Below, piece by piece: positions 1-64,000 of a stretch of DNA of 64,000 bases; the stretch's first letter is position 1; the number at the start of each line of letters is the position of its first letter. This stretch comes from Pseudomonas triclosanedens (GTDB taxonomy: Bacteria; Pseudomonadota; Gammaproteobacteria; Pseudomonadales; Pseudomonadaceae). The stretch spans positions 5,755,001-5,819,000 of the forward strand of contig NZ_CP113432.1 in the NCBI RefSeq assembly GCF_026686735.1, read 5' to 3'. The notes under the pieces were generated by a model. The model ran no database searches. It saw only the letters and a program-made list of their open reading frames with translations, and was not told the origin of the DNA. Made by a program: the position numbers and the translations under genes.

Positions 1-705
1 GCGCTCTGCGGAACAGGCGAGCGAGCGTAGCTCCAGGTAGCGCGCCTTCGATCCCGCCTCGGTACGAAAACCAGCGTCGAATCGCCAGTCCTCGGGCTCT
101 CGCCCCAACAGAACTCGATACGCCTTCGAAACGAATTCGTCGTAATCCGACAGCTCGATCAAATAGGACCAGTCATCGACCTTCGTTGCGCGAGTCGAGA
201 TCAACCAACCGTCTTCGATGCTGAATCCAGAGTCCCGGAATCCCACGGCGGTCAGATAGACCCGCAACGTCACCTCAGTGAATCCGTTGAAGTGCCAGTC
301 TCCCGGGTGAACCTGATTGCCGAAGAGACATATCTTCCAGTTGTGGACAGTCTCGAAATCATTCGCCTGTCGCATGATGTCGATGATCCCGTATATCCAG
401 GATGTCTGTACGTACAACGTTCCACCCATTCGAAGTATGGATGCCCAGTCAAACAATGCAGACATCATGTGCTCGCGCGGAATATGTTCGAGCACATCCT
501 TGGCAAACACCTCAACGAAGTGGTTACGGGGCAGGCTGTAGAGATCGTTGTCCTGGATGAGGATATCCGGCTGACATGCAGGATCGCAGTCCAGATTCAG
601 ATACCCGTCAAGCTTATTGTAGCCACAGCCGATATTGATCTTGGCTGCAAATGCCTCCGTAGCCTGCGAACGCGGAACGTCGGTCGATCGAAAGTTCGAG
701 AACAT
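1..705 (-). CDS. SAM-dependent methyltransferase with DUF4214-like domain (partial, runs off left edge)
   Basis: The minus strand is open from 750 to the window edge. The N-terminal half has a class I methyltransferase look: an INIGCGYNKLDGYLNLD motif typical of the SAM-binding loop, then a VFAKDVLEHIPRE segment like the post-motif of methyltransferase family 11. The last visible part contains FVSKAYRVLLGREPED, the signature of DUF4214 (YRxLLGREPD), a domain common in glycan-modifying proteins. I choose the ATG at 705 because GGGGGAAAGG lies directly before it; an in-frame ATG at 750 has no Shine-Dalgarno. The C-terminus is outside the window, so the full length is unknown. Base composition is more AT-rich than the core genes to the right, suggesting an accessory origin. 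Substrate is unknown; surface glycan is inferred from the neighbouring FkbM gene, which is divergently transcribed. Confidence 0.75.
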   Translation of the reverse strand, partial: MFSNFRSTDVPRSQATEAFAAKINIGCGYNKLDGYLNLDCDPACQPDILIQDNDLYSLPRNHFVEVFAKDVLEHIPREHMMSALFDWASILRMGGTLYVQTSWIYGIIDIMRQANDFETVHNWKICLFGNQVHPGDWHFNGFTEVTLRVYLTAVGFRDSGFSIEDGWLISTRATKVDDWSYLIELSDYDEFVSKAYRVLLGREPEDWRFDAGFRTEAGSKARYLELRSLACSAER

Positions 706-840
706 CCTTTCCCCCAAGCGCTTCAAGTTTGCTGAGCAAAAATCAACCATAGACCATTACACACACGCCACTTTCTGCTTATCGGATTTAGCCGAGCCTA
801 CGACCACATTCATCCAGCATTCGGACGAACGGCATGTCGC

Positions 841-1977
841 ATGAGCAAGCTGCCATTCAACCTGAGCCATGCTTTAGCGCCGAATCCGGCAATTGCAGAC
901 GTATCAACTTCAATTGACCCAGCCGTTGCTTCTTTCCGAACAGAAGATGGGACTCGCTCAATGAAGACACTTCTGAACAAGTGGCTATCCAGGCAGGACA
1001 TCCAACACACCGACCGCATCTTAAACGCCTTGTCCGCTCGCCAGCAACTGACGAATGACTTCTTCGGAGGCTGGAATCCCGAGGACATCGAGCATCTCCA
1101 ACGCTACCGGTACGACGGCCCGGTGAACGCAAGCAGCGGTGAAATACTCGACTGGCTGGGGATTCGTACGGACATCCGCCTGCACGCCTGGCTCCCTGCC
1201 CCAACCTCCGGCCCCCTCGTCATCGGCGACCTTCCCATCCCAGATGACCGGGTACATGCAGAAACAATCGAATACATCGCCTTGATCTGCAGTCTTGAAC
1301 GGGCTCACCAGCAAGGCCGGAATTCCTTCGCGGTCATGGAGCTAGGAGCCTCCTACGGTCCTTGGGCGATCGCTTCCGGATTGCTGGCACTGCGCAACGG
1401 GTTCGACTACGTCAGCCTCACGGCAGTCGAAGCCAATGAAGCATCCGTCCCCATGATCACCGAACATGCACGCCGCAATGGCCTTCTGGACGTCAGTAAC
1501 GTCGAACTAAATGCTATTCATGGTGCAGTCCATGTACGCGACGAAACGGTCTACTTTCCCAAGGTAGACACAAATCATGACAACGGTGCGCAACTCACAC
1601 TGACACCCACAGCGCTGGACTATCGGGGGCTGACCGTCCAGTACAACAAGGTTCCAGGCATTTCCCTCGCCAAGCTCTGCGAACGCACCCCTCGCATCGA
1701 CTTCCTGCACATGGACCTGCAGGGGGCGGAAGAGGCGCTGCTGCAGGATGAATCCTTCTTGCAGCATCTCAACGATCACGTCGGCACGCTGTTCATCGCA
1801 ACTCAATCCCGACTGATCGAAGGTCTCGCGCTCAAAAAGCTTTCTGCTCTGGGCTGGACGCTCTACCGGGAGCGCCCCACCACCTACCAGCAAAACGATC
1901 GAACAGCCGATGTAAACGGCTGGACGCTAAGGGATGGCGGACAGATCTGGTTCAACCACCACCCCATCCCCGCCTAA
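841..1977 (+). CDS. FkbM-family methyltransferase
   Basis: 378-residue cytosolic protein. Residues about 165-215 contain a SAM-binding type segment (VMELGASYGPWAIASG followed by VEANEAS), and residues about 282-293 contain IDFLHMDLQGAE, the conserved motif of the FkbM family (usually DxLKIDxEGAE). FkbM enzymes commonly O-methylate sugars in polysaccharides, glycans or natural products; the acceptor here cannot be read from sequence. The first 110 residues show no domain I recognise. It is divergent from the methyltransferase/DUF4214 gene at 1-705, and a strong stem-loop follows its stop codon. The start at 841 has a weak ribosome binding site, so the exact start is uncertain. Confidence 0.8.
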   Translation: MSKLPFNLSHALAPNPAIADVSTSIDPAVASFRTEDGTRSMKTLLNKWLSRQDIQHTDRILNALSARQQLTNDFFGGWNPEDIEHLQRYRYDGPVNASSGEILDWLGIRTDIRLHAWLPAPTSGPLVIGDLPIPDDRVHAETIEYIALICSLERAHQQGRNSFAVMELGASYGPWAIASGLLALRNGFDYVSLTAVEANEASVPMITEHARRNGLLDVSNVELNAIHGAVHVRDETVYFPKVDTNHDNGAQLTLTPTALDYRGLTVQYNKVPGISLAKLCERTPRIDFLHMDLQGAEEALLQDESFLQHLNDHVGTLFIATQSRLIEGLALKKLSALGWTLYRERPTTYQQNDRTADVNGWTLRDGGQIWFNHHPIPA

Positions 1978-2000
1978 GCACTTCTGCTCTCGTCAATCAC

Positions 2001-2029
2001 GCCGCAGCACGCCAGAAGCGTGCTGCGGC
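2001..2029 (+). terminator. Stem-loop after the FkbM gene
   Basis: Perfect 12-bp inverted repeat GCCGCAGCACGC / GCGTGCTGCGGC with a CAGAA loop, 23 bases after the stop codon at 1977. No U-run follows on either strand, so it may be a transcript-stabilising hairpin or a weak terminator. Confidence 0.5.
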
Positions 2030-2200
2030 GCACGCTTCCACTCCGCCTTCGGATTCTCTTGCACCGGTGTCGAATATTTGCCGACTAATACTGTCTACTG
2101 GCACATAGCACATCGATCTTTCAGAATCATGACATTCCGGACGATTTTCACCCTTGGGTGAGATACCCTCCGGCCCTTGATGTTTCGTAGCGGAGCAACT

Positions 2201-4531
2201 GTGCGCGCACTCATTAGCTGGTGGCAGTCTCGCGGCAATCTGATCACACTCGCCGCCCTCTTCCTGCTGATTCCCGTAATCAGCCGTCATAGCCTTGGCT
2301 GGGGCACGCCGCTGGGCTACCTCTCCGACCTTGCGCTGGGTTCGCTGCTCGTCCTGTTGCTGCACAACCGCCGGCTCCTGGTCGCGCTGCCGGTGATGTT
2401 GATCTGGGCATTGTCGGTGATCGGCACCGCCGAACTGGTAAGCGCGGTGGGCCGCATGCCCGCGCCGGAAGACCTGCACTTCCTCGCCGACCCCACCTTC
2501 GTCGCCAACTCCACCGAAGGCGGCGGTCTCAATCACCTGCACCTCGCGCTCGCCATCGGTGCCGGCATTCTGCTCTGCGCCCTGCTCTGGCGCCGACGGG
2601 AGAAGCCGCTCAGCCGTTACGCCTATGCCCTGCCCGCCCTGCTGCTGGCCGGGCACTTCGGTGTGCAGTACTACATGCCCAGCGATGCGGAAATGTGGAA
2701 GCAGTTCAACCTGCCACATCAACTGGTATCCCGCGCCATCACCAGCAGTGAGATTGCCTATCAGGACTGGCGCGACGGCGACCGCCCGGACCTCAAGCCC
2801 GACGTTACCGGCCTGACCCAGCACGACCTGAACGGAACGCCGCTGCTGTCCGGCCCGGGGCAGGCCAGGAACGTACTGATCATTGCGATGGAAGGCATTC
2901 CGGGGGCGTATGTCGCCACCAACCGTGCCGCCCTGAGCAGCAGCTACGAAGAATCGATGATGCCCAAGCTCAGCACCTGGGCCGAGCGCGCGATGACCAC
3001 GCCGGATTACGTGGTGCACAGCCACCAGACCATTCGCGGCCTCTACGCGATGCTCTGCGGCGACTACAGCAAGCTGGACAACGGCACGCCCAAGGGCGTC
3101 GAGCTGCTGGGTAACCCGACCCGTGGCGCTGAGTGCCTGCCGGGACAGATGCACCAGCACGGCTTTAGCACACACTTCCTGCAGGGTGCCGGGCTGCGCT
3201 TCATGGCCAAGGACAAGGTCATGCCGGCGATGGGCTTCGATAAAACCCTTGGCCGCGACTGGTTCAAGAAAAAGCCCTATCTGGAATTCGCCTGGGGCAT
3301 GGACGACAAAGCCTTCTTCGAGGGCGCTCTCGACTACGTCGGCCAACTGCGCCAGCGCAAGCAACCGTGGATGCTCACGCTGCTGACCGTCGGCACCCAC
3401 CAACCCTACTCGGCGACGCCGGAGTACCTCGCCAAGTACCCGACTCCGCGCCAGGCCGCCATTGCCTACCTGGACGACGCCGTGGACGCCTTCCTGAAGG
3501 GCCTGGAAGAAAAAGGCGTACTGAAGGACACCCTGGTCATCGTCACCTCCGACGAATCCCACGGTATCGATAACGTCCGCCTGGCCTCGGCCTGGGGCCT
3601 CAACCTGGTGCTGGCTCCCGAGCAGGCAGCGCTGCCGCCAGTGAAAGCCGGCGTCTACGGCCACGTCGACCTCGAATCGTCGATCCTCGACTATTTCGGC
3701 TTCAAGGCACCGCAGGACATCGCCGGTCGCTCGCTGTTCCGTGAATACAGCACCGGCCGCGAGATGGTCTCCTTCACCAATGGCATGCAGCGTTATCACG
3801 ATGGCAAGGGCACCTTCACCGAGTGCGACTTCCAGCAGGTCTGCCGGCGTTACAAGAGCGAGGGATTCATCGCCGACAGCGCCAAGTTCGATGGGCGCTT
3901 CAGCGGCCGGGATGCCCGCCTGATGACTGCCCGTGCCGATATCCTCGACCAGTCGGTGGTCAACGCCCAGTCCACTCGCGAGTACCAGTTCGCCACCCGC
4001 GAGCGCATTCGCCTGAAACCGCAGATCACCAACGAATACACCGACAACCTGATCGGCGCGCAATACCTCGAGTTCCCGGCCAACACCCGCACCACAGTGA
4101 GCCTGAAGATCCGTGCGGTGCAGATGGACAACAATGGTGCACGCATCCAGCTCAAGACTCGCTCGTTCGAGCAGCCGGTGCCGATCCCCATGCCGGACTT
4201 CCCGAGGGTGCTGCGCAATCAGCCTCTGGCGGTCACCTTCTCATTCGATAATGAGCAGGCACGCAAGGCGTTCTCCTTCCACCTGCTGGCCGAAGGCAAG
4301 GGCGTCATCGAGATCACCGACTTCCACGTCATAACCCAGCCACGCAAATCGGCAATCGACGCCAGCGAGTTGGGCAAGCAGACCCTGGCAGACGGCAACG
4401 TGCTGCCAATTCCGCGCCTCTCCGGCCATCCGAACCTGATGGCAAGCCAGCCGGCGGAGTCGCAGGATGACAGCGTGCCCGCCGACACCATCGAGGAACC
4501 GGCACCGCAATTGCGTCAGATGATGCAATAA
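2201..4531 (+). CDS. LTA synthase family protein (sulfatase-fold membrane phosphotransferase)
   Basis: About 776 residues. Several hydrophobic segments occupy the first 200 residues, then an extracytoplasmic alkaline-phosphatase/sulfatase-fold domain. Family landmarks: NVLIIAMEG (first metal-binding acid), HSHQTIRG (position of the catalytic threonine in lipoteichoic acid synthases), and VTSDESHG (metal-binding Asp and His). A C-terminal extension of about 200 residues follows the catalytic domain. In LtaS relatives the enzyme transfers phosphoglycerol from phosphatidylglycerol; in Gram-negatives the acceptor is usually a periplasmic glucan or surface glycan, so the substrate is inferred only. 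I prefer the GTG at 2201 (MRALISWWQ) because GGAG sits 5 bases before it; an ATG at 2180 in the same frame lacks a good ribosome binding site. It stands alone, ending in a stem-loop. Confidence 0.85.
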   Translation: MRALISWWQSRGNLITLAALFLLIPVISRHSLGWGTPLGYLSDLALGSLLVLLLHNRRLLVALPVMLIWALSVIGTAELVSAVGRMPAPEDLHFLADPTFVANSTEGGGLNHLHLALAIGAGILLCALLWRRREKPLSRYAYALPALLLAGHFGVQYYMPSDAEMWKQFNLPHQLVSRAITSSEIAYQDWRDGDRPDLKPDVTGLTQHDLNGTPLLSGPGQARNVLIIAMEGIPGAYVATNRAALSSSYEESMMPKLSTWAERAMTTPDYVVHSHQTIRGLYAMLCGDYSKLDNGTPKGVELLGNPTRGAECLPGQMHQHGFSTHFLQGAGLRFMAKDKVMPAMGFDKTLGRDWFKKKPYLEFAWGMDDKAFFEGALDYVGQLRQRKQPWMLTLLTVGTHQPYSATPEYLAKYPTPRQAAIAYLDDAVDAFLKGLEEKGVLKDTLVIVTSDESHGIDNVRLASAWGLNLVLAPEQAALPPVKAGVYGHVDLESSILDYFGFKAPQDIAGRSLFREYSTGREMVSFTNGMQRYHDGKGTFTECDFQQVCRRYKSEGFIADSAKFDGRFSGRDARLMTARADILDQSVVNAQSTREYQFATRERIRLKPQITNEYTDNLIGAQYLEFPANTRTTVSLKIRAVQMDNNGARIQLKTRSFEQPVPIPMPDFPRVLRNQPLAVTFSFDNEQARKAFSFHLLAEGKGVIEITDFHVITQPRKSAIDASELGKQTLADGNVLPIPRLSGHPNLMASQPAESQDDSVPADTIEEPAPQLRQMMQ

Positions 4532-4538
4532 GCACGAA

Positions 4539-4566
4539 CTGGCGGCCGCATGGCCGCCAGCCTTTC
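4539..4566 (+). terminator. Stem-loop after the LTA synthase-like gene
   Basis: Inverted repeat CTGGCGGCC / GGCCGCCAG with loop GCAT begins 8 bases after the stop codon; it is followed by CCTTTCC, a poor U-run. Probably a terminator or RNA 3-prime-end hairpin. Confidence 0.55.
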
Positions 4567-4798
4567 CGCTGCTGGGGGAAGCTGGCACCATCCCGTCCCC
4601 AAAATCCGCCGGACTAGTTCAGCCCAGGCGACAACGCGCTGCGGCAATGCGACAACTTGCCATCATCCCGGGCAAGGGTGATAGATGGACGCTTGGCGCA
4701 CTCTGGGTCGCGTGTTAGCTTGCCCCTCGCCAGGATGGCCCCGATTCTGCAGTGACACACACTGCGAAAGCGTCCGAATAACAATAGAGGAGCCCCCT

Positions 4799-5572
4799 AT
4801 GGCCGAGGCCATACCCGCACTGGAAATCCGTAACCTGCACAAGCGGTACGGTGACCTGGAAGTGCTCAAAGGCATTTCCCTGACCGCCCGTGACGGCGAC
4901 GTCATTTCCATCCTTGGCTCCTCCGGCTCCGGAAAGTCCACGTTCCTGCGCTGCATCAATCTGCTGGAGAACCCGCACCAGGGCCAGATCCTGGTCGCCG
5001 GTGAAGAACTCAAGCTGAAGAAGGCCAAGGACGGATCGCTGGTCGCCGCCGACAACAAGCAAATCAATCGTCTGCGCAGCGAGCTGGGCTTCGTCTTCCA
5101 GAACTTCAATCTCTGGCCGCATATGAGCATCCTCGACAACATCATCGAGGCGCCGCGTCGTGTGCTAGGCAAGACCCGCGCCGAGGCCACCGAGATCGCC
5201 GAAGCGCTGCTGGCAAAGGTTGGCATCTCCGACAAGCGCCACAGTTTCCCCGCCCAGCTTTCCGGCGGCCAGCAGCAGCGCGCTGCCATCGCCCGCACCC
5301 TGGCGATGCAACCCAAGGTCATCCTCTTCGACGAACCGACTTCCGCGCTGGACCCGGAAATGGTCCAGGAAGTGCTTAACGTTATCCGCGCGCTCGCCGA
5401 AGAGGGTCGCACCATGCTGCTGGTGACCCATGAAATGAACTTTGCCCGCCAGGTTTCCAGCGAGGTGGTGTTCCTCCACCAGGGCCTGGTAGAGGAGCAG
5501 GGACCGCCGCAGCAGGTATTTGACAACCCGCAATCGGCACGCTGTAAACAATTCATGTCCAGCCACCGCTAA
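4799..5572 (+). CDS. Polar amino-acid ABC transporter ATP-binding protein
   Basis: 257-residue ABC ATPase that energises uptake of a polar or basic amino acid at the inner membrane. Visible motifs: Walker A GSSGSGKST, Q-loop VFQNFNLWPH, signature LSGGQQQRAAIARTLA, Walker B VILFDEPTSALDPE and the switch histidine in LVTHEMNFAR. Spacing and the DxEVLKGISL start match the HisP/GlnQ (PAAT) family. The start at 4799 follows GAGGAG. It is first in an operon with the binding protein (5587) and two permeases (6396, 7088). The order ATPase, binding protein, permease, permease matches PAO1 PA5152-PA5155 from memory, annotated there as a lysine/arginine/ornithine/histidine/octopine-type transporter. Exact substrate is not proven by sequence. 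Confidence 0.93.
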   Translation: MAEAIPALEIRNLHKRYGDLEVLKGISLTARDGDVISILGSSGSGKSTFLRCINLLENPHQGQILVAGEELKLKKAKDGSLVAADNKQINRLRSELGFVFQNFNLWPHMSILDNIIEAPRRVLGKTRAEATEIAEALLAKVGISDKRHSFPAQLSGGQQQRAAIARTLAMQPKVILFDEPTSALDPEMVQEVLNVIRALAEEGRTMLLVTHEMNFARQVSSEVVFLHQGLVEEQGPPQQVFDNPQSARCKQFMSSHR

Positions 5573-5586
5573 CGGAGCACTACTGC

Positions 5587-6339
5587 ATGAAGAACTATAA
5601 GAAGATCGTTCTGGCTGTCGCGGCCACCCTGGCACTGGGAGGCAATGCCATCGCCGCGGAGAAACTGCGGATCGGTACCGAAGGCGCCTACCCGCCCTTC
5701 AACGGCATCGACGCCAGCGGTCAGGTCATCGGCTTCGACGTCGAGATCGGCAAGGCGTTGTGCGCCAAGATGAAGACCGAGTGCGACGTCGTCACTTCCG
5801 ACTGGGACGGCATCATTCCCGCGCTGAACGCCAAGAAGTTCGACTTCATCGTCGCCTCCATGTCGATCACCGACGAACGCAAGCAGGCCGTCGACTTCAC
5901 CACCCCGTATTACACCAACAAGCTGCAATTTGTGGCGCCCAAGTCGGTGGACTTCAAGACCGACAAGGGCTATCTGAAGGGCAAGGTGATCGGCGCCCAG
6001 CGCGCGACCATCGCGGGTACCTGGCTTGAGGACAATATGTCCGATACCGTCACCATCAAGCTCTACGACACCCAGGAAAACGCCTACCTCGACCTGTCCT
6101 CTGGCCGCCTCGATGGCGTGCTGGCCGACAAGTTCGTGCAGTATGACTGGCTCAAGAGCGATGCCGGCAAGGACTTCGAGTTCAAGGGCGAGCCGGTGTT
6201 CGACAACGACAAGATCGGCATTGCAGTGCGCAAGGGTGACCCGCTGCGCGACAAGCTGAACGCCGCTCTGAAGGAAATCGTCGACGACGGCACCTACAAG
6301 AAGATCAACGAAAAGTACTTCCCCTTCAGCATCTATTGA
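5587..6339 (+). CDS. Periplasmic amino-acid binding protein of ABC transporter (family 3 SBP)
   Basis: 250 residues with a Sec signal peptide (MKNYKK, hydrophobic core, cleavage expected after AIAA near residue 23). The mature protein begins EKLRIGTEGAYPPFN and shows the family 3 solute-binding pattern, including FDVEIGKALC, DWDGIIPAL and VASMSITDERKQAVDFT. The latter region, with the conserved Arg and Asp for ligand carboxylate and amino groups, is typical of lysine/arginine/ornithine or histidine binding proteins. It lies 14 bases after the ATPase gene and is followed by a strong hairpin before the first permease, a layout that usually keeps the binding-protein message more abundant. Confidence 0.93.
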   Translation: MKNYKKIVLAVAATLALGGNAIAAEKLRIGTEGAYPPFNGIDASGQVIGFDVEIGKALCAKMKTECDVVTSDWDGIIPALNAKKFDFIVASMSITDERKQAVDFTTPYYTNKLQFVAPKSVDFKTDKGYLKGKVIGAQRATIAGTWLEDNMSDTVTIKLYDTQENAYLDLSSGRLDGVLADKFVQYDWLKSDAGKDFEFKGEPVFDNDKIGIAVRKGDPLRDKLNAALKEIVDDGTYKKINEKYFPFSIY

Positions 6340-6348
6340 TGCACGTGC

Positions 6349-6374
6349 CGCGCCGCCCGGCCACGGGCGGCGCG
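6349..6374 (+). promoter_or_regulatory. Intercistronic stem-loop between binding-protein and permease genes
   Basis: Perfect 11-bp stem CGCGCCGCCCG / CGGGCGGCGCG with a GCCA loop and no U-run. Inferred role: 3-prime protection of the binding-protein message and partial attenuation into the permease genes. Confidence 0.6.
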
Positions 6375-6395
6375 CGCCACCAGGCGTGACTCCCC

Positions 6396-7091
6396 ATGAT
6401 TTTCGACCTGCACGGCTTTGGCGATCAGTTGATCGCCGGCACCTGGATGACGCTAAAGCTCTCGCTCGCCGCAGTCTGCGTGGGACTGGTCCTCGGCCTG
6501 CTGGGAGCTGTGGCGAAGACCTCCAAGAACACATTCCTGCGCATGCTCGGCGGTTTCTACACCACCGTGGTGCGCGGCGTACCTGAAACGCTCTGGGTAC
6601 TGATGATCTACTTCGGCACTGTGAGCGGCCTGAACGCGCTCGGCAACCTGTTCGGCAAGCCCGACCTGGCACTGAGCCCCTTCGCCGCCGGCACCTGCGC
6701 CCTTGGCCTGTGCTTCGGCGCCTATGCCACCGAGGTATTCCGCGGAGCACTGCTGGCCATCCCCAAGGGGCACCGGGAAGCCGGTCAGGCACTGGGGCTT
6801 TCCGCACCGCGCATCTTCTGGCGCATCGTGCTGCCGCAGGTGTGGCGCGTGGCGCTGCCCGGCCTGGGCAACCTCTACCTCATCCTGCTCAAGGACACCG
6901 CACTGGTCTCGCTGATCACCCTCGACGAAATCATGCGCAAGGCCCAGGTCGCCTCCAACGCGACCAAGGAGCCGTTCACCTTCTACATGACTGCGGCCTT
7001 CATCTACCTCGGCCTCACCGTATTCATCATGGCTGCCCTGCACTTCCTCGAACGGCGGGCGGGCCGCGGCTTCGTGAGGAATGAGCTATGA
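6396..7091 (+). CDS. Amino-acid ABC transporter permease (HisQ type)
   Basis: 231-residue inner-membrane permease with about five hydrophobic segments. The EAA loop is clear (GHREAGQALGLSAPRIFWRIVLPQ), the contact site for the ATPase. It starts with the short N-terminal periplasmic stretch and TWMTLKLSLAAV typical of PAAT permeases. The stop overlaps the next permease by four bases (ATGA), indicating translational coupling; the two permeases are expected to form a heterodimeric channel with the ATPase at 4799. Confidence 0.92.
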   Translation: MIFDLHGFGDQLIAGTWMTLKLSLAAVCVGLVLGLLGAVAKTSKNTFLRMLGGFYTTVVRGVPETLWVLMIYFGTVSGLNALGNLFGKPDLALSPFAAGTCALGLCFGAYATEVFRGALLAIPKGHREAGQALGLSAPRIFWRIVLPQVWRVALPGLGNLYLILLKDTALVSLITLDEIMRKAQVASNATKEPFTFYMTAAFIYLGLTVFIMAALHFLERRAGRGFVRNEL

Positions 7092-7780
7092 ACGATTTCG
7101 AGCTGATCCTCAAATGGATGCCGAAGATGCTCCAGGGGGCGACCCTGACCCTGGAACTGCTGGCCATCGCAGTCGTTGCAGGACTTTGCCTCGCGGTGCC
7201 GCTGGGCATCGCGCGCGCCTCGCGCCACTGGTACGTGCGCGCACTGCCCTATACCTACATTTTCTTCTTCCGCGGTACTCCGCTTCTACTGCAGCTATTC
7301 ATCGTCTACTACGGCCTGGCGCAGTTCGAGAGCATTCGCCAGGGGCCGCTTTGGCCCTACCTGCGTGACCCTTACTGGTGCGCACTGCTGACCATGACGC
7401 TGCACACGGCTGCCTATATCGCCGAGATCCTCCGCGGCGCCATCCACGCCATCCCCGTCGGCGAAGTGGAAGCCGCACGCGCGCTGGGGATGTCCCGTCG
7501 CCAGGCGCTGTTCCACATCATCCTGCCGCGCGCCGCGCGCATTGCCCTGCCGGCCTACAGCAACGAGGTGATCCTCATGCTCAAGGCCAGTGCCGTGGTC
7601 TACACCGTGACGCTGTTCGACATCATGGGCATGACCCGCACCATCATCGCGCGCACCTACGAAGCCATGCTGTTCTTCTGCCTGGCTGGCGTGTTCTACC
7701 TGGTAATCACGCTGCTGCTGACCCGTATCTTCCGCCTGCTGGAGCGCTGGCTACGGGTCGACTCCATGCAGGGCCGCTGA
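7088..7780 (+). CDS. Amino-acid ABC transporter permease (HisM type)
   Basis: 230 residues, paralogous in layout to the preceding permease and overlapping it by four bases. It opens with LILKWMPKMLQGATLTLEL, has five predicted membrane spans, the RGTPLLLQLFIVYYG motif of HisM-like proteins, and the EAA loop GEVEAARALGMSRRQALFHI. Last gene of the importer operon. Confidence 0.92.
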   Translation: MNDFELILKWMPKMLQGATLTLELLAIAVVAGLCLAVPLGIARASRHWYVRALPYTYIFFFRGTPLLLQLFIVYYGLAQFESIRQGPLWPYLRDPYWCALLTMTLHTAAYIAEILRGAIHAIPVGEVEAARALGMSRRQALFHIILPRAARIALPAYSNEVILMLKASAVVYTVTLFDIMGMTRTIIARTYEAMLFFCLAGVFYLVITLLLTRIFRLLERWLRVDSMQGR

Positions 7781-7808
7781 CCGGCGCGCTACCCGCTCGC
7801 GGGGCCGC

Positions 7809-7814
7809 TATAAT
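7809..7814 (+). promoter_or_regulatory. Probable -10 element upstream of the methyltransferase gene
   Basis: Exact TATAAT followed by GC-rich GCGCGCC, 33 bases before the GTG at 7848. No good -35 hexamer at 16-18 bp; the call rests on the -10 alone. Confidence 0.45.
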
Positions 7815-7847
7815 GCGCGCCCCGCGACCATTTCCTCGCTTCACGCC

Positions 7848-9068
7848 GTGATTCCGAACGACATCCCGCTGACCGGCAACTCTCTACTCCAGCGCTTCCA
7901 GGCCCTGGACGGCTTCCTGCTGGAACATCAGATACTGTGGCGTCCGAAGCCTTTCACAGCACGGGAGCTACCGTGGGAGAAGGAGCATCCCGAGTTGGCC
8001 GGCTGGCTTCGGCGCCGCAGCCTCGACGATGCCGAAGCGGCGCACAACGCACCAGAACTGCTCGCCGCCCCCGCGCCATTTCCCGAACTGGCCGCGACCG
8101 CCACTCGACTGTCGGCAGTCGGTGAGTTGCCCGCACAACCGCTGGGCAAGCTGGCGAACCAACTGACGGTGGACGTGCCTGGCCGCAAATGGCAGCAGAT
8201 CGAAGCCTTTGCCAGCCGCCTGAATTTCACCGACCAGCCTCGGCAGTGGCTCGACTGGTGCGCCGGCAAGGGCCACCTTGGACGCCTGCTGGCACGTGCC
8301 GGCGATCCCTTGCTCAGCCTCGAATTCGATGCCGCGTTGGTCGCGGACGGGCAGCGCATGAGCGACCGGCTCGGGCTGCAAGCCAGGCATTGCCAGCAGG
8401 ACGTACTTGACACCAGCGCGGCCGAACGACTCGATAGCGAACACACAGCGGTTGCTCTACACGCCTGCGGCGACCTCCACGTCCGATTGCTGCAATTGGC
8501 CAGCGAGCGCGGCTGTCGCCAACTGGCAGTCGCACCGTGCTGCTACAACCGCATCGCCGGCGAGCAGTACAACGCCCTCTCTCGAAGTGCGCAGGGCTCC
8601 CACCTGAAGCTCTCCCGCGACGACCTGCGCCTGCCGCTCGCCGAAACGGTCACCGCTGGCGCGCGGGTGCGCCGACAGCGCGACGCATCGATGGCACGCC
8701 GCCTGGCATTCGATCTTCTGCAACGGGAACTGCGAGGCGTCGACGAATACCTGCCGATCCCTTCGGTTGCGCCAGCCTGGCTGGAAAAGCCCTTCGCCGA
8801 TTACTGCCGCGATCTGGCTGCACTCAAGACTATCCCCACACCCGGCGCGCGCAACTGGTCGGCACTGGAAGCGCAAGGCTGGAAGCGACTGGCGGAAGTC
8901 CGCAATCTCGAACTGGTACGCGGGCTGTTCCGTCGACCACTGGAGCTGTGGCTGCTGCTCGACCGAGCACTTTTGCTGGAGGAACGCGGCTACGAAGTAC
9001 ACCTTGGAACCTTCTGCACCTCCAGAATGACACCTCGAAATCTGCTGTTGCTCGCGGAACGCACCTGA
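7848..9068 (+). CDS. Methyltransferase domain protein (Methyltransf_32-like)
   Basis: 406 residues starting at a GTG. The central part carries WLDWCAGKGHLGRLLA, a SAM-binding motif I; an acidic motif LSLEFDAAL; and ALHACGDLHVRLL followed by VAPCCYNRI. This HACGDL plus CCY combination is characteristic of Methyltransf_32 proteins, including tRNA/rRNA-modifying relatives. The N-terminal 120 residues and C-terminal 130 residues are not recognised. It follows the ABC operon by 67 bases but has its own TATAAT, so it may be separately transcribed. The biological substrate is unknown. Its place between the importer and the MarR/efflux block agrees with PAO1 order. Confidence 0.82.
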   Translation: MIPNDIPLTGNSLLQRFQALDGFLLEHQILWRPKPFTARELPWEKEHPELAGWLRRRSLDDAEAAHNAPELLAAPAPFPELAATATRLSAVGELPAQPLGKLANQLTVDVPGRKWQQIEAFASRLNFTDQPRQWLDWCAGKGHLGRLLARAGDPLLSLEFDAALVADGQRMSDRLGLQARHCQQDVLDTSAAERLDSEHTAVALHACGDLHVRLLQLASERGCRQLAVAPCCYNRIAGEQYNALSRSAQGSHLKLSRDDLRLPLAETVTAGARVRRQRDASMARRLAFDLLQRELRGVDEYLPIPSVAPAWLEKPFADYCRDLAALKTIPTPGARNWSALEAQGWKRLAEVRNLELVRGLFRRPLELWLLLDRALLLEERGYEVHLGTFCTSRMTPRNLLLLAERT

Positions 9069-9391
9069 GACGGTAGTTCCAGAGTTCCATCCACAGCCCC
9101 TGTGGATAATTCTGTTGAAATCACCCCGAAGGGGCTTGTTCCCTCCCCGTTCCGGACGTCTCAAAAGTCCTCTTCCCGCCTCCTGAAATTAATAATTAAA
9201 TTCTTTTAAAACAACAACTTATATCTCATCGAAAAATCTGCGCGAAGAGATATTCAATTTTCTTCCAAGGCAGGCCTGCGATGTGCATAAGGCGCCAGCC
9301 ATTGGCCACCGCAAACCAGCATTCCTGTTGCCAAACATACACCAATCTTGGTTCATGGAATTGATTGTTCCCCATAAGAAACAGTCAGGCC
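9069..9391 (+). other. Gene-free AT-rich intergenic stretch
   Basis: About 320 bases between the methyltransferase and the MarR promoter. It contains a short CCCC-GAA-GGGG hairpin near 9124 and a strongly AT-rich run around 9188-9225. No credible coding region: a 71-codon reverse reading frame lacks a ribosome binding site and any recognisable motif. Confidence 0.5.
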
Positions 9392-9419
9392 TTGTCAATC
9401 GCTGCCTAAGCAGTAATAT
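9392..9419 (+). promoter_or_regulatory. Promoter of the MarR/efflux operon
   Basis: TTGTCA (9392-9397), 16-bp spacer, TAATAT (9414-9419). Transcription is expected to start near 9426, leaving a leader of about 34 bases before the ATG at 9460. Confidence 0.65.
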
Positions 9420-9445
9420 TTCGAAACATTTCACTGCCTAGACAG
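9402..9445 (+). promoter_or_regulatory. Paired operator sites, probably for the MarR regulator
   Basis: Two near-identical half-palindromes, CTGCCTAAGCAG (9402-9413) and CTGCCTAGACAG (9434-9445), lie 32 bp apart, about three helical turns. The first fills the promoter spacer and the second sits just past the expected start site. This is the layout of an autorepressor blocking polymerase; identity of the bound protein is inferred. Confidence 0.6.
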
Positions 9446-9459
9446 CAATTAGTCTTGCC

Positions 9460-9933
9460 ATGAATCACTACGACGTTGCGGACTTTCCGTTCAAGGGCTC
9501 CATCGGCCAGCTCCTGGGCGCCACCGCGCTCCTCAAGGACCGCCTGCTGGACAAGCATCTGGCCCATCTCGACATCACTGCGGCGCAGTTCAAGGTGCTG
9601 TTCTTCATTGGCAACGACCGTGCGAACACGCCGGCCGAACTGTGCCGAGAGCTGTCCATCGACAGCGGCTCAATGACCCGCATGCTCGATCGCCTGGCGC
9701 GCAAGGACCTCCTGCTGCGCCACCCCTGTCAGCACGACCGCCGCAGCGTTCGCCTGCACCTGAGCGAAGCGGGTCAGGCGGTGAACAACCAGGCACCACA
9801 GATCGCCGCGGCAGCGATGAATGAACTGGTTGGCGGCCTTTCCCGCGAGGAACTGCGCACACTGACCGGCCTACTCGACAAGATTCTGCGCGCTCACGGC
9901 ACCGCGGCCAGTTGCCCGATGCAGGAGAACTGA
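9460..9933 (+). CDS. MarR-family transcriptional regulator of the efflux operon
   Basis: 157-residue winged-helix regulator. MarR landmarks: ITAAQFKVLFFI (helix 3), ELCRELSIDSGSMTRMLDRLARKDLL (recognition helix region) and DRRSVRLHLSEAGQ (wing). MarR repressors of EmrAB-type pumps release DNA when they bind aromatic or hydrophobic compounds. It starts the operon with the outer-membrane channel, the EmrA-like adaptor and the EmrB-like pump immediately downstream, so it probably represses all four genes through the paired sites at 9402-9445. It corresponds in position to PAO1 PA5157. Confidence 0.9.
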   Translation: MNHYDVADFPFKGSIGQLLGATALLKDRLLDKHLAHLDITAAQFKVLFFIGNDRANTPAELCRELSIDSGSMTRMLDRLARKDLLLRHPCQHDRRSVRLHLSEAGQAVNNQAPQIAAAAMNELVGGLSREELRTLTGLLDKILRAHGTAASCPMQEN

Positions 9934-9935
9934 AC

Positions 9936-11417
9936 ATGAACATCGTGCGCACCGCGCGCCTGCCCGCCTGCCTCTTCGGCGCCGCGCTCAGCCTGGCCGG
10001 CTGCGTGAGCTCCTCCGGACTTCTGCCCAGCGGTCACGCCACCGATCCCGCCAACCTGAAGGTCGGCGAAACGCTCGACGGCACGCCGCTCTCCAGCGCT
10101 GCCTGGCCCAGCCGGAACTGGTGGACCAGCCTGGGCGACCCGCAGTTGGACAGCCTGATCGATGAAGCCCTGCGTGGCACGCCCGACCTGGAAATCGCCA
10201 GCGCCCGCGCTCGCCAGGCCATCGCTGCAGCCCAGGCCCAGGACGCGGAGCGCATGCCCAGCGTCAAGGGCACGGCCAGCTACGCCGGCATCCGCGCTCC
10301 GGAAAGCGTTTTGCCGCCGCCCACTGGCGGTCGCTACTCGGCGGTGAAGTACCTGTCGATGAGTTTCAGCTATGACCTCGACCTCTGGGGCGGCCAGCGC
10401 GACGCCTGGGAAGCGGCACTCGGCCAGGCCAACGCCGCTGAAGTGGATCGCCAGGCGGCGACGATCAGCCTGTCCACCAATGTCGCCCGCGCCTATAGCG
10501 AGCTGGCCCACTCCTTTGTCGCCCGCGACCTGGCCCGAGACGAACTGGAGCGCTCGCAACACCTGTTCCAGTTGAGCCGGAAACGCATGGACGCCGGCCT
10601 GGACAGCAAGGTCCAACTGCAGCAGACGCAAAGCCAGGTAGCCAGCGCCAAACAGCAACTGGCCGCCGCCGAACAGGACATTGCAAGCAACCGCATCGCC
10701 CTCGCCGTACTGCTGGGCCAGGGCCCCGATCGCGGTCAGAGCCTGCAACGCCCGCAAGTACTCAAACCCGGCGCACTGGCGTTGCCATCGGATCTGCCTG
10801 CCGAGTTGCTCGGCCGCCGGCCAGACATCGTCGCCGCCCGCTGGCGGGTAGAGGCAGCGTCCAAGAGCATCCAGTCGGCCAAGACCGAGTTCTACCCCAA
10901 CGTGAACCTGGGCGCGATGGTCGGTCTGGCCGCGATGCACGCCAGCGATGTGCTGAAGGCTCCCAGCCGCTTCTTTCAGGTCGCTCCAGCCATTTCCCTG
11001 CCGATCTTCGACGGTGGACGGCTGCGCGCCAATCTGGCCGGCAAGGACGCCGACTACGACCTGGCGGTCGCCCAGTACAACAAAACGCTGGTCAACGCCC
11101 TCGGCGAAGTAGCCGATGACCTCGGCAAGCTGCGCTCGCTGGAACAGCAGATCGCCGACCAGAGCGAAGCGCGCGATATCGCCAAGTCCAACTTCGACCT
11201 GGCCATGCGCCGTTACGGCGAAGGCGTGGGTAACTACCTCGACGCCCTGAGCGTGCAGCAACAACTGCTGCTCGCCGAACGCCAACTGGCCAGCCTGGAT
11301 GCCGAACGCATCGACCTCTCGGTGCAACTGGTCCAGGCCCTGGGCGGTGGCTACCAGCCCGAATCCACATCCACTCCCGCTCCGCTCGCCCAGGCGAGTG
11401 GCGCCGCCGCGCATTGA
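9936..11417 (+). CDS. Outer-membrane efflux lipoprotein (NodT/OprM type)
   Basis: 493 residues. The start at 9936 has GGAG at a good distance. The N-terminus is a lipoprotein signal with lipobox LAGC (cysteine near residue 23), so the protein is lipid-anchored in the outer membrane. Two TolC-fold repeats follow, with typical features: WWTSLGDPQLDSLIDEAL at the start, SYDLDLWGG, and the DLPAELLGRRPDIVAARWRVEAA motif of RND-type outer-membrane factors. It would form the exit duct for the EmrA/EmrB pair that follows. Two bases separate it from the MarR gene. Confidence 0.92.
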   Translation: MNIVRTARLPACLFGAALSLAGCVSSSGLLPSGHATDPANLKVGETLDGTPLSSAAWPSRNWWTSLGDPQLDSLIDEALRGTPDLEIASARARQAIAAAQAQDAERMPSVKGTASYAGIRAPESVLPPPTGGRYSAVKYLSMSFSYDLDLWGGQRDAWEAALGQANAAEVDRQAATISLSTNVARAYSELAHSFVARDLARDELERSQHLFQLSRKRMDAGLDSKVQLQQTQSQVASAKQQLAAAEQDIASNRIALAVLLGQGPDRGQSLQRPQVLKPGALALPSDLPAELLGRRPDIVAARWRVEAASKSIQSAKTEFYPNVNLGAMVGLAAMHASDVLKAPSRFFQVAPAISLPIFDGGRLRANLAGKDADYDLAVAQYNKTLVNALGEVADDLGKLRSLEQQIADQSEARDIAKSNFDLAMRRYGEGVGNYLDALSVQQQLLLAERQLASLDAERIDLSVQLVQALGGGYQPESTSTPAPLAQASGAAAH

Positions 11418-11430
11418 ACGAGGCATCGAC

Positions 11431-12612
11431 ATGAGCACCAAAACCGCCCTCCCCGCCGGCAACCCCAAACGCAAGCGCTGGTTGCTGATCCTGCTCGCCG
11501 TAGTGATCCTGGCCGGCTTGGCCAGTGTCGCCTGGGAAATTCTCTACGGCCGCTGGCACGAAGACACCGACGACGCCTACGTGAATGGTAACGTCGTACA
11601 GATCACCCCGCAGATCACCGGCACCGTGGTGAGCATCGGCGCCGATGACGGCGACCTCGTGCAGAAAGGCCAGGTACTGGTGAAGTTCGACCCGAGCGAC
11701 GCCGACATCGCCCTGCAACAGGCCGAGGCCAACCTCGCCCGCACGGTCCGCCAGGTACGCGGCCTGTTCAGCAACGTGGACGGCTACAAGGCCGATGTGG
11801 CGGCGAAGCGCGTCGCCCTGGCCAAGGCTGAGGCAGACTTCAAGCGGCGCCAGAACCTCGCCAATGACGGCGCGATTTCCCAGGAAGAACTGGCCCACGC
11901 CCGCGATGCCCTGGATACCGCACGCAGCTCGCTGACCAGCGCCGAACAGCAACTGGATACCAACCGGGCGCTGGTCGACGACACCGTGATCACCTCGCAC
12001 CCGGACGTCAAAGCCGCTGCCGCCAAACTGCGCCAGTCCTATCTGGACGATGCCCGCTCAGTGATCATTGCGCCGGTCACCGGCTACGTCGCAAAGCGTA
12101 CCGTGCAGGTTGGCCAACGTGTGCAGCCTGGCGCCGCGCTGATGGCGGTGATTCCGCTGGACCAGGTATGGATCGATGCCAACTTCAAGGAAACCCAGCT
12201 GAAGCACATGCGCATCGGCCAACCAGTGGAAATCCGCTCCGACCTGTACGGCAATGAAGTGAAGTACTCCGGCACCGTCGACAGCCTCGGCGTCGGCACC
12301 GGCAGCGCCTTCTCCCTGCTACCGGCGCAGAACGCGACCGGCAACTGGATCAAGATCGTCCAGCGCGTGCCGGTACGCATCCGCATCAGCCAGGACGAGT
12401 TGGCCAGGCACCCGCTGCGCATCGGCCTGTCGATGGACGTCAACGTCAACCTGCACGACCAGAGCGGCCCCGCCCTGGCGCAGCAGCCTCCGCGCGAGGC
12501 GCTGTTCTCCACCGACGTCTATCAGCAACAACTGGCGTCCGCCGACCAACTGATCGAGCAGTTGATTCACGCCAACCTGGCCGCCGCCAACCACAGCACC
12601 GCCCAGCGCTGA
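11431..12612 (+). CDS. EmrA-like membrane-fusion (periplasmic adaptor) protein
   Basis: 393 residues. A single N-terminal membrane anchor (RKRWLLILLAVVILAGLASV) is followed by DTDDAYVNGNVVQITPQITGTV, the hallmark of HlyD/EmrA adaptors, then a coiled-coil hairpin (about 90-200) and a beta-barrel part with VGQRVQPGAALMAVIPLDQVWIDANFKE. It links the inner-membrane MFS pump to the outer-membrane channel. It sits between those genes, 13 bases after the channel gene stop. Confidence 0.93.
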   Translation: MSTKTALPAGNPKRKRWLLILLAVVILAGLASVAWEILYGRWHEDTDDAYVNGNVVQITPQITGTVVSIGADDGDLVQKGQVLVKFDPSDADIALQQAEANLARTVRQVRGLFSNVDGYKADVAAKRVALAKAEADFKRRQNLANDGAISQEELAHARDALDTARSSLTSAEQQLDTNRALVDDTVITSHPDVKAAAAKLRQSYLDDARSVIIAPVTGYVAKRTVQVGQRVQPGAALMAVIPLDQVWIDANFKETQLKHMRIGQPVEIRSDLYGNEVKYSGTVDSLGVGTGSAFSLLPAQNATGNWIKIVQRVPVRIRISQDELARHPLRIGLSMDVNVNLHDQSGPALAQQPPREALFSTDVYQQQLASADQLIEQLIHANLAAANHSTAQR

Positions 12613-12625
12613 TACGCCCGACGCC

Positions 12626-14158
12626 ATGAGCCAGAACAGCAGCAGCTTTTCCCCGCCCAGCCTGGTGATGGCCACTATCGGCCTATCACTGGCGACGTTC
12701 ATGCAGGTGCTCGACACCACCATCGCCAACGTGGCGCTGCCGACTATCTCCGGCAACCTCGGGGTCAGCTCCGAGCAGGGCACCTGGGTGATCACCTCGT
12801 TCGCGGTGAGTAACGCCATCGCCCTGCCGCTGACCGGCTGGTTGAGCCGGAAAGTCGGCGAGGTGCGGCTGTTCATCGCTGCCACCCTGTTCTTCGTGAT
12901 TGCCTCGTTCCTCTGCGGCGTGGCGCAGCAGATGGGCATGCTGGTGGGCTTCCGCGCACTGCAGGGCTTCGTCGCCGGACCGCTCTACCCGATCACTCAG
13001 ACGCTGCTGATCTCCATCTACCCACCCGCCAAACGGGGGATGGCACTGGCACTGCTGGCGATGGTGACGGTCGTTGCGCCAATCGCCGGACCGATTCTCG
13101 GCGGCTGGATAACCGATAGCTATAGCTGGCCGTGGATCTTCTTCATCAACGTCCCCATCGGCCTGTTCGCGGCGATGGTCGTCTACCAGCAACTGCGCGC
13201 GCGACCGGTGGTGATCAAGCACGCGCCAATGGACTACATGGGCCTGGCGATGCTGGTGCTGGGCGTCGGCGCCCTGCAGATCGTGCTCGACAAGGGCAAT
13301 GACCTAGACTGGTTCGAGTCGAACTTCATCATCGGCGGCACGGTGCTCTCGGTGATCGCCCTCGCCATCTTCGTGATCTGGGAGCTGACCGACCGCCACC
13401 CGATCGTCAACCTGCGCCTGTTCGTACACCGCAACTTCACCATTGGCACCCTTGCGCTGGTGGGCGGCTACGCCGGCTTCTTCGGCATGAACCTGCTGCT
13501 GCCCCAGTGGCTGCAGACACAAATGGGCTACACCGCCACCTGGGCGGGCCTCGCGGCAGCGCCAATCGGCATCCTGCCGGTGTTTCTGTCACCGCTCGTC
13601 GGACGCTACGCGCAGAATTTCGACCTGCGCGTGCTGGCCGGCCTGGCCTTCCTGGCGATGGCCGCCACCTGCTTCATGCGGGCGAACTTCACTACCGAAG
13701 TCGACTACACCCACATCGCCCTGGTGCAGATGTTCATGGGTCTGGGTGTCGCCTTCTTCTTCATGCCGATCCTGAGTATTCTGCTGTCGGACCTGCCACC
13801 CGACCAGATCGCCGACGGCTCCGGGCTCGCCACCTTCCTGCGAACCCTGGCCGGCAGCTTCGCCGCCTCCCTTACCACCTGGATCTGGAACCGCCGAGCG
13901 ACGATGCACCACGCCTACCTGACCGAGAACCTCAGCCAGTACGACCCGGCCACCCAGGCAACCGTCGACCAGCTCGGCGGACCGGGCCAGCACAGCGCGG
14001 CGCTACTGGAGCGCATGGTGGAAAGCCAGGCCTACATGATCTCGACCATCGACTATTTCACATTACTGGGATGGCTATTCCTGGCCATGCTGGTGATCAT
14101 CTGCCTGGCCAAGCCGCCATTCGGCGCCAAACCTGGCGCTGCGGCCAGCGGGCACTGA
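12626..14158 (+). CDS. EmrB-like MFS drug efflux pump (DHA2 family, 14 TM)
   Basis: 510 residues, highly hydrophobic with about 14 spans. Family motifs: LDTTIANVALPTISGNLG (DHA2 motif D1), WLSRKVGEVRLF (motif A region) and TVVAPIAGPILGGWI (motif C, proton antiporters). Proton-driven extrusion of hydrophobic toxic compounds through the tripartite complex with the two preceding proteins. The operon order MarR, outer-membrane factor, EmrA, EmrB matches PAO1 PA5157-PA5160 from memory. The specific drugs cannot be deduced. Confidence 0.93.
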   Translation: MSQNSSSFSPPSLVMATIGLSLATFMQVLDTTIANVALPTISGNLGVSSEQGTWVITSFAVSNAIALPLTGWLSRKVGEVRLFIAATLFFVIASFLCGVAQQMGMLVGFRALQGFVAGPLYPITQTLLISIYPPAKRGMALALLAMVTVVAPIAGPILGGWITDSYSWPWIFFINVPIGLFAAMVVYQQLRARPVVIKHAPMDYMGLAMLVLGVGALQIVLDKGNDLDWFESNFIIGGTVLSVIALAIFVIWELTDRHPIVNLRLFVHRNFTIGTLALVGGYAGFFGMNLLLPQWLQTQMGYTATWAGLAAAPIGILPVFLSPLVGRYAQNFDLRVLAGLAFLAMAATCFMRANFTTEVDYTHIALVQMFMGLGVAFFFMPILSILLSDLPPDQIADGSGLATFLRTLAGSFAASLTTWIWNRRATMHHAYLTENLSQYDPATQATVDQLGGPGQHSAALLERMVESQAYMISTIDYFTLLGWLFLAMLVIICLAKPPFGAKPGAAASGH

Positions 14159-14193
14159 TCAGGGGAGCGTGGATCGCACTGAAAAATCAGAGG

Positions 14194-14221
14194 TTTACAC
14201 CCAAGGCCGCATCGCTATAAT
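14194..14221 (+). promoter_or_regulatory. Promoter of tRNA-Thr
   Basis: TTTACA (14194-14199), 16-bp spacer and TATAAT (14216-14221), 13 bases before the mature tRNA start, with a GC-rich discriminator (GGCGACC) typical of stable RNA promoters. Confidence 0.8.
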
Positions 14222-14234
14222 GGCGACCCTTGTT

Positions 14235-14310
<76 letters not shown>

Positions 14311-14320
14311 TCATTAGAAA

Positions 14321-14345
14321 GCCCCGCATCGCTGCGGGGCTTTTT
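14321..14345 (+). terminator. Rho-independent terminator of tRNA-Thr
   Basis: GCCCCGCA / TGCGGGGC stem with TCGC loop followed by TTTTT, ten bases after the tRNA. Confidence 0.9.
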
Positions 14346-14551
14346 CGTTCAGGGAACGAAACTTTTCCGACACAATCCAACCTTTGAATAAGTCTGTCCT
14401 CCAGCCTAAATTGACGGGTTGCACTATGAGTAGCCGGGTGCGATGCGGTAATCTTCCGCACTCGCCTGGATCCCGAGCGCGAACTGCCTCACAGTACAAC
14501 GATAAACCGGCGATGCAGCGTAGGACGTAACTTGCAAAGGACCTTTGATTA

Positions 14552-15982
14552 ATGCTGATCCCAGTGATCATTTGCGGTGGTGCCGGCAGCCGACTGTGGC
14601 CTGTCTCTCGCGAGGCCCACCCCAAACCCTTCATGCCCCTTCCTGACGGGCAGAATCTCCTGCAGAAGACGCTGCTGCGTGCGCTCGCCCTGGATGGCGT
14701 ATCCGAGGTCATGACGGTTACGAACCGTGAGCTGTTCTTCAAGACCGAAGACGAATACCGCAATCTCAAAACCAATGTCGGCTGTCTCAGCTACGTGCTG
14801 GAACCGTTTGGCCGCAACACCGCCGCCGCAGTCCTGACCGCGGCCCTGCAACTCGAGCAGGCACACGGCCCCGATGCCTTGATGCTGGTGCTCCCCGCCG
14901 ACCACCTGATCAAGCACAACGACGCTTTCTCGGAAGCCGTTGCCAACGCATCCCGCCTGGCGGCCGCTGGCTGGCTGGTTACCTTCGGCATCCAGCCCCA
15001 ATACCCGGAAACCGGCTTCGGTTACATCGAAAGCGACAGCCAGGCGCTGGACGGCGGCCTGAAGGTAAAGCGCTTCGTCGAGAAACCCAGCCTGGAAAAG
15101 GCCCAGGAATACCTGGCTGCCGGAAACTACTTCTGGAACTCGGGGATGTTCTGCTTCCGCGTCGGCACGCTGCTCGACGAAATGAAAGCTCACGCAGCCG
15201 ACGTCCATGCCGCCGTCGCCCAGACCATCGCCCAGTCCCGTCTCAGTGAAGCGCCGGCGCATCGCTGTCTGTCGCTCGATGCTGGCGTGTTCGGCCAGGT
15301 GCCGGACATCTCGATCGACTACGCACTGATGGAGCGCTCCGACAAAGTCGCGACCGTGCCATGCAACCTGGGCTGGAGCGACATCGGCTCGTGGAATGCC
15401 CTGAGCGAACTGACCAGCGAAGACGAGAACGGCAACCGCTGCGAAGGCGAAGTGCTTTCCCACGGCGCGCACAATAACTACGTGCACAGCCCGGAACGCC
15501 TGGCAGCACTGGTTGGCGTACAGAACCTGATCGTCGTCGACACGCCAGATGCCCTGCTGATCGCTCACAAGGAGCACACCCAGGACGTCAAGCAGATCGT
15601 CGCCCAGTTGAAGAAGAACGGGCACAGCGCGCACCTGCTGCACCGCACCGTCCATCGCCCCTGGGGCACCTACACGACCCTGGAAGAGGGGCACCGCTTC
15701 AAGATCAAGCGCATCGTGGTCAAGCCCGGCGCATCGCTGTCGCTGCAGATGCATCACCACCGCAGTGAGCACTGGATCGTCGTGACCGGCATGGCCCGCG
15801 TCGTCAACGGCGAAAAAACCATGATGCTGAACAGCAACGAATCGACCTTCATTCCGGCCGGGCACAGACATCGCCTGGAGAACCCGGGCGTTATCGATCT
15901 CGTGCTGATCGAAGTCCAGAGCGGAGACTATCTGGGCGAGGATGATATCGTGCGTTTCGAAGACAATTACGGGCGCACCTGA
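14552..15982 (+). CDS. wbpW: Mannose-1-phosphate guanylyltransferase / mannose-6-phosphate isomerase (bifunctional)
   Basis: 476 residues. The N-terminal nucleotidyltransferase has the GDP-mannose pyrophosphorylase loop GGAGSRLWPVSRE and the FVEKP motif. The C-terminal cupin carries QMHHHRSEHWIVVTG, the phosphomannose isomerase type II metal site. It makes GDP-D-mannose, precursor of GDP-D-rhamnose through Gmd and Rmd. AlgA, PslB and WbpW are close paralogues; I use wbpW because the next genes are wzm and wzt, as in the P. aeruginosa common antigen cluster. AAGGA lies ten bases before the ATG. The preceding 200 bases show no clear promoter or JUMPstart element. Confidence 0.88.
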   Translation: MLIPVIICGGAGSRLWPVSREAHPKPFMPLPDGQNLLQKTLLRALALDGVSEVMTVTNRELFFKTEDEYRNLKTNVGCLSYVLEPFGRNTAAAVLTAALQLEQAHGPDALMLVLPADHLIKHNDAFSEAVANASRLAAAGWLVTFGIQPQYPETGFGYIESDSQALDGGLKVKRFVEKPSLEKAQEYLAAGNYFWNSGMFCFRVGTLLDEMKAHAADVHAAVAQTIAQSRLSEAPAHRCLSLDAGVFGQVPDISIDYALMERSDKVATVPCNLGWSDIGSWNALSELTSEDENGNRCEGEVLSHGAHNNYVHSPERLAALVGVQNLIVVDTPDALLIAHKEHTQDVKQIVAQLKKNGHSAHLLHRTVHRPWGTYTTLEEGHRFKIKRIVVKPGASLSLQMHHHRSEHWIVVTGMARVVNGEKTMMLNSNESTFIPAGHRHRLENPGVIDLVLIEVQSGDYLGEDDIVRFEDNYGRT

Positions 15983-16092
15983 GTCACCGAGACTAACCTC
16001 GGTGATTGCCGTTCCGCCCATTCCGCACCCCGCACCGCCCCGCCAGCTCCATTCGGCGGGGCGGTGCTATGGGTAGAGCTCCTGGTATAGCA

Positions 16093-16887
16093 ATGTTTTC
16101 AAACCTGAAAGCCATCTATCTCTACCGCAGTTTCATTCTGGGAAGCATCAAGCGAGAGTTTCAGTCCCGCTATCGCCGCAGCATGCTCGGCGCGCTCTGG
16201 CTAATCCTGCAACCGCTGGCCATGATCCTGATCTACACGCTGGTCTTCTCGCAGATCATGCGGGCCAAGCTGCCGGGCGTGGACAACGCCTACGCCTACA
16301 GCATCTATCTCTGCGCCGGCAGCCTGACCTGGGGCCTGTTTGCGGAGATGATCGGCCGGGCCCAAGGCGTGTTCATCGAAAACGCCAACATGATGAAGAA
16401 GCTCAGCTTCCCGAGGATCTGCCTGCCGGTCATCATCACACTGTCAGCCCTGCTGAATTTCGCGATCATTTTCTCGATCTTCCTGCTGTTCCTGGTCGTT
16501 ACAAACAGCTTCCCCGGTATCGAGTTCGTAGCGGTGATCCCGTTACTCATCCTGCAGACTGCTTTCGCGCTGGGTCTGGGCATGGTTCTTGGCGTACTGA
16601 ACGTCTTCTTCCGCGACGTCGGTCAGTTCATGGGAATCTTTTTGCAGTTCTGGTTCTGGTTCACCCCAATCGTCTACCCCCTGGCGATCATCCCCGCATG
16701 GGCGCACAGCTACATGCTGATGAATCCGATGGCGGACATCGTAATCGCCTACCAGGCGGTTCTGGTCCAGCATCAATGGCCTGAATGGCACACCCTTTGG
16801 CCTGTTGCCGCCATCAGCGTCGCTGCGCTCGCGCTCGGGCTTTACCTGTTCCGTAAACACTCCGCAGACATGGTGGACGAGCTCTGA
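16093..16887 (+). CDS. wzm: Polysaccharide ABC transporter permease Wzm
   Basis: 264 residues with six predicted spans. ABC-2 type exporter features: REFQSRYRRSMLGALW at the N-terminus, and VFFRDVGQFMGIFLQFWFWFTPIVYP near the C-terminus, typical of O-antigen/teichoic acid export permeases (KpsM/RfbA/TagG). It moves undecaprenyl-linked glycan across the inner membrane with Wzt. I start at the ATG of MFSNLKAIYLY; upstream in-frame ATGs at 16006 and 16069 would add hydrophilic residues that do not look like the family. Its stop overlaps the wzt start by one base. Confidence 0.92.
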   Translation: MFSNLKAIYLYRSFILGSIKREFQSRYRRSMLGALWLILQPLAMILIYTLVFSQIMRAKLPGVDNAYAYSIYLCAGSLTWGLFAEMIGRAQGVFIENANMMKKLSFPRICLPVIITLSALLNFAIIFSIFLLFLVVTNSFPGIEFVAVIPLLILQTAFALGLGMVLGVLNVFFRDVGQFMGIFLQFWFWFTPIVYPLAIIPAWAHSYMLMNPMADIVIAYQAVLVQHQWPEWHTLWPVAAISVAALALGLYLFRKHSADMVDEL

Positions 16888-18110
16888 TGGGCAGCATCCA
16901 AGTCAAGGGCCTGGGCAAGGCGTACAAGCAATATCACTCGCGCTTCGACCGCCTGAAAGAGTGGCTCTCCCCTACCTCGAAGCCTCATCACACGCTGAAG
17001 TGGATCCTGCAGGACATCAATTTCTCGGTGAACCCGGGCGAAGCCGTCGGCATCATCGGCATCAACGGTGCCGGCAAGAGCACATTGCTCAAGCTCATCA
17101 CCGGGACGGCGCATTGCACGACCGGCGAAGTCCGCATGACCGGCAGGGTCGCGGCAATGCTGGAACTCGGCATGGGCTTCCATCCGGAGTTCACTGGCCG
17201 CCAGAACGTCTACATGGCAGGCCAGCTTCTGGGGCTGAGCAACGAGCAGATCACCGAGCTGATGCCCTCCATCGAGGACTTCGCCGAGATCGGCGAATAC
17301 ATCGACCAGCCGGTACGGGTCTACTCCAGCGGCATGCAGGTGCGCCTGGCCTTTGCGGTCGCCACCGCGATCCGCCCGGACATACTCATCGTCGACGAGG
17401 CACTCTCGGTCGGCGACGCCTACTTCCAGCACAAGAGCTTCGAACGTATCCGCGAATTCCGGAAGTCAGGCACTACCCTGCTGCTGGTTTCGCACGACAA
17501 GCAGGCCATCCAGAGCATCTGCGACCGCGCGATCCTGCTGAGCAAAGGCTCCATCGCCCTTGAGGGAGACCCGGAGTCGGTGATGGACTATTACAATGCG
17601 ATGCTTGCTGATCGTCAGAATCAGCAGCTTCGCCAGGACGTCACCGAAAACGGCCGGATCCAGACCATTTCCGGCACCGGCGAAGCGACCGTAGAGCACA
17701 TCGAACTGCTGAACGAACAGGGCCAGCCTATTGAATTCGTGGACGTCGGCCAGCGAGTAACACTGCGCGTTCGTGCCAAGGTCCACCAGCGCCTGGAGCG
17801 GCTGGTGCTGGGCTACGGGATCAAGGACAGGCTCGGACAAGTCATGTACGGCACCAATACTGACTTGAAGAACCAGGTCATCGAGCATCCCGAAACAGGC
17901 GCCACCTACCAGTTCGACATCAACTTCCCGGCCAACCTGGGCCAGGGCAGCTATTCGGTGCAGACAGCACTGGTCAGCACGGATACGCATCTGGTGAACA
18001 ACTACGAATGGAGAGACCTGGCTCTGGTCTTCAACATAGTCAACATCAACAAAGAAGCTTTCGCTGGCTGCTCCTGGCTGGACCCAAGTATCGAGATTTC
18101 CCAAATATGA
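16887..18110 (+). CDS. wzt: Polysaccharide ABC transporter ATPase Wzt with C-terminal glycan-recognition domain
   Basis: 407 residues. The ABC domain (about 1-240) has Walker A GINGAGKSTLL, signature YSSGMQVRLAFAVAT, Walker B LIVDEALSVGD and the switch region LLVSHDKQ. Residues about 265-400 form an extra C-terminal domain of the Wzt_C type, which in O9a-type systems binds the capped or terminated non-reducing end of the glycan and gives chain-length and substrate specificity. Its presence implies a chain-terminating modification; the FkbM methyltransferase overlapping the stop codon is an obvious candidate capper (inference). Confidence 0.92.
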   Translation: MGSIQVKGLGKAYKQYHSRFDRLKEWLSPTSKPHHTLKWILQDINFSVNPGEAVGIIGINGAGKSTLLKLITGTAHCTTGEVRMTGRVAAMLELGMGFHPEFTGRQNVYMAGQLLGLSNEQITELMPSIEDFAEIGEYIDQPVRVYSSGMQVRLAFAVATAIRPDILIVDEALSVGDAYFQHKSFERIREFRKSGTTLLLVSHDKQAIQSICDRAILLSKGSIALEGDPESVMDYYNAMLADRQNQQLRQDVTENGRIQTISGTGEATVEHIELLNEQGQPIEFVDVGQRVTLRVRAKVHQRLERLVLGYGIKDRLGQVMYGTNTDLKNQVIEHPETGATYQFDINFPANLGQGSYSVQTALVSTDTHLVNNYEWRDLALVFNIVNINKEAFAGCSWLDPSIEISQI

Positions 18111-19063
18111 AGTTCGTATCTTTCGCCCAGAACTTCGAGGACGTCATGCTGTGGCGCGCCCTGAAGCACATTCAGAATGGATTCTATGTGGATGTCGGGG
18201 CGTTCTCGCCGGATCTGGATTCCGTGACCAAGGCCTTCTACAACGCGGGCTGGTCAGGCATCAATATCGAGCCGAATCCGGACTTCGCCGTGCCGTACCA
18301 GGTAAACCGCCCTCGCGACATTCTGGTGACCGACGCCGTATCCGACTCCTCCGGCGAGCAGGAGATCTACATCGTCCCAAGCACCGGCCTGACATCGATG
18401 GACCAGGGCGTGGCGGACCATCACGCCGACAAAGGCTGGACCGTGGAGCCGATCAAGGTGCGGGTTCGTACGCTTGCGGAAATTCTCGAGGAGCACGCTC
18501 CTGGCCGGGATATCCATTTCCTCAAGATCGATGTCGAGGGCCTCGAAGAAAACGTCATCCGTGGCAATGACTGGGAACGCTTCCGCCCCTGGATTCTGGT
18601 GATCGAAGCAACGTTCCCGATGAGCCAGGTCGAATCGCACGCCAGCTGGGAGCCCCTGATTCTGAAAGCCGGCTACCACTTCGTGTATGCGGACGGACTC
18701 AACCGCTTCTACGTCGCCGACAACCACCTCGAGTTGACGGCCGCATTCAAGTATCCGCCCAACGTCTTCGATAATTTCGTCCGTCATGACCTCGTCGAGG
18801 AACAGGCACACGCCGCCAGCTCTCAGGAAGAGGTCGTCAAGCTCAATCAGGCGATCAGCCTGAGCTCGGAAAGGATCAACATCCTCAATGCCCAGTTGGA
18901 ACAGAGCAGGGCCGACCTCAAGAGCTGCGAACAGGAGCGAGCGACCCTATCCTCCCAGCGCCAGGCTCTTTCGGAGCAGATCCAGGCGCTGGTCAGCTCT
19001 ACGTCCTGGCGAGTCACGCGTCCCCTGCGAGCTTTCAAGAACCTGCTCGGCCAACGTAACTGA
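18107..19063 (+). CDS. FkbM-family methyltransferase with C-terminal coiled coil
   Basis: 318 residues; ATG overlaps the wzt stop by four bases. The methyltransferase part has GFYVDVGAFSPDLDSVTKAFY (SAM-binding), IEPNPDF, and HFLKIDVEGLEENVI, the FkbM signature. Residues about 230-295 are a charged coiled coil rich in Glu, Gln and Ser, ending in SSTSWRVTRPLRAFKNL. The same SSxSW-T-P-R tail motif occurs in the sulfotransferase fusion at 33663. In Wzm/Wzt systems a non-reducing-end methyltransferase with a coiled coil often acts as chain terminator and ruler (as WbdD does, by a different methyltransferase fold); that role is proposed here by position and architecture only. Confidence 0.85.
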   Translation: MKFVSFAQNFEDVMLWRALKHIQNGFYVDVGAFSPDLDSVTKAFYNAGWSGINIEPNPDFAVPYQVNRPRDILVTDAVSDSSGEQEIYIVPSTGLTSMDQGVADHHADKGWTVEPIKVRVRTLAEILEEHAPGRDIHFLKIDVEGLEENVIRGNDWERFRPWILVIEATFPMSQVESHASWEPLILKAGYHFVYADGLNRFYVADNHLELTAAFKYPPNVFDNFVRHDLVEEQAHAASSQEEVVKLNQAISLSSERINILNAQLEQSRADLKSCEQERATLSSQRQALSEQIQALVSSTSWRVTRPLRAFKNLLGQRN

Positions 19064-19078
19064 CGGGAGATTCATTTC

Positions 19079-20305
19079 ATGAAGAAAACAGCCCTCCTGC
19101 TCAGTACCTACCCATTCAAGGTTCCCCGCCACGGCGGCCAGATCCGTCTGGACAGCATCGCACGCGCCTATCGCGACGCTGGCTGGCAACTGGTCAGCAT
19201 CGCTGTGTATGAATCGGAAAGCCACAACCCCGATCTGGTCCAATCTTGTGATGTCCCATTCAACTTCGATTCGCCCTACCGCTTCTACCAGGGCAATCGA
19301 TCCATCCCGATGATCACCGACCTGCTCTCGGGGGCCTTTGCGTGCGCCGAGGATGGTGGCTTCCCGCAGATCCGCAACAAACTTCCGGAGCGCCTGGACG
19401 TCATTCATGTCGAGCAGCCCTGGCTGTGGCCGCTGGCAAAGAAGATCCGGGCAATGCCGCAGTACAGCCACTGCCTGCTGATCTACGGATCGCAGAATAT
19501 CGAAGAGCCACTCAAGCGCGACATCTTCCAGAGCTATAAGATCGTCGACGCGGAAGACGCGTTGCAGGATGTTCTGAAGCTCGAGCGACAGGCCACCCAG
19601 GAGGCCGACATATCTCTCGCCGTTACCCAGAGCGACCTGGCAGTCATACGCTCCTGGGGCGCGAAGAACGCGATGCTCGCAGCCAACGGCATAGCCCACT
19701 GGCAGGCTGATGACAGAGACCTCGAGAACTGGAAGCAGAAGTTGCCCGATGCCCCGTGGATTCTCTATGTTGCCAGCGCCCATCCGCCAAACTTCACAGG
19801 CTTCGTTTCCTGTGTGGGCGATACGCTGGGCTGCATACCACCGGACAGCCGACTGGTAGTAGCCGGCAGCGTCTGCGAGCACCTTTATCGGGAGCTGTCC
19901 AAGACGCGCTGGCATTCGTTGAATCTTTCCCGGATGCAGTTCCTCTACGTCCTGTCAGACGAAGACCTGGCCGCGGTCAAAAGCCTCGCGCACGCTTTCC
20001 TGTTGCCCATCCCTCATGGTGGTGGCTCGAATATCAAGACTGCTGAGGCGATCTACTCCGGCAAGCATGTCGTTGGATCGGAAACCGCCTTCCGGGGCTT
20101 CGAAGACTACCTCGATCTGCCGCAGATCAACGTCGCCCGCAGTCCCAAGGACTTCCAGCATGCCATGCGCAAACTCCTGGGCGAAAACCACGGAGGTACC
20201 ACAGAGGCAGGTAGCGGAAGCAGGAAGGCCCTGCTTTGGTCTCAAACCCTGGCGAACATTCCCAAGGAAGCTGAAAAGCTGTTGAACAAGAGCAGTATCG
20301 CATGA
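19079..20305 (+). CDS. Glycosyltransferase, GT-B fold (family 4-like)
   Basis: 408 residues. N-terminal Rossmann-like half starts LLLSTYPFKVPRHGGQIRLDSIARAYRDAG; C-terminal half contains VAGSVCEHLYREL and IPHGGGSNIKTAEAIYSGKHVVGS, the nucleotide-sugar binding loop pattern of GT4-like enzymes. GGGAGA precedes the start. It overlaps the next glycosyltransferase by four bases, so the three transferases are one translational unit. Donor and acceptor sugars are unknown. Confidence 0.85.
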   Translation: MKKTALLLSTYPFKVPRHGGQIRLDSIARAYRDAGWQLVSIAVYESESHNPDLVQSCDVPFNFDSPYRFYQGNRSIPMITDLLSGAFACAEDGGFPQIRNKLPERLDVIHVEQPWLWPLAKKIRAMPQYSHCLLIYGSQNIEEPLKRDIFQSYKIVDAEDALQDVLKLERQATQEADISLAVTQSDLAVIRSWGAKNAMLAANGIAHWQADDRDLENWKQKLPDAPWILYVASAHPPNFTGFVSCVGDTLGCIPPDSRLVVAGSVCEHLYRELSKTRWHSLNLSRMQFLYVLSDEDLAAVKSLAHAFLLPIPHGGGSNIKTAEAIYSGKHVVGSETAFRGFEDYLDLPQINVARSPKDFQHAMRKLLGENHGGTTEAGSGSRKALLWSQTLANIPKEAEKLLNKSSIA

Positions 20306-21780
20306 GCACCATCTGGCTTGATGTCACCACAACCCTGTCCTGGCAGCGCCCCGCCGTTGGCGTAGTCAGGGTCGAAGCAGAGTGCGCCAAGAGCGCACTG
20401 TCAGGGAAAGCCGGCAATCTGCCCATCCGCTTCTGCGCCTTCAACCGGGATACCGGGTTCTTCGAGATCGCTGCCGCTGACCTGAAGGGAGCGCTCGAGA
20501 GAATCGACGGCGTAGAGCACGCGAAACCAAACTCCCCCCAGACGCCGGGTTCGCCAGCGAGCGCCCCGCAGAAAGCACCCTTGGTCGAACGACTGAAACA
20601 ACTGACTCTTCGGCTCTGCAGTCGCCTGCCGTCACGTTACTCCTCGCGCCTGCTGCATTTCGCCATGTCCCGCAAAGCCGGCATTCTCGAGATGATCCAC
20701 GGCCTGCGTCTGATCAAGCACGCGCTGCAGTCCCTGGCTCTCAGCCTTATCCGGCGGCGAGCCCAACCTGCCCCCCAACAGGCCATCGTGCAGCCAGTCA
20801 CGGCTCTGGCAAGAGCAGAACCGCCCTTCAAGGCTGGAGACGTCTACATTTCTCTCGGCCTGGATTGGAATGACAAGGACCTGCCGCAACTGCGCCAACT
20901 CAAGCGCAAGCTTGGACTTCGGGTGCTCCTGTGCTGCTACGACGTTATTCCGGTCAAAGCGCCGCAACTCTGCGCAGGCGATGTTGCGCCGTTCTTCTCG
21001 AACTACTTTTCGAATCTGGCCGAGGCAGCCGACAAGGTGGTGTGTATTTCCCGCTGCTCGGAACGGGACCTGCTGGGCCTGCTGGACACTCTCGGCGCGC
21101 CAGTACCCGAAACATCGGTGATTACCCTGGGCTCCGATCTTCCTCGCCCGGTGAAAAAGCAGCCAGAGATCGACCGCCCGTACATCCTGTTCGTCTCGAC
21201 CATCGAGCGACGCAAGAACCACGAAGTGCTCTACCGGGCCTATACACGCTTGCTCGACGCCGGTGTGACCGACTTGCCGCTGATGGTCTTCGTCGGTATG
21301 AGCGGCTGGGGTATCAGCGAGCTGCTCAATGACCTGCGCCTGGACGAGCGCATCAAGGGGCATATCGAGATGCGCACCAACGTGACCGACGAGGAGCTGA
21401 ACGGGCTGTATGGCAATGCACTGTTCACCGTCTATCCCTCTCTGTACGAGGGATGGGGCTTGCCGGTTGCCGAGAGCCTTGCCCACGGGAAATTCTGCCT
21501 GTCGTCCGATGCGGCCTCCCTGCCCGAAGTTGGCGGCGAGTTTGTTGAATACCTCGACCCACTCAGCGTACCGGCCTGGGCCGAGCGGATTCTCTTCTAT
21601 GCACGCCATCCCGAAGAGCTGGCTCGCAAAGAGCAGGTCATCGCTACCCGGTACGTGGCACCGTCCTGGAGTGACACCGCTCGCTCGATCTTCGACAAGG
21701 CTCATGAACTGGCAAATCAGTCTGCGCCCACGAGCGAGTCCCGCAACCCATCGCAGAAAGCTCCAGAGCATCACCAATGA
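20302..21780 (+). CDS. Glycosyltransferase family 4, first of a tandem pair
   Basis: 492 residues. Starts MSTIWLDVTTTLSWQRPAVG and has an N-terminal region of about 290 residues with a low-complexity linker, then a GT-B C-terminal domain with ERRKNHEVLYRAYTRLL, FVGMSGWGI and FTVYPSLYEGWGLPVAESL (EX7E motif of GT4 retaining enzymes). It is clearly paralogous to the gene directly downstream. Length and family fit rhamnosyltransferases of A-band synthesis such as WbpX, but I do not assert identity. Overlaps both neighbours by four bases. Confidence 0.87.
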   Translation: MSTIWLDVTTTLSWQRPAVGVVRVEAECAKSALSGKAGNLPIRFCAFNRDTGFFEIAAADLKGALERIDGVEHAKPNSPQTPGSPASAPQKAPLVERLKQLTLRLCSRLPSRYSSRLLHFAMSRKAGILEMIHGLRLIKHALQSLALSLIRRRAQPAPQQAIVQPVTALARAEPPFKAGDVYISLGLDWNDKDLPQLRQLKRKLGLRVLLCCYDVIPVKAPQLCAGDVAPFFSNYFSNLAEAADKVVCISRCSERDLLGLLDTLGAPVPETSVITLGSDLPRPVKKQPEIDRPYILFVSTIERRKNHEVLYRAYTRLLDAGVTDLPLMVFVGMSGWGISELLNDLRLDERIKGHIEMRTNVTDEELNGLYGNALFTVYPSLYEGWGLPVAESLAHGKFCLSSDAASLPEVGGEFVEYLDPLSVPAWAERILFYARHPEELARKEQVIATRYVAPSWSDTARSIFDKAHELANQSAPTSESRNPSQKAPEHHQ

Positions 21781-23207
21781 ATACCATCTGGATTGATATC
21801 ACCACCCTGCTGGCCTGGAAACGTCCTGCCGTTGGCATCGTGCGCGTTGAAGCCGAGTGCGTACGCTACGCTCTGACGCATACCGAACATCCAGTGCGCT
21901 TCTGCGCCTTCGATCAGCTGAACGGCTATCGGGAAATCGGTGCGGACCAGGTCAAATCCTGCCTGGACAGCCTCGGCAAACCATCTGCGGATGCGAGTCC
22001 CAGCGTTCCTGTGCACTTCGTGAAACCCAGGTTATCCACGGAAGAGCGCCTCAAGCAGCTACTCCGCAAACTGCTCTGCTGGCTGCCTGAACAACCCCGG
22101 GCACGCCTCTTCCTGATTCTGCGTAACCGTCGGCACCACTTCCAGGAACTGCTGCAGGGGATGCGCCACATCAAGAGCGCCATCAAGCAGTTGCTTCGCC
22201 CGGTACAGGCCGCGCCCACTCAGCCCCCGCAGCAAACCAACTCGGCTCGTGGCACCCCACCGTTCGCCCGTTCGGATATCTATATCTCGCTCGGGCTGGA
22301 CTGGGACGACAAGGATCTGGCCTATCTACACGCGCTCAAGCGAAAGCTGGATCTGAAGATCCTGCTGTGCTGCCACGACGTAATCCCGGTGAAGCTTCCC
22401 CATCTTTGCGTGGAAAGCGTTTCGGCGATGTTCTCGCGCTATTTCGCCAACGTCGCCTGGAATGCCGACAAGATCGTCTGCGTCTCTCGCTGCTCTGAGA
22501 GAGACCTGCTGAGCATGCTCGACACTCTCGGCACACCGATTCCAAAGACCGTGGTGATCAATCACGGTTCGGAGCTACCGCCGGCGCTTGAGGCGCCGGA
22601 AGACACCATCGGCGTCCCGTACATCCTCTATGTATCGACAATCGAGCGACGCAAGAACCACGAGACACTCTACCGAGCCTACACACGACTATTGGATCGC
22701 GGCGAGAAGAACCTCCCCAAGCTGATTTTCGTTGGCATGCACGGCTGGGGAATCGATGGTCTGCTAGCTGACCTGAAGCTCGATCCACGTACTCAGGGTC
22801 TGATCGAGATTCGAGGCCACGTGAACGACGCAGAACTCGCCTCGCTCTACAAGAACGCCCTGTTCACTGTCTATCCATCGCTTTACGAAGGATGGGGGCT
22901 GCCAGTAGCGGAAAGCCTCGCATATGGCAAGTTCTGCCTCGCCTCCAACGCCGCCTCGATACCCGAAGTGGGGGGCGAACTGGTCGACTACGTCGACCCC
23001 TGGGATATACCGGCCTGGGAGGATCGCCTGGGTTACTACTTCGCCAATCCGAATGAAATCCGGCGGCGCGAACAGCTGATCGCAGACAGTTACAAGGCTA
23101 AGCCGTGGAGCGTCACCGCATCGGAGATACTCACCGCGGCCGCATCACTGAGCCCCTCTGGCGAGGTCAGTGAAAAGAGCCCGACCGCAGAAACGCACCT
23201 CCGCTGA
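21777..23207 (+). CDS. Glycosyltransferase family 4, second of a tandem pair
   Basis: 476 residues. Same architecture and nearly the same motifs as the preceding gene: start MNTIWIDITTLLAWKRPAVG, core SLGLDWDDKDL, ERRKNHETLYRAYTRLLD and FTVYPSLYEGWGLPVAESLA. The N-terminal linker (about residues 60-160) has diverged most. A tandem duplication followed by specialisation is likely, giving two linkages in one repeat unit. Last intact gene before the IS-disrupted gmd; a 127-base gap separates its stop from the original gmd start. Confidence 0.87.
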   Translation: MNTIWIDITTLLAWKRPAVGIVRVEAECVRYALTHTEHPVRFCAFDQLNGYREIGADQVKSCLDSLGKPSADASPSVPVHFVKPRLSTEERLKQLLRKLLCWLPEQPRARLFLILRNRRHHFQELLQGMRHIKSAIKQLLRPVQAAPTQPPQQTNSARGTPPFARSDIYISLGLDWDDKDLAYLHALKRKLDLKILLCCHDVIPVKLPHLCVESVSAMFSRYFANVAWNADKIVCVSRCSERDLLSMLDTLGTPIPKTVVINHGSELPPALEAPEDTIGVPYILYVSTIERRKNHETLYRAYTRLLDRGEKNLPKLIFVGMHGWGIDGLLADLKLDPRTQGLIEIRGHVNDAELASLYKNALFTVYPSLYEGWGLPVAESLAYGKFCLASNAASIPEVGGELVDYVDPWDIPAWEDRLGYYFANPNEIRRREQLIADSYKAKPWSVTASEILTAAASLSPSGEVSEKSPTAETHLR

Positions 23208-23346
23208 ACCACCCGACTCGCGGTCTGCGTACCCAACGCACCGCAGTTGTAAGATGGCCACTAGGCTTTCGGCTGAGAATGCCCTGCGGCCGCCACATTT
23301 TTTGCGATCCTTGCGAAGGACTAGAAGGAACACCATGAATGCTGTA

Positions 23347-23358
23347 ATGGACTCTCCC
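23347..23358 (+). repeat. Left inverted repeat of the IS1111-type element
   Basis: ATGGACTCTCCC; perfect inverse of 24706-24717. It begins immediately after the fourth gmd codon. Confidence 0.85.
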
Positions 23359-23411
23359 TGCGCCACAGTTCTATACCGAGAACGGTGGTGGCTGAAATTG
23401 GGAGTGTTGTG

Positions 23412-24455
23412 ATGAAGCGAATTGCGGTTGATCTGGCCAAGTCCGTTTACCAAGTTGCCGAGAGTGTCCGTTCCGGCCAAGTGGTGCAGCGCAAGCGGCT
23501 GAACCGAGAGGCGTTTAGGCGATATATACAGGAGCAAGCCGAGCCGGTCGAGTGGGTGATGGAGGCCTGCGGTACGGCCCATTACTGGGGGCGCGTGGCG
23601 CAGGCACTGGGCCATTCGGTAAAGCTGATCCACCCGCGCTATGTGCGCCCGTATCGCCGCCGCAACAAGACCGACCGCAACGACTGCGATGCGATGCTAG
23701 AAGCCGCGCGCTGCAAGGATATCCATCCCGTGCCTGTGAAAACCCATGAGCAGCAACAGGTGCAGCAACTGCATGGGCTGCGCGAAACCTGGAAGAAAAG
23801 CCGTACTCAGCGGATCAACCTACTGCGCGGCATCCTGCGCGAAGCGGGCATCGAAGCTCCAGCCTCTACCGCCGCTTTTATCCGTGCCGCCCATGAGTTA
23901 GTTGAGCGCCCAGAAATCGCGCCCTTGAGCCATCAACTGCATATCGTCCTGGCGGAAATAAACCTGCACGAACAGTGCATGGTCGAGTGCGAGCAGCAAC
24001 TCAAACGCTGGCATGCCGACGATGAAGTCGTGCGCAAACTCGATGAAGTCAGCGGTATTGGCCTGTTGACCGCCAGCGCCCTGAAAACCGCAGTCGGCAA
24101 GCCCGAGCGCTTTGCCAATGGTCGCCAGCTCAGCGCTTGGCTGGGCATGACGCCGCGAGAGTTCAGCAGTGGTGAGCGGCGCAAACTGGGCCACATTAGC
24201 CGGCAAGGCAATGTATACGTGCGCACCCTGTTGATCCACGGCTCGCGCGCGGCCTTGTTGGCAGCGCAGCGCTGTCAGGCCCGGACACCCGAGAAACTGA
24301 CCCAGTTACAGCGCTGGGCCGTCGAGACGGCGGCACGTGTTGGCCACAACAAAGCGGCCGTGGCCTTGGCCAACAAGCTGGTTAGGATTTGCTGGGCGGT
24401 GTGGTGTCATGAGCGGCGATTTAGTGGTGACTGGCAAAGCGTAAAGCCCGCCTGA
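23412..24455 (+). CDS. IS110-family transposase (DEDD recombinase)
   Basis: 347 residues. The N-terminal RuvC-like DEDD domain shows IAVDLAKSVYQVA (first Asp), EWVMEACGTAHYWGR (Glu) and KTDRNDCDAM (Asp-Asp). The C-terminal transposase_20 domain has VSGIGLLTASALKTAVG, SAWLGMTPREFSSGERRKLGHISRQG, and the catalytic-serine region. Start at 23412 (MKRIAVDLAK) after GGAG; it overlaps the TGA that ends the reading frame from the captured gmd start (TGATG). Intact, so the element may still be mobile. Confidence 0.93.
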   Translation: MKRIAVDLAKSVYQVAESVRSGQVVQRKRLNREAFRRYIQEQAEPVEWVMEACGTAHYWGRVAQALGHSVKLIHPRYVRPYRRRNKTDRNDCDAMLEAARCKDIHPVPVKTHEQQQVQQLHGLRETWKKSRTQRINLLRGILREAGIEAPASTAAFIRAAHELVERPEIAPLSHQLHIVLAEINLHEQCMVECEQQLKRWHADDEVVRKLDEVSGIGLLTASALKTAVGKPERFANGRQLSAWLGMTPREFSSGERRKLGHISRQGNVYVRTLLIHGSRAALLAAQRCQARTPEKLTQLQRWAVETAARVGHNKAAVALANKLVRICWAVWCHERRFSGDWQSVKPA

Positions 24456-24705
24456 CGGCGGAGGTAATCAAGAAGGCGTGATGGTTTTCTTGTGGTTGTG
24501 GTGAGTAGCAGCACTGTCGGAACAGGCGAGTCCTGCAGCGGAATAAGGCCGATAACAATCATGATCTTCGTGATCGATTGAACGCTTGGCCCCCGCTGCG
24601 CGAACTACAGAATGGCCAGGGCGGTAGAGCCCAAAACAGGCCGGATATACGAATGCAACCGCGCTGACGACAAGTGCAAAAGAAAAGCTTTGCTCACTAC
24701 TTGTG
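24456..24705 (+). ncRNA. Candidate IS1111 guide (seek/bridge) RNA region
   Basis: The 3-prime non-coding end of the element. IS110-family elements encode a guide RNA in a non-coding end; in the IS1111 group it lies downstream of the transposase. Here 24549-24560 (CCGATAACAATC) is the reverse complement, with one mismatch, of gmd sequence 24724-24735 right at the insertion point, as expected of a target guide. RNA boundaries and fold were not computed. Confidence 0.45.
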
Positions 24706-24717
24706 GGGAGAGTCCAT
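24706..24717 (+). repeat. Right inverted repeat of the IS1111-type element
   Basis: GGGAGAGTCCAT, perfect inverse of 23347-23358; four bases (ATAA) remain before the gmd GCG codon. Confidence 0.85.
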
Positions 24718-24721
24718 ATAA

Positions 24722-25744
<1,023 letters not shown>

Positions 25745-25758
25745 TAAGGGGATTCTGC

Positions 25759-26652
25759 ATGCCAACCGCTCTGGTAACAGGCGCTTCGGGTTTCACCGGA
25801 CGCTACATGATCGACGTGCTGAAAAAGCGCGGATTCACTGTAGCCGGCCTCGGCAGCGAACCAACCAATGCCGATGAAACCCTGGCATGCGATCTGACCG
25901 ACGCCGCGGCCGTAAGGGCCGCCGTCGACAAGACCCAGCCCGACTGGGTAGTCCACCTGGCGGCGCTGGCCTTCGTCGGCCACACCGACCAGGAAGCGTT
26001 CTACCGCGTGAACGTCTTCGGCACGCTTAACCTGCTGGCCGCCCTCGCCGAGCAGAAGAAAGCTCCGCAACGCATCCTTGTCGCCAGCAGCGCCAACATC
26101 TATGGCACTCCCGGCATAGAAGTGATCAACGAGGATGTCTGCCCGGCCCCGGTCAACCACTACGCCTGCAGCAAGCTGGCGATGGAACACATGGTTGCAA
26201 CCTGGTTCGAGCGCCTGCCGATCGTCATGGCCCGGCCGTTCAACTACACCGGCCCCGGCCAGGACGAGCGCTTCCTGATCCCCAAGATCGTCGGGCACTT
26301 CGCCCGCAACGAAGCCACCATCGAACTGGGCAACCTGGACGTAAGCCGCGACTTCTCCGACGTACGGGATGTCGTTGAGGCATATGCCCGCCTGCTCGAA
26401 TCCGATGTGCGCGGAGAACGGGTCAACATCTGCTCCGGCCGCGCCATTGCCCTGCGCGAGATCATCTCGCAGATGGAAGACATCGCCGGCTACCGGATCA
26501 AGGTCGAGGTCAACCCTGCATTCGTTCGAGCCAACGAAATCCCCGTACTGCGCGGCGATAACCGACGCCTGCAGGCCGCCACGGGCTTCGCTCCCCGCCA
26601 GGATCTTCAGCAAACCCTGGAAGACATGCTGCAAGCAGCCCGCGCCAACTGA
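25759..26652 (+). CDS. rmd: GDP-6-deoxy-D-lyxo-4-hexulose reductase (GDP-D-rhamnose synthase)
   Basis: 297-residue short-chain dehydrogenase of the extended type: TALVTGASGFTGRYM (NAD(P)-binding), HLAALAFVGH, VASSANIYGTPG (catalytic Ser), HYACSKLAMEHM (YxxxK) and RPFNYTGPGQDERFLIPKI. It reduces the Gmd product to GDP-D-rhamnose. It follows gmd by 11 bases, the classical gmd-rmd pair, and has its own GGGG ribosome binding site. With gmd broken just upstream, its substrate may be missing in this strain. Confidence 0.9.
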   Translation: MPTALVTGASGFTGRYMIDVLKKRGFTVAGLGSEPTNADETLACDLTDAAAVRAAVDKTQPDWVVHLAALAFVGHTDQEAFYRVNVFGTLNLLAALAEQKKAPQRILVASSANIYGTPGIEVINEDVCPAPVNHYACSKLAMEHMVATWFERLPIVMARPFNYTGPGQDERFLIPKIVGHFARNEATIELGNLDVSRDFSDVRDVVEAYARLLESDVRGERVNICSGRAIALREIISQMEDIAGYRIKVEVNPAFVRANEIPVLRGDNRRLQAATGFAPRQDLQQTLEDMLQAARAN

Positions 26653-26666
26653 AACTGGAACACTTC

Positions 26667-27821
26667 ATGCGAATCGGACTCGGCACCACGGTGTGGGCCA
26701 AGGGCGCCAAGGCTGGCCATCTGGATGGCATCGGCGTTTATACCCAGGCACTGTGGCGTGGCATGCAGCAACGCGCCGCGATGGCGAACTCGGGCCTCAG
26801 CTTCACGCCCTTCGCCTTCGGTCGTGAGCTACCGGAACTGGAGTGCGGGCGGCCCCAGTCTGTCGCCGGACACTTCTCCGCCTACGCACTGCGCGCCGCG
26901 CTGCTTGGCGCATCCCGGCGGATTTCGGCGAATATCGCTCGCCAGGTCGACCTGTTCCACGCTACCGACCACCACATTCCCCAGCTCAAGGATGTCCCCG
27001 TCGTCGCCAACGTGATGGACCTCATCCCGATGCTCCACCCGGAATGGGCCTCACCGACCTTGCGCCAGGCGAAGAACTGGCTCTTCGGCAAGACCGTGCG
27101 CAGTGCAGCACACATCATCACCATCTCCGAGTACAGCAAGCGCGACCTGATCGAGCACCTGGGCATCGCAGCCGACGACATCTCGGTCACTCCGCTGGGC
27201 GTCGAGCCGGCGTACTTTCAGCGCATCGACGGCCAGCAGCGCCAGAAAGTCCTGGACAAGTGCAGCCTACGGCCTGGTTTCTTCCTCTGCATCGGCACCC
27301 TGCAGCCGCGGAAAAACCTCGGCCGCGTGCTGGCTGCGCATCGCTCGCTGCCCGAAGACGTGCGCAAGGCGCACCCACTGGTGGTAGTCGGCCGCGTCGG
27401 CTGGGGAGTGGACGAGCTGCTGCCGGAGCTCCAGGCGCTGGAGTCCCGTGGCGATGGCCGCTGGCTCGACTACCTGCCGCAGGCTGACGTCCTGGCGCTG
27501 CTGCAAAGCGCCGGTGCGATGGTATTCCCCTCGCTCTATGAAGGCTTCGGCCTGCCAGTGATCGAAGCCTTCGCCGCACGTTGCCCGGTCATCACCTCCA
27601 ACACGACCTCGCTGCCCGAAGTCGCGGGGGAGGCGGCACTGCTGGTCAATCCGCTGGACGACTCGGATATCGCCGCGGCGATGCTCGCAACGGTCGAGAA
27701 CCCCGACCTGACCGCGCAACGCGTCACGCAGGGCCACCTTCGTGCCCAGACATACTCCTGGGACGCCTGTTGCGGCAACACCCTGGATGTTTATCGAAAG
27801 GTCATTGCGCAATACCATTGA
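26667..27821 (+). CDS. wbpY: Glycosyltransferase family 4 (WbpY-like mannosyl/rhamnosyltransferase)
   Basis: 384 residues; GT-B enzyme. N-terminal half: HLDGIGVYTQALWRGM and LFHATDHHIPQLKDVPVVANVMDLIPML. C-terminal half: CIGTLQPRKNLGRVLAAH, VVVGRVGWGVDELL and FPSLYEGFGLPVIEAFA. This set is that of A-band WbpY and related polymerising transferases. Its place after rmd and before a WbpZ-like gene supports the symbol, which remains an inference by family and order. Confidence 0.78.
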   Translation: MRIGLGTTVWAKGAKAGHLDGIGVYTQALWRGMQQRAAMANSGLSFTPFAFGRELPELECGRPQSVAGHFSAYALRAALLGASRRISANIARQVDLFHATDHHIPQLKDVPVVANVMDLIPMLHPEWASPTLRQAKNWLFGKTVRSAAHIITISEYSKRDLIEHLGIAADDISVTPLGVEPAYFQRIDGQQRQKVLDKCSLRPGFFLCIGTLQPRKNLGRVLAAHRSLPEDVRKAHPLVVVGRVGWGVDELLPELQALESRGDGRWLDYLPQADVLALLQSAGAMVFPSLYEGFGLPVIEAFAARCPVITSNTTSLPEVAGEAALLVNPLDDSDIAAAMLATVENPDLTAQRVTQGHLRAQTYSWDACCGNTLDVYRKVIAQYH

Positions 27822-27922
27822 CCCTTTCGTAACCCACACCCGCGTGCACCGACCGAAACGACATTACCATGCCCCGAGCGCTCGCCTCGGGCTTCGAACC
27901 TCCTGCGGCACCGAGATACCAA

Positions 27923-29065
27923 ATGGCAATCAAGCGAACTCTGCTGGTCAACAAGTACTACGCCCCTTCCACGGGCGGCATCGAGACGGCAGTCAAGCAG
28001 TATGCCCACTGGTATCAGGAGAGCGGTCACGACGTCACCGTCCTGTGCTGCGCAAACACTCGCATGCTTCGTTCGCGGGTGGAGATGATCGACGGCATCC
28101 GCGTCCTGCGCGCAGCCTCGCTGGGCAACCTGCTGTCGGTGCCGCTGAGCTTCGCGTTCTTCTGGCATTTTCTGCGTCTGGCGCTGAAATCCGACGTCGT
28201 CCACATCAACCTGCAATTCCCCTCCGCCAGCCTCGCCCTGTGGCTCACCCACTGGCTGATAAAGGGCAAAACCGTCGTCAGCTATCACTGCGACGTCTAT
28301 CGGCAGCGCTACCTGAAGAAGATCACCTACCTGTTCGATCGCTTCGTCGTGCGCAATGCCGACCTGGTGATCACCGGCAGCCCGGCGCTGCGCGAACATT
28401 CCGAAGTGCTGGGCGGCATTCGCCGTGAAATCGGTGCCTTGCCCTACTCCGTCGATATGGAACATGTTGCCCGCTGCCTGGAGCAGCCAAGCACGCTCCA
28501 GTTGCCAGAGCATTTCCGGCGCGAAGGCTACTGCGTGTTCTTCGGTCGACTGGTCAGCTACAAGGGCACCGAGCCGCTGGACCAGGCCTTCCGCCTGCTG
28601 ATGGAGCGCAAGGAGCCGGTCAACCTGGTGGTGTTCGGCATCGGGCCGGAAGAATTGCGCTTCTGGAAGCTCGCCGAGGAGTTCCCCGAACGCGTGCACT
28701 TCATCAATACCTTCGTCAGCGATGTGGACAAGTACCACCTCATCAATGGTGCACAGTTCTTCCTGTTCCCCTCGGTGTACTACTCCGAAGCCTTCGGCAT
28801 CGCCCAGCTCGACGCGATGGCCTGCTCCCGCCCCATCCTCAATTGCTGGCTCGACACCGGGGTCAATTGGGTCGCGCCCGACCAGGAAGCAGCCGTCACC
28901 ATTCCGGCCGGCGACGCCCGGCAACTGGCCGACGCCATCGCCAGCCTGCAGAAGGATCCACAGCGCCTGGCCACCCTCGGCCAGGGCGGCCTGGAGCGCT
29001 GCCGGAAGATCTTCTCGGAGACCGCCGTGAAGGCCCGTTTCACCGAACTGGTGAAATCGCTCTGA
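27923..29065 (+). CDS. wbpZ: Glycosyltransferase family 4 (WbpZ-like)
   Basis: 380 residues from MAIKRTLLVNKYYAPSTGG; an upstream in-frame ATG at 27869 adds 18 unrelated residues and neither has a strong ribosome binding site. GT4 features: STGGIETAVKQYAHWY (donor loop), VVHINLQFPSASLALW, FFGRLVSYKGTEPLDQAF and SVYYSEAFGIAQLDAMAC (EX7E). WbpZ adds the first D-rhamnose to the lipid-linked primer in A-band synthesis; the match is by family and order, so the symbol is tentative. A 180-base gap follows before the next transferase. Confidence 0.72.
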   Translation: MAIKRTLLVNKYYAPSTGGIETAVKQYAHWYQESGHDVTVLCCANTRMLRSRVEMIDGIRVLRAASLGNLLSVPLSFAFFWHFLRLALKSDVVHINLQFPSASLALWLTHWLIKGKTVVSYHCDVYRQRYLKKITYLFDRFVVRNADLVITGSPALREHSEVLGGIRREIGALPYSVDMEHVARCLEQPSTLQLPEHFRREGYCVFFGRLVSYKGTEPLDQAFRLLMERKEPVNLVVFGIGPEELRFWKLAEEFPERVHFINTFVSDVDKYHLINGAQFFLFPSVYYSEAFGIAQLDAMACSRPILNCWLDTGVNWVAPDQEAAVTIPAGDARQLADAIASLQKDPQRLATLGQGGLERCRKIFSETAVKARFTELVKSL

Positions 29066-29169
29066 GGGAAACTGCGAGCGATCTCACACAGATTTGCCGG
29101 GAAACCAGCCGCTTCCGACCGGAATTCAACCATCAGCGCACATGACTGACCGGTCACCCCTTCTCATAC

Positions 29170-29199
29170 TTGCCCAGCCCCGAGGCAGACACTTATCCT
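29170..29199 (+). promoter_or_regulatory. Possible promoter before the GT2-rml operon
   Basis: TTGCCC (29170-29175), 18-bp spacer, TATCCT (29194-29199), 47 bases before the start at 29246. Moderate match; it would allow rmlBDAC to be expressed independently of the upstream D-rhamnan genes. Confidence 0.35.
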
Positions 29200-29245
29200 G
29201 AACCATAGAAGCGACGAATAACTAAAAAAAACAGGGGATGCCGCT

Positions 29246-30217
29246 TTGGATAGTCCATCGACGGTTCGCGTCCGAACTCGTGTGCAGCATCAATCCACAT
29301 CGACAGTCGCGATATTACTGTCCACCTACAACGGCGCTGCCTACCTGCCCGAGCAACTCGACTCGCTGGCGGCGCAGACCTGCCGGGACTGGGTCATCTA
29401 TGCCTCGGACGACGGATCGCAGGACGATACCGTCGCCATTCTCCACGACTACCAACGCAGGCTCGGCAAGGAACGCCTGGTCATCCTGAAAGGGCCGCGC
29501 CAGGGCTTCGCCGCCAACTTCCTCGCTACACTCAAGCACGCCAACGGCCGCGCGGACTTCTTCGCCTTCTGCGACCAGGATGACTTCTGGGAGCCGGAAA
29601 AGCTCGAGCGCGGCCTCTCGTGGGCACAGCGCCAGGAGGAGGACCTCCCGGCCCTGTACTGCTCGCGCACCCGCCTGATCGACGCCGAAGGCCGGGCTAT
29701 CGGCTACTCCCCCCTGTTCCGTCGCGCGCCGAGCTTCGCCAACGCCCTGGTGCAAAGCATCGCTGGCGGCAACACCATGCTGTTCAATGCGCGGACCGCG
29801 GCGCTGCTGTGCCTGACACCACAACACGTACCGATCATCTCCCATGACTGGTGGGCCTACATCGTGGTCACCGGTTGTGGCGGCGAGGTGCATTACGACG
29901 AACAGCCGTCGATCGGCTACCGCCAGCACGGAAATAACCTGATAGGCTCAAACTCGAGCGTCAGGGACCGACTCGTTCGCCTCCAACGCATGCTCAAGGG
30001 AACGTTCCGACACTGGAACGATGTGAATCTGGATGCGATCTCCCATCTGCGCCACCACCTGACCAGCGAAAATCAGCGCATCCTCGAGCTTTTCGGCAAC
30101 GCGCGCCGCGCGCCGCTGCATCGCAAGCTCCAGCTGATCAGCCAGTCCGGCGTATACCGGCAGACGCTTCCCGGCAACCTTGGACTGGTTGCCGCAACGC
30201 TCATACAGAGGCTGTGA
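29246..30217 (+). CDS. Glycosyltransferase family 2, rhamnosyltransferase-like
   Basis: 323 residues from a TTG codon with GGGGAT six bases before it. GT-A fold motifs: VAILLSTYNGAAYLPEQLDSLAAQT, ASDDGSQDDT, FCDQDDFWEPEKLE (DxD) and HDWWAYIVVTGCGG. The close resemblance to MigA/WapR-type rhamnosyltransferases, and a 4-base gap to rmlB, suggest it uses dTDP-L-rhamnose. Acceptor unknown (core oligosaccharide or a glycan branch). Confidence 0.83.
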   Translation: MDSPSTVRVRTRVQHQSTSTVAILLSTYNGAAYLPEQLDSLAAQTCRDWVIYASDDGSQDDTVAILHDYQRRLGKERLVILKGPRQGFAANFLATLKHANGRADFFAFCDQDDFWEPEKLERGLSWAQRQEEDLPALYCSRTRLIDAEGRAIGYSPLFRRAPSFANALVQSIAGGNTMLFNARTAALLCLTPQHVPIISHDWWAYIVVTGCGGEVHYDEQPSIGYRQHGNNLIGSNSSVRDRLVRLQRMLKGTFRHWNDVNLDAISHLRHHLTSENQRILELFGNARRAPLHRKLQLISQSGVYRQTLPGNLGLVAATLIQRL

Positions 30218-30221
30218 CCCC

Positions 30222-31280
30222 ATGACGATCCTGGTTACCGGAAGCGCCGGATTCATCGGCTCCAACTTCGTACTCGACTGGCTCGGCGAGCGTGACGAAC
30301 CCGTGGTCAGCCTCGACAAGCTGACCTACGCCGGCAACCGTGCAAACCTGGCCGACCTCGACGAGGACGCGCGCCACACCTTCGTCCACGGCGACATCGG
30401 CGATACCCAACTGGTCGCTCGCCTGCTGGAGCAGCACCAGCCACGCGCCGTGCTGAACTTCGCCGCCGAATCCCACGTGGATCGCTCCATCCTCGGCCCT
30501 GAAGACTTCATCCAGACCAACGTGGTGGGTACATTCCACCTGCTGGAAGCCGTGCGCGTCCACTGGAATGCGCTGGATGATGCCCGCAAGAAAGAGTTCC
30601 GCTTCCTGCACGTTTCCACCGATGAGGTCTATGGCTCGCTGGAAGCCAACGCGCCGGCCTTCACCGAACACCACCCATACCAGCCCAACAGCCCGTATTC
30701 GGCATCCAAGGCCGCGTCCGACCACCTGGTCCGCGCCTATCACCACACCTACGGATTGCCGGTACTGACCACCAACTGCTCGAACAACTACGGCCCTTAC
30801 CACTTCCCGGAAAAACTGATCCCGCTGGTCATCCGCAACGCTCTTGCCGGCGAAGCGCTGCCCATCTACGGTGACGGCCAGCAGATCCGCGACTGGCTGT
30901 ACGTCAAGGATCACTGCAGCGCCATTCGCCGCGTGCTGGAAGCGGGCCAACCGGGCGAGACCTACAACGTCGGCGGCTGGAACGAAAAGTCCAACCTGAG
31001 CGTCGTCCACCATATCTGCGACACACTCGACCGCGAGGCGCCGCGCGCGGACGGCAAGAGCTACCGGGAGCAGATCCGCTTCGTCAAGGACCGCCCCGGC
31101 CACGACCGTCGCTACGCCATCGACGCCACGCGCCTGGAGCGGGAGCTGGGCTGGAAGCCGGCGGAAACCTTCGAGACCGGCATCGCCAAGACCGTCCGCT
31201 GGTACCTGGACAACCAGGACTGGGTCGAAAACGTCGCCAGCGGCGCCTACCGCGACTGGCTGAGTACGCAATACGCATGA
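30222..31280 (+). CDS. rmlB: dTDP-glucose 4,6-dehydratase
   Basis: 352 residues from MTILVTGSAGFIGSNFV. NAD-binding GSAGFIG, catalytic region HVSTDEVYGSL, YSASKAASDHLVRAYHHTYG (YxxxK), NNYGPYHFPEKLIPL and IYGDGQQIRDWLYVKDH are all present. Second step of dTDP-L-rhamnose synthesis. First of rmlBDAC, which overlap one another by one or four bases. In PAO1 rmlB follows tRNA-Thr directly; here the polysaccharide block lies between. Confidence 0.96.
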   Translation: MTILVTGSAGFIGSNFVLDWLGERDEPVVSLDKLTYAGNRANLADLDEDARHTFVHGDIGDTQLVARLLEQHQPRAVLNFAAESHVDRSILGPEDFIQTNVVGTFHLLEAVRVHWNALDDARKKEFRFLHVSTDEVYGSLEANAPAFTEHHPYQPNSPYSASKAASDHLVRAYHHTYGLPVLTTNCSNNYGPYHFPEKLIPLVIRNALAGEALPIYGDGQQIRDWLYVKDHCSAIRRVLEAGQPGETYNVGGWNEKSNLSVVHHICDTLDREAPRADGKSYREQIRFVKDRPGHDRRYAIDATRLERELGWKPAETFETGIAKTVRWYLDNQDWVENVASGAYRDWLSTQYA

Positions 31281-32182
31281 CCGATATCCTGATTCTCGGC
31301 GCCAACGGCCAGGTCGGCTGGGAGTTGCAGCGCGCCCTGGCCCCGCTGGGCCGCCTGATCATCTGCGACCGCCAGCGCGGCGACCTGGAAGACCTGAACG
31401 GCTTGCGCGCGCTGGTGAACAGTGCGCGCCCGGCGATCATCGTCAACGCAGCCGCCTACACCGCGGTGGACAAGGCCGAAGCCGACGTCGACCGCGCACG
31501 GCGGGTGAATGCCGAAGCCGTCGGCCTGCTGGCCAGGCTTGCCGCAGACCTCGACGCCTGGCTGGTGCACTACTCCACCGACTACGTCTTCGATGGCAGC
31601 GGTGACCGCCCGTTCACCGAAGACGCCCCCTGCGGCCCGCTGAACGCCTACGGCCACACCAAGCTCGAAGGCGAGCAGGCCATCCGCCGCAGCGGCTGCC
31701 GCCACCTGATCTTCCGTACCAGTTGGGTCTACACGGCACGTGGCGCCAACTTCGCCAGGACCATGCTGCGCCTGGCCGCCGACCGCGACGAACTGCGCGT
31801 CGTCGCCGATCAGGTCGGTGCACCGACCAGCGCCGAGCTGATCGCCGACGTCACCGCCCAGGCCCTCGGGCAACTGCGTCTGCGTGCCGACTCAGCGTCG
31901 CTGGCAGGTACCTACCACCTGTCGGCCAGCGGCGAAACCAGTTGGCACGGCTACGCCCGTTTCGTGATCGAACAGGCCGCACGCATGGGCTGGCCGCTGC
32001 GAACGCTGCCGGAGCGGGTACTGCCGATCAGCACTGACGAGTACCCGCTGCCGGCACCGCGCCCACGCAACTCAAGGCTCGATACGCGCAAACTGCAGGC
32101 AGCCTTCGGCCTGACCCTGCCCGCCTGGGAATTCCACGTTCAACGAATGCTGATCGAGCTGACAGGAGAAAGACACGCATGA
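31277..32182 (+). CDS. rmlD: dTDP-4-dehydrorhamnose reductase
   Basis: 301 residues. [18 protein letters not shown] (NADPH-binding), [25 protein letters not shown] (catalytic Thr), [14 protein letters not shown] (YxxxK) and RTSWVY match RmlD throughout. Last step of dTDP-L-rhamnose synthesis. ATG overlaps the rmlB stop by four bases. Confidence 0.96.
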
Positions 32183-33060
32183 AGCGCAAGGGCATCATCC
32201 TTGCCGGTGGCGCGGGAACCCGGCTGCACCCAGCCACATTGTCGGTCTCCAAGCAACTGCTACCGGTCTACGACAAGCCGATGATCTACTACCCGCTCAG
32301 CACCCTGATGCTGGCGGGCATCCGGGAAATCCTGATCATCTCCACCCCCCAGGATATTCCGCGTTTCCAGCAACTGCTGGGCAACGGCAACCAGTGGGGC
32401 ATCGAGCTGCAGTACGCCGTGCAGGCTTCGCCCGACGGGCTGGCCCAGGCGTTTCTGATTGGCGAGGAGTTCCTCGGCGACGGCCTCAGCGCCCTGGTGC
32501 TGGGTGACAACATCTACCACGGCCACGACTTCCAGGAACTGCTGACCAGCGCCATGCGGCGCGAAAGCGGCGCCAGCGTATTCGCCTACCACGTACACGA
32601 TCCCGAGCGTTACGGCGTGGTCGAGTTCGATGAACGCGGCAAGGCCATCAGCCTGGAAGAAAAGCCAGCGAAGCCCAAGTCCAACTACGCGGTCACCGGG
32701 CTGTACTTCTACGACCAGCGCGTCATCGAGATAGCCAGGAGCATCCGCCCCTCCGCGCGCGGCGAGCTGGAGATCACCGACGTCAACCGCATCTACCTTG
32801 AACAGGACGAGCTGTCGGTAGAGATCATGGGCCGCGGCTATGCCTGGCTGGATACCGGAACCCACGAGTCTCTGCTCGAAGCCAGCCAGTTCATCGCCAC
32901 GCTGGAAAACCGCCAGGGACTCAAGGTCGCCTGCCCGGAAGAAATCGCCTTCCGTCAGGGCTGGATCAGCCCCGACGACCTGCAACGACTGGCCGCGCCG
33001 CTGTCCAAGAGCGGCTATGGCCTTTACCTCCAACGCCTTCTGACGCAAACGGTTTACTGA
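32179..33060 (+). CDS. rmlA: Glucose-1-phosphate thymidylyltransferase
   Basis: 293 residues. [22 protein letters not shown] is the nucleotidyltransferase signature; also [28 protein letters not shown] and the [20 protein letters not shown] core. First step of dTDP-L-rhamnose synthesis; feedback-inhibited in the family. Overlaps rmlD by four bases and rmlC by one. Confidence 0.96.
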
Positions 33061-33605
33061 TGAAAGTCACCCCGCTGGCCATCCCCGACGTTCTCGTGAT
33101 CGAACCCCAGGTCTTCGGCGACAGCCGTGGCTTCTTCTACGAAAGCTACAACCAGCGGAAATTCGAGCAGGCCATTGGCCGCCGGGCCGAGTTCGTGCAG
33201 GACAACCACTCGCGCTCGGCTCGTGGCGTGCTGCGCGGCCTGCATTACCAGATCCGCCAGGCCCAGGGGAAGCTCGTGCGCGTGGTCCAGGGCGAGGTCT
33301 TCGACATCGCCGTCGACCTGCGTCGCAGCTCGCCGACCTTCGGCCGCTGGGCAGGCCAGGTTCTCAGCGCAGAGAACAAGCTGCAGATGTGGATTCCCGA
33401 GGGCTTCGCCCACGGCTTCCTGGTGCTCAGCGAAACCGCCGAGTTCCTCTACAAGACCACCGACTTCTGGGCGCCGGAGCACGAACGCTGCATCGCCTGG
33501 AACGACCCTGAACTGGCCATCGAGTGGCCTCTGGACGGCGAGCCCTCGCTGTCCGGCAAGGACCGGGACGGCAAGAGCCTGGCGGACGCCGAACTCTTCG
33601 ACTGA
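33060..33605 (+). CDS. rmlC: dTDP-4-dehydrorhamnose 3,5-epimerase
   Basis: 181-residue cupin. DSRGFFYESYNQRKFEQAIG, VQDNHSRSARGVLRGLHYQ (catalytic His), GEVFDIAVDLRRSSPTFG and WIPEGFAHGFLVLSETAEFLYKTTDFW are the standard RmlC blocks. Last gene of the L-rhamnose set; the sulfotransferase fusion begins 57 bases later. Confidence 0.96.
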   Translation: MKVTPLAIPDVLVIEPQVFGDSRGFFYESYNQRKFEQAIGRRAEFVQDNHSRSARGVLRGLHYQIRQAQGKLVRVVQGEVFDIAVDLRRSSPTFGRWAGQVLSAENKLQMWIPEGFAHGFLVLSETAEFLYKTTDFWAPEHERCIAWNDPELAIEWPLDGEPSLSGKDRDGKSLADAELFD

Positions 33606-33662
33606 CAGTCCCGCTCCCGCAGCACAATAACGACAAGAAATCACGTAGTACGGAGAGTTCCA

Positions 33663-36600
33663 GTGCAACACCGGCGAAAGGTGGTGATCGTCCTTGGCAT
33701 GCACCGCAGTGGCACCAGTGCCATCACGCGCGGCCTGCTGGCCCTGAATGTCGACCTGGGAGAAAACCTCACCCCGGCGGTCGAGGGCAACAACGACAAG
33801 GGTTTCTGGGAAGACCGGGAAGTCGTCGCGATCAACGACCTGCTGCTCGAACAGATCGGCGCCAGTTGGGACTCCCTTGCACTGCTCGATGAACGCCTGC
33901 TCGACCCCGCGCTCGCGCCCGAACTGCAGGAGCGCGCCACGGCCTATCTCGAAGCGCACTTCCTGCATTCGCCCCTGCTGGGCCTGAAGGACCCGCGCAT
34001 CTCGCGCCTGCTACCGTTCTGGCAGCGCGTGCTGCAACGCATGGAGGCTGACGCCGCATACGTCATCTGCGTGCGCCACCCGCTGAGCGTCGCCCAGTCC
34101 CTTTCTACCCGCGACGATTTCTGCCCCGCCAAGAGCCTGGAGCTCTGGTTGCAGCACAGCCTGGACAGCGTGCTCTATACCGCCGGCGCCACCCGCACCG
34201 TACTGAGCTTCGAAAACCTGATGGGCGACCCGGAAGGTCAACTGATGCGCCTCGCGCGGCAGCTCGATCTGCAACCCGCCTCGCGCGAGCGGCTGGACGA
34301 ATACCTCCACGACTTCCTCGACGAGGGACTGCAACACGGTCGCCACTCGCCGGACGATCCGGAGCTGGCAGAACAGGCGCCAGCCGACCTCATCGCACTG
34401 TATCGCCTGCTGCTCGAAGCCGCCGCCGACCAGCGCTGCCTGGACGATACCGATACCCGGAAGCGGCTCGACGCGCTACGCGCCAGCCTGCTCGCCCAGC
34501 GCGAGACACTGGAACTGATGCACCGCAACGACCGCCACGCCGTCGAGCGCCACGAAAGACTCGCCGCGCAGTTGGTCGAACAGGTCGAAAGCCTGCGCTA
34601 CTTCGTCGCCGAACTCAGCGCCAGCCAGCAGCACGTCAAGCGCCTGGAAGCAGAGCTGGAAGCAAGCCAGCTCGCCCTGGGCAATGCCCGCGACGCCATC
34701 CAGGAAATCCACTCCTCCGCCTCCTGGATGCTGACCAAGCCCGTGCGTTTCACCAGCCGACTGTTCAGCGGCAAACACCGCGAGGCGCTGATAAGCCTGC
34801 GCAACTATGGCGTCCAGCTTGGCCGCAACGCCTACTGGCGCCTGCCGCCCAGCTACCGCGCGCCCATGCTGAAACTGATCTACCGGCACATGGGATTCGC
34901 CTTCCGCGGCGTCCCGCACTACGAGCAATGGCGCAACCTCGGCCGCCAGCCGCTGGGCGCGGGCCAGAGCGCACCGGAGCTGGTGGTGCTGGGCAACGTG
35001 CCGCCCTGCGCCAGCCCGGAAGGCCGCATAGCCATCCACCTGCACCTGTTCTACGGCGACCTGGCCGGCGAATTCGCCGACCATCTGCGCAACATGCCGT
35101 ATGCCTACGACCTGTTCGTCTCGGTGTGTGACGCCGATGCCGCCGCCGTGGCGCAGCGCACGTTCGCCCAGTTGCCGCAATGCGGCGCCGTGCGCATCGA
35201 GCAGGTCGAGAACCGTGGGCGAGACATCGCCCCATTCTTCTGCACCTTCGGCAGTGCGCTGCGCGAGTACACCTATCTGCTGCACCTGCACAGCAAGAAG
35301 TCGCTCTACAACAACGGCGCCACCCTCGGCTGGCGCGAATACCTGTGCGGCGCGCTGCTCGGCCAGCCGGAACACATCCGCTCGATCTTCACCCTGCTCG
35401 ACAGCGAAGGCTGTGGCATCGTCTACCCGCAGAATTACGACGGCCTGCCCTACATGGCCAACACCTGGCTGGCCAATGCCGCACGCGGGCGCACCTGGGC
35501 GCAGCGGCTGGGCTTGGGCGGGCAGATTCCCGGCGGCTACTTCCACTATCCGGCCGGCAGCATGTTCTGGGCCCGCAGCGATGCCCTCAAGCCGCTGTTC
35601 GACGCCAACCTGCAGCTCGAAGACTTCGAACCCGAGGCCGGCCAGCGGGACGGTACGCTGGCCCACTGCCTGGAGCGCCTGCTGACCCTGAGCAGCCAGG
35701 CACAGGAACTGCCCATCGCCATCCTCCGCGATCCGCAGGCCCATGCCTGGTCGCCGTGGGGCTTCCATCACTACCTGTCGCGCAGCCACGAGCATCTGCG
35801 CCAGAGCATCGCGGCGGCGGACATCAAGGCAGTCGCTTTCGATATCTTCGACACCCTGCTGGTGCGCCCGATGGTCAACGCCGAGACCACCAAGCGTCTG
35901 GTCGCACAGCAGGCTGGCGCCACGCTCGGCAGCGTCTATCTCGACTACCGCGCCACCGCCGAAGGCCGTGCCCGTGAGCGCACCGGCAGCGATGTGGGCC
36001 TGGACCAGATCTATGCCGAACTGCAACGCCTGACCGGCCTCAGCGTCGACGAAACCCGCCAACTGCGCGAGCTGGAAGAGCGTATCGAGCTGGCCAGCGT
36101 CACTGCCCGGCCGGAAGGCGTCGCCCTGCTGCAACAGGCACTGGTACTGGGCAAGCCGGTCCTGCTGATCAGCGACATGTTCCTGCCGCGCGCCTGCATC
36201 GAGCAGATGCTGCGGGACAACGGCATTCCCCGCTGGACAGCCCTCTACCTGTCCAACGAAGTCGGCGTGCGCAAGGACCAGGGCGACCTCTATACCCATG
36301 TTCTGCGGGACCAGCAGCTCGAACCCCAGGCTCTGCTGATGATCGGCGACAACGAGCGCTCCGACTTCCAGATTCCCGACAACCTGGGCATCCGCACCCT
36401 GCACCTGCTGCGCGCTACCGAACTGGCGCGGGGCCTGCCCAAGTTCCGCCCGCTGGTAGAGGAGGTGGAGCGCCACAAAGAGCTCGACCACGAACTGGCG
36501 CTCGGCCTGCTGCTGCGCCGCAACTTCGCGCCGATCACCTACGCCGGCGTGAACGTCCGCGCCCTGACTCAGGACTCCGCGGCGCTGCTGGGCTACAACG

Positions 36601-37631
36601 TCCTCGGCCCGCTGCTGGCGAGCTTCGTCGACTGGCTGCGCCACGCGGCCCAGCGCGACGGTATCGGCGAGCTGCATTTCCTCTCGCGCGAAGGCAAGAT
36701 CCTCAAGGCGGCCTACGACCTGTGGTGCGACGGCGCGAACGATGCCCCGCCCTCCCGTTACCTGGTGCTGTCCCGTCGCGCCGCGACGATGGCACGCCTG
36801 TCCGGCTTCGACGATATCCAGCGCCTGGCCCGTCCCACCTACTTCGGCAACACCCTGGAGAACTTCCTCGAATCGCGCTTTGGCTACATCCTCACGGCGG
36901 CGCGGCGCCAGCAACTGATCGACGCCGGCCAATGGCGCACCGACCAGCAGGTCGAAGTCATCGATGGCGACATCCGCGCGCTGCGCCCGGTGCTCGACGC
37001 CCTGCAGGCGGAACTGCTGGAGCAGGCGAACGACGAGCGCCCGGCGATGCTGGCCTACCTGAGGCAAACCGGCCTTCCCGAAATGGCGGCCGACAGCGTC
37101 GCGGTAGTGGACGTTGGCTACTCCGGCACCATACAGGCACAGCTCAGCGGCCTGCTGGAGCGGCCGATACACGGCTACTACCTGATCACCGACAAGGAGA
37201 TCGGCCAGGCCCTCGACCCGATTGGCGCCCGCGCCCAGGGCTGCTTCGTCGACAGGGGCACACGCCTGCAGCCCGGCGCCGAGCTGTACCGCCAGAGCTT
37301 CCAACTGGAAAAACTGCTCAGCGCCGACGAAACCCAACTGGCCCGCTACGAGCTGGACGCCGCCGGGCAAGCGATTGGTCGATTCCTGTCGCAAACCGAA
37401 GCGGAAGTCAGCGCCTGTGCCATGCGCCGGACGATTCAGCAGGCAGCACTGGAGTATGTTGTCGATGCCCGTACGCTACGCGAGCGCCTGCACCCCGGTC
37501 TGCGTCCGCCGCGGGAACTGGCCCAGCGGATCTGGGCACTGTTCGTCGAGCAACCCAGCCTCGCCGAGGACGAAATCCTGCAGTGCCTGACGCTGGATGA
37601 CCATTACTGCGGCCGCGGCTATGTCAGCTGA
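33663..37631 (+). CDS. Multidomain sulfotransferase / RgpF-like / HAD fusion protein
   Basis: 1322 residues from a GTG with GGAGAG before it. Domains: (1) about 1-250, sulfotransferase-type, with PAPS 5-prime-phosphosulfate loop GMHRSGTS (12-19) and a VICVRHPLSVAQSL segment (about 134-147) matching the 3-prime phosphate site; (2) about 285-360, coiled coil ending SSASWMLTKPVRF; (3) about 455-700, rhamnan synthesis F (RgpF)-type, with IHLHLFYGDLAGEFADHL, VENRGRDIAPFF, YLLHLHSKKS and PAGSMFWARSD; (4) about 720-930, HAD hydrolase with AFDIFDTLL, LISDMFLPR and MIGDNERSDFQ; (5) about 1000-1180, the conserved tail seen with such HAD domains, LSREGKILKAAYD and VVDVGYSGTIQAQL. No signal peptide or membrane span. 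Downstream cysC could supply PAPS. A combined rhamnose-polymer sulfation and assembly role is inferred. Confidence 0.8.
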   Translation: MQHRRKVVIVLGMHRSGTSAITRGLLALNVDLGENLTPAVEGNNDKGFWEDREVVAINDLLLEQIGASWDSLALLDERLLDPALAPELQERATAYLEAHFLHSPLLGLKDPRISRLLPFWQRVLQRMEADAAYVICVRHPLSVAQSLSTRDDFCPAKSLELWLQHSLDSVLYTAGATRTVLSFENLMGDPEGQLMRLARQLDLQPASRERLDEYLHDFLDEGLQHGRHSPDDPELAEQAPADLIALYRLLLEAAADQRCLDDTDTRKRLDALRASLLAQRETLELMHRNDRHAVERHERLAAQLVEQVESLRYFVAELSASQQHVKRLEAELEASQLALGNARDAIQEIHSSASWMLTKPVRFTSRLFSGKHREALISLRNYGVQLGRNAYWRLPPSYRAPMLKLIYRHMGFAFRGVPHYEQWRNLGRQPLGAGQSAPELVVLGNVPPCASPEGRIAIHLHLFYGDLAGEFADHLRNMPYAYDLFVSVCDADAAAVAQRTFAQLPQCGAVRIEQVENRGRDIAPFFCTFGSALREYTYLLHLHSKKSLYNNGATLGWREYLCGALLGQPEHIRSIFTLLDSEGCGIVYPQNYDGLPYMANTWLANAARGRTWAQRLGLGGQIPGGYFHYPAGSMFWARSDALKPLFDANLQLEDFEPEAGQRDGTLAHCLERLLTLSSQAQELPIAILRDPQAHAWSPWGFHHYLSRSHEHLRQSIAAADIKAVAFDIFDTLLVRPMVNAETTKRLVAQQAGATLGSVYLDYRATAEGRARERTGSDVGLDQIYAELQRLTGLSVDETRQLRELEERIELASVTARPEGVALLQQALVLGKPVLLISDMFLPRACIEQMLRDNGIPRWTALYLSNEVGVRKDQGDLYTHVLRDQQLEPQALLMIGDNERSDFQIPDNLGIRTLHLLRATELARGLPKFRPLVEEVERHKELDHELALGLLLRRNFAPITYAGVNVRALTQDSAALLGYNVLGPLLASFVDWLRHAAQRDGIGELHFLSREGKILKAAYDLWCDGANDAPPSRYLVLSRRAATMARLSGFDDIQRLARPTYFGNTLENFLESRFGYILTAARRQQLIDAGQWRTDQQVEVIDGDIRALRPVLDALQAELLEQANDERPAMLAYLRQTGLPEMAADSVAVVDVGYSGTIQAQLSGLLERPIHGYYLITDKEIGQALDPIGARAQGCFVDRGTRLQPGAELYRQSFQLEKLLSADETQLARYELDAAGQAIGRFLSQTEAEVSACAMRRTIQQAALEYVVDARTLRERLHPGLRPPRELAQRIWALFVEQPSLAEDEILQCLTLDDHYCGRGYVS

Positions 37632-37658
37632 GCCGCCCATCGCCTACAGGAAGCTCCC

Positions 37659-38261
37659 ATGACCACCGACCGCAACATCCGCTGGCACGCAGGCCGCCTG
37701 AGCATCGCAGAGCGCGCCTCCCGGCTGCGGCAGCAGCCCGCCACGCTCTGGCTCACCGGCCTGAGCGGTTCGGGCAAATCGACGCTCGCCTTTGCCCTGG
37801 AATACGCCCTGCACGAGCTTGGCTATTCCGCCGTCGTGCTGGACGGCGACAACGTACGCCACGGGCTGTGCAAGGACCTGGGCTTTTCCCACGAGGACCG
37901 AACCGAGAACATCCGGCGCGTGGCCGAAGTCGCGCACCTGATGAACGACGCCGGGCTGATCGTCATCACCTCCTTCATCTCCCCGTTCCGCCAGGACCGC
38001 GAACAGGCCCGCGCGATCATCGGCGAACAGCGCTTCCGTGAAATCCACCTCAGCACCACCCTGAAGGTCTGCGAGCAACGCGATCCCAAGGGCCTGTACA
38101 AGAAGGCCCGCGCGGGAACACTGCCCGAATTCACCGGCATCAGCTCGCCTTACGAGGAACCGCTGGCGCCATTCGAGAGCATCGACACCGACCGCCTGAG
38201 CCTTGAGGAAAGTGTGGCGCGGCTGATGAACCTGCTCGAACTGCAGCCCATCGAGCGCTGA
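37659..38261 (+). CDS. cysC: Adenylyl-sulfate kinase (stand-alone CysC)
   Basis: 200 residues. P-loop GLSGSGKST, DGDNVRHGLCKDLGFS, DRTENIRRVAEVAHLMNDAGLIVITSFISPFR and DPKGLYKKARAGTLPEFTGISSPYE are the complete APS-kinase blocks. It phosphorylates APS to PAPS, the sulfate donor. It lies 27 bases after the sulfotransferase fusion with AGGAAG before its ATG. Pseudomonas normally makes PAPS with a CysN-CysC fusion for cysteine synthesis; a separate copy next to a sulfotransferase points to a dedicated supply for glycan sulfation. Confidence 0.93.
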   Translation: MTTDRNIRWHAGRLSIAERASRLRQQPATLWLTGLSGSGKSTLAFALEYALHELGYSAVVLDGDNVRHGLCKDLGFSHEDRTENIRRVAEVAHLMNDAGLIVITSFISPFRQDREQARAIIGEQRFREIHLSTTLKVCEQRDPKGLYKKARAGTLPEFTGISSPYEEPLAPFESIDTDRLSLEESVARLMNLLELQPIER

Positions 38262-38297
38262 TCGGTGTAGCATCCACGGCGGATACGACCGCACGCG

Positions 38298-40109
38298 ATG
38301 TACGCCACCTTGAACCATTACCTGACCCGCTGGCGTTCGCTGGCCATCCTGGCGCTCCTGCTCGCACCGCTATTGTGGCCGCTGCACCACTTCGCGGAGC
38401 GCTACTACAGCGAGCAGATCGCCGGACAGAACCAGCAGACCCTCGACCTCTACGTCGCCAACCTGCTCGGCACCCTGCGCCGCTATGAAGACCTGCCGCC
38501 GATCCTCGGCGAGCTGCCCACCCTGCGCGCCGCACTTCAATCCCCCACCGACCGGGCCCTGCAAAGCGCCGCCAACCTGGAACTGGCGCGCATCCGCGGG
38601 CGCACCGGCGCCGACGTCATCTACCTGATGAGCCCGGACGGGCTGACCCGCGCCGCCTCCAACTGGGATCAGGAAGACAGTTTCGTCGGCCGCAACTTCT
38701 CATTCCGCCCCTATTACAAGGAAGCGATGCAGGGCCGGCCCGCGCGCTTCTTCGGCCTGGGCACCACCTCCAAGCGGCGAGGCTACTTCTTCGCCAGTGA
38801 AGTGCGCGACGGCACGCGGCTGCTCGGCGTACTGGTAGTGAAGGTCGACCTGGAGCACATGGAACAATTGTGGGGCAACACCCCCGACCAGTTGCTGGTG
38901 ATGGACGGCAACGGCGTTGTCATCCTCTCCTCCAACAACGCCTGGCGCTTCCACAGCAGCCGCGAACTGTCGCCGGCCAAGCAGCGCGAGATCGCAGAGA
39001 ACATCCCCTACCCGATCCTGCAGCCCAAGCCGCTGAAGATCGACCAGCGCCGCTGGCTCAGCCAGAGCCGCGAACTGCCCGAGACTGGCTGGACCGTCAG
39101 CATCTATACCCCGCGCGTTCAGGTGGACAACCCCGTGCGCAGCGTCGTGATCATCGGCGCTGCCACGCTGGTGGCGATGCTCCTGCTGCTCTCGCTGCTG
39201 ACCATCAGCCGCCGCCACTACCTGGAACGCATCGCCCTGGAGGCGCAAGCCAAGCACGAACTGGAAATCCGGGTACTGGAACGAACCCGCGAACTCGAAG
39301 ACGCGAATGCCCGCCTGCAGCAGGAAGTCAGCAACCGCGAACAGGCCCAGCGCGAACTGATGCACGCCCAGGACGAAGTCGTGCAGGCCGGCAAGCTGAC
39401 CGCCCTGGGCACCATGTCCGCCAGCATCAGCCACGAACTCAACCAGCCGCTCGCGGCGATCCGCAGCTATGCCGACAATGCCCGGGTGCTGCTCGATCAC
39501 GAACGTCTCGACGATGCCCGCGGCAACCTGGTGCAGATCAGCGAGCTCACCGGCCGCATGGCCTCGATCATCGGCCACCTCAAGGCTTACGCGCGCGGCG
39601 CGCGGCGGGCACCGGAGAACGTCGCGCTGCAACCGGCGCTCAACGACTCCCTCGCCCTGGTGGCTTCGCGGCGCCAGGCCATGCAGGTCGAACTGCTGCG
39701 CGACCTGCCCGATGCCGACATCTGGGTCCAGGCCGGCGAAACGCGCCTGCGGCAGATCCTCGCCAACCTGCTGGCCAATGCCCTCGACGCCCTCAGCGAA
39801 AAGGCGCCGCCCCGGCGCATCTGGCTCATCGCCAGCCAGACCCCGGAGCGCGTGATCCTCTCCCTGCGCGACAACGGCCCCGGCTTCTCCGACGAAGCGC
39901 TGGCCCATGCCCGCGAACCCTTCTTCACCACCAAGACCAGCGCCAAGGGGCTGGGACTGGGGCTGGCGATCTGCGACACGCTGCTGCGCGCGCTGGGCGG
40001 GCACCTCGAACTGGGTAACCACCCCGAAGGCGGCGCTCTCGTACAATTGCACCTGTTGCCGGGCCTTCCCGGCGTGACTTCGACGCCGCAGGAGGAAACC
40101 CGCGCATGA
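38298..40109 (+). CDS. dctB: C4-dicarboxylate sensor histidine kinase
   Basis: 603 residues. Membrane span 1 about 16-34, periplasmic double-Cache sensor (about 35-280), span 2 (VVIIGAATLVAMLLLLSLL, about 283-303), coiled-coil linker, then HisKA with SISHELNQPLAAIRSYADNA (phosphorylated His379) and the ATPase with NLLANALDA, DNGPGFSDEA and GLGLGLAICDTLL. Senses succinate, fumarate or malate and phosphorylates DctD, whose ATG overlaps its stop by four bases. Same pair at PAO1 PA5165-PA5166. Confidence 0.93.
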   Translation: MYATLNHYLTRWRSLAILALLLAPLLWPLHHFAERYYSEQIAGQNQQTLDLYVANLLGTLRRYEDLPPILGELPTLRAALQSPTDRALQSAANLELARIRGRTGADVIYLMSPDGLTRAASNWDQEDSFVGRNFSFRPYYKEAMQGRPARFFGLGTTSKRRGYFFASEVRDGTRLLGVLVVKVDLEHMEQLWGNTPDQLLVMDGNGVVILSSNNAWRFHSSRELSPAKQREIAENIPYPILQPKPLKIDQRRWLSQSRELPETGWTVSIYTPRVQVDNPVRSVVIIGAATLVAMLLLLSLLTISRRHYLERIALEAQAKHELEIRVLERTRELEDANARLQQEVSNREQAQRELMHAQDEVVQAGKLTALGTMSASISHELNQPLAAIRSYADNARVLLDHERLDDARGNLVQISELTGRMASIIGHLKAYARGARRAPENVALQPALNDSLALVASRRQAMQVELLRDLPDADIWVQAGETRLRQILANLLANALDALSEKAPPRRIWLIASQTPERVILSLRDNGPGFSDEALAHAREPFFTTKTSAKGLGLGLAICDTLLRALGGHLELGNHPEGGALVQLHLLPGLPGVTSTPQEETRA

Positions 40110-41497
40110 GTTCGGCAGCGCCGTTCGACCCCACCACCCAGGTGCTCCTGATCGATGACGATCCACACCTGCGCCAGGCGCTATGCCAGACCCTCGACCT
40201 GGCCGGCTTCAAGGTCGTCGCCCTGGCCGACGCCCGCCAGCTCGACACGCAGCAGGCACTGGACTGGCCCGGCGTCATCGTCAGCGATATCCGCATGCCC
40301 GGCATCGACGGCCTGCAACTGCTCGAGCAAGTGCACGGCGTGGACTCCGGGCTGCCGGTGATCCTGGTCACCGGCCACGGCGACGTGCCGCTGGCGGTCA
40401 AGGCCATGCGCTCGGGCGCCTATGACTTCCTGGAAAAACCCTTTCCCAGCGACGCCCTGCTCGACAGCGTGCGCCGCGCTCTCGACGTGCGCCGGCTGGT
40501 GCTGGAAAACCGCAGCCTGCGCCTGGCACTGTCCGAACAGAAGGAGCTGCGCGGCCGCCTGCTCGGCCAGTCCGCGCCCATGCAGCGCCTGCAGCAGCAG
40601 GTGGCATCGCTGGCCGCCATCCAGGCCGACGTTCTGGTACTGGGCGAGACCGGTTCGGGCAAGGAAGTGGTCGCCCGCGCATTGCACGACCTTTCCAGCC
40701 GCCGCAATGGCCCCTTCGTCGCCATCAACGCCGGCGCGCTTGCCGAGTCGGTGGTGGAGAGCGAGCTGTTCGGCCATGAACAGGGCGCCTTCACCGGAGC
40801 GCAGAAGCGGCGCATCGGCAAGTTCGAGTACGCCAACGGCGGCACACTGTTCCTCGACGAGATCGAGAGCATGAGCCTGGATATCCAGGTGAAGCTGCTG
40901 CGCCTGTTGCAGGAGCGCACGGTGGAACGCCTGGGGTCCAACCAGCTCATCGCGCTGGACATCCGCATCATCGCGGCGACCAAGGAAGACCTGCGCCTGG
41001 CCTCCGACGAAGGCCGCTTCCGCGCCGACCTCTATTACCGCCTCAACGTCGCCAGTTTGCGAATTCCACCGCTGCGCGAACGCGGCGACGACATTCTCCT
41101 GCTGTTCCAGCACTTCGCCGAACGCGGCGCCCAGCGCCACGGTCTGACACCGCGCCCGCTGGATTCCGCGCAGCGCGCGCAGTTGCTGGCCCACGGCTGG
41201 CCCGGCAACGTGCGCGAACTGCAGAACGCGGCCGAACGCTACGCGCTGGGGCTGGACCTTGGCCTGGACGAGAGCCGCTCGCTGGCAATGCCGACGGCCA
41301 CGGGAGGCGGGCTGAACGAACAGGTCGAAGCCTTCGAGCGCTCGCTGATCGCCGCCGAGATGGCGCGCCCCCACGGCTCGCTGCGCAGTCTCTCCGAAGC
41401 GCTCGGCGTGCCGCGCAAGACATTGCACGACAAGCTGCGCAAGCATGGCCTGCTGTTCTCCGGTGGCGGGAATCCCGCCGACGATAGCGATGGATGA
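40106..41497 (+). CDS. dctD: C4-dicarboxylate response regulator, sigma-54 activator
   Basis: 463 residues. Receiver with VLLIDDDPHL and phosphoacceptor Asp near 61 (SDIRMPGIDG); AAA+ domain with Walker A GETGSGKE (about 180), the sigma-54-contacting GAFTGA loop (about 228), Walker B GGTLFLDEI and R-finger region; Fis-type helix-turn-helix at the C-terminus (LRSLSEALGVPRKTLHDKLRKHGL). Activates RpoN promoters of dicarboxylate transport genes. A perfect RpoN promoter lies 79 bases after its stop, but no transporter gene follows. GGCGGGA-A-TCCCGCC at 41465-41479, within its last codons, could be an upstream activator site. Confidence 0.93.
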   Translation: MSSAAPFDPTTQVLLIDDDPHLRQALCQTLDLAGFKVVALADARQLDTQQALDWPGVIVSDIRMPGIDGLQLLEQVHGVDSGLPVILVTGHGDVPLAVKAMRSGAYDFLEKPFPSDALLDSVRRALDVRRLVLENRSLRLALSEQKELRGRLLGQSAPMQRLQQQVASLAAIQADVLVLGETGSGKEVVARALHDLSSRRNGPFVAINAGALAESVVESELFGHEQGAFTGAQKRRIGKFEYANGGTLFLDEIESMSLDIQVKLLRLLQERTVERLGSNQLIALDIRIIAATKEDLRLASDEGRFRADLYYRLNVASLRIPPLRERGDDILLLFQHFAERGAQRHGLTPRPLDSAQRAQLLAHGWPGNVRELQNAAERYALGLDLGLDESRSLAMPTATGGGLNEQVEAFERSLIAAEMARPHGSLRSLSEALGVPRKTLHDKLRKHGLLFSGGGNPADDSDG

Positions 41498-41575
41498 GCA
41501 AGAATCCGCCGAAGCATTGAAAGGTTCGTGAGAGGAAACACTGCCCGAATGCGGGTGCGGCAGCCTGACGCAGGC

Positions 41576-41591
41576 TGGCACGCCGCTTGCT
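41576..41591 (+). promoter_or_regulatory. Sigma-54 (RpoN) promoter, without its expected gene
   Basis: TGGCACG-CCGC-TTGCT matches the consensus TGGCACG-N4-TTGCW exactly, with GG and GC separated by ten bases. It overlaps a CAGCCTG-ACG-CAGGCTG inverted repeat (41561-41577). Expected target dctP is missing; transcription would enter a structured non-coding region. Confidence 0.8.
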
Positions 41592-41621
41592 CCTGTCTGA
41601 CCGGCGCGCCTTGCGCACCTT

Positions 41622-41645
41622 CGTACCACGCCAGTTCGTGGTACG
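41622..41645 (+). repeat. Hairpin 1 downstream of the sigma-54 promoter
   Basis: CGTACCACG / CGTGGTACG, perfect 9-bp arms, 6-base loop. About 20-25 bases after the expected start site. Confidence 0.6.
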
Positions 41646-41646
41646 C

Positions 41647-41669
41647 CCAGCGGGCCACGAACCCGCTGG
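41647..41669 (+). repeat. Hairpin 2 downstream of the sigma-54 promoter
   Basis: CCAGCGGG / CCCGCTGG, perfect 8-bp arms; its loop CCACGAA is complementary to TTCGTGG in hairpin 1, so the two could interact. Confidence 0.6.
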
Positions 41670-41756
41670 AGTCCTTCGGCCTCAATGCCATCTGGCGCCT
41701 TCGGCGCATCGCCGGGCGCAGCGATCCTGCCCCGGCCAATCCCTCTTCCTGATCGC

Positions 41757-41775
41757 CTCCGGCCGTGCGCCGGAG
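41757..41775 (+). repeat. Hairpin 3 downstream of the sigma-54 promoter
   Basis: CTCCGGC / GCCGGAG with a 5-base loop; an alternative larger stem GTGC...GCAC is possible with the following bases. Confidence 0.5.
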
Positions 41776-42011
41776 CACGCTCCGCACCTGCCGGCCACGT
41801 CCCGCCACCGACACTTGCTGCGGAAGGAAAACTGCCGCTTTCCGGCCAATCCAGCGGCGCAACGGAGCGCGTGCCACGAAGCCGTCACGCCACCGCGATC
41901 AAACTTTCACTAAATCCTCTCTAAATCGGGCGTTATTGGAAAACTCCTTCTATCTTTTCAGCGGGGCGAGCGGTGGTTGGAGTACCGCTCAAAACATTGG
42001 ATAGCAAGCTA

Positions 42012-42025
42012 TTGACCTGAATCAG
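42012..42025 (+). promoter_or_regulatory. ANR box of the arc operon
   Basis: TTGAC-CTGA-ATCAG fits the ANR/FNR consensus TTGAT-N4-ATCAA with two symmetric changes. Centred about 41.5 bases before an expected start near 42060 (weak -10 around 42048-42053), the class II activator position. Oxygen limitation would induce arcDABC. Confidence 0.8.
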
Positions 42026-42090
42026 GTAGCGACCCTGACAGCCAGCGCCTAATAGCTACACTCTCCAACTTCCTATAGGGAGATTCTTAA

Positions 42091-43539
42091 ATGTCGCAAG
42101 AAAGCAGCCAAAAACTACGACTCGGCGCGCTGACAGCACTGGTCGTTGGATCCATGATCGGCGGGGGTATCTTCTCCCTGCCACAAAACATGGCCGCCAG
42201 TGCAGACGTCGGCGCCATTCTCATCGGCTGGGCCATCACCGCGGTCGGTATGCTGACGCTGGCATTCGTCTTCCAGACCCTGGCCAACCGCAAACCCGAG
42301 CTTGACGGCGGTGTGTACGCATACGCCAAGGCAGGTTTCGGCGACTACATGGGCTTCTCCTCGGCCTGGGGTTACTGGATCAGCGCCTGGCTCGGCAACG
42401 TAGGCTACTTCCTGCTTCTCTTCAGCACCCTGGGCTACTTCTTCCCGATCTTCGGCAAGGGCGACACGCTGGCCGCGATCATCGGGGCGTCGGTATTGCT
42501 CTGGGCATTGCACTTCCTGGTACTGCGCGGGATCAAGGAGGCGGCGTTCATCAACACCATCACCACCGTCGCCAAGGTCGTGCCGCTGTTCCTGTTCATC
42601 CTGATCTGCCTGTTCGCCTTCAAACTGGACATCTTCACCGCCGACATCTGGGGCAAGAGCAACCCGGAACTGGGCAGCGTGATGAACCAGGTGCGCAACA
42701 TGATGCTGGTCACCGTCTGGGTGTTCATCGGCATCGAAGGCGCGAGCATCTTCTCCTCCCGTGCGGAAAAACGTTCTGACGTCGGCAAGGCCACCGTCAT
42801 CGGTTTCATCACCGTCCTGCTGTTGCTGGTACTGGTGAACGTTCTGTCGATGGGCGTGATGACTCAACCGGAACTGGCCAAGCTGCAGAACCCGTCGATG
42901 GCCCTGGTACTGGAGCACATCGTCGGTCACTGGGGTGCGGTACTGATCAGCGTCGGTCTGCTGATCTCCCTGCTGGGTGCCCTGCTCTCCTGGGTACTGC
43001 TGTGCGCCGAGATCATGTTCGCAGCGGCCAAGGACCACACCATGCCGGAGTTCCTCCGCAGGGAGAACGCCAACCAGGTGCCGGCCAACGCACTGTGGCT
43101 GACCAACATCTGCGTACAGGTCTTCCTGGTGATCACCTTCTTCACCTCGGGCAGCTCCGACGGGATGGACCCGTACACCAAGATGCTGCTGCTGGCGACC
43201 TCGATGATCCTGGTCCCCTACTTCTGGTCCGCCGCCTACGGCCTGCTGCTGGCAGTCAAGGGCGAGACCTACGAGAAGGATCCGGGCGACCGCAGCAAAG
43301 ACCTGATCATCGCCGGCATCTCCGTCATCTACGCCATCTGGCTGATCTACGCGGGTGGTCTGAAATACCTGCTGCTGTCGGCGCTGCTGTATGCGCCGGG
43401 GGTAATCCTCTTCGCCATCGCGAAACGTGAAGTGGGCCAACCCATCTTCACCAATGTCGAGAAGCTGATTTTCGCGGCCGTTGCAATCGGGTTCCTGATC
43501 GCAGCCTACGGCCTCTACGACGGCTTCCTCTCTCTGTAA
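42091..43539 (+). CDS. arcD: Arginine/ornithine antiporter
   Basis: 482 residues with about 12-13 membrane spans, APC superfamily basic amino-acid/polyamine antiporter. Starts [30 protein letters not shown]; the [11 protein letters not shown] segment is the conserved unwound substrate helix. Exchanges external arginine for ornithine, so the deiminase pathway runs without energy cost for transport. GGGAG precedes the ATG. First of arcDABC, under the ANR box at 42012. Confidence 0.96.
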
Positions 43540-43555
43540 CTCCTGGAGACATCTC

Positions 43556-44812
43556 ATGAGCACGGAAAAAACCAAACTTGGCGTCCATTCTGAAGCTGGC
43601 AAATTGCGCAAAGTGATGGTCTGCTCGCCCGGACTCGCCCACCAACGCCTGACCCCGAGCAACTGCGACGAGTTGCTGTTCGACGACGTGATCTGGGTGA
43701 ACCAGGCCAAGCGTGACCATTTCGATTTCGTCACCAAGATGCGCGAGCGTGGCATCGACGTTCTGGAAATGCACAACCTGCTGACCGAGACCGTCCAGAA
43801 CCCCGAGGCCCTGAAGTGGATCCTCGATCGCAAGATCACCGCCGACAGCGTTGGCCTGGGCCTGACCGAAGAGCTGCGTGGCTGGCTGGAAAGCCTGGAG
43901 CCGCGCAAGCTGGCCGAGTTCCTGATCGGCGGCGTAACCGCTGACGATATCCCGGAAAGCGAAGGCTCCAAGGCGCTGAAGATGTATCGCGACTACCTGG
44001 GCCACTCCAGCTTCCTGCTGCCGCCGCTGCCCAACACCCAGTTCACCCGTGACACCACCTGCTGGATCTACGGCGGCGTGACTCTGAACCCGATGTACTG
44101 GCCGGCGCGACGTCAGGAAACCCTGCTGACCACCGCGATCTACAAGTTCCACCCGGAATTCACCAACGCCGAATTCGAAATCTGGTACGGCGATCCGGAC
44201 AAGGACCACGGCATGTCAACCCTGGAAGGTGGCGACGTCATGCCCATCGGCAACGGTGTCGTCCTGATCGGCATGGGTGAGCGTACTTCCCGCCAGGCCA
44301 TCGGCCAGGTCGCCCAGAACCTGTTCGCCAAAGGCGCTGCCGAGCGAGTCGTGGTTGCCGGCCTGCCCAAGTCCCGCGCCGCGATGCACCTGGACACCGT
44401 GTTCAGCTTCTGCGACCGCGACCTGGTGACCGTCTTCCCGGAAGTGGTCAAAGAGATCGTTCCGTTCTCCCTGCGCCCGGACGGGAAGAGCCCCTACGGC
44501 ATCAGCGTCCATCGCGAAGACAAAGACTTCATCAGCGTCGTCGCCGAATCCCTGAACCTGAAGAAACTGCGCGTCGTGGAAACCGGCGGCAACAGCTTCG
44601 CCGCCGAGCGTGAGCAGTGGGACGACGGCAACAACGTGGTCTGCCTGGAGCCGGGCGTGGTGGTCGGTTACGACCGCAACACCTACACCAACACCCTGCT
44701 GCGCAAGGCCGGCGTGGAAGTCATCACCATCAGCGCCGGTGAGCTGGGCCGGGGCCGTGGCGGCGGCCACTGCATGACCTGCCCGATCATCCGCGACCCG
44801 ATCGACTACTGA
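43556..44812 (+). CDS. arcA: Arginine deiminase
   Basis: 418 residues. Guanidino-group-modifying fold with FTRDTTCWI, the catalytic Asp/His region [10 protein letters not shown] and [11 protein letters not shown], and the nucleophile cysteine in [14 protein letters not shown] near the C-terminus. Hydrolyses arginine to citrulline and ammonia. It follows arcD by 16 bases; 140 bases with a hairpin separate it from arcB. Confidence 0.97.
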
Positions 44813-44868
44813 TGCTCCAGGTCTAAAGAACGCAACCAACCCCAACAGAGCGCAACCCAACTCACGAG

Positions 44869-44888
44869 GCGGCCCGAAGCCGGGCCGC
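44869..44888 (+). promoter_or_regulatory. Intercistronic hairpin arcA-arcB
   Basis: GCGGCCCG / CGGGCCGC, perfect 8-bp stem with AAGC loop, no U-run. The arc transcript is known to be processed in P. aeruginosa; this hairpin probably protects the 3-prime end of the arcDA message. Confidence 0.6.
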
Positions 44889-44952
44889 TCGCCCCGCCAG
44901 CCACGAGCTGTACTGACGAGGCCGAGATTTCCATCCCACAAGGAGAAAGAAC

Positions 44953-45963
44953 ATGGCTTTCAACATGCACAACCGCAACCTGCTCAGCCTGATGCACCAC
45001 AGCACCCGCGAGTTGCGCTATCTGCTCGACCTGTCCCGCGACCTCAAGCGCGCCAAGTACACCGGCACCGAGCAGCAACATCTGAAAGGCAACAACATCG
45101 CTCTGATCTTCGAAAAGACCTCGACCCGTACCCGTTGCGCCTTCGAAGTCGCCGCCTATGACCAAGGCGCGAACGTTACCTACATCGACCCGAACTCCTC
45201 GCAGATCGGCCACAAGGAGAGCATGAAGGACACCGCCCGAGTGCTCGGCCGCATGTACGACGCCATCGAATACCGTGGCTTCAAGCAGGAAATCGTCGAG
45301 GAACTGGCCAAGTACGCCGGCGTTCCGGTGTTCAACGGCCTGACCGACGAGTACCACCCGACCCAGATGCTGGCAGACGTGCTGACCATGCGTGAGCACA
45401 GCGACAAGCCGCTGCACGACATCGCCTACGCCTACCTGGGCGACGCCCGCAACAACATGGGTAACTCCCTGCTGCTGATCGGCGCCAAGCTGGGTATGGA
45501 TGTACGTATCGCCGCGCCGAAGGAACTGTGGCCGACCGACGAACACGTCGCCGCCTGCAAGAAGTTCGCTGAAGAGAGCGGTGCCCGCATCACCATCACC
45601 GAAGACCCGAAAGAAGCCGTGAAGGGCGTGGACTTCATCCACACCGACGTCTGGGTATCGATGGGTGAGCCGGTGGAAGCCTGGGGCGAGCGCATCAAGG
45701 AACTGCTGCCCTATCAGGTCAACATGGCCATGATCAAGGCCGCTGGCAACCCGCGCGTGAAGTTCATGCACTGCCTGCCGGCGTTCCACAACAGCGAAAC
45801 CAAGGTAGGCAAGCAGATCGCCGAACAGTATCCGAACCTGAAGAACGGCATCGAGGTCACCGAGGACGTCTTCGAGTCCCCGTACAACATCGCCTTCGAG
45901 CAAGCGGAAAACCGCATGCACACCATCAAGGCCATCCTCGTTTCGACCCTCGCCGACATGTAA
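44953..45963 (+). CDS. arcB: Catabolic ornithine carbamoyltransferase
   Basis: 336 residues. Carbamoyl-phosphate site [29 protein letters not shown], and ornithine site [10 protein letters not shown] are all present; length 336 and the [20 protein letters not shown] start match the catabolic enzyme rather than ArgF. Cleaves citrulline phosphorolytically to ornithine and carbamoyl phosphate. AAGGAG precedes the ATG. Confidence 0.97.
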
Positions 45964-45971
45964 TGCCGCGC

Positions 45972-46009
45972 CGCGCCCGGACCACGACTCGTTCGTCGGT
46001 CCGGGCGCG
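45972..46009 (+). promoter_or_regulatory. Intercistronic hairpin arcB-arcC
   Basis: CGCGCCCGGACC / GGTCCGGGCGCG, perfect 12-bp stem with a 14-base loop, nine bases after the arcB stop and before the arcC ribosome binding site. Confidence 0.65.
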
Positions 46010-46035
46010 TTTCCACTCTTTCGGAGGAATTGAAT

Positions 46036-46968
46036 ATGCGTATCGTCGTCGCATTGGGCGGCAATGCCCTGCTGCGTCGTGGCGAGCCCATGACTGCCGA
46101 CAACCAGCGCACCAACGTACGGATCGCTGCCGAGCAGATCGCCAAGGTCGCCCCCGGCAACGAACTGGTGATCGCTCACGGCAACGGCCCGCAGGTCGGC
46201 CTGCTGGCCCTGCAGGGCGCCGCCTATGAAAAGGTCGCACCCTACCCGCTCGACGTTCTCGGCGCTGAAACCGAGGGCATGATCGGCTACATGATCGAAC
46301 AGGAAATGGGCAACCTGCTGCCGTTCGAAGTGCCGTTCGCCACCATCCTCACCCAGGTCGAAGTCGATTCGAAGGACCCGGCCTTCCAGAACCCGACCAA
46401 GCCCATCGGCCCGGTCTATTCCAAGGAAGAGGCCGAAAGCCTCGCCAAGGAAAAAGGCTGGAGCATTGCGCCCGACGGCGACAAGTTCCGCCGCGTCGTG
46501 GCCAGCCCGCGTCCGAAGCGCATCTTCGAGATCCGCCCGGTCAAGTGGCTGCTGGAGAAGGGCACCATCGTCATCTGCGCAGGCGGCGGCGGCATCCCGA
46601 CCATGTATGACGAGTCGGGCAAGAAACTCTCCGGCGTCGAAGCGGTGATCGACAAGGACCTCTGCTCCTCGCTGCTGGCCCAGGAACTGTCTGCCGACAT
46701 CCTGATCATCGCCACCGACGTGGACGCCGCCTACATCGACTGGGGCAAGCCGACCCAGAAAGCCATCGCCCAGGCGCACCCGGACGAACTGGAGCGCCTC
46801 GGTTTCGCCGCAGGCTCGATGGGACCGAAGGTCATGGCAGCCATCGAATTCGCCCGTAACACCGGCAAAGATGCCGTCATCGGCTCGCTGGAAAACATCG
46901 TGGCGATTACCCAGGGCAAGTCCGGCACCCGCGTCAGCACCAAGAAAGCCGGTATCGAATACCGTTGA
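46036..46968 (+). CDS. arcC: Carbamate kinase
   Basis: 310 residues from [18 protein letters not shown]. Amino-acid kinase fold with [24 protein letters not shown] and [14 protein letters not shown]. Makes ATP from carbamoyl phosphate and ADP, the energy-yielding step of the arginine deiminase pathway. GGAGGAA precedes the ATG. Last gene of arcDABC; a terminator follows. Confidence 0.96.
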
Positions 46969-46985
46969 TTCATGCCCGCAATACC

Positions 46986-47017
46986 CCGGGAGCCGCTCAA
47001 GGCTCCCGGTTTCTCTC
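46986..47017 (+). terminator. Terminator of the arcDABC operon
   Basis: CCGGGAGCC / GGCTCCCGG stem with GCTCAA loop followed by TTTCTCTCTC. Confidence 0.85.
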
Positions 47018-47222
47018 TCAGGTTTTCGCCCTATCCAACTGAAATTCGTCGCCTTCTTCCGCCAATTCCTGGCGCAAGCGTGACTCGGCAGTCATCATCC
47101 TCGTCAGCTAAAGCATTCGAATCACGTAAGCCACCGCCTGGCTTTGTGCCGGCGGGCCGCCCCCGCATGGGCTTGAACCGCCCGCACGCACAAGATGGAC
47201 TTGCTGAAGGAGTTTCCGAGAG

Positions 47223-49121
47223 ATGTCTCGACTACCGGTCATCGTTGGTTTTGGTGGATATAACGCTGCGGGTCGCAGCTCGTTCCACCATGGGTTCCGC
47301 CGCACAGTCCTCGAATCGATGGAGCCGGCAGCCCGCCAGGAAACCCTCGCCGGCCTCGCGGTAATGATGAAGCTGGTGAAGCACGAAGCCGGACAGTACC
47401 AGGACAGCGACGGCCAGCCGCTGACGCTCGGCGACATCGAGCAGCGCTTCGCCGAGCAGATTCGCCAGTCCACCCTGATCCGCCGCATCGAACTGCAATA
47501 CCTCGACGTCGATGCCGCGCACTGCCACAAGAGCATCACCCTGGGCGCCGCCGGCAGCCCGGTAACCTTCACCACCCAGCGCAAGCAACTGCCCGAACCG
47601 CTGCCGGCCAACTGGTCGGTGGAAGAGCTCGAAGGCGGCGAAGTCCGCGTCACCCTGCACGACAGTTGCGAATTCAAAGTCGACAGCTACCGCGCGCTGC
47701 CGGTGAAATCCGCCGGGCAACTGCCCACCGGCTTCGAGCCGGGCGAACTCTACAACTCGCGCTTCCATCCGCGAGGCCTGCAGATGTCCGTGGTCGCCGC
47801 CACCGACGCGGTGCGCTCCACCGGCATCGACTGGCAGACCATCTGCGATCACGTACAGCCCGACGAAATCGCCGTGTTCTCCAGCAGCATCATGAGCCAG
47901 CTCGACGAGAACGGTTTCGGCGGCCTGCTGCAATCGCGCCTGCGTGGCCACCGCGTATCGGCCAAGCAACTGCCGCTGGGCTTCAACAGCATGCCCACCG
48001 ACTTCATCAACGCCTACGTACTGGGCAGCGTCGGCATGACCGGCAGCGTCACCGGCGCCTGCGCCACCTTCCTCTATAACCTGCAGAAAGGCATCGACGT
48101 CATCACCACCGGCCAGGCCCGCGTGGCGATCGTCGGCAACGCCGAAGCGCCGATCACCTCCGAAATCATCGAGGGCTACGCCGCAATGGGCGCGCTGGCC
48201 ACCGAAGAGGGGCTGCGCCACATCGAAGGCCGCGACGACGTCGACTTCCGCCGCGCCAGCCGCCCCTTCGGCGAGAACTGCGGCTTCACCCTGGCCGAAT
48301 CCGCGCAGTACGTAGTGCTGATGGACGACGCCCTTGCCCTGGAACTGGGCGCCGACATCCACGGCTCGGTGACGGACGTGTTCATCAACGCCGACGGCTT
48401 CAAGAAGTCCATCTCCGCCCCCGGCCCGGGCAACTACCTGACGATGGCCAAGGCCGTCGCCGCCGCTGCCCAGATCGTCGGCCCGGACAGCGTGCGCAAG
48501 CACAGCTTCGTGCACGCCCACGGCTCCAGCACCCCCGCCAACCGCGTCACCGAATCGGAAATCCTCGACCGCGTCGCCACCGCCTTCGGCATCAGCGGCT
48601 GGCCGATCGCCGCGGTCAAGTCCTTCGTCGGCCACTCCCTGGCCACCGCCAGCGCCGACCAGTTGATCTCCGCCCTTGGCACCTTCCGCTATGGCGTGGT
48701 ACCGGGCATCAAGACCGTCGACACCTTCGCCGATGACGTCTTCAAGGACCACATCAGCCTGTCCAACCGCGACGTTCGCCGCGACGACCTGGAAGTCTGC
48801 TTCATCAACTCCAAGGGCTTCGGCGGCAACAACGCCACCGGCGTGCTGCTGTCCCCGTCCGTGACCGAGAAGATGCTGCGCAAGCGCCACGGCGATGCGG
48901 CGTTCGACGCCTACCTGACCCGCCGCGAAGCTACCCGCGCCGCCGCCCGCCAATATGACGAGCAGGCAACCCAGGGCCGCTTCGACATCATCTACAACTT
49001 CGGCAACGACATGATCGACGAGCAGGCCATCGAGATCAGCGACAAAGGCGTGCAGGTGCCGGGCTTCAGCCAGGCCATCGCCTACAAGAAGGACGCCCGT
49101 TTCAGCGACATGCTCGACTGA
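47223..49121 (+). CDS. fabY: Beta-ketoacyl-ACP synthase FabY
   Basis: 632 residues. Thiolase-fold condensing enzyme with nucleophile Cys280 in TGACATF, His431/His433 in HAHGSS and His471 in FVGHS. It is longer than FabB/FabF (about 410) because of a roughly 200-residue N-terminal extension. In P. aeruginosa the equivalent gene after arcC (PA5174) is FabY, which starts fatty-acid synthesis by condensing acetyl-CoA with malonyl-ACP in place of FabH (established). Identity here rests on length, position and active-site layout. Confidence 0.9.
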   Translation: MSRLPVIVGFGGYNAAGRSSFHHGFRRTVLESMEPAARQETLAGLAVMMKLVKHEAGQYQDSDGQPLTLGDIEQRFAEQIRQSTLIRRIELQYLDVDAAHCHKSITLGAAGSPVTFTTQRKQLPEPLPANWSVEELEGGEVRVTLHDSCEFKVDSYRALPVKSAGQLPTGFEPGELYNSRFHPRGLQMSVVAATDAVRSTGIDWQTICDHVQPDEIAVFSSSIMSQLDENGFGGLLQSRLRGHRVSAKQLPLGFNSMPTDFINAYVLGSVGMTGSVTGACATFLYNLQKGIDVITTGQARVAIVGNAEAPITSEIIEGYAAMGALATEEGLRHIEGRDDVDFRRASRPFGENCGFTLAESAQYVVLMDDALALELGADIHGSVTDVFINADGFKKSISAPGPGNYLTMAKAVAAAAQIVGPDSVRKHSFVHAHGSSTPANRVTESEILDRVATAFGISGWPIAAVKSFVGHSLATASADQLISALGTFRYGVVPGIKTVDTFADDVFKDHISLSNRDVRRDDLEVCFINSKGFGGNNATGVLLSPSVTEKMLRKRHGDAAFDAYLTRREATRAAARQYDEQATQGRFDIIYNFGNDMIDEQAIEISDKGVQVPGFSQAIAYKKDARFSDMLD

Positions 49122-49137
49122 GCCGGACCCTCGAACG

Positions 49138-49166
49138 AAAAAAGCCGGGCGAGATGCCCGGCTTTT
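49138..49166 (+). terminator. Rho-independent terminator of fabY
   Basis: AAAGCCGGGC / GCCCGGCTTT with GAGAT loop and A and T flanks on both sides; could act in both directions, also for the minus-strand HDOD gene ending at 49261. Confidence 0.88.
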
Positions 49167-49260
49167 CTCTGTCTGGCGCTGGCCTGAGCGCCCCCGGTTG
49201 CAGGAGCAGGCAGGCAGTCGAACGCGCGATGGCGATATCGATCCCGCAGGCGCACGCAGG

Positions 49261-50139
49261 TCAGTACGTACCCTGCCCCACGCCCAGTTCGAGAATGCTG
49301 CTCTTGAGGTTCTCGAAGTCGTACTCCGACAGCCCCACGTAGTCCAGCACCCGCGCACGAATGCTCTCCCATTCATGGTCTTCCGGCTGGTTGCCCAGCA
49401 CCCGGTGCGAGCCACAGATGTGCTCGGCCATCTTGAGGATCGCCAGCAGGTTCTTCAGTTGCGTATCGCGCGAACTGTCGTCGCTGAAGATCGACAGCGC
49501 ATTGTGATGGTTGGCGATCGCCTCGCAGACATACTCCGGCAGGCGCCAGGAGCGAGCGGTGAAATAGCCCACCACCGCGTGGTTGGTATTGAGCACACGG
49601 TTCTCGGTATCCACCACGCGGCGCTCGTCGCTGGCGCTGGCATAGGCTTCCTCCAGCACCGCCATGTAGTGAGGGAAGCGCTTGAGCATCAACGGAATGC
49701 CACAGTTGTGGAACAAGCCCAGCGCATACGCCTCATCCACCGACTCGTAGCCGATGCGCTTGGCCAGCGTCAGGCAACTCATCGCCACGTCCTGCGCCGT
49801 GTCCCAGAAGCGGTTGAGCGTGACGATGGTGTCATCGGTCATCTCGCCCTTGATCGACTGCGCGTTGATCAGGTTGATCACCGAGCGGCTGCCGAGCAGG
49901 TTCACCGCGCGCTGGATCGAGGTGATCCGGTTGGCCAGCCCGAAGAACGGCGAATTCACCAGCTTGAGCAAAGCGCCCGACAGCCCCGGGTCCTGGCTGA
50001 TCAGCTTGGCGATCGCCTTCAGGTCCGGGTTGGGCATGAACTGCTCCATCTGCAGATCGACCATGATCTGCGGCTGCGGCGGCACACTGATGCCCTGCAG
50101 GGCCTGGCGGATCTGTTCGGGAGAGAGTTCCTGGGACAT
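49261..50139 (-). CDS. HDOD domain signalling protein
   Basis: 292 residues if it starts at MSQELSPEQIRQAL (50139); upstream in-frame starts at 50223 and 50289 give extensions with no family character. The HDOD domain (about 15-215) shows ISQDPGLSGALLKLVNSPFFGL, ITSIQRAVNLLGSRSVINLI and AYALGLFHNCGIPLML, then NHHNALSIFSDD. HDOD proteins lack full HD catalytic sets and act in signalling or regulation. It is divergent from pfpI and lies at the junction of two blocks that are far apart in PAO1. Confidence 0.85.
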   Translation of the reverse strand: MSQELSPEQIRQALQGISVPPQPQIMVDLQMEQFMPNPDLKAIAKLISQDPGLSGALLKLVNSPFFGLANRITSIQRAVNLLGSRSVINLINAQSIKGEMTDDTIVTLNRFWDTAQDVAMSCLTLAKRIGYESVDEAYALGLFHNCGIPLMLKRFPHYMAVLEEAYASASDERRVVDTENRVLNTNHAVVGYFTARSWRLPEYVCEAIANHHNALSIFSDDSSRDTQLKNLLAILKMAEHICGSHRVLGNQPEDHEWESIRARVLDYVGLSEYDFENLKSSILELGVGQGTY

Positions 50140-50276
50140 GGTGGACGTGTCGAAAGTTGACGGGGCGCACAGTTTACCCAGAGTGCGGCATTCTGGAACC
50201 GGCGTTTTAGACTGAACTTTCATCGGCCAAAGGGTCGGAACCTTTACACCCCAGAGGACGAAACGGGAGATTCGCC

Positions 50277-50816
50277 ATGAGCCAGACACTCAAAGGCAAG
50301 ACCGTCGCCATCCTGGTCACCGATGGCTTCGAGCAGATCGAACTGACCGGGCCGCGCCAGGCCCTGGAGAAGGCAGGCGCCGAGATTCACATCCTTTCCG
50401 ACAACATCGATGAAGTACGCGGCTGGAACCACGACCAACCCGCCGACACATTCAGCGTCGACAGCACCTTCGAAGCCGCGCGCATCGACGACTACGATGC
50501 ACTGCTGCTACCCGGCGGCGTGATCAACGCCGACCAGATTCGCAGCCTGCCCAAGGCCCAGGAACTGGTGAAACGCGCCGACCACGCCGGCAAACCCATC
50601 GCAGTGATCTGTCACGGCGCCTGGCTGCTGGTTTCCGCCGGGCTGGTGAAAGGCCGGACGCTGACCAGTTGGAACTCGCTCAAGGACGACATCAGCAACG
50701 CCGGCGGGCACTGGGTCGACCGCCAGGTAGTCAAGGACGGGCATCTCATCAGCAGCCGCAAGCCCGATGACATCCCGGCCTTCAACAAGCAACTGATCGA
50801 AACACTCGCCGCCTGA
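50277..50816 (+). CDS. pfpI: PfpI/DJ-1 family protein (type 1 glutamine amidotransferase-like)
   Basis: 179 residues. DJ-1/PfpI fold with VAILVTDGFEQIELTGPRQAL (acidic residue of the triad), LLLPGGVINADQIR and the nucleophile elbow IAVICHGAWLLVSAG (Cys). Members act as deglycases, proteases or stress chaperones; PAO1 PA0355 carries the name PfpI. GGGAGA before the ATG. Divergent from the HDOD gene. Confidence 0.88.
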   Translation: MSQTLKGKTVAILVTDGFEQIELTGPRQALEKAGAEIHILSDNIDEVRGWNHDQPADTFSVDSTFEAARIDDYDALLLPGGVINADQIRSLPKAQELVKRADHAGKPIAVICHGAWLLVSAGLVKGRTLTSWNSLKDDISNAGGHWVDRQVVKDGHLISSRKPDDIPAFNKQLIETLAA

Positions 50817-50870
50817 CGCCCCAGTCGACCAAAAGCGCGCGCCCCGCTCCGGCGGCGCGCGCCGCTGCGT

Positions 50871-50876
50871 TATAAT
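50871..50876 (+). promoter_or_regulatory. -10 element of the rlmI-like gene
   Basis: TATAAT followed by CGCGCTCTTTT; 16 of 17 bases recur at 55551-55567 before the NCS2 permease. No recognisable -35. The GC-rich discriminator suggests growth-rate control (inference). Confidence 0.55.
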
Positions 50877-50902
50877 CGCGCTCTTTTGCCGGAGCTACCC
50901 CC

Positions 50903-52099
50903 ATGACCCTGCCCAGCCTGCGTCTGAAAGCCAACGCCGAGCGCCGCCTGCGCGCTGGCCACCTGTGGGTCTACAGTAACGAGGTGGACGTCGCCGCGAC
51001 CCCGCTGAACGGCTTCGGCGCCGGCGAGCAGGCCATCCTCGAAATGGCCAACGGCAAGCCGCTGGGCATCGTCGCAGTGAGCCCGAACAACCTCATCTGC
51101 GCACGCCTGATTTCCCGCGAAACCAAGCACATTCTCGACAAATCCCTGCTTGTTCACCGCCTGAACGTAGCACTCAGCCTGCGCGACCGCCTCTTCGACA
51201 AACCCTTCTACCGCCTGGTCTATGGCGACTCCGACCTGCTGCCGGGCCTGGTGGTGGACCGTTTCGGCGACGTGCTGGTGGTGCAACTGGCCTCGGCCAC
51301 GATGGAAAAGCACCGCGACGACGTACTCGCCGCGCTGCTGCAAGTGCTCAAGCCCAGCGCCGTGCTGTGGAAGAACGATTCCAGCGCCCGTGACGCGGAA
51401 GGTCTGGAGCGCTACGTGGCGAACGCCTACGGCGACGTTCCGGAATGGGTCGCCCTGGAAGAGAACGGTGTGAAGTTCGAAGCTCCGGTACTGGCCGGCC
51501 AGAAGACCGGCTGGTTCTACGACCACCGCATGAACCGCGCACGCCTGGCCCCCTACGTAAAGGGCAAGCGCGTACTCGACCTGTTCAGCTACATCGGTGG
51601 CTGGGGTATCCAGGCCGCAGCCTTCGGCGCCAGTGAAGTGATGTGCGTGGACGCCTCCGGCTTCGCCCTCGATGGCGTGGAACGCAACGCCACCCTCAAC
51701 GGCCTGGCCGAGAAAGTCGCCTGCGTGGAAGGCGACGTATTCGACGCACTGCGCGAGCTGAAGGCAGCCGATGAGCGCTTCGACGTGATCGTCGCCGACC
51801 CGCCCGCCTTCATCAAACGCAAGAAGGACCTCAAGAACGGCGAAGCCGCCTACCGCCGCCTCAATGAACAGGCCATGCGCCTGCTGTCCAAGGACGGCGT
51901 CCTGGTCAGCGCCTCCTGCTCGATGCACCTGCCCGAGGACGACCTGCAGAACATCCTGCTCGGCAGCGCCCGCCACCTCGACCGCAACATTCAGCTTCTG
52001 GAGCGCGGCGGCCAGGGCCCGGATCACCCGGTACACCCGGCGATCCACGAAACCCGCTACATCAAGAGCCTCACCGTTCGCCTGCTGCCCAACGGCTAA
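50903..52099 (+). CDS. rlmI: RlmI-like class I rRNA (cytosine-C5)-methyltransferase
   Basis: 398 residues. N-terminal PUA domain (LKANAERRLRAGHLWVYSNEV), EEHD-like middle part, then a Rossmann methyltransferase with VLDLFSYIGGWGIQAA (motif I), VDASGFALDGVERNA and VADPPAFIKRKKDL, and the catalytic cysteine in VSASCSMHL. This is the RlmI/YccW layout, which methylates C1962 of 23S rRNA. GGAG nine bases before the ATG; terminator after the stop. Confidence 0.85.
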   Translation: MTLPSLRLKANAERRLRAGHLWVYSNEVDVAATPLNGFGAGEQAILEMANGKPLGIVAVSPNNLICARLISRETKHILDKSLLVHRLNVALSLRDRLFDKPFYRLVYGDSDLLPGLVVDRFGDVLVVQLASATMEKHRDDVLAALLQVLKPSAVLWKNDSSARDAEGLERYVANAYGDVPEWVALEENGVKFEAPVLAGQKTGWFYDHRMNRARLAPYVKGKRVLDLFSYIGGWGIQAAAFGASEVMCVDASGFALDGVERNATLNGLAEKVACVEGDVFDALRELKAADERFDVIVADPPAFIKRKKDLKNGEAAYRRLNEQAMRLLSKDGVLVSASCSMHLPEDDLQNILLGSARHLDRNIQLLERGGQGPDHPVHPAIHETRYIKSLTVRLLPNG

Positions 52100-52119
52100 G
52101 GCTGAGCGGCACGAAAAAC

Positions 52120-52151
52120 GGGGCGCCTCCCGACGGGAGCGCCCCTTTTTT
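52120..52151 (+). terminator. Rho-independent terminator of the rlmI-like gene
   Basis: GGGGCGCCTCCCG / CGGGAGCGCCCC (one bulged C) followed by TTTTTT. Confidence 0.9.
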
Positions 52152-52181
52152 CAATCCATCGCCGCAAAGCGCAGCATGGCT

Positions 52182-52508
52182 TCACTTCGGCGGCAGCAGC
52201 GAATCCGCTTCGCTGATCGTCGCCTTGCCCGTGCTGCGCTGGAACAGGCACAGCTCGCGCCCCTCCTTCCCCTTCATGTGCGCCTGCGCGCCCTTCTGCG
52301 AATACCGGCCACCGATCATCAGCGCCGTGTAGCCGACGCTGTCATCGAACAGCACCGGCGCGCCCAGTATCTTCTTGTTCTGCAGATGGCTCAGGGCCAG
52401 GCAACTCTCGCGCTGCAGCTTGTCCTGAGCCTGCCAGGCCCCGTCCGACGAGGCTTGCACGGCGCCGGCGAAAAGCGCGGCGAGCAGGGCGATCCGGGAA
52501 ATCCTCAT
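52182..52508 (-). CDS. Small secreted protein of unknown function
   Basis: 108 residues from MRISRIALLAALFAGAVQAS, a clear Sec signal peptide with cleavage expected after VQA; GGAGGG precedes the ATG. An upstream in-frame start at 52541 would bury the signal. The mature part (about 90 residues) has two cysteines, in RESCLALSHL and RELCLFQRS, that could form a disulfide, and the segment VGYTALMIGGRYSQKG. I do not recognise the family. Single gene facing the rlmI terminator. Confidence 0.75.
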   Translation of the reverse strand: MRISRIALLAALFAGAVQASSDGAWQAQDKLQRESCLALSHLQNKKILGAPVLFDDSVGYTALMIGGRYSQKGAQAHMKGKEGRELCLFQRSTGKATISEADSLLPPK

Positions 52509-52869
52509 GCGAACCCTCCAGTGGGCAGGAAGAAATGGCAACCCTGAGGGCTACCGGCTTCAGCACAGTCTATACGCCCCCGACCGCCAGCCTTCCCCTC
52601 GCCAGCAGGCACGGCGTAGAATCCGGGCATTCCTGCCATTTATCCCCCGGCGGGCCTGTGAGCCCCGGCCAGGCAGGCGGTGACCCCGCCACGCCCCGCG
52701 CCGCAACGCCCATGCAAGGCTATCTGCTGTTTGCATCCGGTGCGTACCGCGCTCACGATACGAATTCAGAGTCCGCCAGGGTCTCGCCGGCCAGCGCCAC
52801 CCGCTGAACGCCGCCGCAACCAAGACCCGCAGCGACTCCCCCGAGACCTGATAGCCGCAGGAACGTGTC
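52509..52869 (+). promoter_or_regulatory. 361-base region upstream of ilvD
   Basis: No gene seen. TAGAAT at 52617-52622 followed by a GC-rich stretch is a possible -10 for ilvD, leaving a leader of about 240 bases. I see no branched-chain leader peptide and no clear attenuator hairpin. Confidence 0.35.
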
Positions 52870-54708
52870 ATGCCCGATTACCGCTCGAAAACCTCCACCC
52901 ACGGCCGCAACATGGCCGGCGCCCGCGCCCTGTGGCGCGCCACCGGGATGAAGGACGAAGACTTCAAGAAACCGATCATCGCCATCGCCAACTCCTTCAC
53001 CCAGTTCGTGCCCGGCCACGTGCACCTGAAGGACCTGGGCCAACTGGTCGCCCGCGAGATCGAAAAGCACGGCGGCGTGGCCAAGGAATTCAACACCATC
53101 GCCGTGGACGACGGCATCGCGATGGGCCACGACGGCATGCTCTACTCCCTGCCGAGCCGCGAGATCATCGCCGACTCCGTGGAGTACATGGTCAACGCCC
53201 ACTGCGCCGACGCCATCGTCTGCATCTCCAACTGCGACAAGATCACCCCCGGCATGCTGATGGCCGCCCTGCGCCTGAACATCCCGGTGGTATTCGTCTC
53301 CGGCGGCCCGATGGAAGCCGGCAAGACCAAGCTGGCCAGCCACGGCCTGGACCTGGTCGACGCGATGGTGGTTGCCGCCGACGACTCCTGCTCCGACGAG
53401 AAAGTCGCCGAGTACGAGCGCAGCGCCTGCCCCACCTGCGGTTCGTGCTCCGGCATGTTCACCGCCAACTCCATGAACTGCCTGACCGAAGCTCTCGGCC
53501 TGTCCCTGCCGGGCAACGGTTCGACCCTGGCCACCCACTCCGACCGCGAACAACTGTTCCTGCGCGCTGGCCGCCTGGCCGTCGAACTGTGCCAGCGCTA
53601 CTACGGCGAAGGCGACGACTCCGTACTCCCGCGCAACATCGCCAACTTCAAGGCGTTCGAGAACGCCATGACCCTCGATATCGCGATGGGCGGTTCGACC
53701 AACACCATCCTGCACCTGCTGGCCGCCGCCCAGGAGGCGGAAGTGCCGTTCGACCTGCGCGACATCGATCGTCTGTCGCGCAAGGTTCCGCAACTGTGCA
53801 AGGTGGCGCCGAACATCCAGAAGTACCACATGGAAGACGTGCACCGCGCCGGCGGCATCTTCTCCATCCTCGGCGAACTGGCCCGTGGCGGCCTGCTGCA
53901 CACCGACGTGGGCACCGTGCACAGCCCGAGCATGGCCGACGCCATTGCCGAATGGGATATCACCCAGACCCAGGACGAGAAGGTCCACACCTTCTTCAAG
54001 GCCGGCCCCGCCGGCATCCCCACGCAAGTGGCGTTCAGCCAGAGCACCCGCTGGGACAGCCTGGACGATGACCGCGCCGAAGGCTGCATCCGCAGCGTCG
54101 AGCACGCCTACTCCCAGGAAGGCGGCCTGGCCGTGCTGTACGGCAACATCGCCCTGGACGGCTGCGTGGTGAAAACCGCCGGCGTGGATGAATCCATCCA
54201 CGTATTCGAAGGCACCGCGAAGATCTTCGAAAGCCAGGACGCCGCCGTGAAAGGCATCCTCGCCGACGAAGTCAAACCGGGCGATATCGTGATCATCCGC
54301 TACGAAGGCCCGAAAGGCGGCCCGGGCATGCAGGAAATGCTGTACCCGACCAGCTACCTGAAGTCCAAGGGCCTGGGCAAGCAGTGCGCCCTGCTCACCG
54401 ACGGCCGCTTCTCCGGCGGCACCTCCGGCCTTTCCATCGGCCACGCCTCCCCGGAAGCCGCCGCTGGCGGCGCCATCGGCCTGGTACAGGACGGCGACAA
54501 GGTGCTGATCGACATCCCCAACCGCAGCATCAACCTGCTGGTGAGCGACGACGAACTCGCCGCCCGCCGCGTCGAGCAGGACAAGAAAGGCTGGAAACCG
54601 GCCCAACCGCGTGCGCGCAAGGTAAGTACTGCACTGAAGGCTTATGCGCTGCTGGCAACCAGTGCGGATAAGGGTGCGGTGCGGGATAAGGCATTGCTGG
54701 AAGGGTGA
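52870..54708 (+). CDS. ilvD: Dihydroxy-acid dehydratase
   Basis: 612 residues. Iron-sulfur ligands in [13 protein letters not shown] and [17 protein letters not shown], plus [29 protein letters not shown] and the C-terminal [11 protein letters not shown]. Third common step of valine, leucine and isoleucine synthesis. Full length for the IlvD (rather than sugar-acid dehydratase) branch. CAGGAA precedes the ATG. Terminator follows. Confidence 0.97.
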
Positions 54709-54723
54709 GCTCATTGAGCTAAT

Positions 54724-54751
54724 AAAAAGCCCGGCAGACGCCGGGCTTTTT
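54724..54751 (+). terminator. Rho-independent terminator of ilvD
   Basis: GCCCGGC / GCCGGGC with AGAC loop, AAAAA before and TTTTT after. Confidence 0.92.
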
Positions 54752-54783
54752 AGTGAGATAAATTTTAGTCAACAGTCCACCAA

Positions 54784-54820
54784 AGTAAAAACCCCTAACT
54801 TTACAAGCAAGGGGTTTACT
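54784..54820 (-). terminator. Terminator of the pilin gene
   Basis: On the minus strand AGTAAACCCCT pairs with AGGGGTTTTTACT around a 12-13-base loop, ending in a T-rich run, 20 bases after the pilin stop. Confidence 0.75.
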
Positions 54821-54839
54821 TTAAACATCGAAGCAACTA

Positions 54840-55265
54840 TCAACGACACCCGGATGGAAGGGTATTATTCTTAGACAAGCCGGTGCACTTCCAGCTAGCA
54901 ATCTGGTTTTTTGCAGCATTCAGCGTTGGAGTCAAAGTCATTGTTTGACCATTCAGGGCGCCAGAATCAAACTTCACACTTATAATCCCGCCACTCGTAA
55001 CACTGGCGCTCTTAGCCTTGAAATACTTCCCCTCAAGGTCTTGGGCTGCAGCAATGGTATCTGTCGTCGCCGTCAAGGATCCTGCATTTGCGGTGTCGAC
55101 AGCTACATCACCCTGGATTCCCGCCGTCGCCTGCAATGCCTCGACAGCCTGGGAGCGAGCCGTGTAATCCTGATATGCCGGGAAGGCAATCGAGGCCAGA
55201 ATACCGATAATCGCAATTACGATCATCAGTTCGATAAGGGTAAAACCCTTCTGCATACTTTTCAT
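54840..55265 (-). CDS. Type IV major-pilin-like protein
   Basis: 141 residues. Short leader MKSMQKG then [25 protein letters not shown]: the prepilin peptidase site G7/F8, Glu at mature position 5, and the hydrophobic alpha-1 spine. The C-terminal D-loop is closed by Cys127 and Cys140 (CTGL...PSGC), as in PilA. AGGTGA precedes the ATG. The usual RpoN promoter of pilA is not visible upstream. The gene is visibly more AT-rich than its neighbours and sits alone between ilvD and the permease, away from pilBCD or tRNA, so it looks transferred. It may be a second pilin or the only PilA; that cannot be told from this window. Confidence 0.88.
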
Positions 55266-55584
55266 ATCGATTCACCTGCTAGTCATTAAGTTGTCTTTCC
55301 GACATTCACCAGAACATTCACAAAGAACACCGGATAACTTCATTTAATGACTCGCAGAAAACTCATTTAAGTCGGATTATTCCTCCCAAGACGTGGAAAA
55401 TTCCGATGCACTTTATTTTCATAGACAACTCCAAAAAACTCTGACTCAAGCTGTCACCTCATATATAACTTCCTATCAGTCGCTGACAATTACCGTCACC
55501 CACTCGTCATCCCTTGCGTCGCGGCACTGTCCCGCGTGGCGTCTGGCCAGTAAAATCGCGCTCTTTTTTCCCGGACCGCCGCCC
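55266..55584 (+). promoter_or_regulatory. 319-base region between pilin and NCS2 permease genes
   Basis: AT-rich up to about 55500, then core-like. It contains the inverted repeat AGTCATTAA (55281-55289) / TTAATGACT (55344-55352) just upstream of the pilin, a candidate regulatory site, and TAAAAT-CGCGCTCTTTT (55551-55567) before the permease. No further gene. Confidence 0.45.
55551..55556 (+). promoter_or_regulatory. -10 element of the NCS2 permease gene
   Basis: TAAAAT followed by CGCGCTCTTTT, 16 of 17 bases identical to 50871-50887. No clear -35. Confidence 0.45.
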
Positions 55585-56976
55585 ATGAGCTCCCTCAACG
55601 AACCGTCCACCGCCAAGGATCAGCCCGACCTGGTCTACGGCCTGGAAGACCGCCCGTCCCTGCCCATTGCCTTGCTGGCTGCGCTGCAACACCTGCTGGC
55701 GATCATCGTGCCGATCGTCACCCCCGGCCTGCTGATCTGCCAGGCGCTGGGCGTTTCGCCGCGCGACACCAACCTGATCGTGTCGATGTCGCTGGTCATC
55801 TCCGGCATTGCCACCTTCGTCCAGTGCAAGCGCTTCGGGCCGTTCGGCGCGGGCCTGCTGATCGTCCAGGGCACAAGCTTCAACTTCGTAGGCCCGCTGA
55901 TCGCGGGCGGCGCGCTGATGGTGAAGAACGGCACGCCGGTGGAAGCAGTGATGGCGGCGATCTTCGGCGTGGTGATGGCCGGTTCCTTCGTGGAGATGGG
56001 CGTATCGCGCATCCTGCCGTTCGTGAAGCGCCTGATCACGCCGCTGGTCACCGGCATCGTGGTGCTGATGATCGGCCTGACGCTGATCAAGGTCGGCCTG
56101 ATCAGCATGGGCGGAGGCTTCACCGCGATGGGCAACGGCACCTTCGCCAACGGTGAAAACCTGCTGCTGTCCGGCCTTGTTCTGGCGATCATCGTCATCC
56201 TCAACCGCATCCCGGTGGTATGGATGCGCAGCGGCGCGATCGTCATCGCGCTGGCCGTGGGCTACGCGCTGGCCGGTTACCTGGGCCGCCTGGACTTCAC
56301 CGGCATGCACGAAGCGCCGATGTTCCAGGTGCCGGTCCCGCTGCACTTCGGCCTGGGCTTCTCCTGGAGCCTGTTCATCCCGATGCTGGTGATCTACCTG
56401 GTCACCTCGCTGGAAGCCATCGGCGACGTCACCGCCACCAGCAAGATTTCCCGCCAGCCGGTGGAAGGCCCGCTGTGGATGCAGCGGATCAAGGGCGGCG
56501 TGCTGGTGAACGGCGCCAATTCGCTGCTGGCCGGCCTGTTCAACACCTTCCCCAGTTCGGTCTTCGCGCAGAACAATGGCGTGATCCAACTCACTGGCGT
56601 GGCCAGCCGTCACGTTGGCCTGTGGATCGCCGCGATGCTGATCGTGCTCGGCCTGTTCCCCAGCGTGGCCGGGGTGATCCAGGCCGTGCCGGAGCCGGTG
56701 CTCGGCGGCGCGGTGATGGTGATGTTCGGCGCGGTCGCCGCATCGGGCATCAACATCCTCGCTGGCACCCACCTGGACCGCCGTGCGCTGCTGATCATCG
56801 CCGTCAGCCTGGCGCTGGGCCTGGGCATCTCGCAGGTGCCTGAGTTCCTTGCGCACATGCCGCATGCCATCCGCAATGTGCTGGAGTCGGGCGTCGCTAC
56901 GGGCGGCATCTGTGCCCTGCTGCTGAACTGGTTCCTGCCCGAGTCCGAAGCCGCCAAGGCCTCGCACAACGAGTGA
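55585..56976 (+). CDS. NCS2 family nucleobase (xanthine/uracil) permease
   Basis: 463 residues from MSSLNEPSTAKDQPDLVYG. About 14 spans; NCS2 features are ALLAALQHLLAIIVPIVTPGLLI (TM1 with the QH motif), QGTSFNFVGPLIAGG, and SLEAIGDVTATSKISRQP. Nearest characterised types are xanthine and uric-acid permeases (XanQ/UacT, nat/NCS2). Proton symport of a purine across the inner membrane; exact base unknown. Equivalent in position to PAO1 PA0352. Confidence 0.88.
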   Translation: MSSLNEPSTAKDQPDLVYGLEDRPSLPIALLAALQHLLAIIVPIVTPGLLICQALGVSPRDTNLIVSMSLVISGIATFVQCKRFGPFGAGLLIVQGTSFNFVGPLIAGGALMVKNGTPVEAVMAAIFGVVMAGSFVEMGVSRILPFVKRLITPLVTGIVVLMIGLTLIKVGLISMGGGFTAMGNGTFANGENLLLSGLVLAIIVILNRIPVVWMRSGAIVIALAVGYALAGYLGRLDFTGMHEAPMFQVPVPLHFGLGFSWSLFIPMLVIYLVTSLEAIGDVTATSKISRQPVEGPLWMQRIKGGVLVNGANSLLAGLFNTFPSSVFAQNNGVIQLTGVASRHVGLWIAAMLIVLGLFPSVAGVIQAVPEPVLGGAVMVMFGAVAASGINILAGTHLDRRALLIIAVSLALGLGISQVPEFLAHMPHAIRNVLESGVATGGICALLLNWFLPESEAAKASHNE

Positions 56977-56985
56977 TCCCGCCAA

Positions 56986-57007
56986 GACGCCACCTCCGGG
57001 TGGCGTC
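56986..57007 (+). terminator. Stem-loop after the NCS2 permease
   Basis: GACGCCACC / GGTGGCGTC, perfect 9-bp stem with TCCG loop, ten bases after the stop and just 18 bases before the next gene; weak U-run. Confidence 0.55.
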
Positions 57008-57025
57008 GTCGTTTATGCTCCGCGC

Positions 57026-57493
57026 ATGAACACTTCACTGCGCCTCGGCGTGATCGCCGACACCCACGGCCTGCTGCGCCCGGAAGCGCTGGATGCGCTG
57101 CGCGGCTGCGAGCGCATCCTGCACCTGGGCGACATCGGCCCCGCATCCCTCCTCGACCGGCTCCGCGAGCTGGCGCCGCTGGATGTGGTGCGCGGCAACA
57201 ACGACACCGAGGACTGGGCCAGCGAGTTGCCGGAAACGTTGCTGCTGGAGCTGGGCGGGCTGCGCCTGTACCTGATTCATGACCTCAAGCAATTGGCCAT
57301 CGACCCGGTAGCCGAACGCATTGACCTGGTACTTGCCGGGCATTCGCACAAACCACTGAACGAGCGGCGCAACGGGGTGCTGTACCTGAATCCCGGCAGC
57401 GCCGGGCCGCGGCGGTTCAAGCTGCCGATTGCGTTGGCGATTCTGACCGTGAGCGAGGGTATTGCCGCGGTGGAGATGGTCACGCTCGTCTGA
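57026..57493 (+). CDS. YfcE/MJ0936-type metallophosphoesterase
   Basis: 155 residues. Complete calcineurin-like metal site: VIADTHGL, HLGDIG, RGNND, a single His in YLIHD, and LAGHSHKP, then NPGSAGPRR, typical of YfcE/MJ0936 phosphodiesterases. Hydrolyses phosphodiesters in vitro; physiological substrate unknown. Equivalent to PAO1 PA0351 by position. Confidence 0.9.
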   Translation: MNTSLRLGVIADTHGLLRPEALDALRGCERILHLGDIGPASLLDRLRELAPLDVVRGNNDTEDWASELPETLLLELGGLRLYLIHDLKQLAIDPVAERIDLVLAGHSHKPLNERRNGVLYLNPGSAGPRRFKLPIALAILTVSEGIAAVEMVTLV

Positions 57494-57500
57494 GCGCGTT

Positions 57501-57523
57501 CGCGAGCAAGCTCGCTCCTACAG
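57501..57523 (+). repeat. Pseudomonas REP-like element
   Basis: CGCGAGCAAGCTCGCTCCTACAG-type sequence with the GCGAGC-AA-GCTCGC stem that recurs across Pseudomonas intergenic regions. Confidence 0.75.
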
Positions 57524-57548
57524 GGAGCATCGTCGCTTGTGCTTGCCC

Positions 57549-57573
57549 GCCCCCTCCCAGACAGAGAGGGGGC
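57549..57573 (+). repeat. GC-rich hairpin
   Basis: GCCCCCTC / GAGGGGGC with a 9-base loop, between the REP-like element and the nested inverted repeat. Confidence 0.55.
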
Positions 57574-57577
57574 AGTC

Positions 57578-57653
57578 GTAGGGCGCATAACGCGCCAGCG
57601 TTATCCGCCGCACGTTTGCCGGCGGATAACCTGTTCCAGGTTATGCGCCCTAC
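57578..57653 (+). repeat. Nested inverted repeat between convergent genes
   Basis: Outer arms GTAGGGCGCATAAC (57578-57591) and GTTATGCGCCCTAC (57640-57653) are perfect; inner arms GTTATCCGCCG (57600-57610) and CGGCGGATAAC (57620-57630) form a second hairpin. It may be a miniature repeat element and also terminates both convergent genes. Confidence 0.7.
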
Positions 57654-57677
57654 GGACCTATAGCATTCGCGCGGCGC

Positions 57678-59051
57678 TTACGGCTCGAGCAGATGCGTGG
57701 CCAACTGCGCCACCGCCTCCTGCCGCTCGCTCTTCTCGCCGCGCCGGCGGCCATTGAGAGCCGACCACTCCGGATGCGCACGCGCCTTGCGCAATGCCTC
57801 GGGCAGCTTGCCCTCGCGCCACTGCTTGTCTTCAGGCGACTGCACCTGGATCGCTTCCACCGCCGCATGCCCGCGCGTCTGCAGGGCCGCCAGCAATTGC
57901 CGCTGCCGCAGTGCCAGCAGGCGCAGCACGCTGTCGTCCACCGACAGCTCGCGGCTGCCCTTGAGCTTGCCGAGCAGGCGCTGGCCGTAGTGGCCGACGG
58001 TCTGCCAGGCGCCGCCAGCGAGCGCGCCGAGCGCAGTCGCCGCGCCGAGTGTGAGGCCGCCCACCAACAGGTCGATCCCCGCCCCCGCCGCCGCGCCAGC
58101 CGCAACGCCGCCACCCAGGCGGATGCCGAGCTGACGCAAGGTTTCCGGGTTGAACAGGTCGTCACCCCAGCGCCCGTCCAGCAATGGCAGGTCGGCGGCG
58201 CGGGCGTCGTCCTTGCGGAAGGCGTAGAGACTGAGCAGCGCCTTCACGCAGGCGTCTTCGCGCTTGCGCACCTGGTCGCGTAACGCTTCGGTGGCGGCGC
58301 GCACGGCGGCATCGCCGGCCGGCACCAACTGGCGGCAGGCGGCGACATCCACCAGCAGCTCGGCGATCAACCGCGCACCGGCTTCACGGCGGGCAACGGC
58401 CTGGGCTTCATGATCAGCCACCAGGCGGTCCAGTTGCGGCCGCGCGCGCTCCAGCAGCAGCGCGAGGCTTTCGTACAGGCGCCGCTCACCATCCAGCGGC
58501 GGCGCCACGCTGTCGAAGCGCACCAGGGCATGCAGGCCAAGGCGTGACAGCGCCTCGCGCCATTGTTCTTCGCGGTGCTGCGGGCTGGCGACGAAGTTGA
58601 GCACCGGCAGCAGCGGCCGGGCGCAGGCGGCGAGCACCGCCAGTTCGTCGCGGTACTTGGCGAGCACCGGCTCGCGGGCGTCGATCACGTAGAGGCCGGC
58701 GTCAGAGGCCAGCAACTGGCGCAGTACCTTGGCTTCCTGCTCGAAGCGGCCACGGGCTTCGCTGCCATCGAGGAAGCGGCGCAGCTTTTCCGGGCCGTCC
58801 AGGCGCTCACCCGGGCGTTCCAGGCCGTCGAGGAAGTCGCGCAGGGCGATGGCATCTTCCAGGCCGGGGGTGTCGTAGAGTTCCAGCAGCGGCTCGCCAT
58901 CCACCGACAGCCGCGCGCCCTCCACGTGGCGCGTGGTGCTGGGACGATGGGAGACCTCGCCGAAGCCGACATCGCGGGTCAGCGTGCGCAACAGGGAGGT
59001 CTTGCCGACGTTGGTGTGGCCGACAACGGCCAGTTTCAGTGCATCAGTCAT
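57678..59051 (-). CDS. GTPase with DUF3482 domain
   Basis: 457 residues. N-terminal G domain: Walker A VVGHTNVGKTS, switch region RPSTTRHVEG, LYDTPGLED (G3). The C-terminal two thirds include the glycine/alanine-rich amphipathic segment GGGVAAGAAAGAGIDLLVGGLTLGAATALGALAG, which resembles membrane-active helices of the DUF3482 family. It overlaps the DUF2868 membrane protein upstream by eight bases, and the pair is conserved as a unit in Pseudomonas; function unknown. Confidence 0.85.
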   Translation of the reverse strand: MTDALKLAVVGHTNVGKTSLLRTLTRDVGFGEVSHRPSTTRHVEGARLSVDGEPLLELYDTPGLEDAIALRDFLDGLERPGERLDGPEKLRRFLDGSEARGRFEQEAKVLRQLLASDAGLYVIDAREPVLAKYRDELAVLAACARPLLPVLNFVASPQHREEQWREALSRLGLHALVRFDSVAPPLDGERRLYESLALLLERARPQLDRLVADHEAQAVARREAGARLIAELLVDVAACRQLVPAGDAAVRAATEALRDQVRKREDACVKALLSLYAFRKDDARAADLPLLDGRWGDDLFNPETLRQLGIRLGGGVAAGAAAGAGIDLLVGGLTLGAATALGALAGGAWQTVGHYGQRLLGKLKGSRELSVDDSVLRLLALRQRQLLAALQTRGHAAVEAIQVQSPEDKQWREGKLPEALRKARAHPEWSALNGRRRGEKSERQEAVAQLATHLLEP

Positions 59052-60429
59052 GCCCGGTCTCCAGCCAGCCCAGCGGCGATGCCGAGGTGTGCGGCAGTTG
59101 CAGGCGTTCGATGGCGGCGTGCCAGTCGCCCAGGCGGTCGGCGTCCAGCGCTTCGCCCGGCGGCGCCTGCAGCAGCCAGACGCGCGTGGCGGCGGCGCAG
59201 CGGGACAGCTCGGCGATCAGCGCCAGGGTGCCGCGATCCGGCGAGCGGCGTGGGTCGCAGGCAATCGCCAGGCGCGCCGGCGGGTAGCGGGTGAGTTGCT
59301 CCAGCAGGCGGCGACGCTGTGCGCCATCGTCCAGGTCGCCCGCATTGGCCACGCCAGCCGGCAGCTTCGGCGGCCAGTCGGGCCGGTCGAGCAGTTCGAT
59401 GGAAACCAGCAGAGCGCCGTCAGCGGTGGACGCCGGGGCCTGTGCCTGCGGCTCAATCAGCTCGTCCGGCGCGGCATCGCTGACGCCCAAGCGCTCGCTG
59501 GCCGGCATCAGGCGCTCACGCAGCAGCGCGTAGCCGGGCAGCGATACGTCCAGCGCCAGGCTTGCGCGGCCGCGCTTCCAGTGCCACAGGCAGAGCAGCC
59601 AGAGCGCGCCGCGCAGCAGCACGCCGTAGACCAGCAGGATACCCACCAGCCAGCCCGCCCAGGCATGGCGCGCGGCTTCGTTGGCGACCAGGGCGTCGCC
59701 ACTGGCGCGTACCAGTTCGGCATCCGGCTGCGGAAAGCCGAGCAGCGCCGGCAATGCCCCAAGGCCGTGAGTGAGGGCGATGAAGGTGTCGCCGCCGAGG
59801 ATGGTGGTTTCCCAGACGAAGCCGTAGCGCCGCGTCGCCAGCAGCGCGAGCATCACGCCCAGCGCGCTGCTCAGTGCCGCCAACCACAGGCCGTGGACCA
59901 GCAGGCCCAGCGCCCAGCGAGTGAGTTTCCGGCGGTCGAGCAGGACCAGCAGCGCAGGGGCGAGCTGTGCTGCATGGGCGTCGCGGGCGAGCTTGCCGCT
60001 CAGCCACAGCCACAGGCGCCCGAGCGCGCCCGCCGCTTCGCCGCCGGCGAAGAAGGCCAGGCCCCAGCCAACCAGGGTGATGAGGTGCAGGCCGAGCAGG
60101 CTGGCCAGCGCCCAGAACACATTCACCGGCCGCAGGCCGTCGCCCAGAGCCGCCAGGGCCAGGCCGCCGCCGGTGAACAACGCCAGCGCCAGCAACACGA
60201 ACAGCGCCAGCCGCGCCCCCTGGGTCCAGGTATGCAGGGCGCTGCGCTGGCCATCGCGTTCGGCCAGCAACAGGGCACGCCGTTGCAGGCGCTGCGCAAG
60301 ATCGCCGCCAGCGACGATGGCGCGGCGGTTGGCTTCGCTGTCTTCCAGCGGGCCGGCCTGCTCCTCGCGCAAGCGCACGGCTTCGCACAGCCACAGGGAT
60401 TCAAGGGCGGAAGCGGGGGTCTCGCTCAC
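59044..60429 (-). CDS. DUF2868 family membrane protein
   Basis: 461 residues from a GTG at 60429 (MSETPASALESLW) with GGAGA before it; a longer in-frame start at 60579 would overlap the upstream intergenic region. About five membrane spans: LALFVLLALALFTGGGLALAAL, VFWALASLLGLHLITLVGWGLAFF, WALGLLVHGLWLAALSSALGVMLALL and two later ones. The last 130 residues are soluble and contain ACDPRRSPDRGTLALI. Translationally coupled to the GTPase gene, suggesting a membrane-associated GTPase system of unknown role. Confidence 0.82.
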   Translation of the reverse strand: MSETPASALESLWLCEAVRLREEQAGPLEDSEANRRAIVAGGDLAQRLQRRALLLAERDGQRSALHTWTQGARLALFVLLALALFTGGGLALAALGDGLRPVNVFWALASLLGLHLITLVGWGLAFFAGGEAAGALGRLWLWLSGKLARDAHAAQLAPALLVLLDRRKLTRWALGLLVHGLWLAALSSALGVMLALLATRRYGFVWETTILGGDTFIALTHGLGALPALLGFPQPDAELVRASGDALVANEAARHAWAGWLVGILLVYGVLLRGALWLLCLWHWKRGRASLALDVSLPGYALLRERLMPASERLGVSDAAPDELIEPQAQAPASTADGALLVSIELLDRPDWPPKLPAGVANAGDLDDGAQRRRLLEQLTRYPPARLAIACDPRRSPDRGTLALIAELSRCAAATRVWLLQAPPGEALDADRLGDWHAAIERLQLPHTSASPLGWLETGHD

Positions 60430-60596
60430 AGGGTCTCCGACACTCGGTACTGACCCGGAAGCATAACCGCTGAGCGCGCCGCCGTCCGCCCGAGGCCGCC
60501 GGTAACACCCTCCGGCGTCAACCAAACCAAGGAAGGGCTCACGCCGGGACCGGGCGGGCTCAGACTCACCGGACAACAACGCCTACAAAAACAAGA

Positions 60597-61631
60597 ATGA
60601 GGCCCGCCATGCTGCGCTCTCTGCTCAGTGCCCTGCCCCTGCTGCTCGCCGCCGCCAGCGCAGCGGCCGTCGAAACGCCGCCGGTACGCCCCTCCGACTG
60701 GGGCCCCGATACGCCACTGATGCAGGCGGTACCGCCACGCCAACTCGACGCCAGCGTCAGCGCGCGGCAGTCCGCCAGCAACACGTCGAAGCTGTGGATA
60801 AGCCAGACCGACTTCCGCCTGCATGACGACATCGGTTTCTTCATCCGCAAGATGCTGATCCAGATGAGCCCCAACGGTCCGCAAGGCACACCGCTGCTGC
60901 TCGACGATCCCACTTCGATGGTCGCGCGCATCGAGTCCGGCGATATCTTCGTCGCCGACGCGACCCTGGCCACCCTGCTCAACGAGGAGCTGCGCAACGC
61001 CGGCGCACCGGTGCGCAACCTGGCGCTGAGCACCCGCGCCGATGCTCAGGAGGTGAACGGCGAGCTGCTGCGCAAGGGGCGCTGGCGGCCGCTGCGGATG
61101 GTCACGGACATCGAGCAGGCCGGGCCGCTGAAAGTCGCGCTGGTGCCTAAGCGGATCTTCGTCGATGGCGTGGATGTCACGCCGTCGCTGACCGCCGCTT
61201 CCATCGAGATGTCCGAGGTACTGCAACTGCACACCGCGCACATGCAGTTGGTCGGCAACCGCATCCTGGTCGACCTGGACGGCCTGTTCCCGCCGCCGCG
61301 CCTGGACTTCGCCGTCAGTAGCCTGAAACTCGCCGACGGAGGGATGGACCTGCTGCTGGGCAGCGACCTGGCCGCCCTGAAGTGGCCGCAGTTGAACGCG
61401 CCGAAGAGTTATATGTTCGTCGAAGGCGGCGACATCAAGATGGCCCGCACCATCCTGGTCAAAGCCTACGCCCTGTTCACCAGCCTGAGCCCGGACGCTC
61501 CGCTGCTGTTCAATCTCTACGACTACCGCAGGCAATTGCAGTACGGCGAAATCCGCCTGCGCGAGGACGGCATGGTGCATATCGCCGTATCGCCCGTGAA
61601 GGCCCCGGCGCCGCAGGAGAAAGCCCTATGA
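60597..61631 (+). CDS. Predicted periplasmic protein, paralogue 1
   Basis: 344 residues with a signal peptide (LRSLLSALPLLLAAASAAA, cleavage near residue 23). No catalytic motif recognised. Near-repeats with the next gene: the region after DDIGFFIRKMLIQMSP, a PSLTAASIEM/EVLQLHTAHMQL beta-rich part, and the C-terminal SYMFVEGGDIKM...LLFNLYDYRRQL. Four-base overlap with the second copy. Ribosome binding site is weak; an inner ATG at 60609 is an alternative start. Confidence 0.75.
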   Translation: MRPAMLRSLLSALPLLLAAASAAAVETPPVRPSDWGPDTPLMQAVPPRQLDASVSARQSASNTSKLWISQTDFRLHDDIGFFIRKMLIQMSPNGPQGTPLLLDDPTSMVARIESGDIFVADATLATLLNEELRNAGAPVRNLALSTRADAQEVNGELLRKGRWRPLRMVTDIEQAGPLKVALVPKRIFVDGVDVTPSLTAASIEMSEVLQLHTAHMQLVGNRILVDLDGLFPPPRLDFAVSSLKLADGGMDLLLGSDLAALKWPQLNAPKSYMFVEGGDIKMARTILVKAYALFTSLSPDAPLLFNLYDYRRQLQYGEIRLREDGMVHIAVSPVKAPAPQEKAL

Positions 61632-62692
61632 GAGCCATCATCGCCGCGCTGCTCGGCCTGGCCGCAGCCACGCAGGTACACGCCGACAGCGCCATCGACC
61701 GCCAGCAGCGAGAGCTTGGCGTGCTGCGCCAGGGCTGGTACCAGCAGACGCCGCCCGCCGCCGACTACAAGGCCACCCGCCCCGGCAGCCTGCGCGACTC
61801 CGGGCAGGATGGCGTCGGCCTGTTGCTGCACAACGTGGACATGTATTTCCAGGACGGCATCGGCTTCCACAGCCCGGAGCTGAAGGGCTGGCTGGTGCCG
61901 CTCAAGGCTGGCGAACCGGTGGACTTCGACCGCCCGCAGGACATGCGCATCGAGGTCTCCGAAGGTGAGGTGATCCTCAGCCCGGAGCAACTTTCCAACC
62001 TGTTCAACCAGCACATCCTCGCCTACCCCGAAAGCATGCTGCGCGACTTCAGCCTGAGCGTGGACGGCGACCGCCTGCTGGTGTCCGGCGAGGTGCAACC
62101 GCTGGGCATCGGGCCGTGGCTGCCGCTGCGCCTCTCCGGCACGGTGAAGCTCGACGGCGACAACCTCGACTACCGGCCCGACAGCGTGAAGGTCCTCGGC
62201 GTGCCCAGCTACGGCGCCATGAGCCTGGTCGGCCTGCGCCTGGATTCGCTGGTGAGCCTGGAGCGCCCCGGTGCGAAGCTGGAAGACAATGTGATGCACC
62301 TGAACTACCACAAGGTGTTCCCGCTGGTGGGCATCGACGGCCAGGTGGAGTCCAGTTGGCTCGACGCCAAGGGCCTGCACCTGAAGTTCGCGCGCAAGCC
62401 CGGCGCCCAGGCGCTGGCCTTCGCACCGCCACTCCAGGCAGGGCCGTCGTACATCTGGCTGCAATCGGGCGACCTGAAGATCTTCGAAATCCTCATCACC
62501 TATTCCCAGGTGCTGCTCAAGGCCGAACAGCCCGACCAGCCGCTGGCATTCAACCTCAAGGACTATCGCAAGGTGCTGGCCAGCGGTATCACCCAGGTCA
62601 ACGAGGACGGCACCTTCTTCATGCGCGTTCCGCCGGCCGGTCCCGCAGGCGGAGTTCGGCTGGTATCCTCTGGCAACGGGAGTTCCCGCTGA
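61628..62692 (+). CDS. Predicted periplasmic protein, paralogue 2
   Basis: 354 residues with signal peptide MRAIIAALLGLAAATQVHA. The mature protein follows the same plan as paralogue 1: DGIGFHSPELKGWLVPL, EVILSPEQLSNLFNQHIL, a central beta-rich portion with SLSVDGDRLLVSGE, and a C-terminal SYIWLQSGDLKI...LAFNLKDYRKVL. Function unknown. Its stop codon overlaps an alternative folA ATG. Confidence 0.78.
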   Translation: MRAIIAALLGLAAATQVHADSAIDRQQRELGVLRQGWYQQTPPAADYKATRPGSLRDSGQDGVGLLLHNVDMYFQDGIGFHSPELKGWLVPLKAGEPVDFDRPQDMRIEVSEGEVILSPEQLSNLFNQHILAYPESMLRDFSLSVDGDRLLVSGEVQPLGIGPWLPLRLSGTVKLDGDNLDYRPDSVKVLGVPSYGAMSLVGLRLDSLVSLERPGAKLEDNVMHLNYHKVFPLVGIDGQVESSWLDAKGLHLKFARKPGAQALAFAPPLQAGPSYIWLQSGDLKIFEILITYSQVLLKAEQPDQPLAFNLKDYRKVLASGITQVNEDGTFFMRVPPAGPAGGVRLVSSGNGSSR

Positions 62693-62712
62693 TGTTCACC
62701 ACTGGAGTCGAG

Positions 62713-63225
62713 ATGGCCCAAGCCCTGCCCCTGGCGATGATCGCCGCCCTTGCCGACAACCGCGTGATCGGTGTCGACAACCGCCTGCCCTGGCACCTGC
62801 CGCAGGACCTCAAGCACTTCAAGGCGATGACTCTGGGCAAACCGGTGATCATGGGCCGCAAGACTTGGGATTCGCTGGGCCGCCCGCTGCCGGGCCGGCT
62901 GAACATCGTGGTCACCCGCCAGGAGGGCCTCGTGCTGGAAGGCGCGGAAGTCTTCACCAGCCTCGACGCCGCGCTGCAACGTGCCGCTGAATGGGCACAG
63001 GAAGAGGAAGCCGAGGAGCTGATGCTGATCGGCGGCGCGCAGCTCTACAGCGAGGCGCTGGAGCGCGCCGAGCGCCTCTACCTGACCCGCGTGGGCCTGA
63101 GCCCCGCGGGCGATGCGCACTTCCCCGAGGTGAACGAGAGCCAGTGGCACCTGGCATCGAGCATCGAGCACGACGCGGAAGGCGACACCCCGGCCTATGC
63201 GTTCGAGGTGTGGGAGCGGGCCTGA
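62713..63225 (+). CDS. folA: Dihydrofolate reductase
   Basis: 170 residues from MAQALPLAMIAALADNRVIG, with GGAG five bases before the ATG; an in-frame ATG at 62692 adds seven residues. Substrate and NADPH site: NRLPWHLPQDLKHFKAMTLGKPVIMGRKTWDSLGRPLPGRLNIVVTR (read as short adjacent motifs), LMLIGGAQLY and YLTRV. Reduces dihydrofolate to tetrahydrofolate; target of trimethoprim. Same place as PAO1 PA0350. Confidence 0.95.
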   Translation: MAQALPLAMIAALADNRVIGVDNRLPWHLPQDLKHFKAMTLGKPVIMGRKTWDSLGRPLPGRLNIVVTRQEGLVLEGAEVFTSLDAALQRAAEWAQEEEAEELMLIGGAQLYSEALERAERLYLTRVGLSPAGDAHFPEVNESQWHLASSIEHDAEGDTPAYAFEVWERA

Positions 63226-63258
63226 GCCCGCCCGCACACTGCGCAACGGGGCGAACGG

Positions 63259-63597
63259 ATGCCGGGAATCACGCTGGAAATCCCCCAGGGCAACGTGGAG
63301 TTCTACGTGGCCTCGCTCGCCAGGGGCGTGCTCATGGCGATGCAGACGGGGGCCATCGGGCTGGAAGCAGGAGTCTGGAGCCTGGGCCGGCCGGTGTTCC
63401 AGCAGGCACTTCAGGGCAGTATCAGCGCGGAACTGCGAGCAATCCTCCAGGCATTCGATGAGCTGGACGCTTTGAAGGAGCTGAGCGGCGATGCCGGCGC
63501 GACGCTGGAACGCCTGCTGAGCGAACTCGATGTGTGCCAGCGACGTGCCGCGATCTCCGGTACCACGGACTTTCTGATCCGCACCTCGCAGGCATAA
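63259..63597 (+). CDS. Small conserved-type protein of unknown function
   Basis: 112 residues, acidic-neutral, predicted mainly helical: MPGITLEIPQGNVEFYVAS, then MAMQTGAIGLEAGVWSLGRPVF and long helices to the end (TLERLLSELDVCQRR). No signal, no recognisable motif. It follows folA by 33 bases and ends before a strong terminator, so it is probably co-transcribed. Ribosome binding site is weak. Confidence 0.6.
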   Translation: MPGITLEIPQGNVEFYVASLARGVLMAMQTGAIGLEAGVWSLGRPVFQQALQGSISAELRAILQAFDELDALKELSGDAGATLERLLSELDVCQRRAAISGTTDFLIRTSQA

Positions 63598-63610
63598 CGC
63601 CCAGCACAAC

Positions 63611-63647
63611 GAAAAACGCCGCCCCGGCTGCCCGGAGCGGCGTTTTT
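63611..63647 (+). terminator. Rho-independent terminator between convergent genes
   Basis: AAAAACGCCGC / GCGGCGTTTTT arms around CCCGGCTGCCCGGA; A and T runs on both sides make it bidirectional for folA-side genes and the acyl-CoA dehydrogenase. Confidence 0.88.
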
Positions 63648-63660
63648 CATTGCGGCGGCA

Positions 63661-64000
63661 TCAGAACGCGAAGTGCTCCGCGTCCAGTGCCATCAGGCAG
63701 GAGGCACCCCCCAGCAGGGCCTCGCGGTGCATGCTGGCGCGCGGCAGGATGCGGCGGACATAGAAGTCCGCACTGGCCAGCTTGGCGCGGTAGAAGTCCG
63801 CGTCGCCCTCGCCCGCTGCCAGCTTCGCCTGCGCCACGCCAGCCGCGCGCACCCAGAGCCCGGCGAGCAGCACGTAGGACGAGTACTGCAGGAAGTCCAC
63901 GGAGGTGGCGCCGATTTCCTGTACGTCGCGCTGGCAGGCAGCGATCACTTCGGCGGTGAGGCTGCGCCATTCCAGCAGGCGCTGGCGCACGGTTTCCGAC
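63661..64000 (-). CDS. Acyl-CoA dehydrogenase, C-terminal part (partial at right edge)
   Basis: At least 109 residues read from the right edge to the stop at 63661. The segment FYRAKLASADFYVRRILPRASMHREALLGG is typical of the C-terminal domain of long FadE-type acyl-CoA dehydrogenases (acyl-CoA dh C-terminal-like). The catalytic N-terminal and middle domains are outside the window, so the assignment rests on the tail only. Faces the folA operon across a bidirectional terminator. Confidence 0.7.
   Translation of the reverse strand, partial: SETVRQRLLEWRSLTAEVIAACQRDVQEIGATSVDFLQYSSYVLLAGLWVRAAGVAQAKLAAGEGDADFYRAKLASADFYVRRILPRASMHREALLGGASCLMALDAEHFAF

Follow-up and report, generated by a model that had tools for sequence, protein, structure and literature searches.

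A multidomain fusion between the rml operon and cysC

To understand which surface glycan might be built by a protein that joins a sulfotransferase-like domain to sugar transferases, we analyzed the window, a 64,000-nucleotide stretch of the Pseudomonas triclosanedens genome (contig NZ_CP113432.1), in which such a protein is encoded beside an APS kinase gene (Table 1). The fusion ORF (33663 to 37631, plus strand) was open from a GTG start, with GGAGAG placed 5 nt 5' of it and a gene-like codon-position GC, and it lies 57 bp behind the end of rmlC and 27 bp ahead of the stand-alone cysC. A single 1322-residue fusion followed by cysC and placed after rmlBDAC had been described in an earlier note on this DNA, and both ORFs, as well as their position, were read as stated there. 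Its domain list also stood for the sulfotransferase-like domain, the coiled coil, RgpF, and HAD as a match; the identity given as "HAD plus conserved tail" was replaced, based on profile, fold, and motif, by a predicted phosphoribose phosphatase (PRP) and glycan phosphoribosyltransferase (gPRT). The order from N to C terminus was sulfotransferase, coiled coil, RgpF GT-A domain, PRP, and gPRT. The full-length fusion was found in 8 of 25 genus genomes (own genome counted), the same eight being the carriers among 398 family genomes, and the closest named proteins among the matches listed were from Pseudomonas denitrificans (nom. rej.) and P. nitroreducens.

Genes of the same direction run from manC through wzm and wzt (14552 to 18110), an FkbM methyltransferase gene, glycosyltransferase genes, an IS110 transposase gene, and gmd, followed by an epimerase/dehydratase gene (rmd-like), more glycosyltransferase genes, rmlBDAC, the fusion gene, and cysC, beyond which lie genes for a sensor kinase paired with a sigma-54 regulator, and arginine deiminase genes. 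Wzt (16887 to 18110) carries a C-terminal glycan-binding module (PF14524), and the fusion lies on the same strand 15.5 kb downstream. A predicted Wzm/Wzt exporter with a binding module is present at the gene level.

Table 1. Features of the fusion locus, in positions of the window
Feature	Position	Strand	Details
wzm + wzt, ABC exporter	16006..18110	+	PF01061; PF00005 + PF14524 Wzt_C, 127.6 bits
FkbM-family methyltransferase after wzt, rival chain terminator	18008..19063	+	PF05050, 110.6 bits
GT2 gene adjoining rmlB, candidate adapter transferase	29246..30217	+	PF00535
rmlB-rmlD-rmlA-rmlC, dTDP-L-rhamnose synthesis	30180..33605	+	rmlA, rmlD above NCBIfam cut-offs; rmlB, rmlC by Pfam
Sulfotransferase domain	33663..34448	+	residues 1-262; PAPS 5' site GMHRSGTS (12-19), E50, KDPR (109-112); 3' site R138...S146
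Coiled coil, candidate molecular ruler	34449..34718	+	residues 263-352; model helix 280-350; own heptad scan 266-354
Linker, candidate membrane or recruitment region	34716..34982	+	residues 352-440; SxSWxxTxP(L/V)R motif at 352
RgpF domain, GT-A-fold glycosyltransferase	34983..35762	+	residues 441-700; HxHxKKS at 541-547
HAD domain, predicted PRP	35805..36467	+	residues 715-935; matches 7shg and Bcs3 by profile and fold
gPRT domain, predicted PRPP-dependent glycan phosphoribosyltransferase	36468..37628	+	residues 936-1322; matches 7shg and Bcs3 by profile and fold
cysC, stand-alone APS kinase, 200 aa	37659..38261	+	PF01583, 224.4 bits; NF003013 and TIGR00455 above cut-off

The C-terminal half as a predicted ribofuranosyltransferase

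Pfam RgpF (PF05045) matched residues 452 to 681 with 144.3 bits, above the cut-off, and a GT-A fold was also matched. A DXD metal motif was sought, and HxHxKKS was noted, which ends a strand at residues 538 to 543 of the model and is kept in 120/120 listed homologues (120 of 402 matches, the window's own being P0001). The following domain matched Pfam HAD at residues 721 to 901 (28.6 bits, above the cut-off); its loop I, DxFDT, with the nucleophile Asp, and its GDNExxD loop were each found in 119 of the 120 listed homologues, and D727, D730, K871, D896, and D901 in all eight carriers. The tail alone gave a weak PDB match (7shg, E 0.00058), and the whole HAD-gPRT region had its best sequence and fold match in the same entry, the Thermobacillus composti ribofuranosyltransferase, which differs in being a two-domain enzyme of 648 residues from which the other fusion modules are absent. 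The tail showed a predicted fold of the 7shg/Bcs3 kind with PRPP-site residues, as SREG (1008 to 1011), SRR (1037 to 1039), and VDVGYSGTIQ (1149 to 1158) align with the PRPP site of Hib Bcs3, most residues of which align with the fusion. A plain HAD phosphatase with a tail of no known kind was rejected, because the region matches Bcs3 and 7shg over both domains. Judging from sequence and predicted structure, HAD and tail are very probably the two halves, PRP and gPRT, of a PRPP-dependent beta-ribofuranosyltransferase. Like the fusion, Bcs3 (PDB 8a0c and 8a0m) combines PRP (CrpP) and gPRT (CriT) with another transferase in one polypeptide; its partner differs, being a ribitol-phosphate transferase, and no sulfotransferase is named in the available part of that report (PMC10299916). 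The Bcs3 polymer is described as one without a chain-terminating residue (PMC11231755).

Given a ribofuranosyltransferase, ribofuranose is predicted in the product, not only rhamnose. The sulfated rhamnose polymer proposed earlier is one of two or more readings: sulfation of the glycan is likely, the rhamnan detail lacks support, and a single sulfate at the chain end is equally pointed to by the architecture. The available part of the Vibrio KMM 8419 paper does not mention ribofuranose, though a 677-aa RgpF-HAD protein is encoded; thus, the RgpF-HAD pair by itself does not predict this sugar. Members of the fusion family annotated as "rhamnan synthesis F family," "HAD family hydrolase," or "FMN phosphatase YigB" may be reannotated as predicted ribofuranosyltransferases.

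A predicted sulfotransferase placed distally on a coiled coil

The N-terminal domain scored 21.2 bits with Sulfotransfer_3 (PF13469), below the cut-off of 27, and relatives above that cut-off include L111 (27.4) and L161 (29.6). This piece alone gave no match up to E 10 in a sequence search of the PDB; thus, the fold assignment rests on the model, in which a sulfotransferase fold with the 5' and 3' phosphate-binding motifs was found. The PAPS-binding motifs on which the earlier reading depended are present, with both sites intact, and none of the key residues is missing. These residues are kept in 8/8 carriers at a domain identity of 47 to 81%. The domain is thus predicted, with good probability, to be a PAPS-type sulfotransferase active on the glycan.

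The coiled coil was modeled as a 71-residue helix. According to a simple heptad rule of our own, its run was the longest in the 18 window-cluster proteins, and shorter runs also occurred in others, FkbM included (256 to 306). It was the least conserved part of the fusion between carriers (33 to 52%), and the linker behind it was better kept (49 to 90%), as expected of a spacer. The amphipathic character of the linker was weak, with a moment of ~0.55 at residues 356 to 373 and 402 to 419 and higher values elsewhere in the first 700 residues. Predicted models and the motif map placed the group-transfer enzyme distally on the long coiled coil, with the sugar transferases on the opposite side.

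Such an architecture resembles the coiled-coil polymerase-terminators WbdD, WbbB, and O7 ORF6. WbdD of Escherichia coli O9a, as far as the available part of the source describes it, comprises a catalytic cap module, a coiled-coil ruler, and a membrane-near region behind, to which the sulfotransferase, the candidate ruler, and the candidate membrane region of the fusion would correspond; it differs as a kinase-methyltransferase whose polymerase is a separate protein (PMC11231755). Klebsiella pneumoniae O7 ORF6 and ORF7 share with the predicted layout of the fusion an N-terminal enzyme at the cap position, a coiled coil, and C-terminal sugar transferases, and the O7 system shares with the window locus a PRP-gPRT ribofuranosyltransferase, rhamnose precursors, and Wzm/Wzt export; in O7, however, the cap enzyme is a methyltransferase-kinase (methylphosphate) and the ribofuranosyltransferase is separate, whereas sulfotransferase, RgpF, and ribofuranosyltransferase form one chain in the fusion (PMC11231755). 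The terminators named for the coiled-coil/Wzt strategy are methyl, methylphosphate, and Kdo, and "sulfo" is absent from the text of that paper (PMC11231755). No report of a sulfate chain terminator was recognized in the literature searched, mostly at the level of listings. What sets the fusion apart from known polymerase-terminators is the predicted sulfotransferase in the terminator's place and the union of all modules in a single polypeptide.

Co-occurrence with cysC and PAPS supply

The APS kinase scored 273.4 bits on NF003013 (cut-off, 163), with the P-loop GLSGSGKS present. Its gene adjoins the fusion directly downstream in 8/8 genus carriers, which agrees, as regards co-occurrence, with the earlier idea of a kinase dedicated to the fusion, and the cysC genes of the eight carriers are the eight closest to that of the window (86 to 100% identity; next, 66%). 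For the 17 non-carrier genomes of the genus, as much as 20 kb was inspected at the site preceding the downstream kinase gene. The rml operon ran straight into the kinase gene in six of them, with neither fusion nor cysC (rmlC last in five and rmlD in G018), and seven more likewise had neither, resulting in 13 without cysC at the site. The other four had cysC without the fusion: beside a sulfotransferase-coiled-coil gene (G002), beside a PF03567-coiled-coil-GT4-RgpF gene (G011), beside a ribofuranosyltransferase-like gene in a locus whose wzt is followed by a methyltransferase-type gene (G001), and beyond the kinase gene, where neither a sulfotransferase- nor a ribofuranosyltransferase-type partner was seen (G004). 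Overall, fusion and cysC were both present or both absent at the site in 21/25 genus genomes. In HdN1, the fusion was present with no cysC within 10 kb.

Across the family, cysC was found near 14/32 sulfotransferase matches versus 2/35 control wzt loci (Fisher p 0.0004), and near 6/24 versus 2/35 (p 0.05) after removal of eight related window-type loci. These counts cover roughly 20 kb per locus and 7 kb in the case of window-type loci. The 35 controls comprised the 34 listed rows from G299 (E 1.1e-89) onward and L152 (G001:C51), were screened for the two sulfotransferase families described below, and exclude better E-values, many near 60% identity. Contig-edge G374, the sulfotransferase loci G005, G009, G013, G004:C22, G319, G161, G088, and G003, and G007:C17, which probably belongs to the split locus of a carrier, were left out. 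As a separate point, the idea that cysC marks the core family in general was rejected, cysC being near 4/5 fused-sulfotransferase loci versus 0/74 others among 79 loci from a genome scan with the best 80 of 203 relatives, some with short flanks; those four loci are from the same genomes as, or near copies of, the carriers already counted in the genus. The sphingomonad loci L092 and L107 have the sulfotransferase as a separate gene, with no cysC nearby.

The earlier phrase "PAPS made on site" stood in part: cysC lies beside the fusion, but the second APS kinase of the genome is encoded elsewhere as a CysN-CysC fusion (CysN-type GTPase), and no ATP sulfurylase gene was seen in the annotated part of the window (about 9.9 to 46 kb). 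Glycan sulfation with extra PAPS is likely. The joint presence or absence of fusion and cysC, together with PAPS-site residues that persist in all carriers despite the divergence of the domain, argues against a degenerate sulfotransferase or one with a non-glycan target, beside which cysC would be there by chance or for assimilation. This alternative, which we consider very improbable, would fit the low Pfam score, four other cysC genes of the genus (L155, L168, L169, and L170), which have no sulfotransferase of the fusion's family within the 20 kb covered, and Aeromonas salmonicida, in which a 216-aa sulfotransferase-domain protein is encoded beside wzt although, in the available part of their report, the authors state that the O-antigen as published has no such residue (PMC4483657).

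Sulfotransferase genes and Wzt lineages in the family

The 32 sulfotransferase matches came from 29/398 family genomes. The gene directly after wzt was a sulfotransferase gene in 15 of the 32 (ORF gaps, -126 to 79 bp) and a window-type fusion in 0/8, rmlC preceding the fusion. Of the 28 ORFs over 200 bits, four of which are window-type, 27 had 30 or more residues of coiled-coil run behind the domain, as had 0/7 small sulfotransferases. The SxSWxxTxPLR motif, which follows the coiled coil in the fusion, stood near the C-terminal end in 8/11 stand-alone forms (418 to 554 aa). A second sulfotransferase family, PF03567, was also found before a coiled coil in L153 and L252 (Pfam) and L251 (phmmer); the L252 gene follows wzt, and in L153 and L251 wzt is outside the stretch read.

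Phylogenetic analysis of Wzt binding modules revealed that 9 sulfotransferase-adjacent and 18 methyltransferase-adjacent proteins were split by one change with support of 100/99, compared with a mean of 7.8 changes for shuffled labels, among which one change occurred in 0/500. Eight of the nine sulfotransferase genes belong to one family and one to the other. The nucleotide-binding half gave the same split; thus, linked transfer of neighboring genes can explain the Wzt clade. In a first quick tree with several near-copy rows, support for the split was 49 (binding module) and 93 (nucleotide-binding half). The trees exclude ORFs of <400 aa and loci whose next gene could not be classed; the binding-module tree with 100/99 support also excludes ORFs of >520 aa and L086, and L151 is absent from the quick tree only. 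Methyltransferase labels were given by phmmer at >60 bits, with L094 labeled by hand. At 7 of the 15 adjacent loci, the Wzt ORF has 254 to 269 aa, which leaves no room for a binding module like that of the window, and that of HdN1 has 276 aa. The window's own binding module grouped on the methyltransferase side (support, 91/91) and is thus not of the sulfotransferase type as defined here. The Wzt proteins that accompany the fusion differ considerably among carriers, and those of G020, G009, and G005 were placed unsurely. Downstream of wzt in G009 and G005 stands a gene with a sulfotransferase-like P-loop start (RSGST and RAGST) and coiled-coil runs, with no Pfam family at E 0.001.

Proposed chain assembly and site of sulfation

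We propose that the fusion assembles, within one polypeptide chain, an O-polysaccharide exported by the ABC transporter, with RgpF, PRP, and gPRT as its polymerase. The gPRT domain would transfer ribofuranose-5-phosphate from PRPP to the growing chain, PRP would take off the phosphate, and RgpF would attach the sugar that follows, probably L-rhamnose, for which rmlBDAC would supply the dTDP-L-rhamnose. The sulfotransferase, held out by a coiled coil of ~90 residues, would sulfate the chain, most likely at the non-reducing end once it reaches that far, in the manner of the methyltransferase or methyltransferase-kinase of WbdD and K. pneumoniae O7 ORF6, and the neighboring cysC would raise the PAPS supply. 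From domain identities, intact active-site motifs, and cysC co-occurrence, which sequence and predicted structure provide, we infer sugar identity, sulfation, capping, and chain-length control. The explanation as a whole, a polymerase-terminator with sulfotransferase, ribofuranosyltransferase, and extra PAPS, is given an even chance of being right.

A sulfate as chain cap is plausible from sequence and model, and whether it is terminal rather than internal is evenly balanced. In favor of the cap are the sulfotransferase genes directly after wzt, the coiled-coil runs behind the domain, the second sulfotransferase family in the same place, the one-change Wzt split, and the weakly conserved coiled coil; against it are the 15.5 kb between wzt and the fusion, the absence of window-type fusions from the place directly after wzt, the FkbM gene, the methyltransferase-side Wzt of the window, the unlike Wzt proteins of carriers, and the short Wzt ORFs. 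The sulfotransferase might instead decorate an internal rhamnose or ribofuranose in every repeat and so yield the sulfated polymer of the earlier note, the FkbM methyl group ending the chain; this alternative appears rather unlikely. The FkbM gene follows wzt and the window's Wzt is on the methyltransferase side, and the extra cysC suggests a high PAPS demand. Moreover, sulfate on rhamnose is reported, in the available parts of the sources, for capsule polymers of Cobetia marina KMM 1449 and Vibrio KMM 8419 (PMC11766843, PMC11641403), whose loci, like the window, encode a sulfotransferase, RgpF, rml, and PAPS-synthesis genes, and differ in having separate sulfotransferase genes, Kps capsule export, and, in those parts, no mention of ribofuranose. 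By contrast, the position of the sulfotransferase on the coiled coil, far from the polymerase domains, would suit action at the chain end, and related sulfotransferase genes repeatedly follow wzt, as described above.

The fusion could also come into play after the main chain, extending the D-rhamnose product of the upstream genes by another block at its end and closing it with sulfate, rather than serve as the main polymerase. The cassette of GT2, rmlBDAC, fusion, and cysC recurs among carriers with different upstream wzm-wzt modules (the GT2 homologue precedes rmlB in the seven other carriers, whereas L258, although alike in other respects, showed none). In G019, a comparable upstream module is present, and the site lacks GT2, the fusion, and cysC. 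This alternative is nevertheless improbable, as gmd in the window appears to have lost its start.

Returning to the chain cap, we tentatively suggest that a class of ABC-transporter O-antigen systems may end their chains with sulfate, added by a coiled-coil-ruler sulfotransferase, as an export signal; two unrelated sulfotransferase families would have been recruited and a sulfate-reading Wzt lineage formed, and the window protein would be the form in which all modules are fused, accompanied by a PAPS kinase of its own. If true, the cap would add a charged end group and tie surface-glycan length to sulfur metabolism, and a sulfotransferase with a coiled coil after wzt would be a sequence marker for many candidate loci. 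One sulfate per chain could escape routine repeat-unit NMR; thus, such polymers may already be described without it.

A modular family of homologues

The C-terminal RgpF-HAD-gPRT part is common to all 120 listed homologues, and the N-terminal slot varies, being occupied by a sulfotransferase in 23 of them and in others by methyltransferases, a PIG-L deacetylase with GT2, GT2, GT4, or nothing recognized. That this slot always holds a cap enzyme was rejected, because several slot classes do not abut wzt: the deacetylase-GT2 forms in 0/21 (wzt in view in 11), the GT2 forms in 0/11 (in view in 4), and one methyltransferase class in 0/5 (in view in 2). The other methyltransferase class abuts wzt in 4/4, as do L088 and L089 (2/2) and the sulfotransferase form of HdN1.

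A probable variable O-antigen site and apparent loss of the gmd start

Gene content at the site occupied by window positions 14235 to 38298 differed widely among the genomes read (the window and 24 genus genomes), and this stretch, which terminates at the sensor-kinase gene downstream of the fusion and cysC, looks like a variable O-antigen site within the genus. Because a TAA at 24719 to 24721 precedes the gmd frame in the window and no ATG, GTG or TTG start codon occurs in that frame before 24824, the native start of gmd appears to have been lost, so that the D-rhamnose pathway may be impaired in the window.

Sulfotransferase-like genes in related loci

Additional sulfotransferase-like genes were observed, several of them close to the ABC exporter genes wzm and wzt (see the table). 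In two loci of genomes carrying the full-length fusion (L166 and L167), the post-wzt genes contained coiled-coil runs, and a Pfam search at an E value of 0.001 returned no family match for either. Locus L206 belongs to a group of nine loci whose sulfotransferase-coiled-coil gene is more distant, and a gene similar in size to its post-wzt gene occupies the same position in seven other loci of this group. Moreover, three loci encode a sulfotransferase followed by a coiled coil of ∼275 residues with breaks, a GT4 domain and RgpF; by its sequence, this sulfotransferase is assigned to a second family, unrelated to the first.

Coordinates of the IS110-gmd region and of sulfotransferase-like genes
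Locus	Position	Feature
Window	23385-24824	Region with an IS110-family transposase gene immediately 5' of gmd
L166	4097-5638	Gene 3' of wzt, sulfotransferase-like P-loop at start
L167	4307-6016	Gene 3' of wzt, sulfotransferase-like P-loop at start
L206	1852-3591	Post-wzt gene with its own Sulfotransfer_3 domain (322-541, 62.6 bits)
L156, L157, L163, L200, L201, L202, L204		Small sulfotransferase-like gene (264-387 aa ORF), opposite strand, 5' of wzm
L153	15241-19572	Second-family sulfotransferase gene, PF03567
L251	15566-19900	Second-family sulfotransferase gene
L252	11240-15577	Second-family sulfotransferase gene, PF03567
L209 (window's own genome, G000:C1)	about 1998900-2009130	Further ABC locus with sulfotransferase-coiled-coil ORF (473 aa)

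The core outside the genus

The RgpF-HAD-gPRT core, annotated as a rhamnan synthesis F family protein, was also found on three plasmids of 48 to 54 kb (H1 to H3; 37% identity over query residues 346 to 1322), with Pantoea dispersa, Klebsiella michiganensis and Citrobacter braakii as hosts. At three Nitrosomonas loci (L074, L097 and L098), the gene for the fused core has a neighbour in the reverse orientation, a second HAD-gPRT gene of 671 aa.
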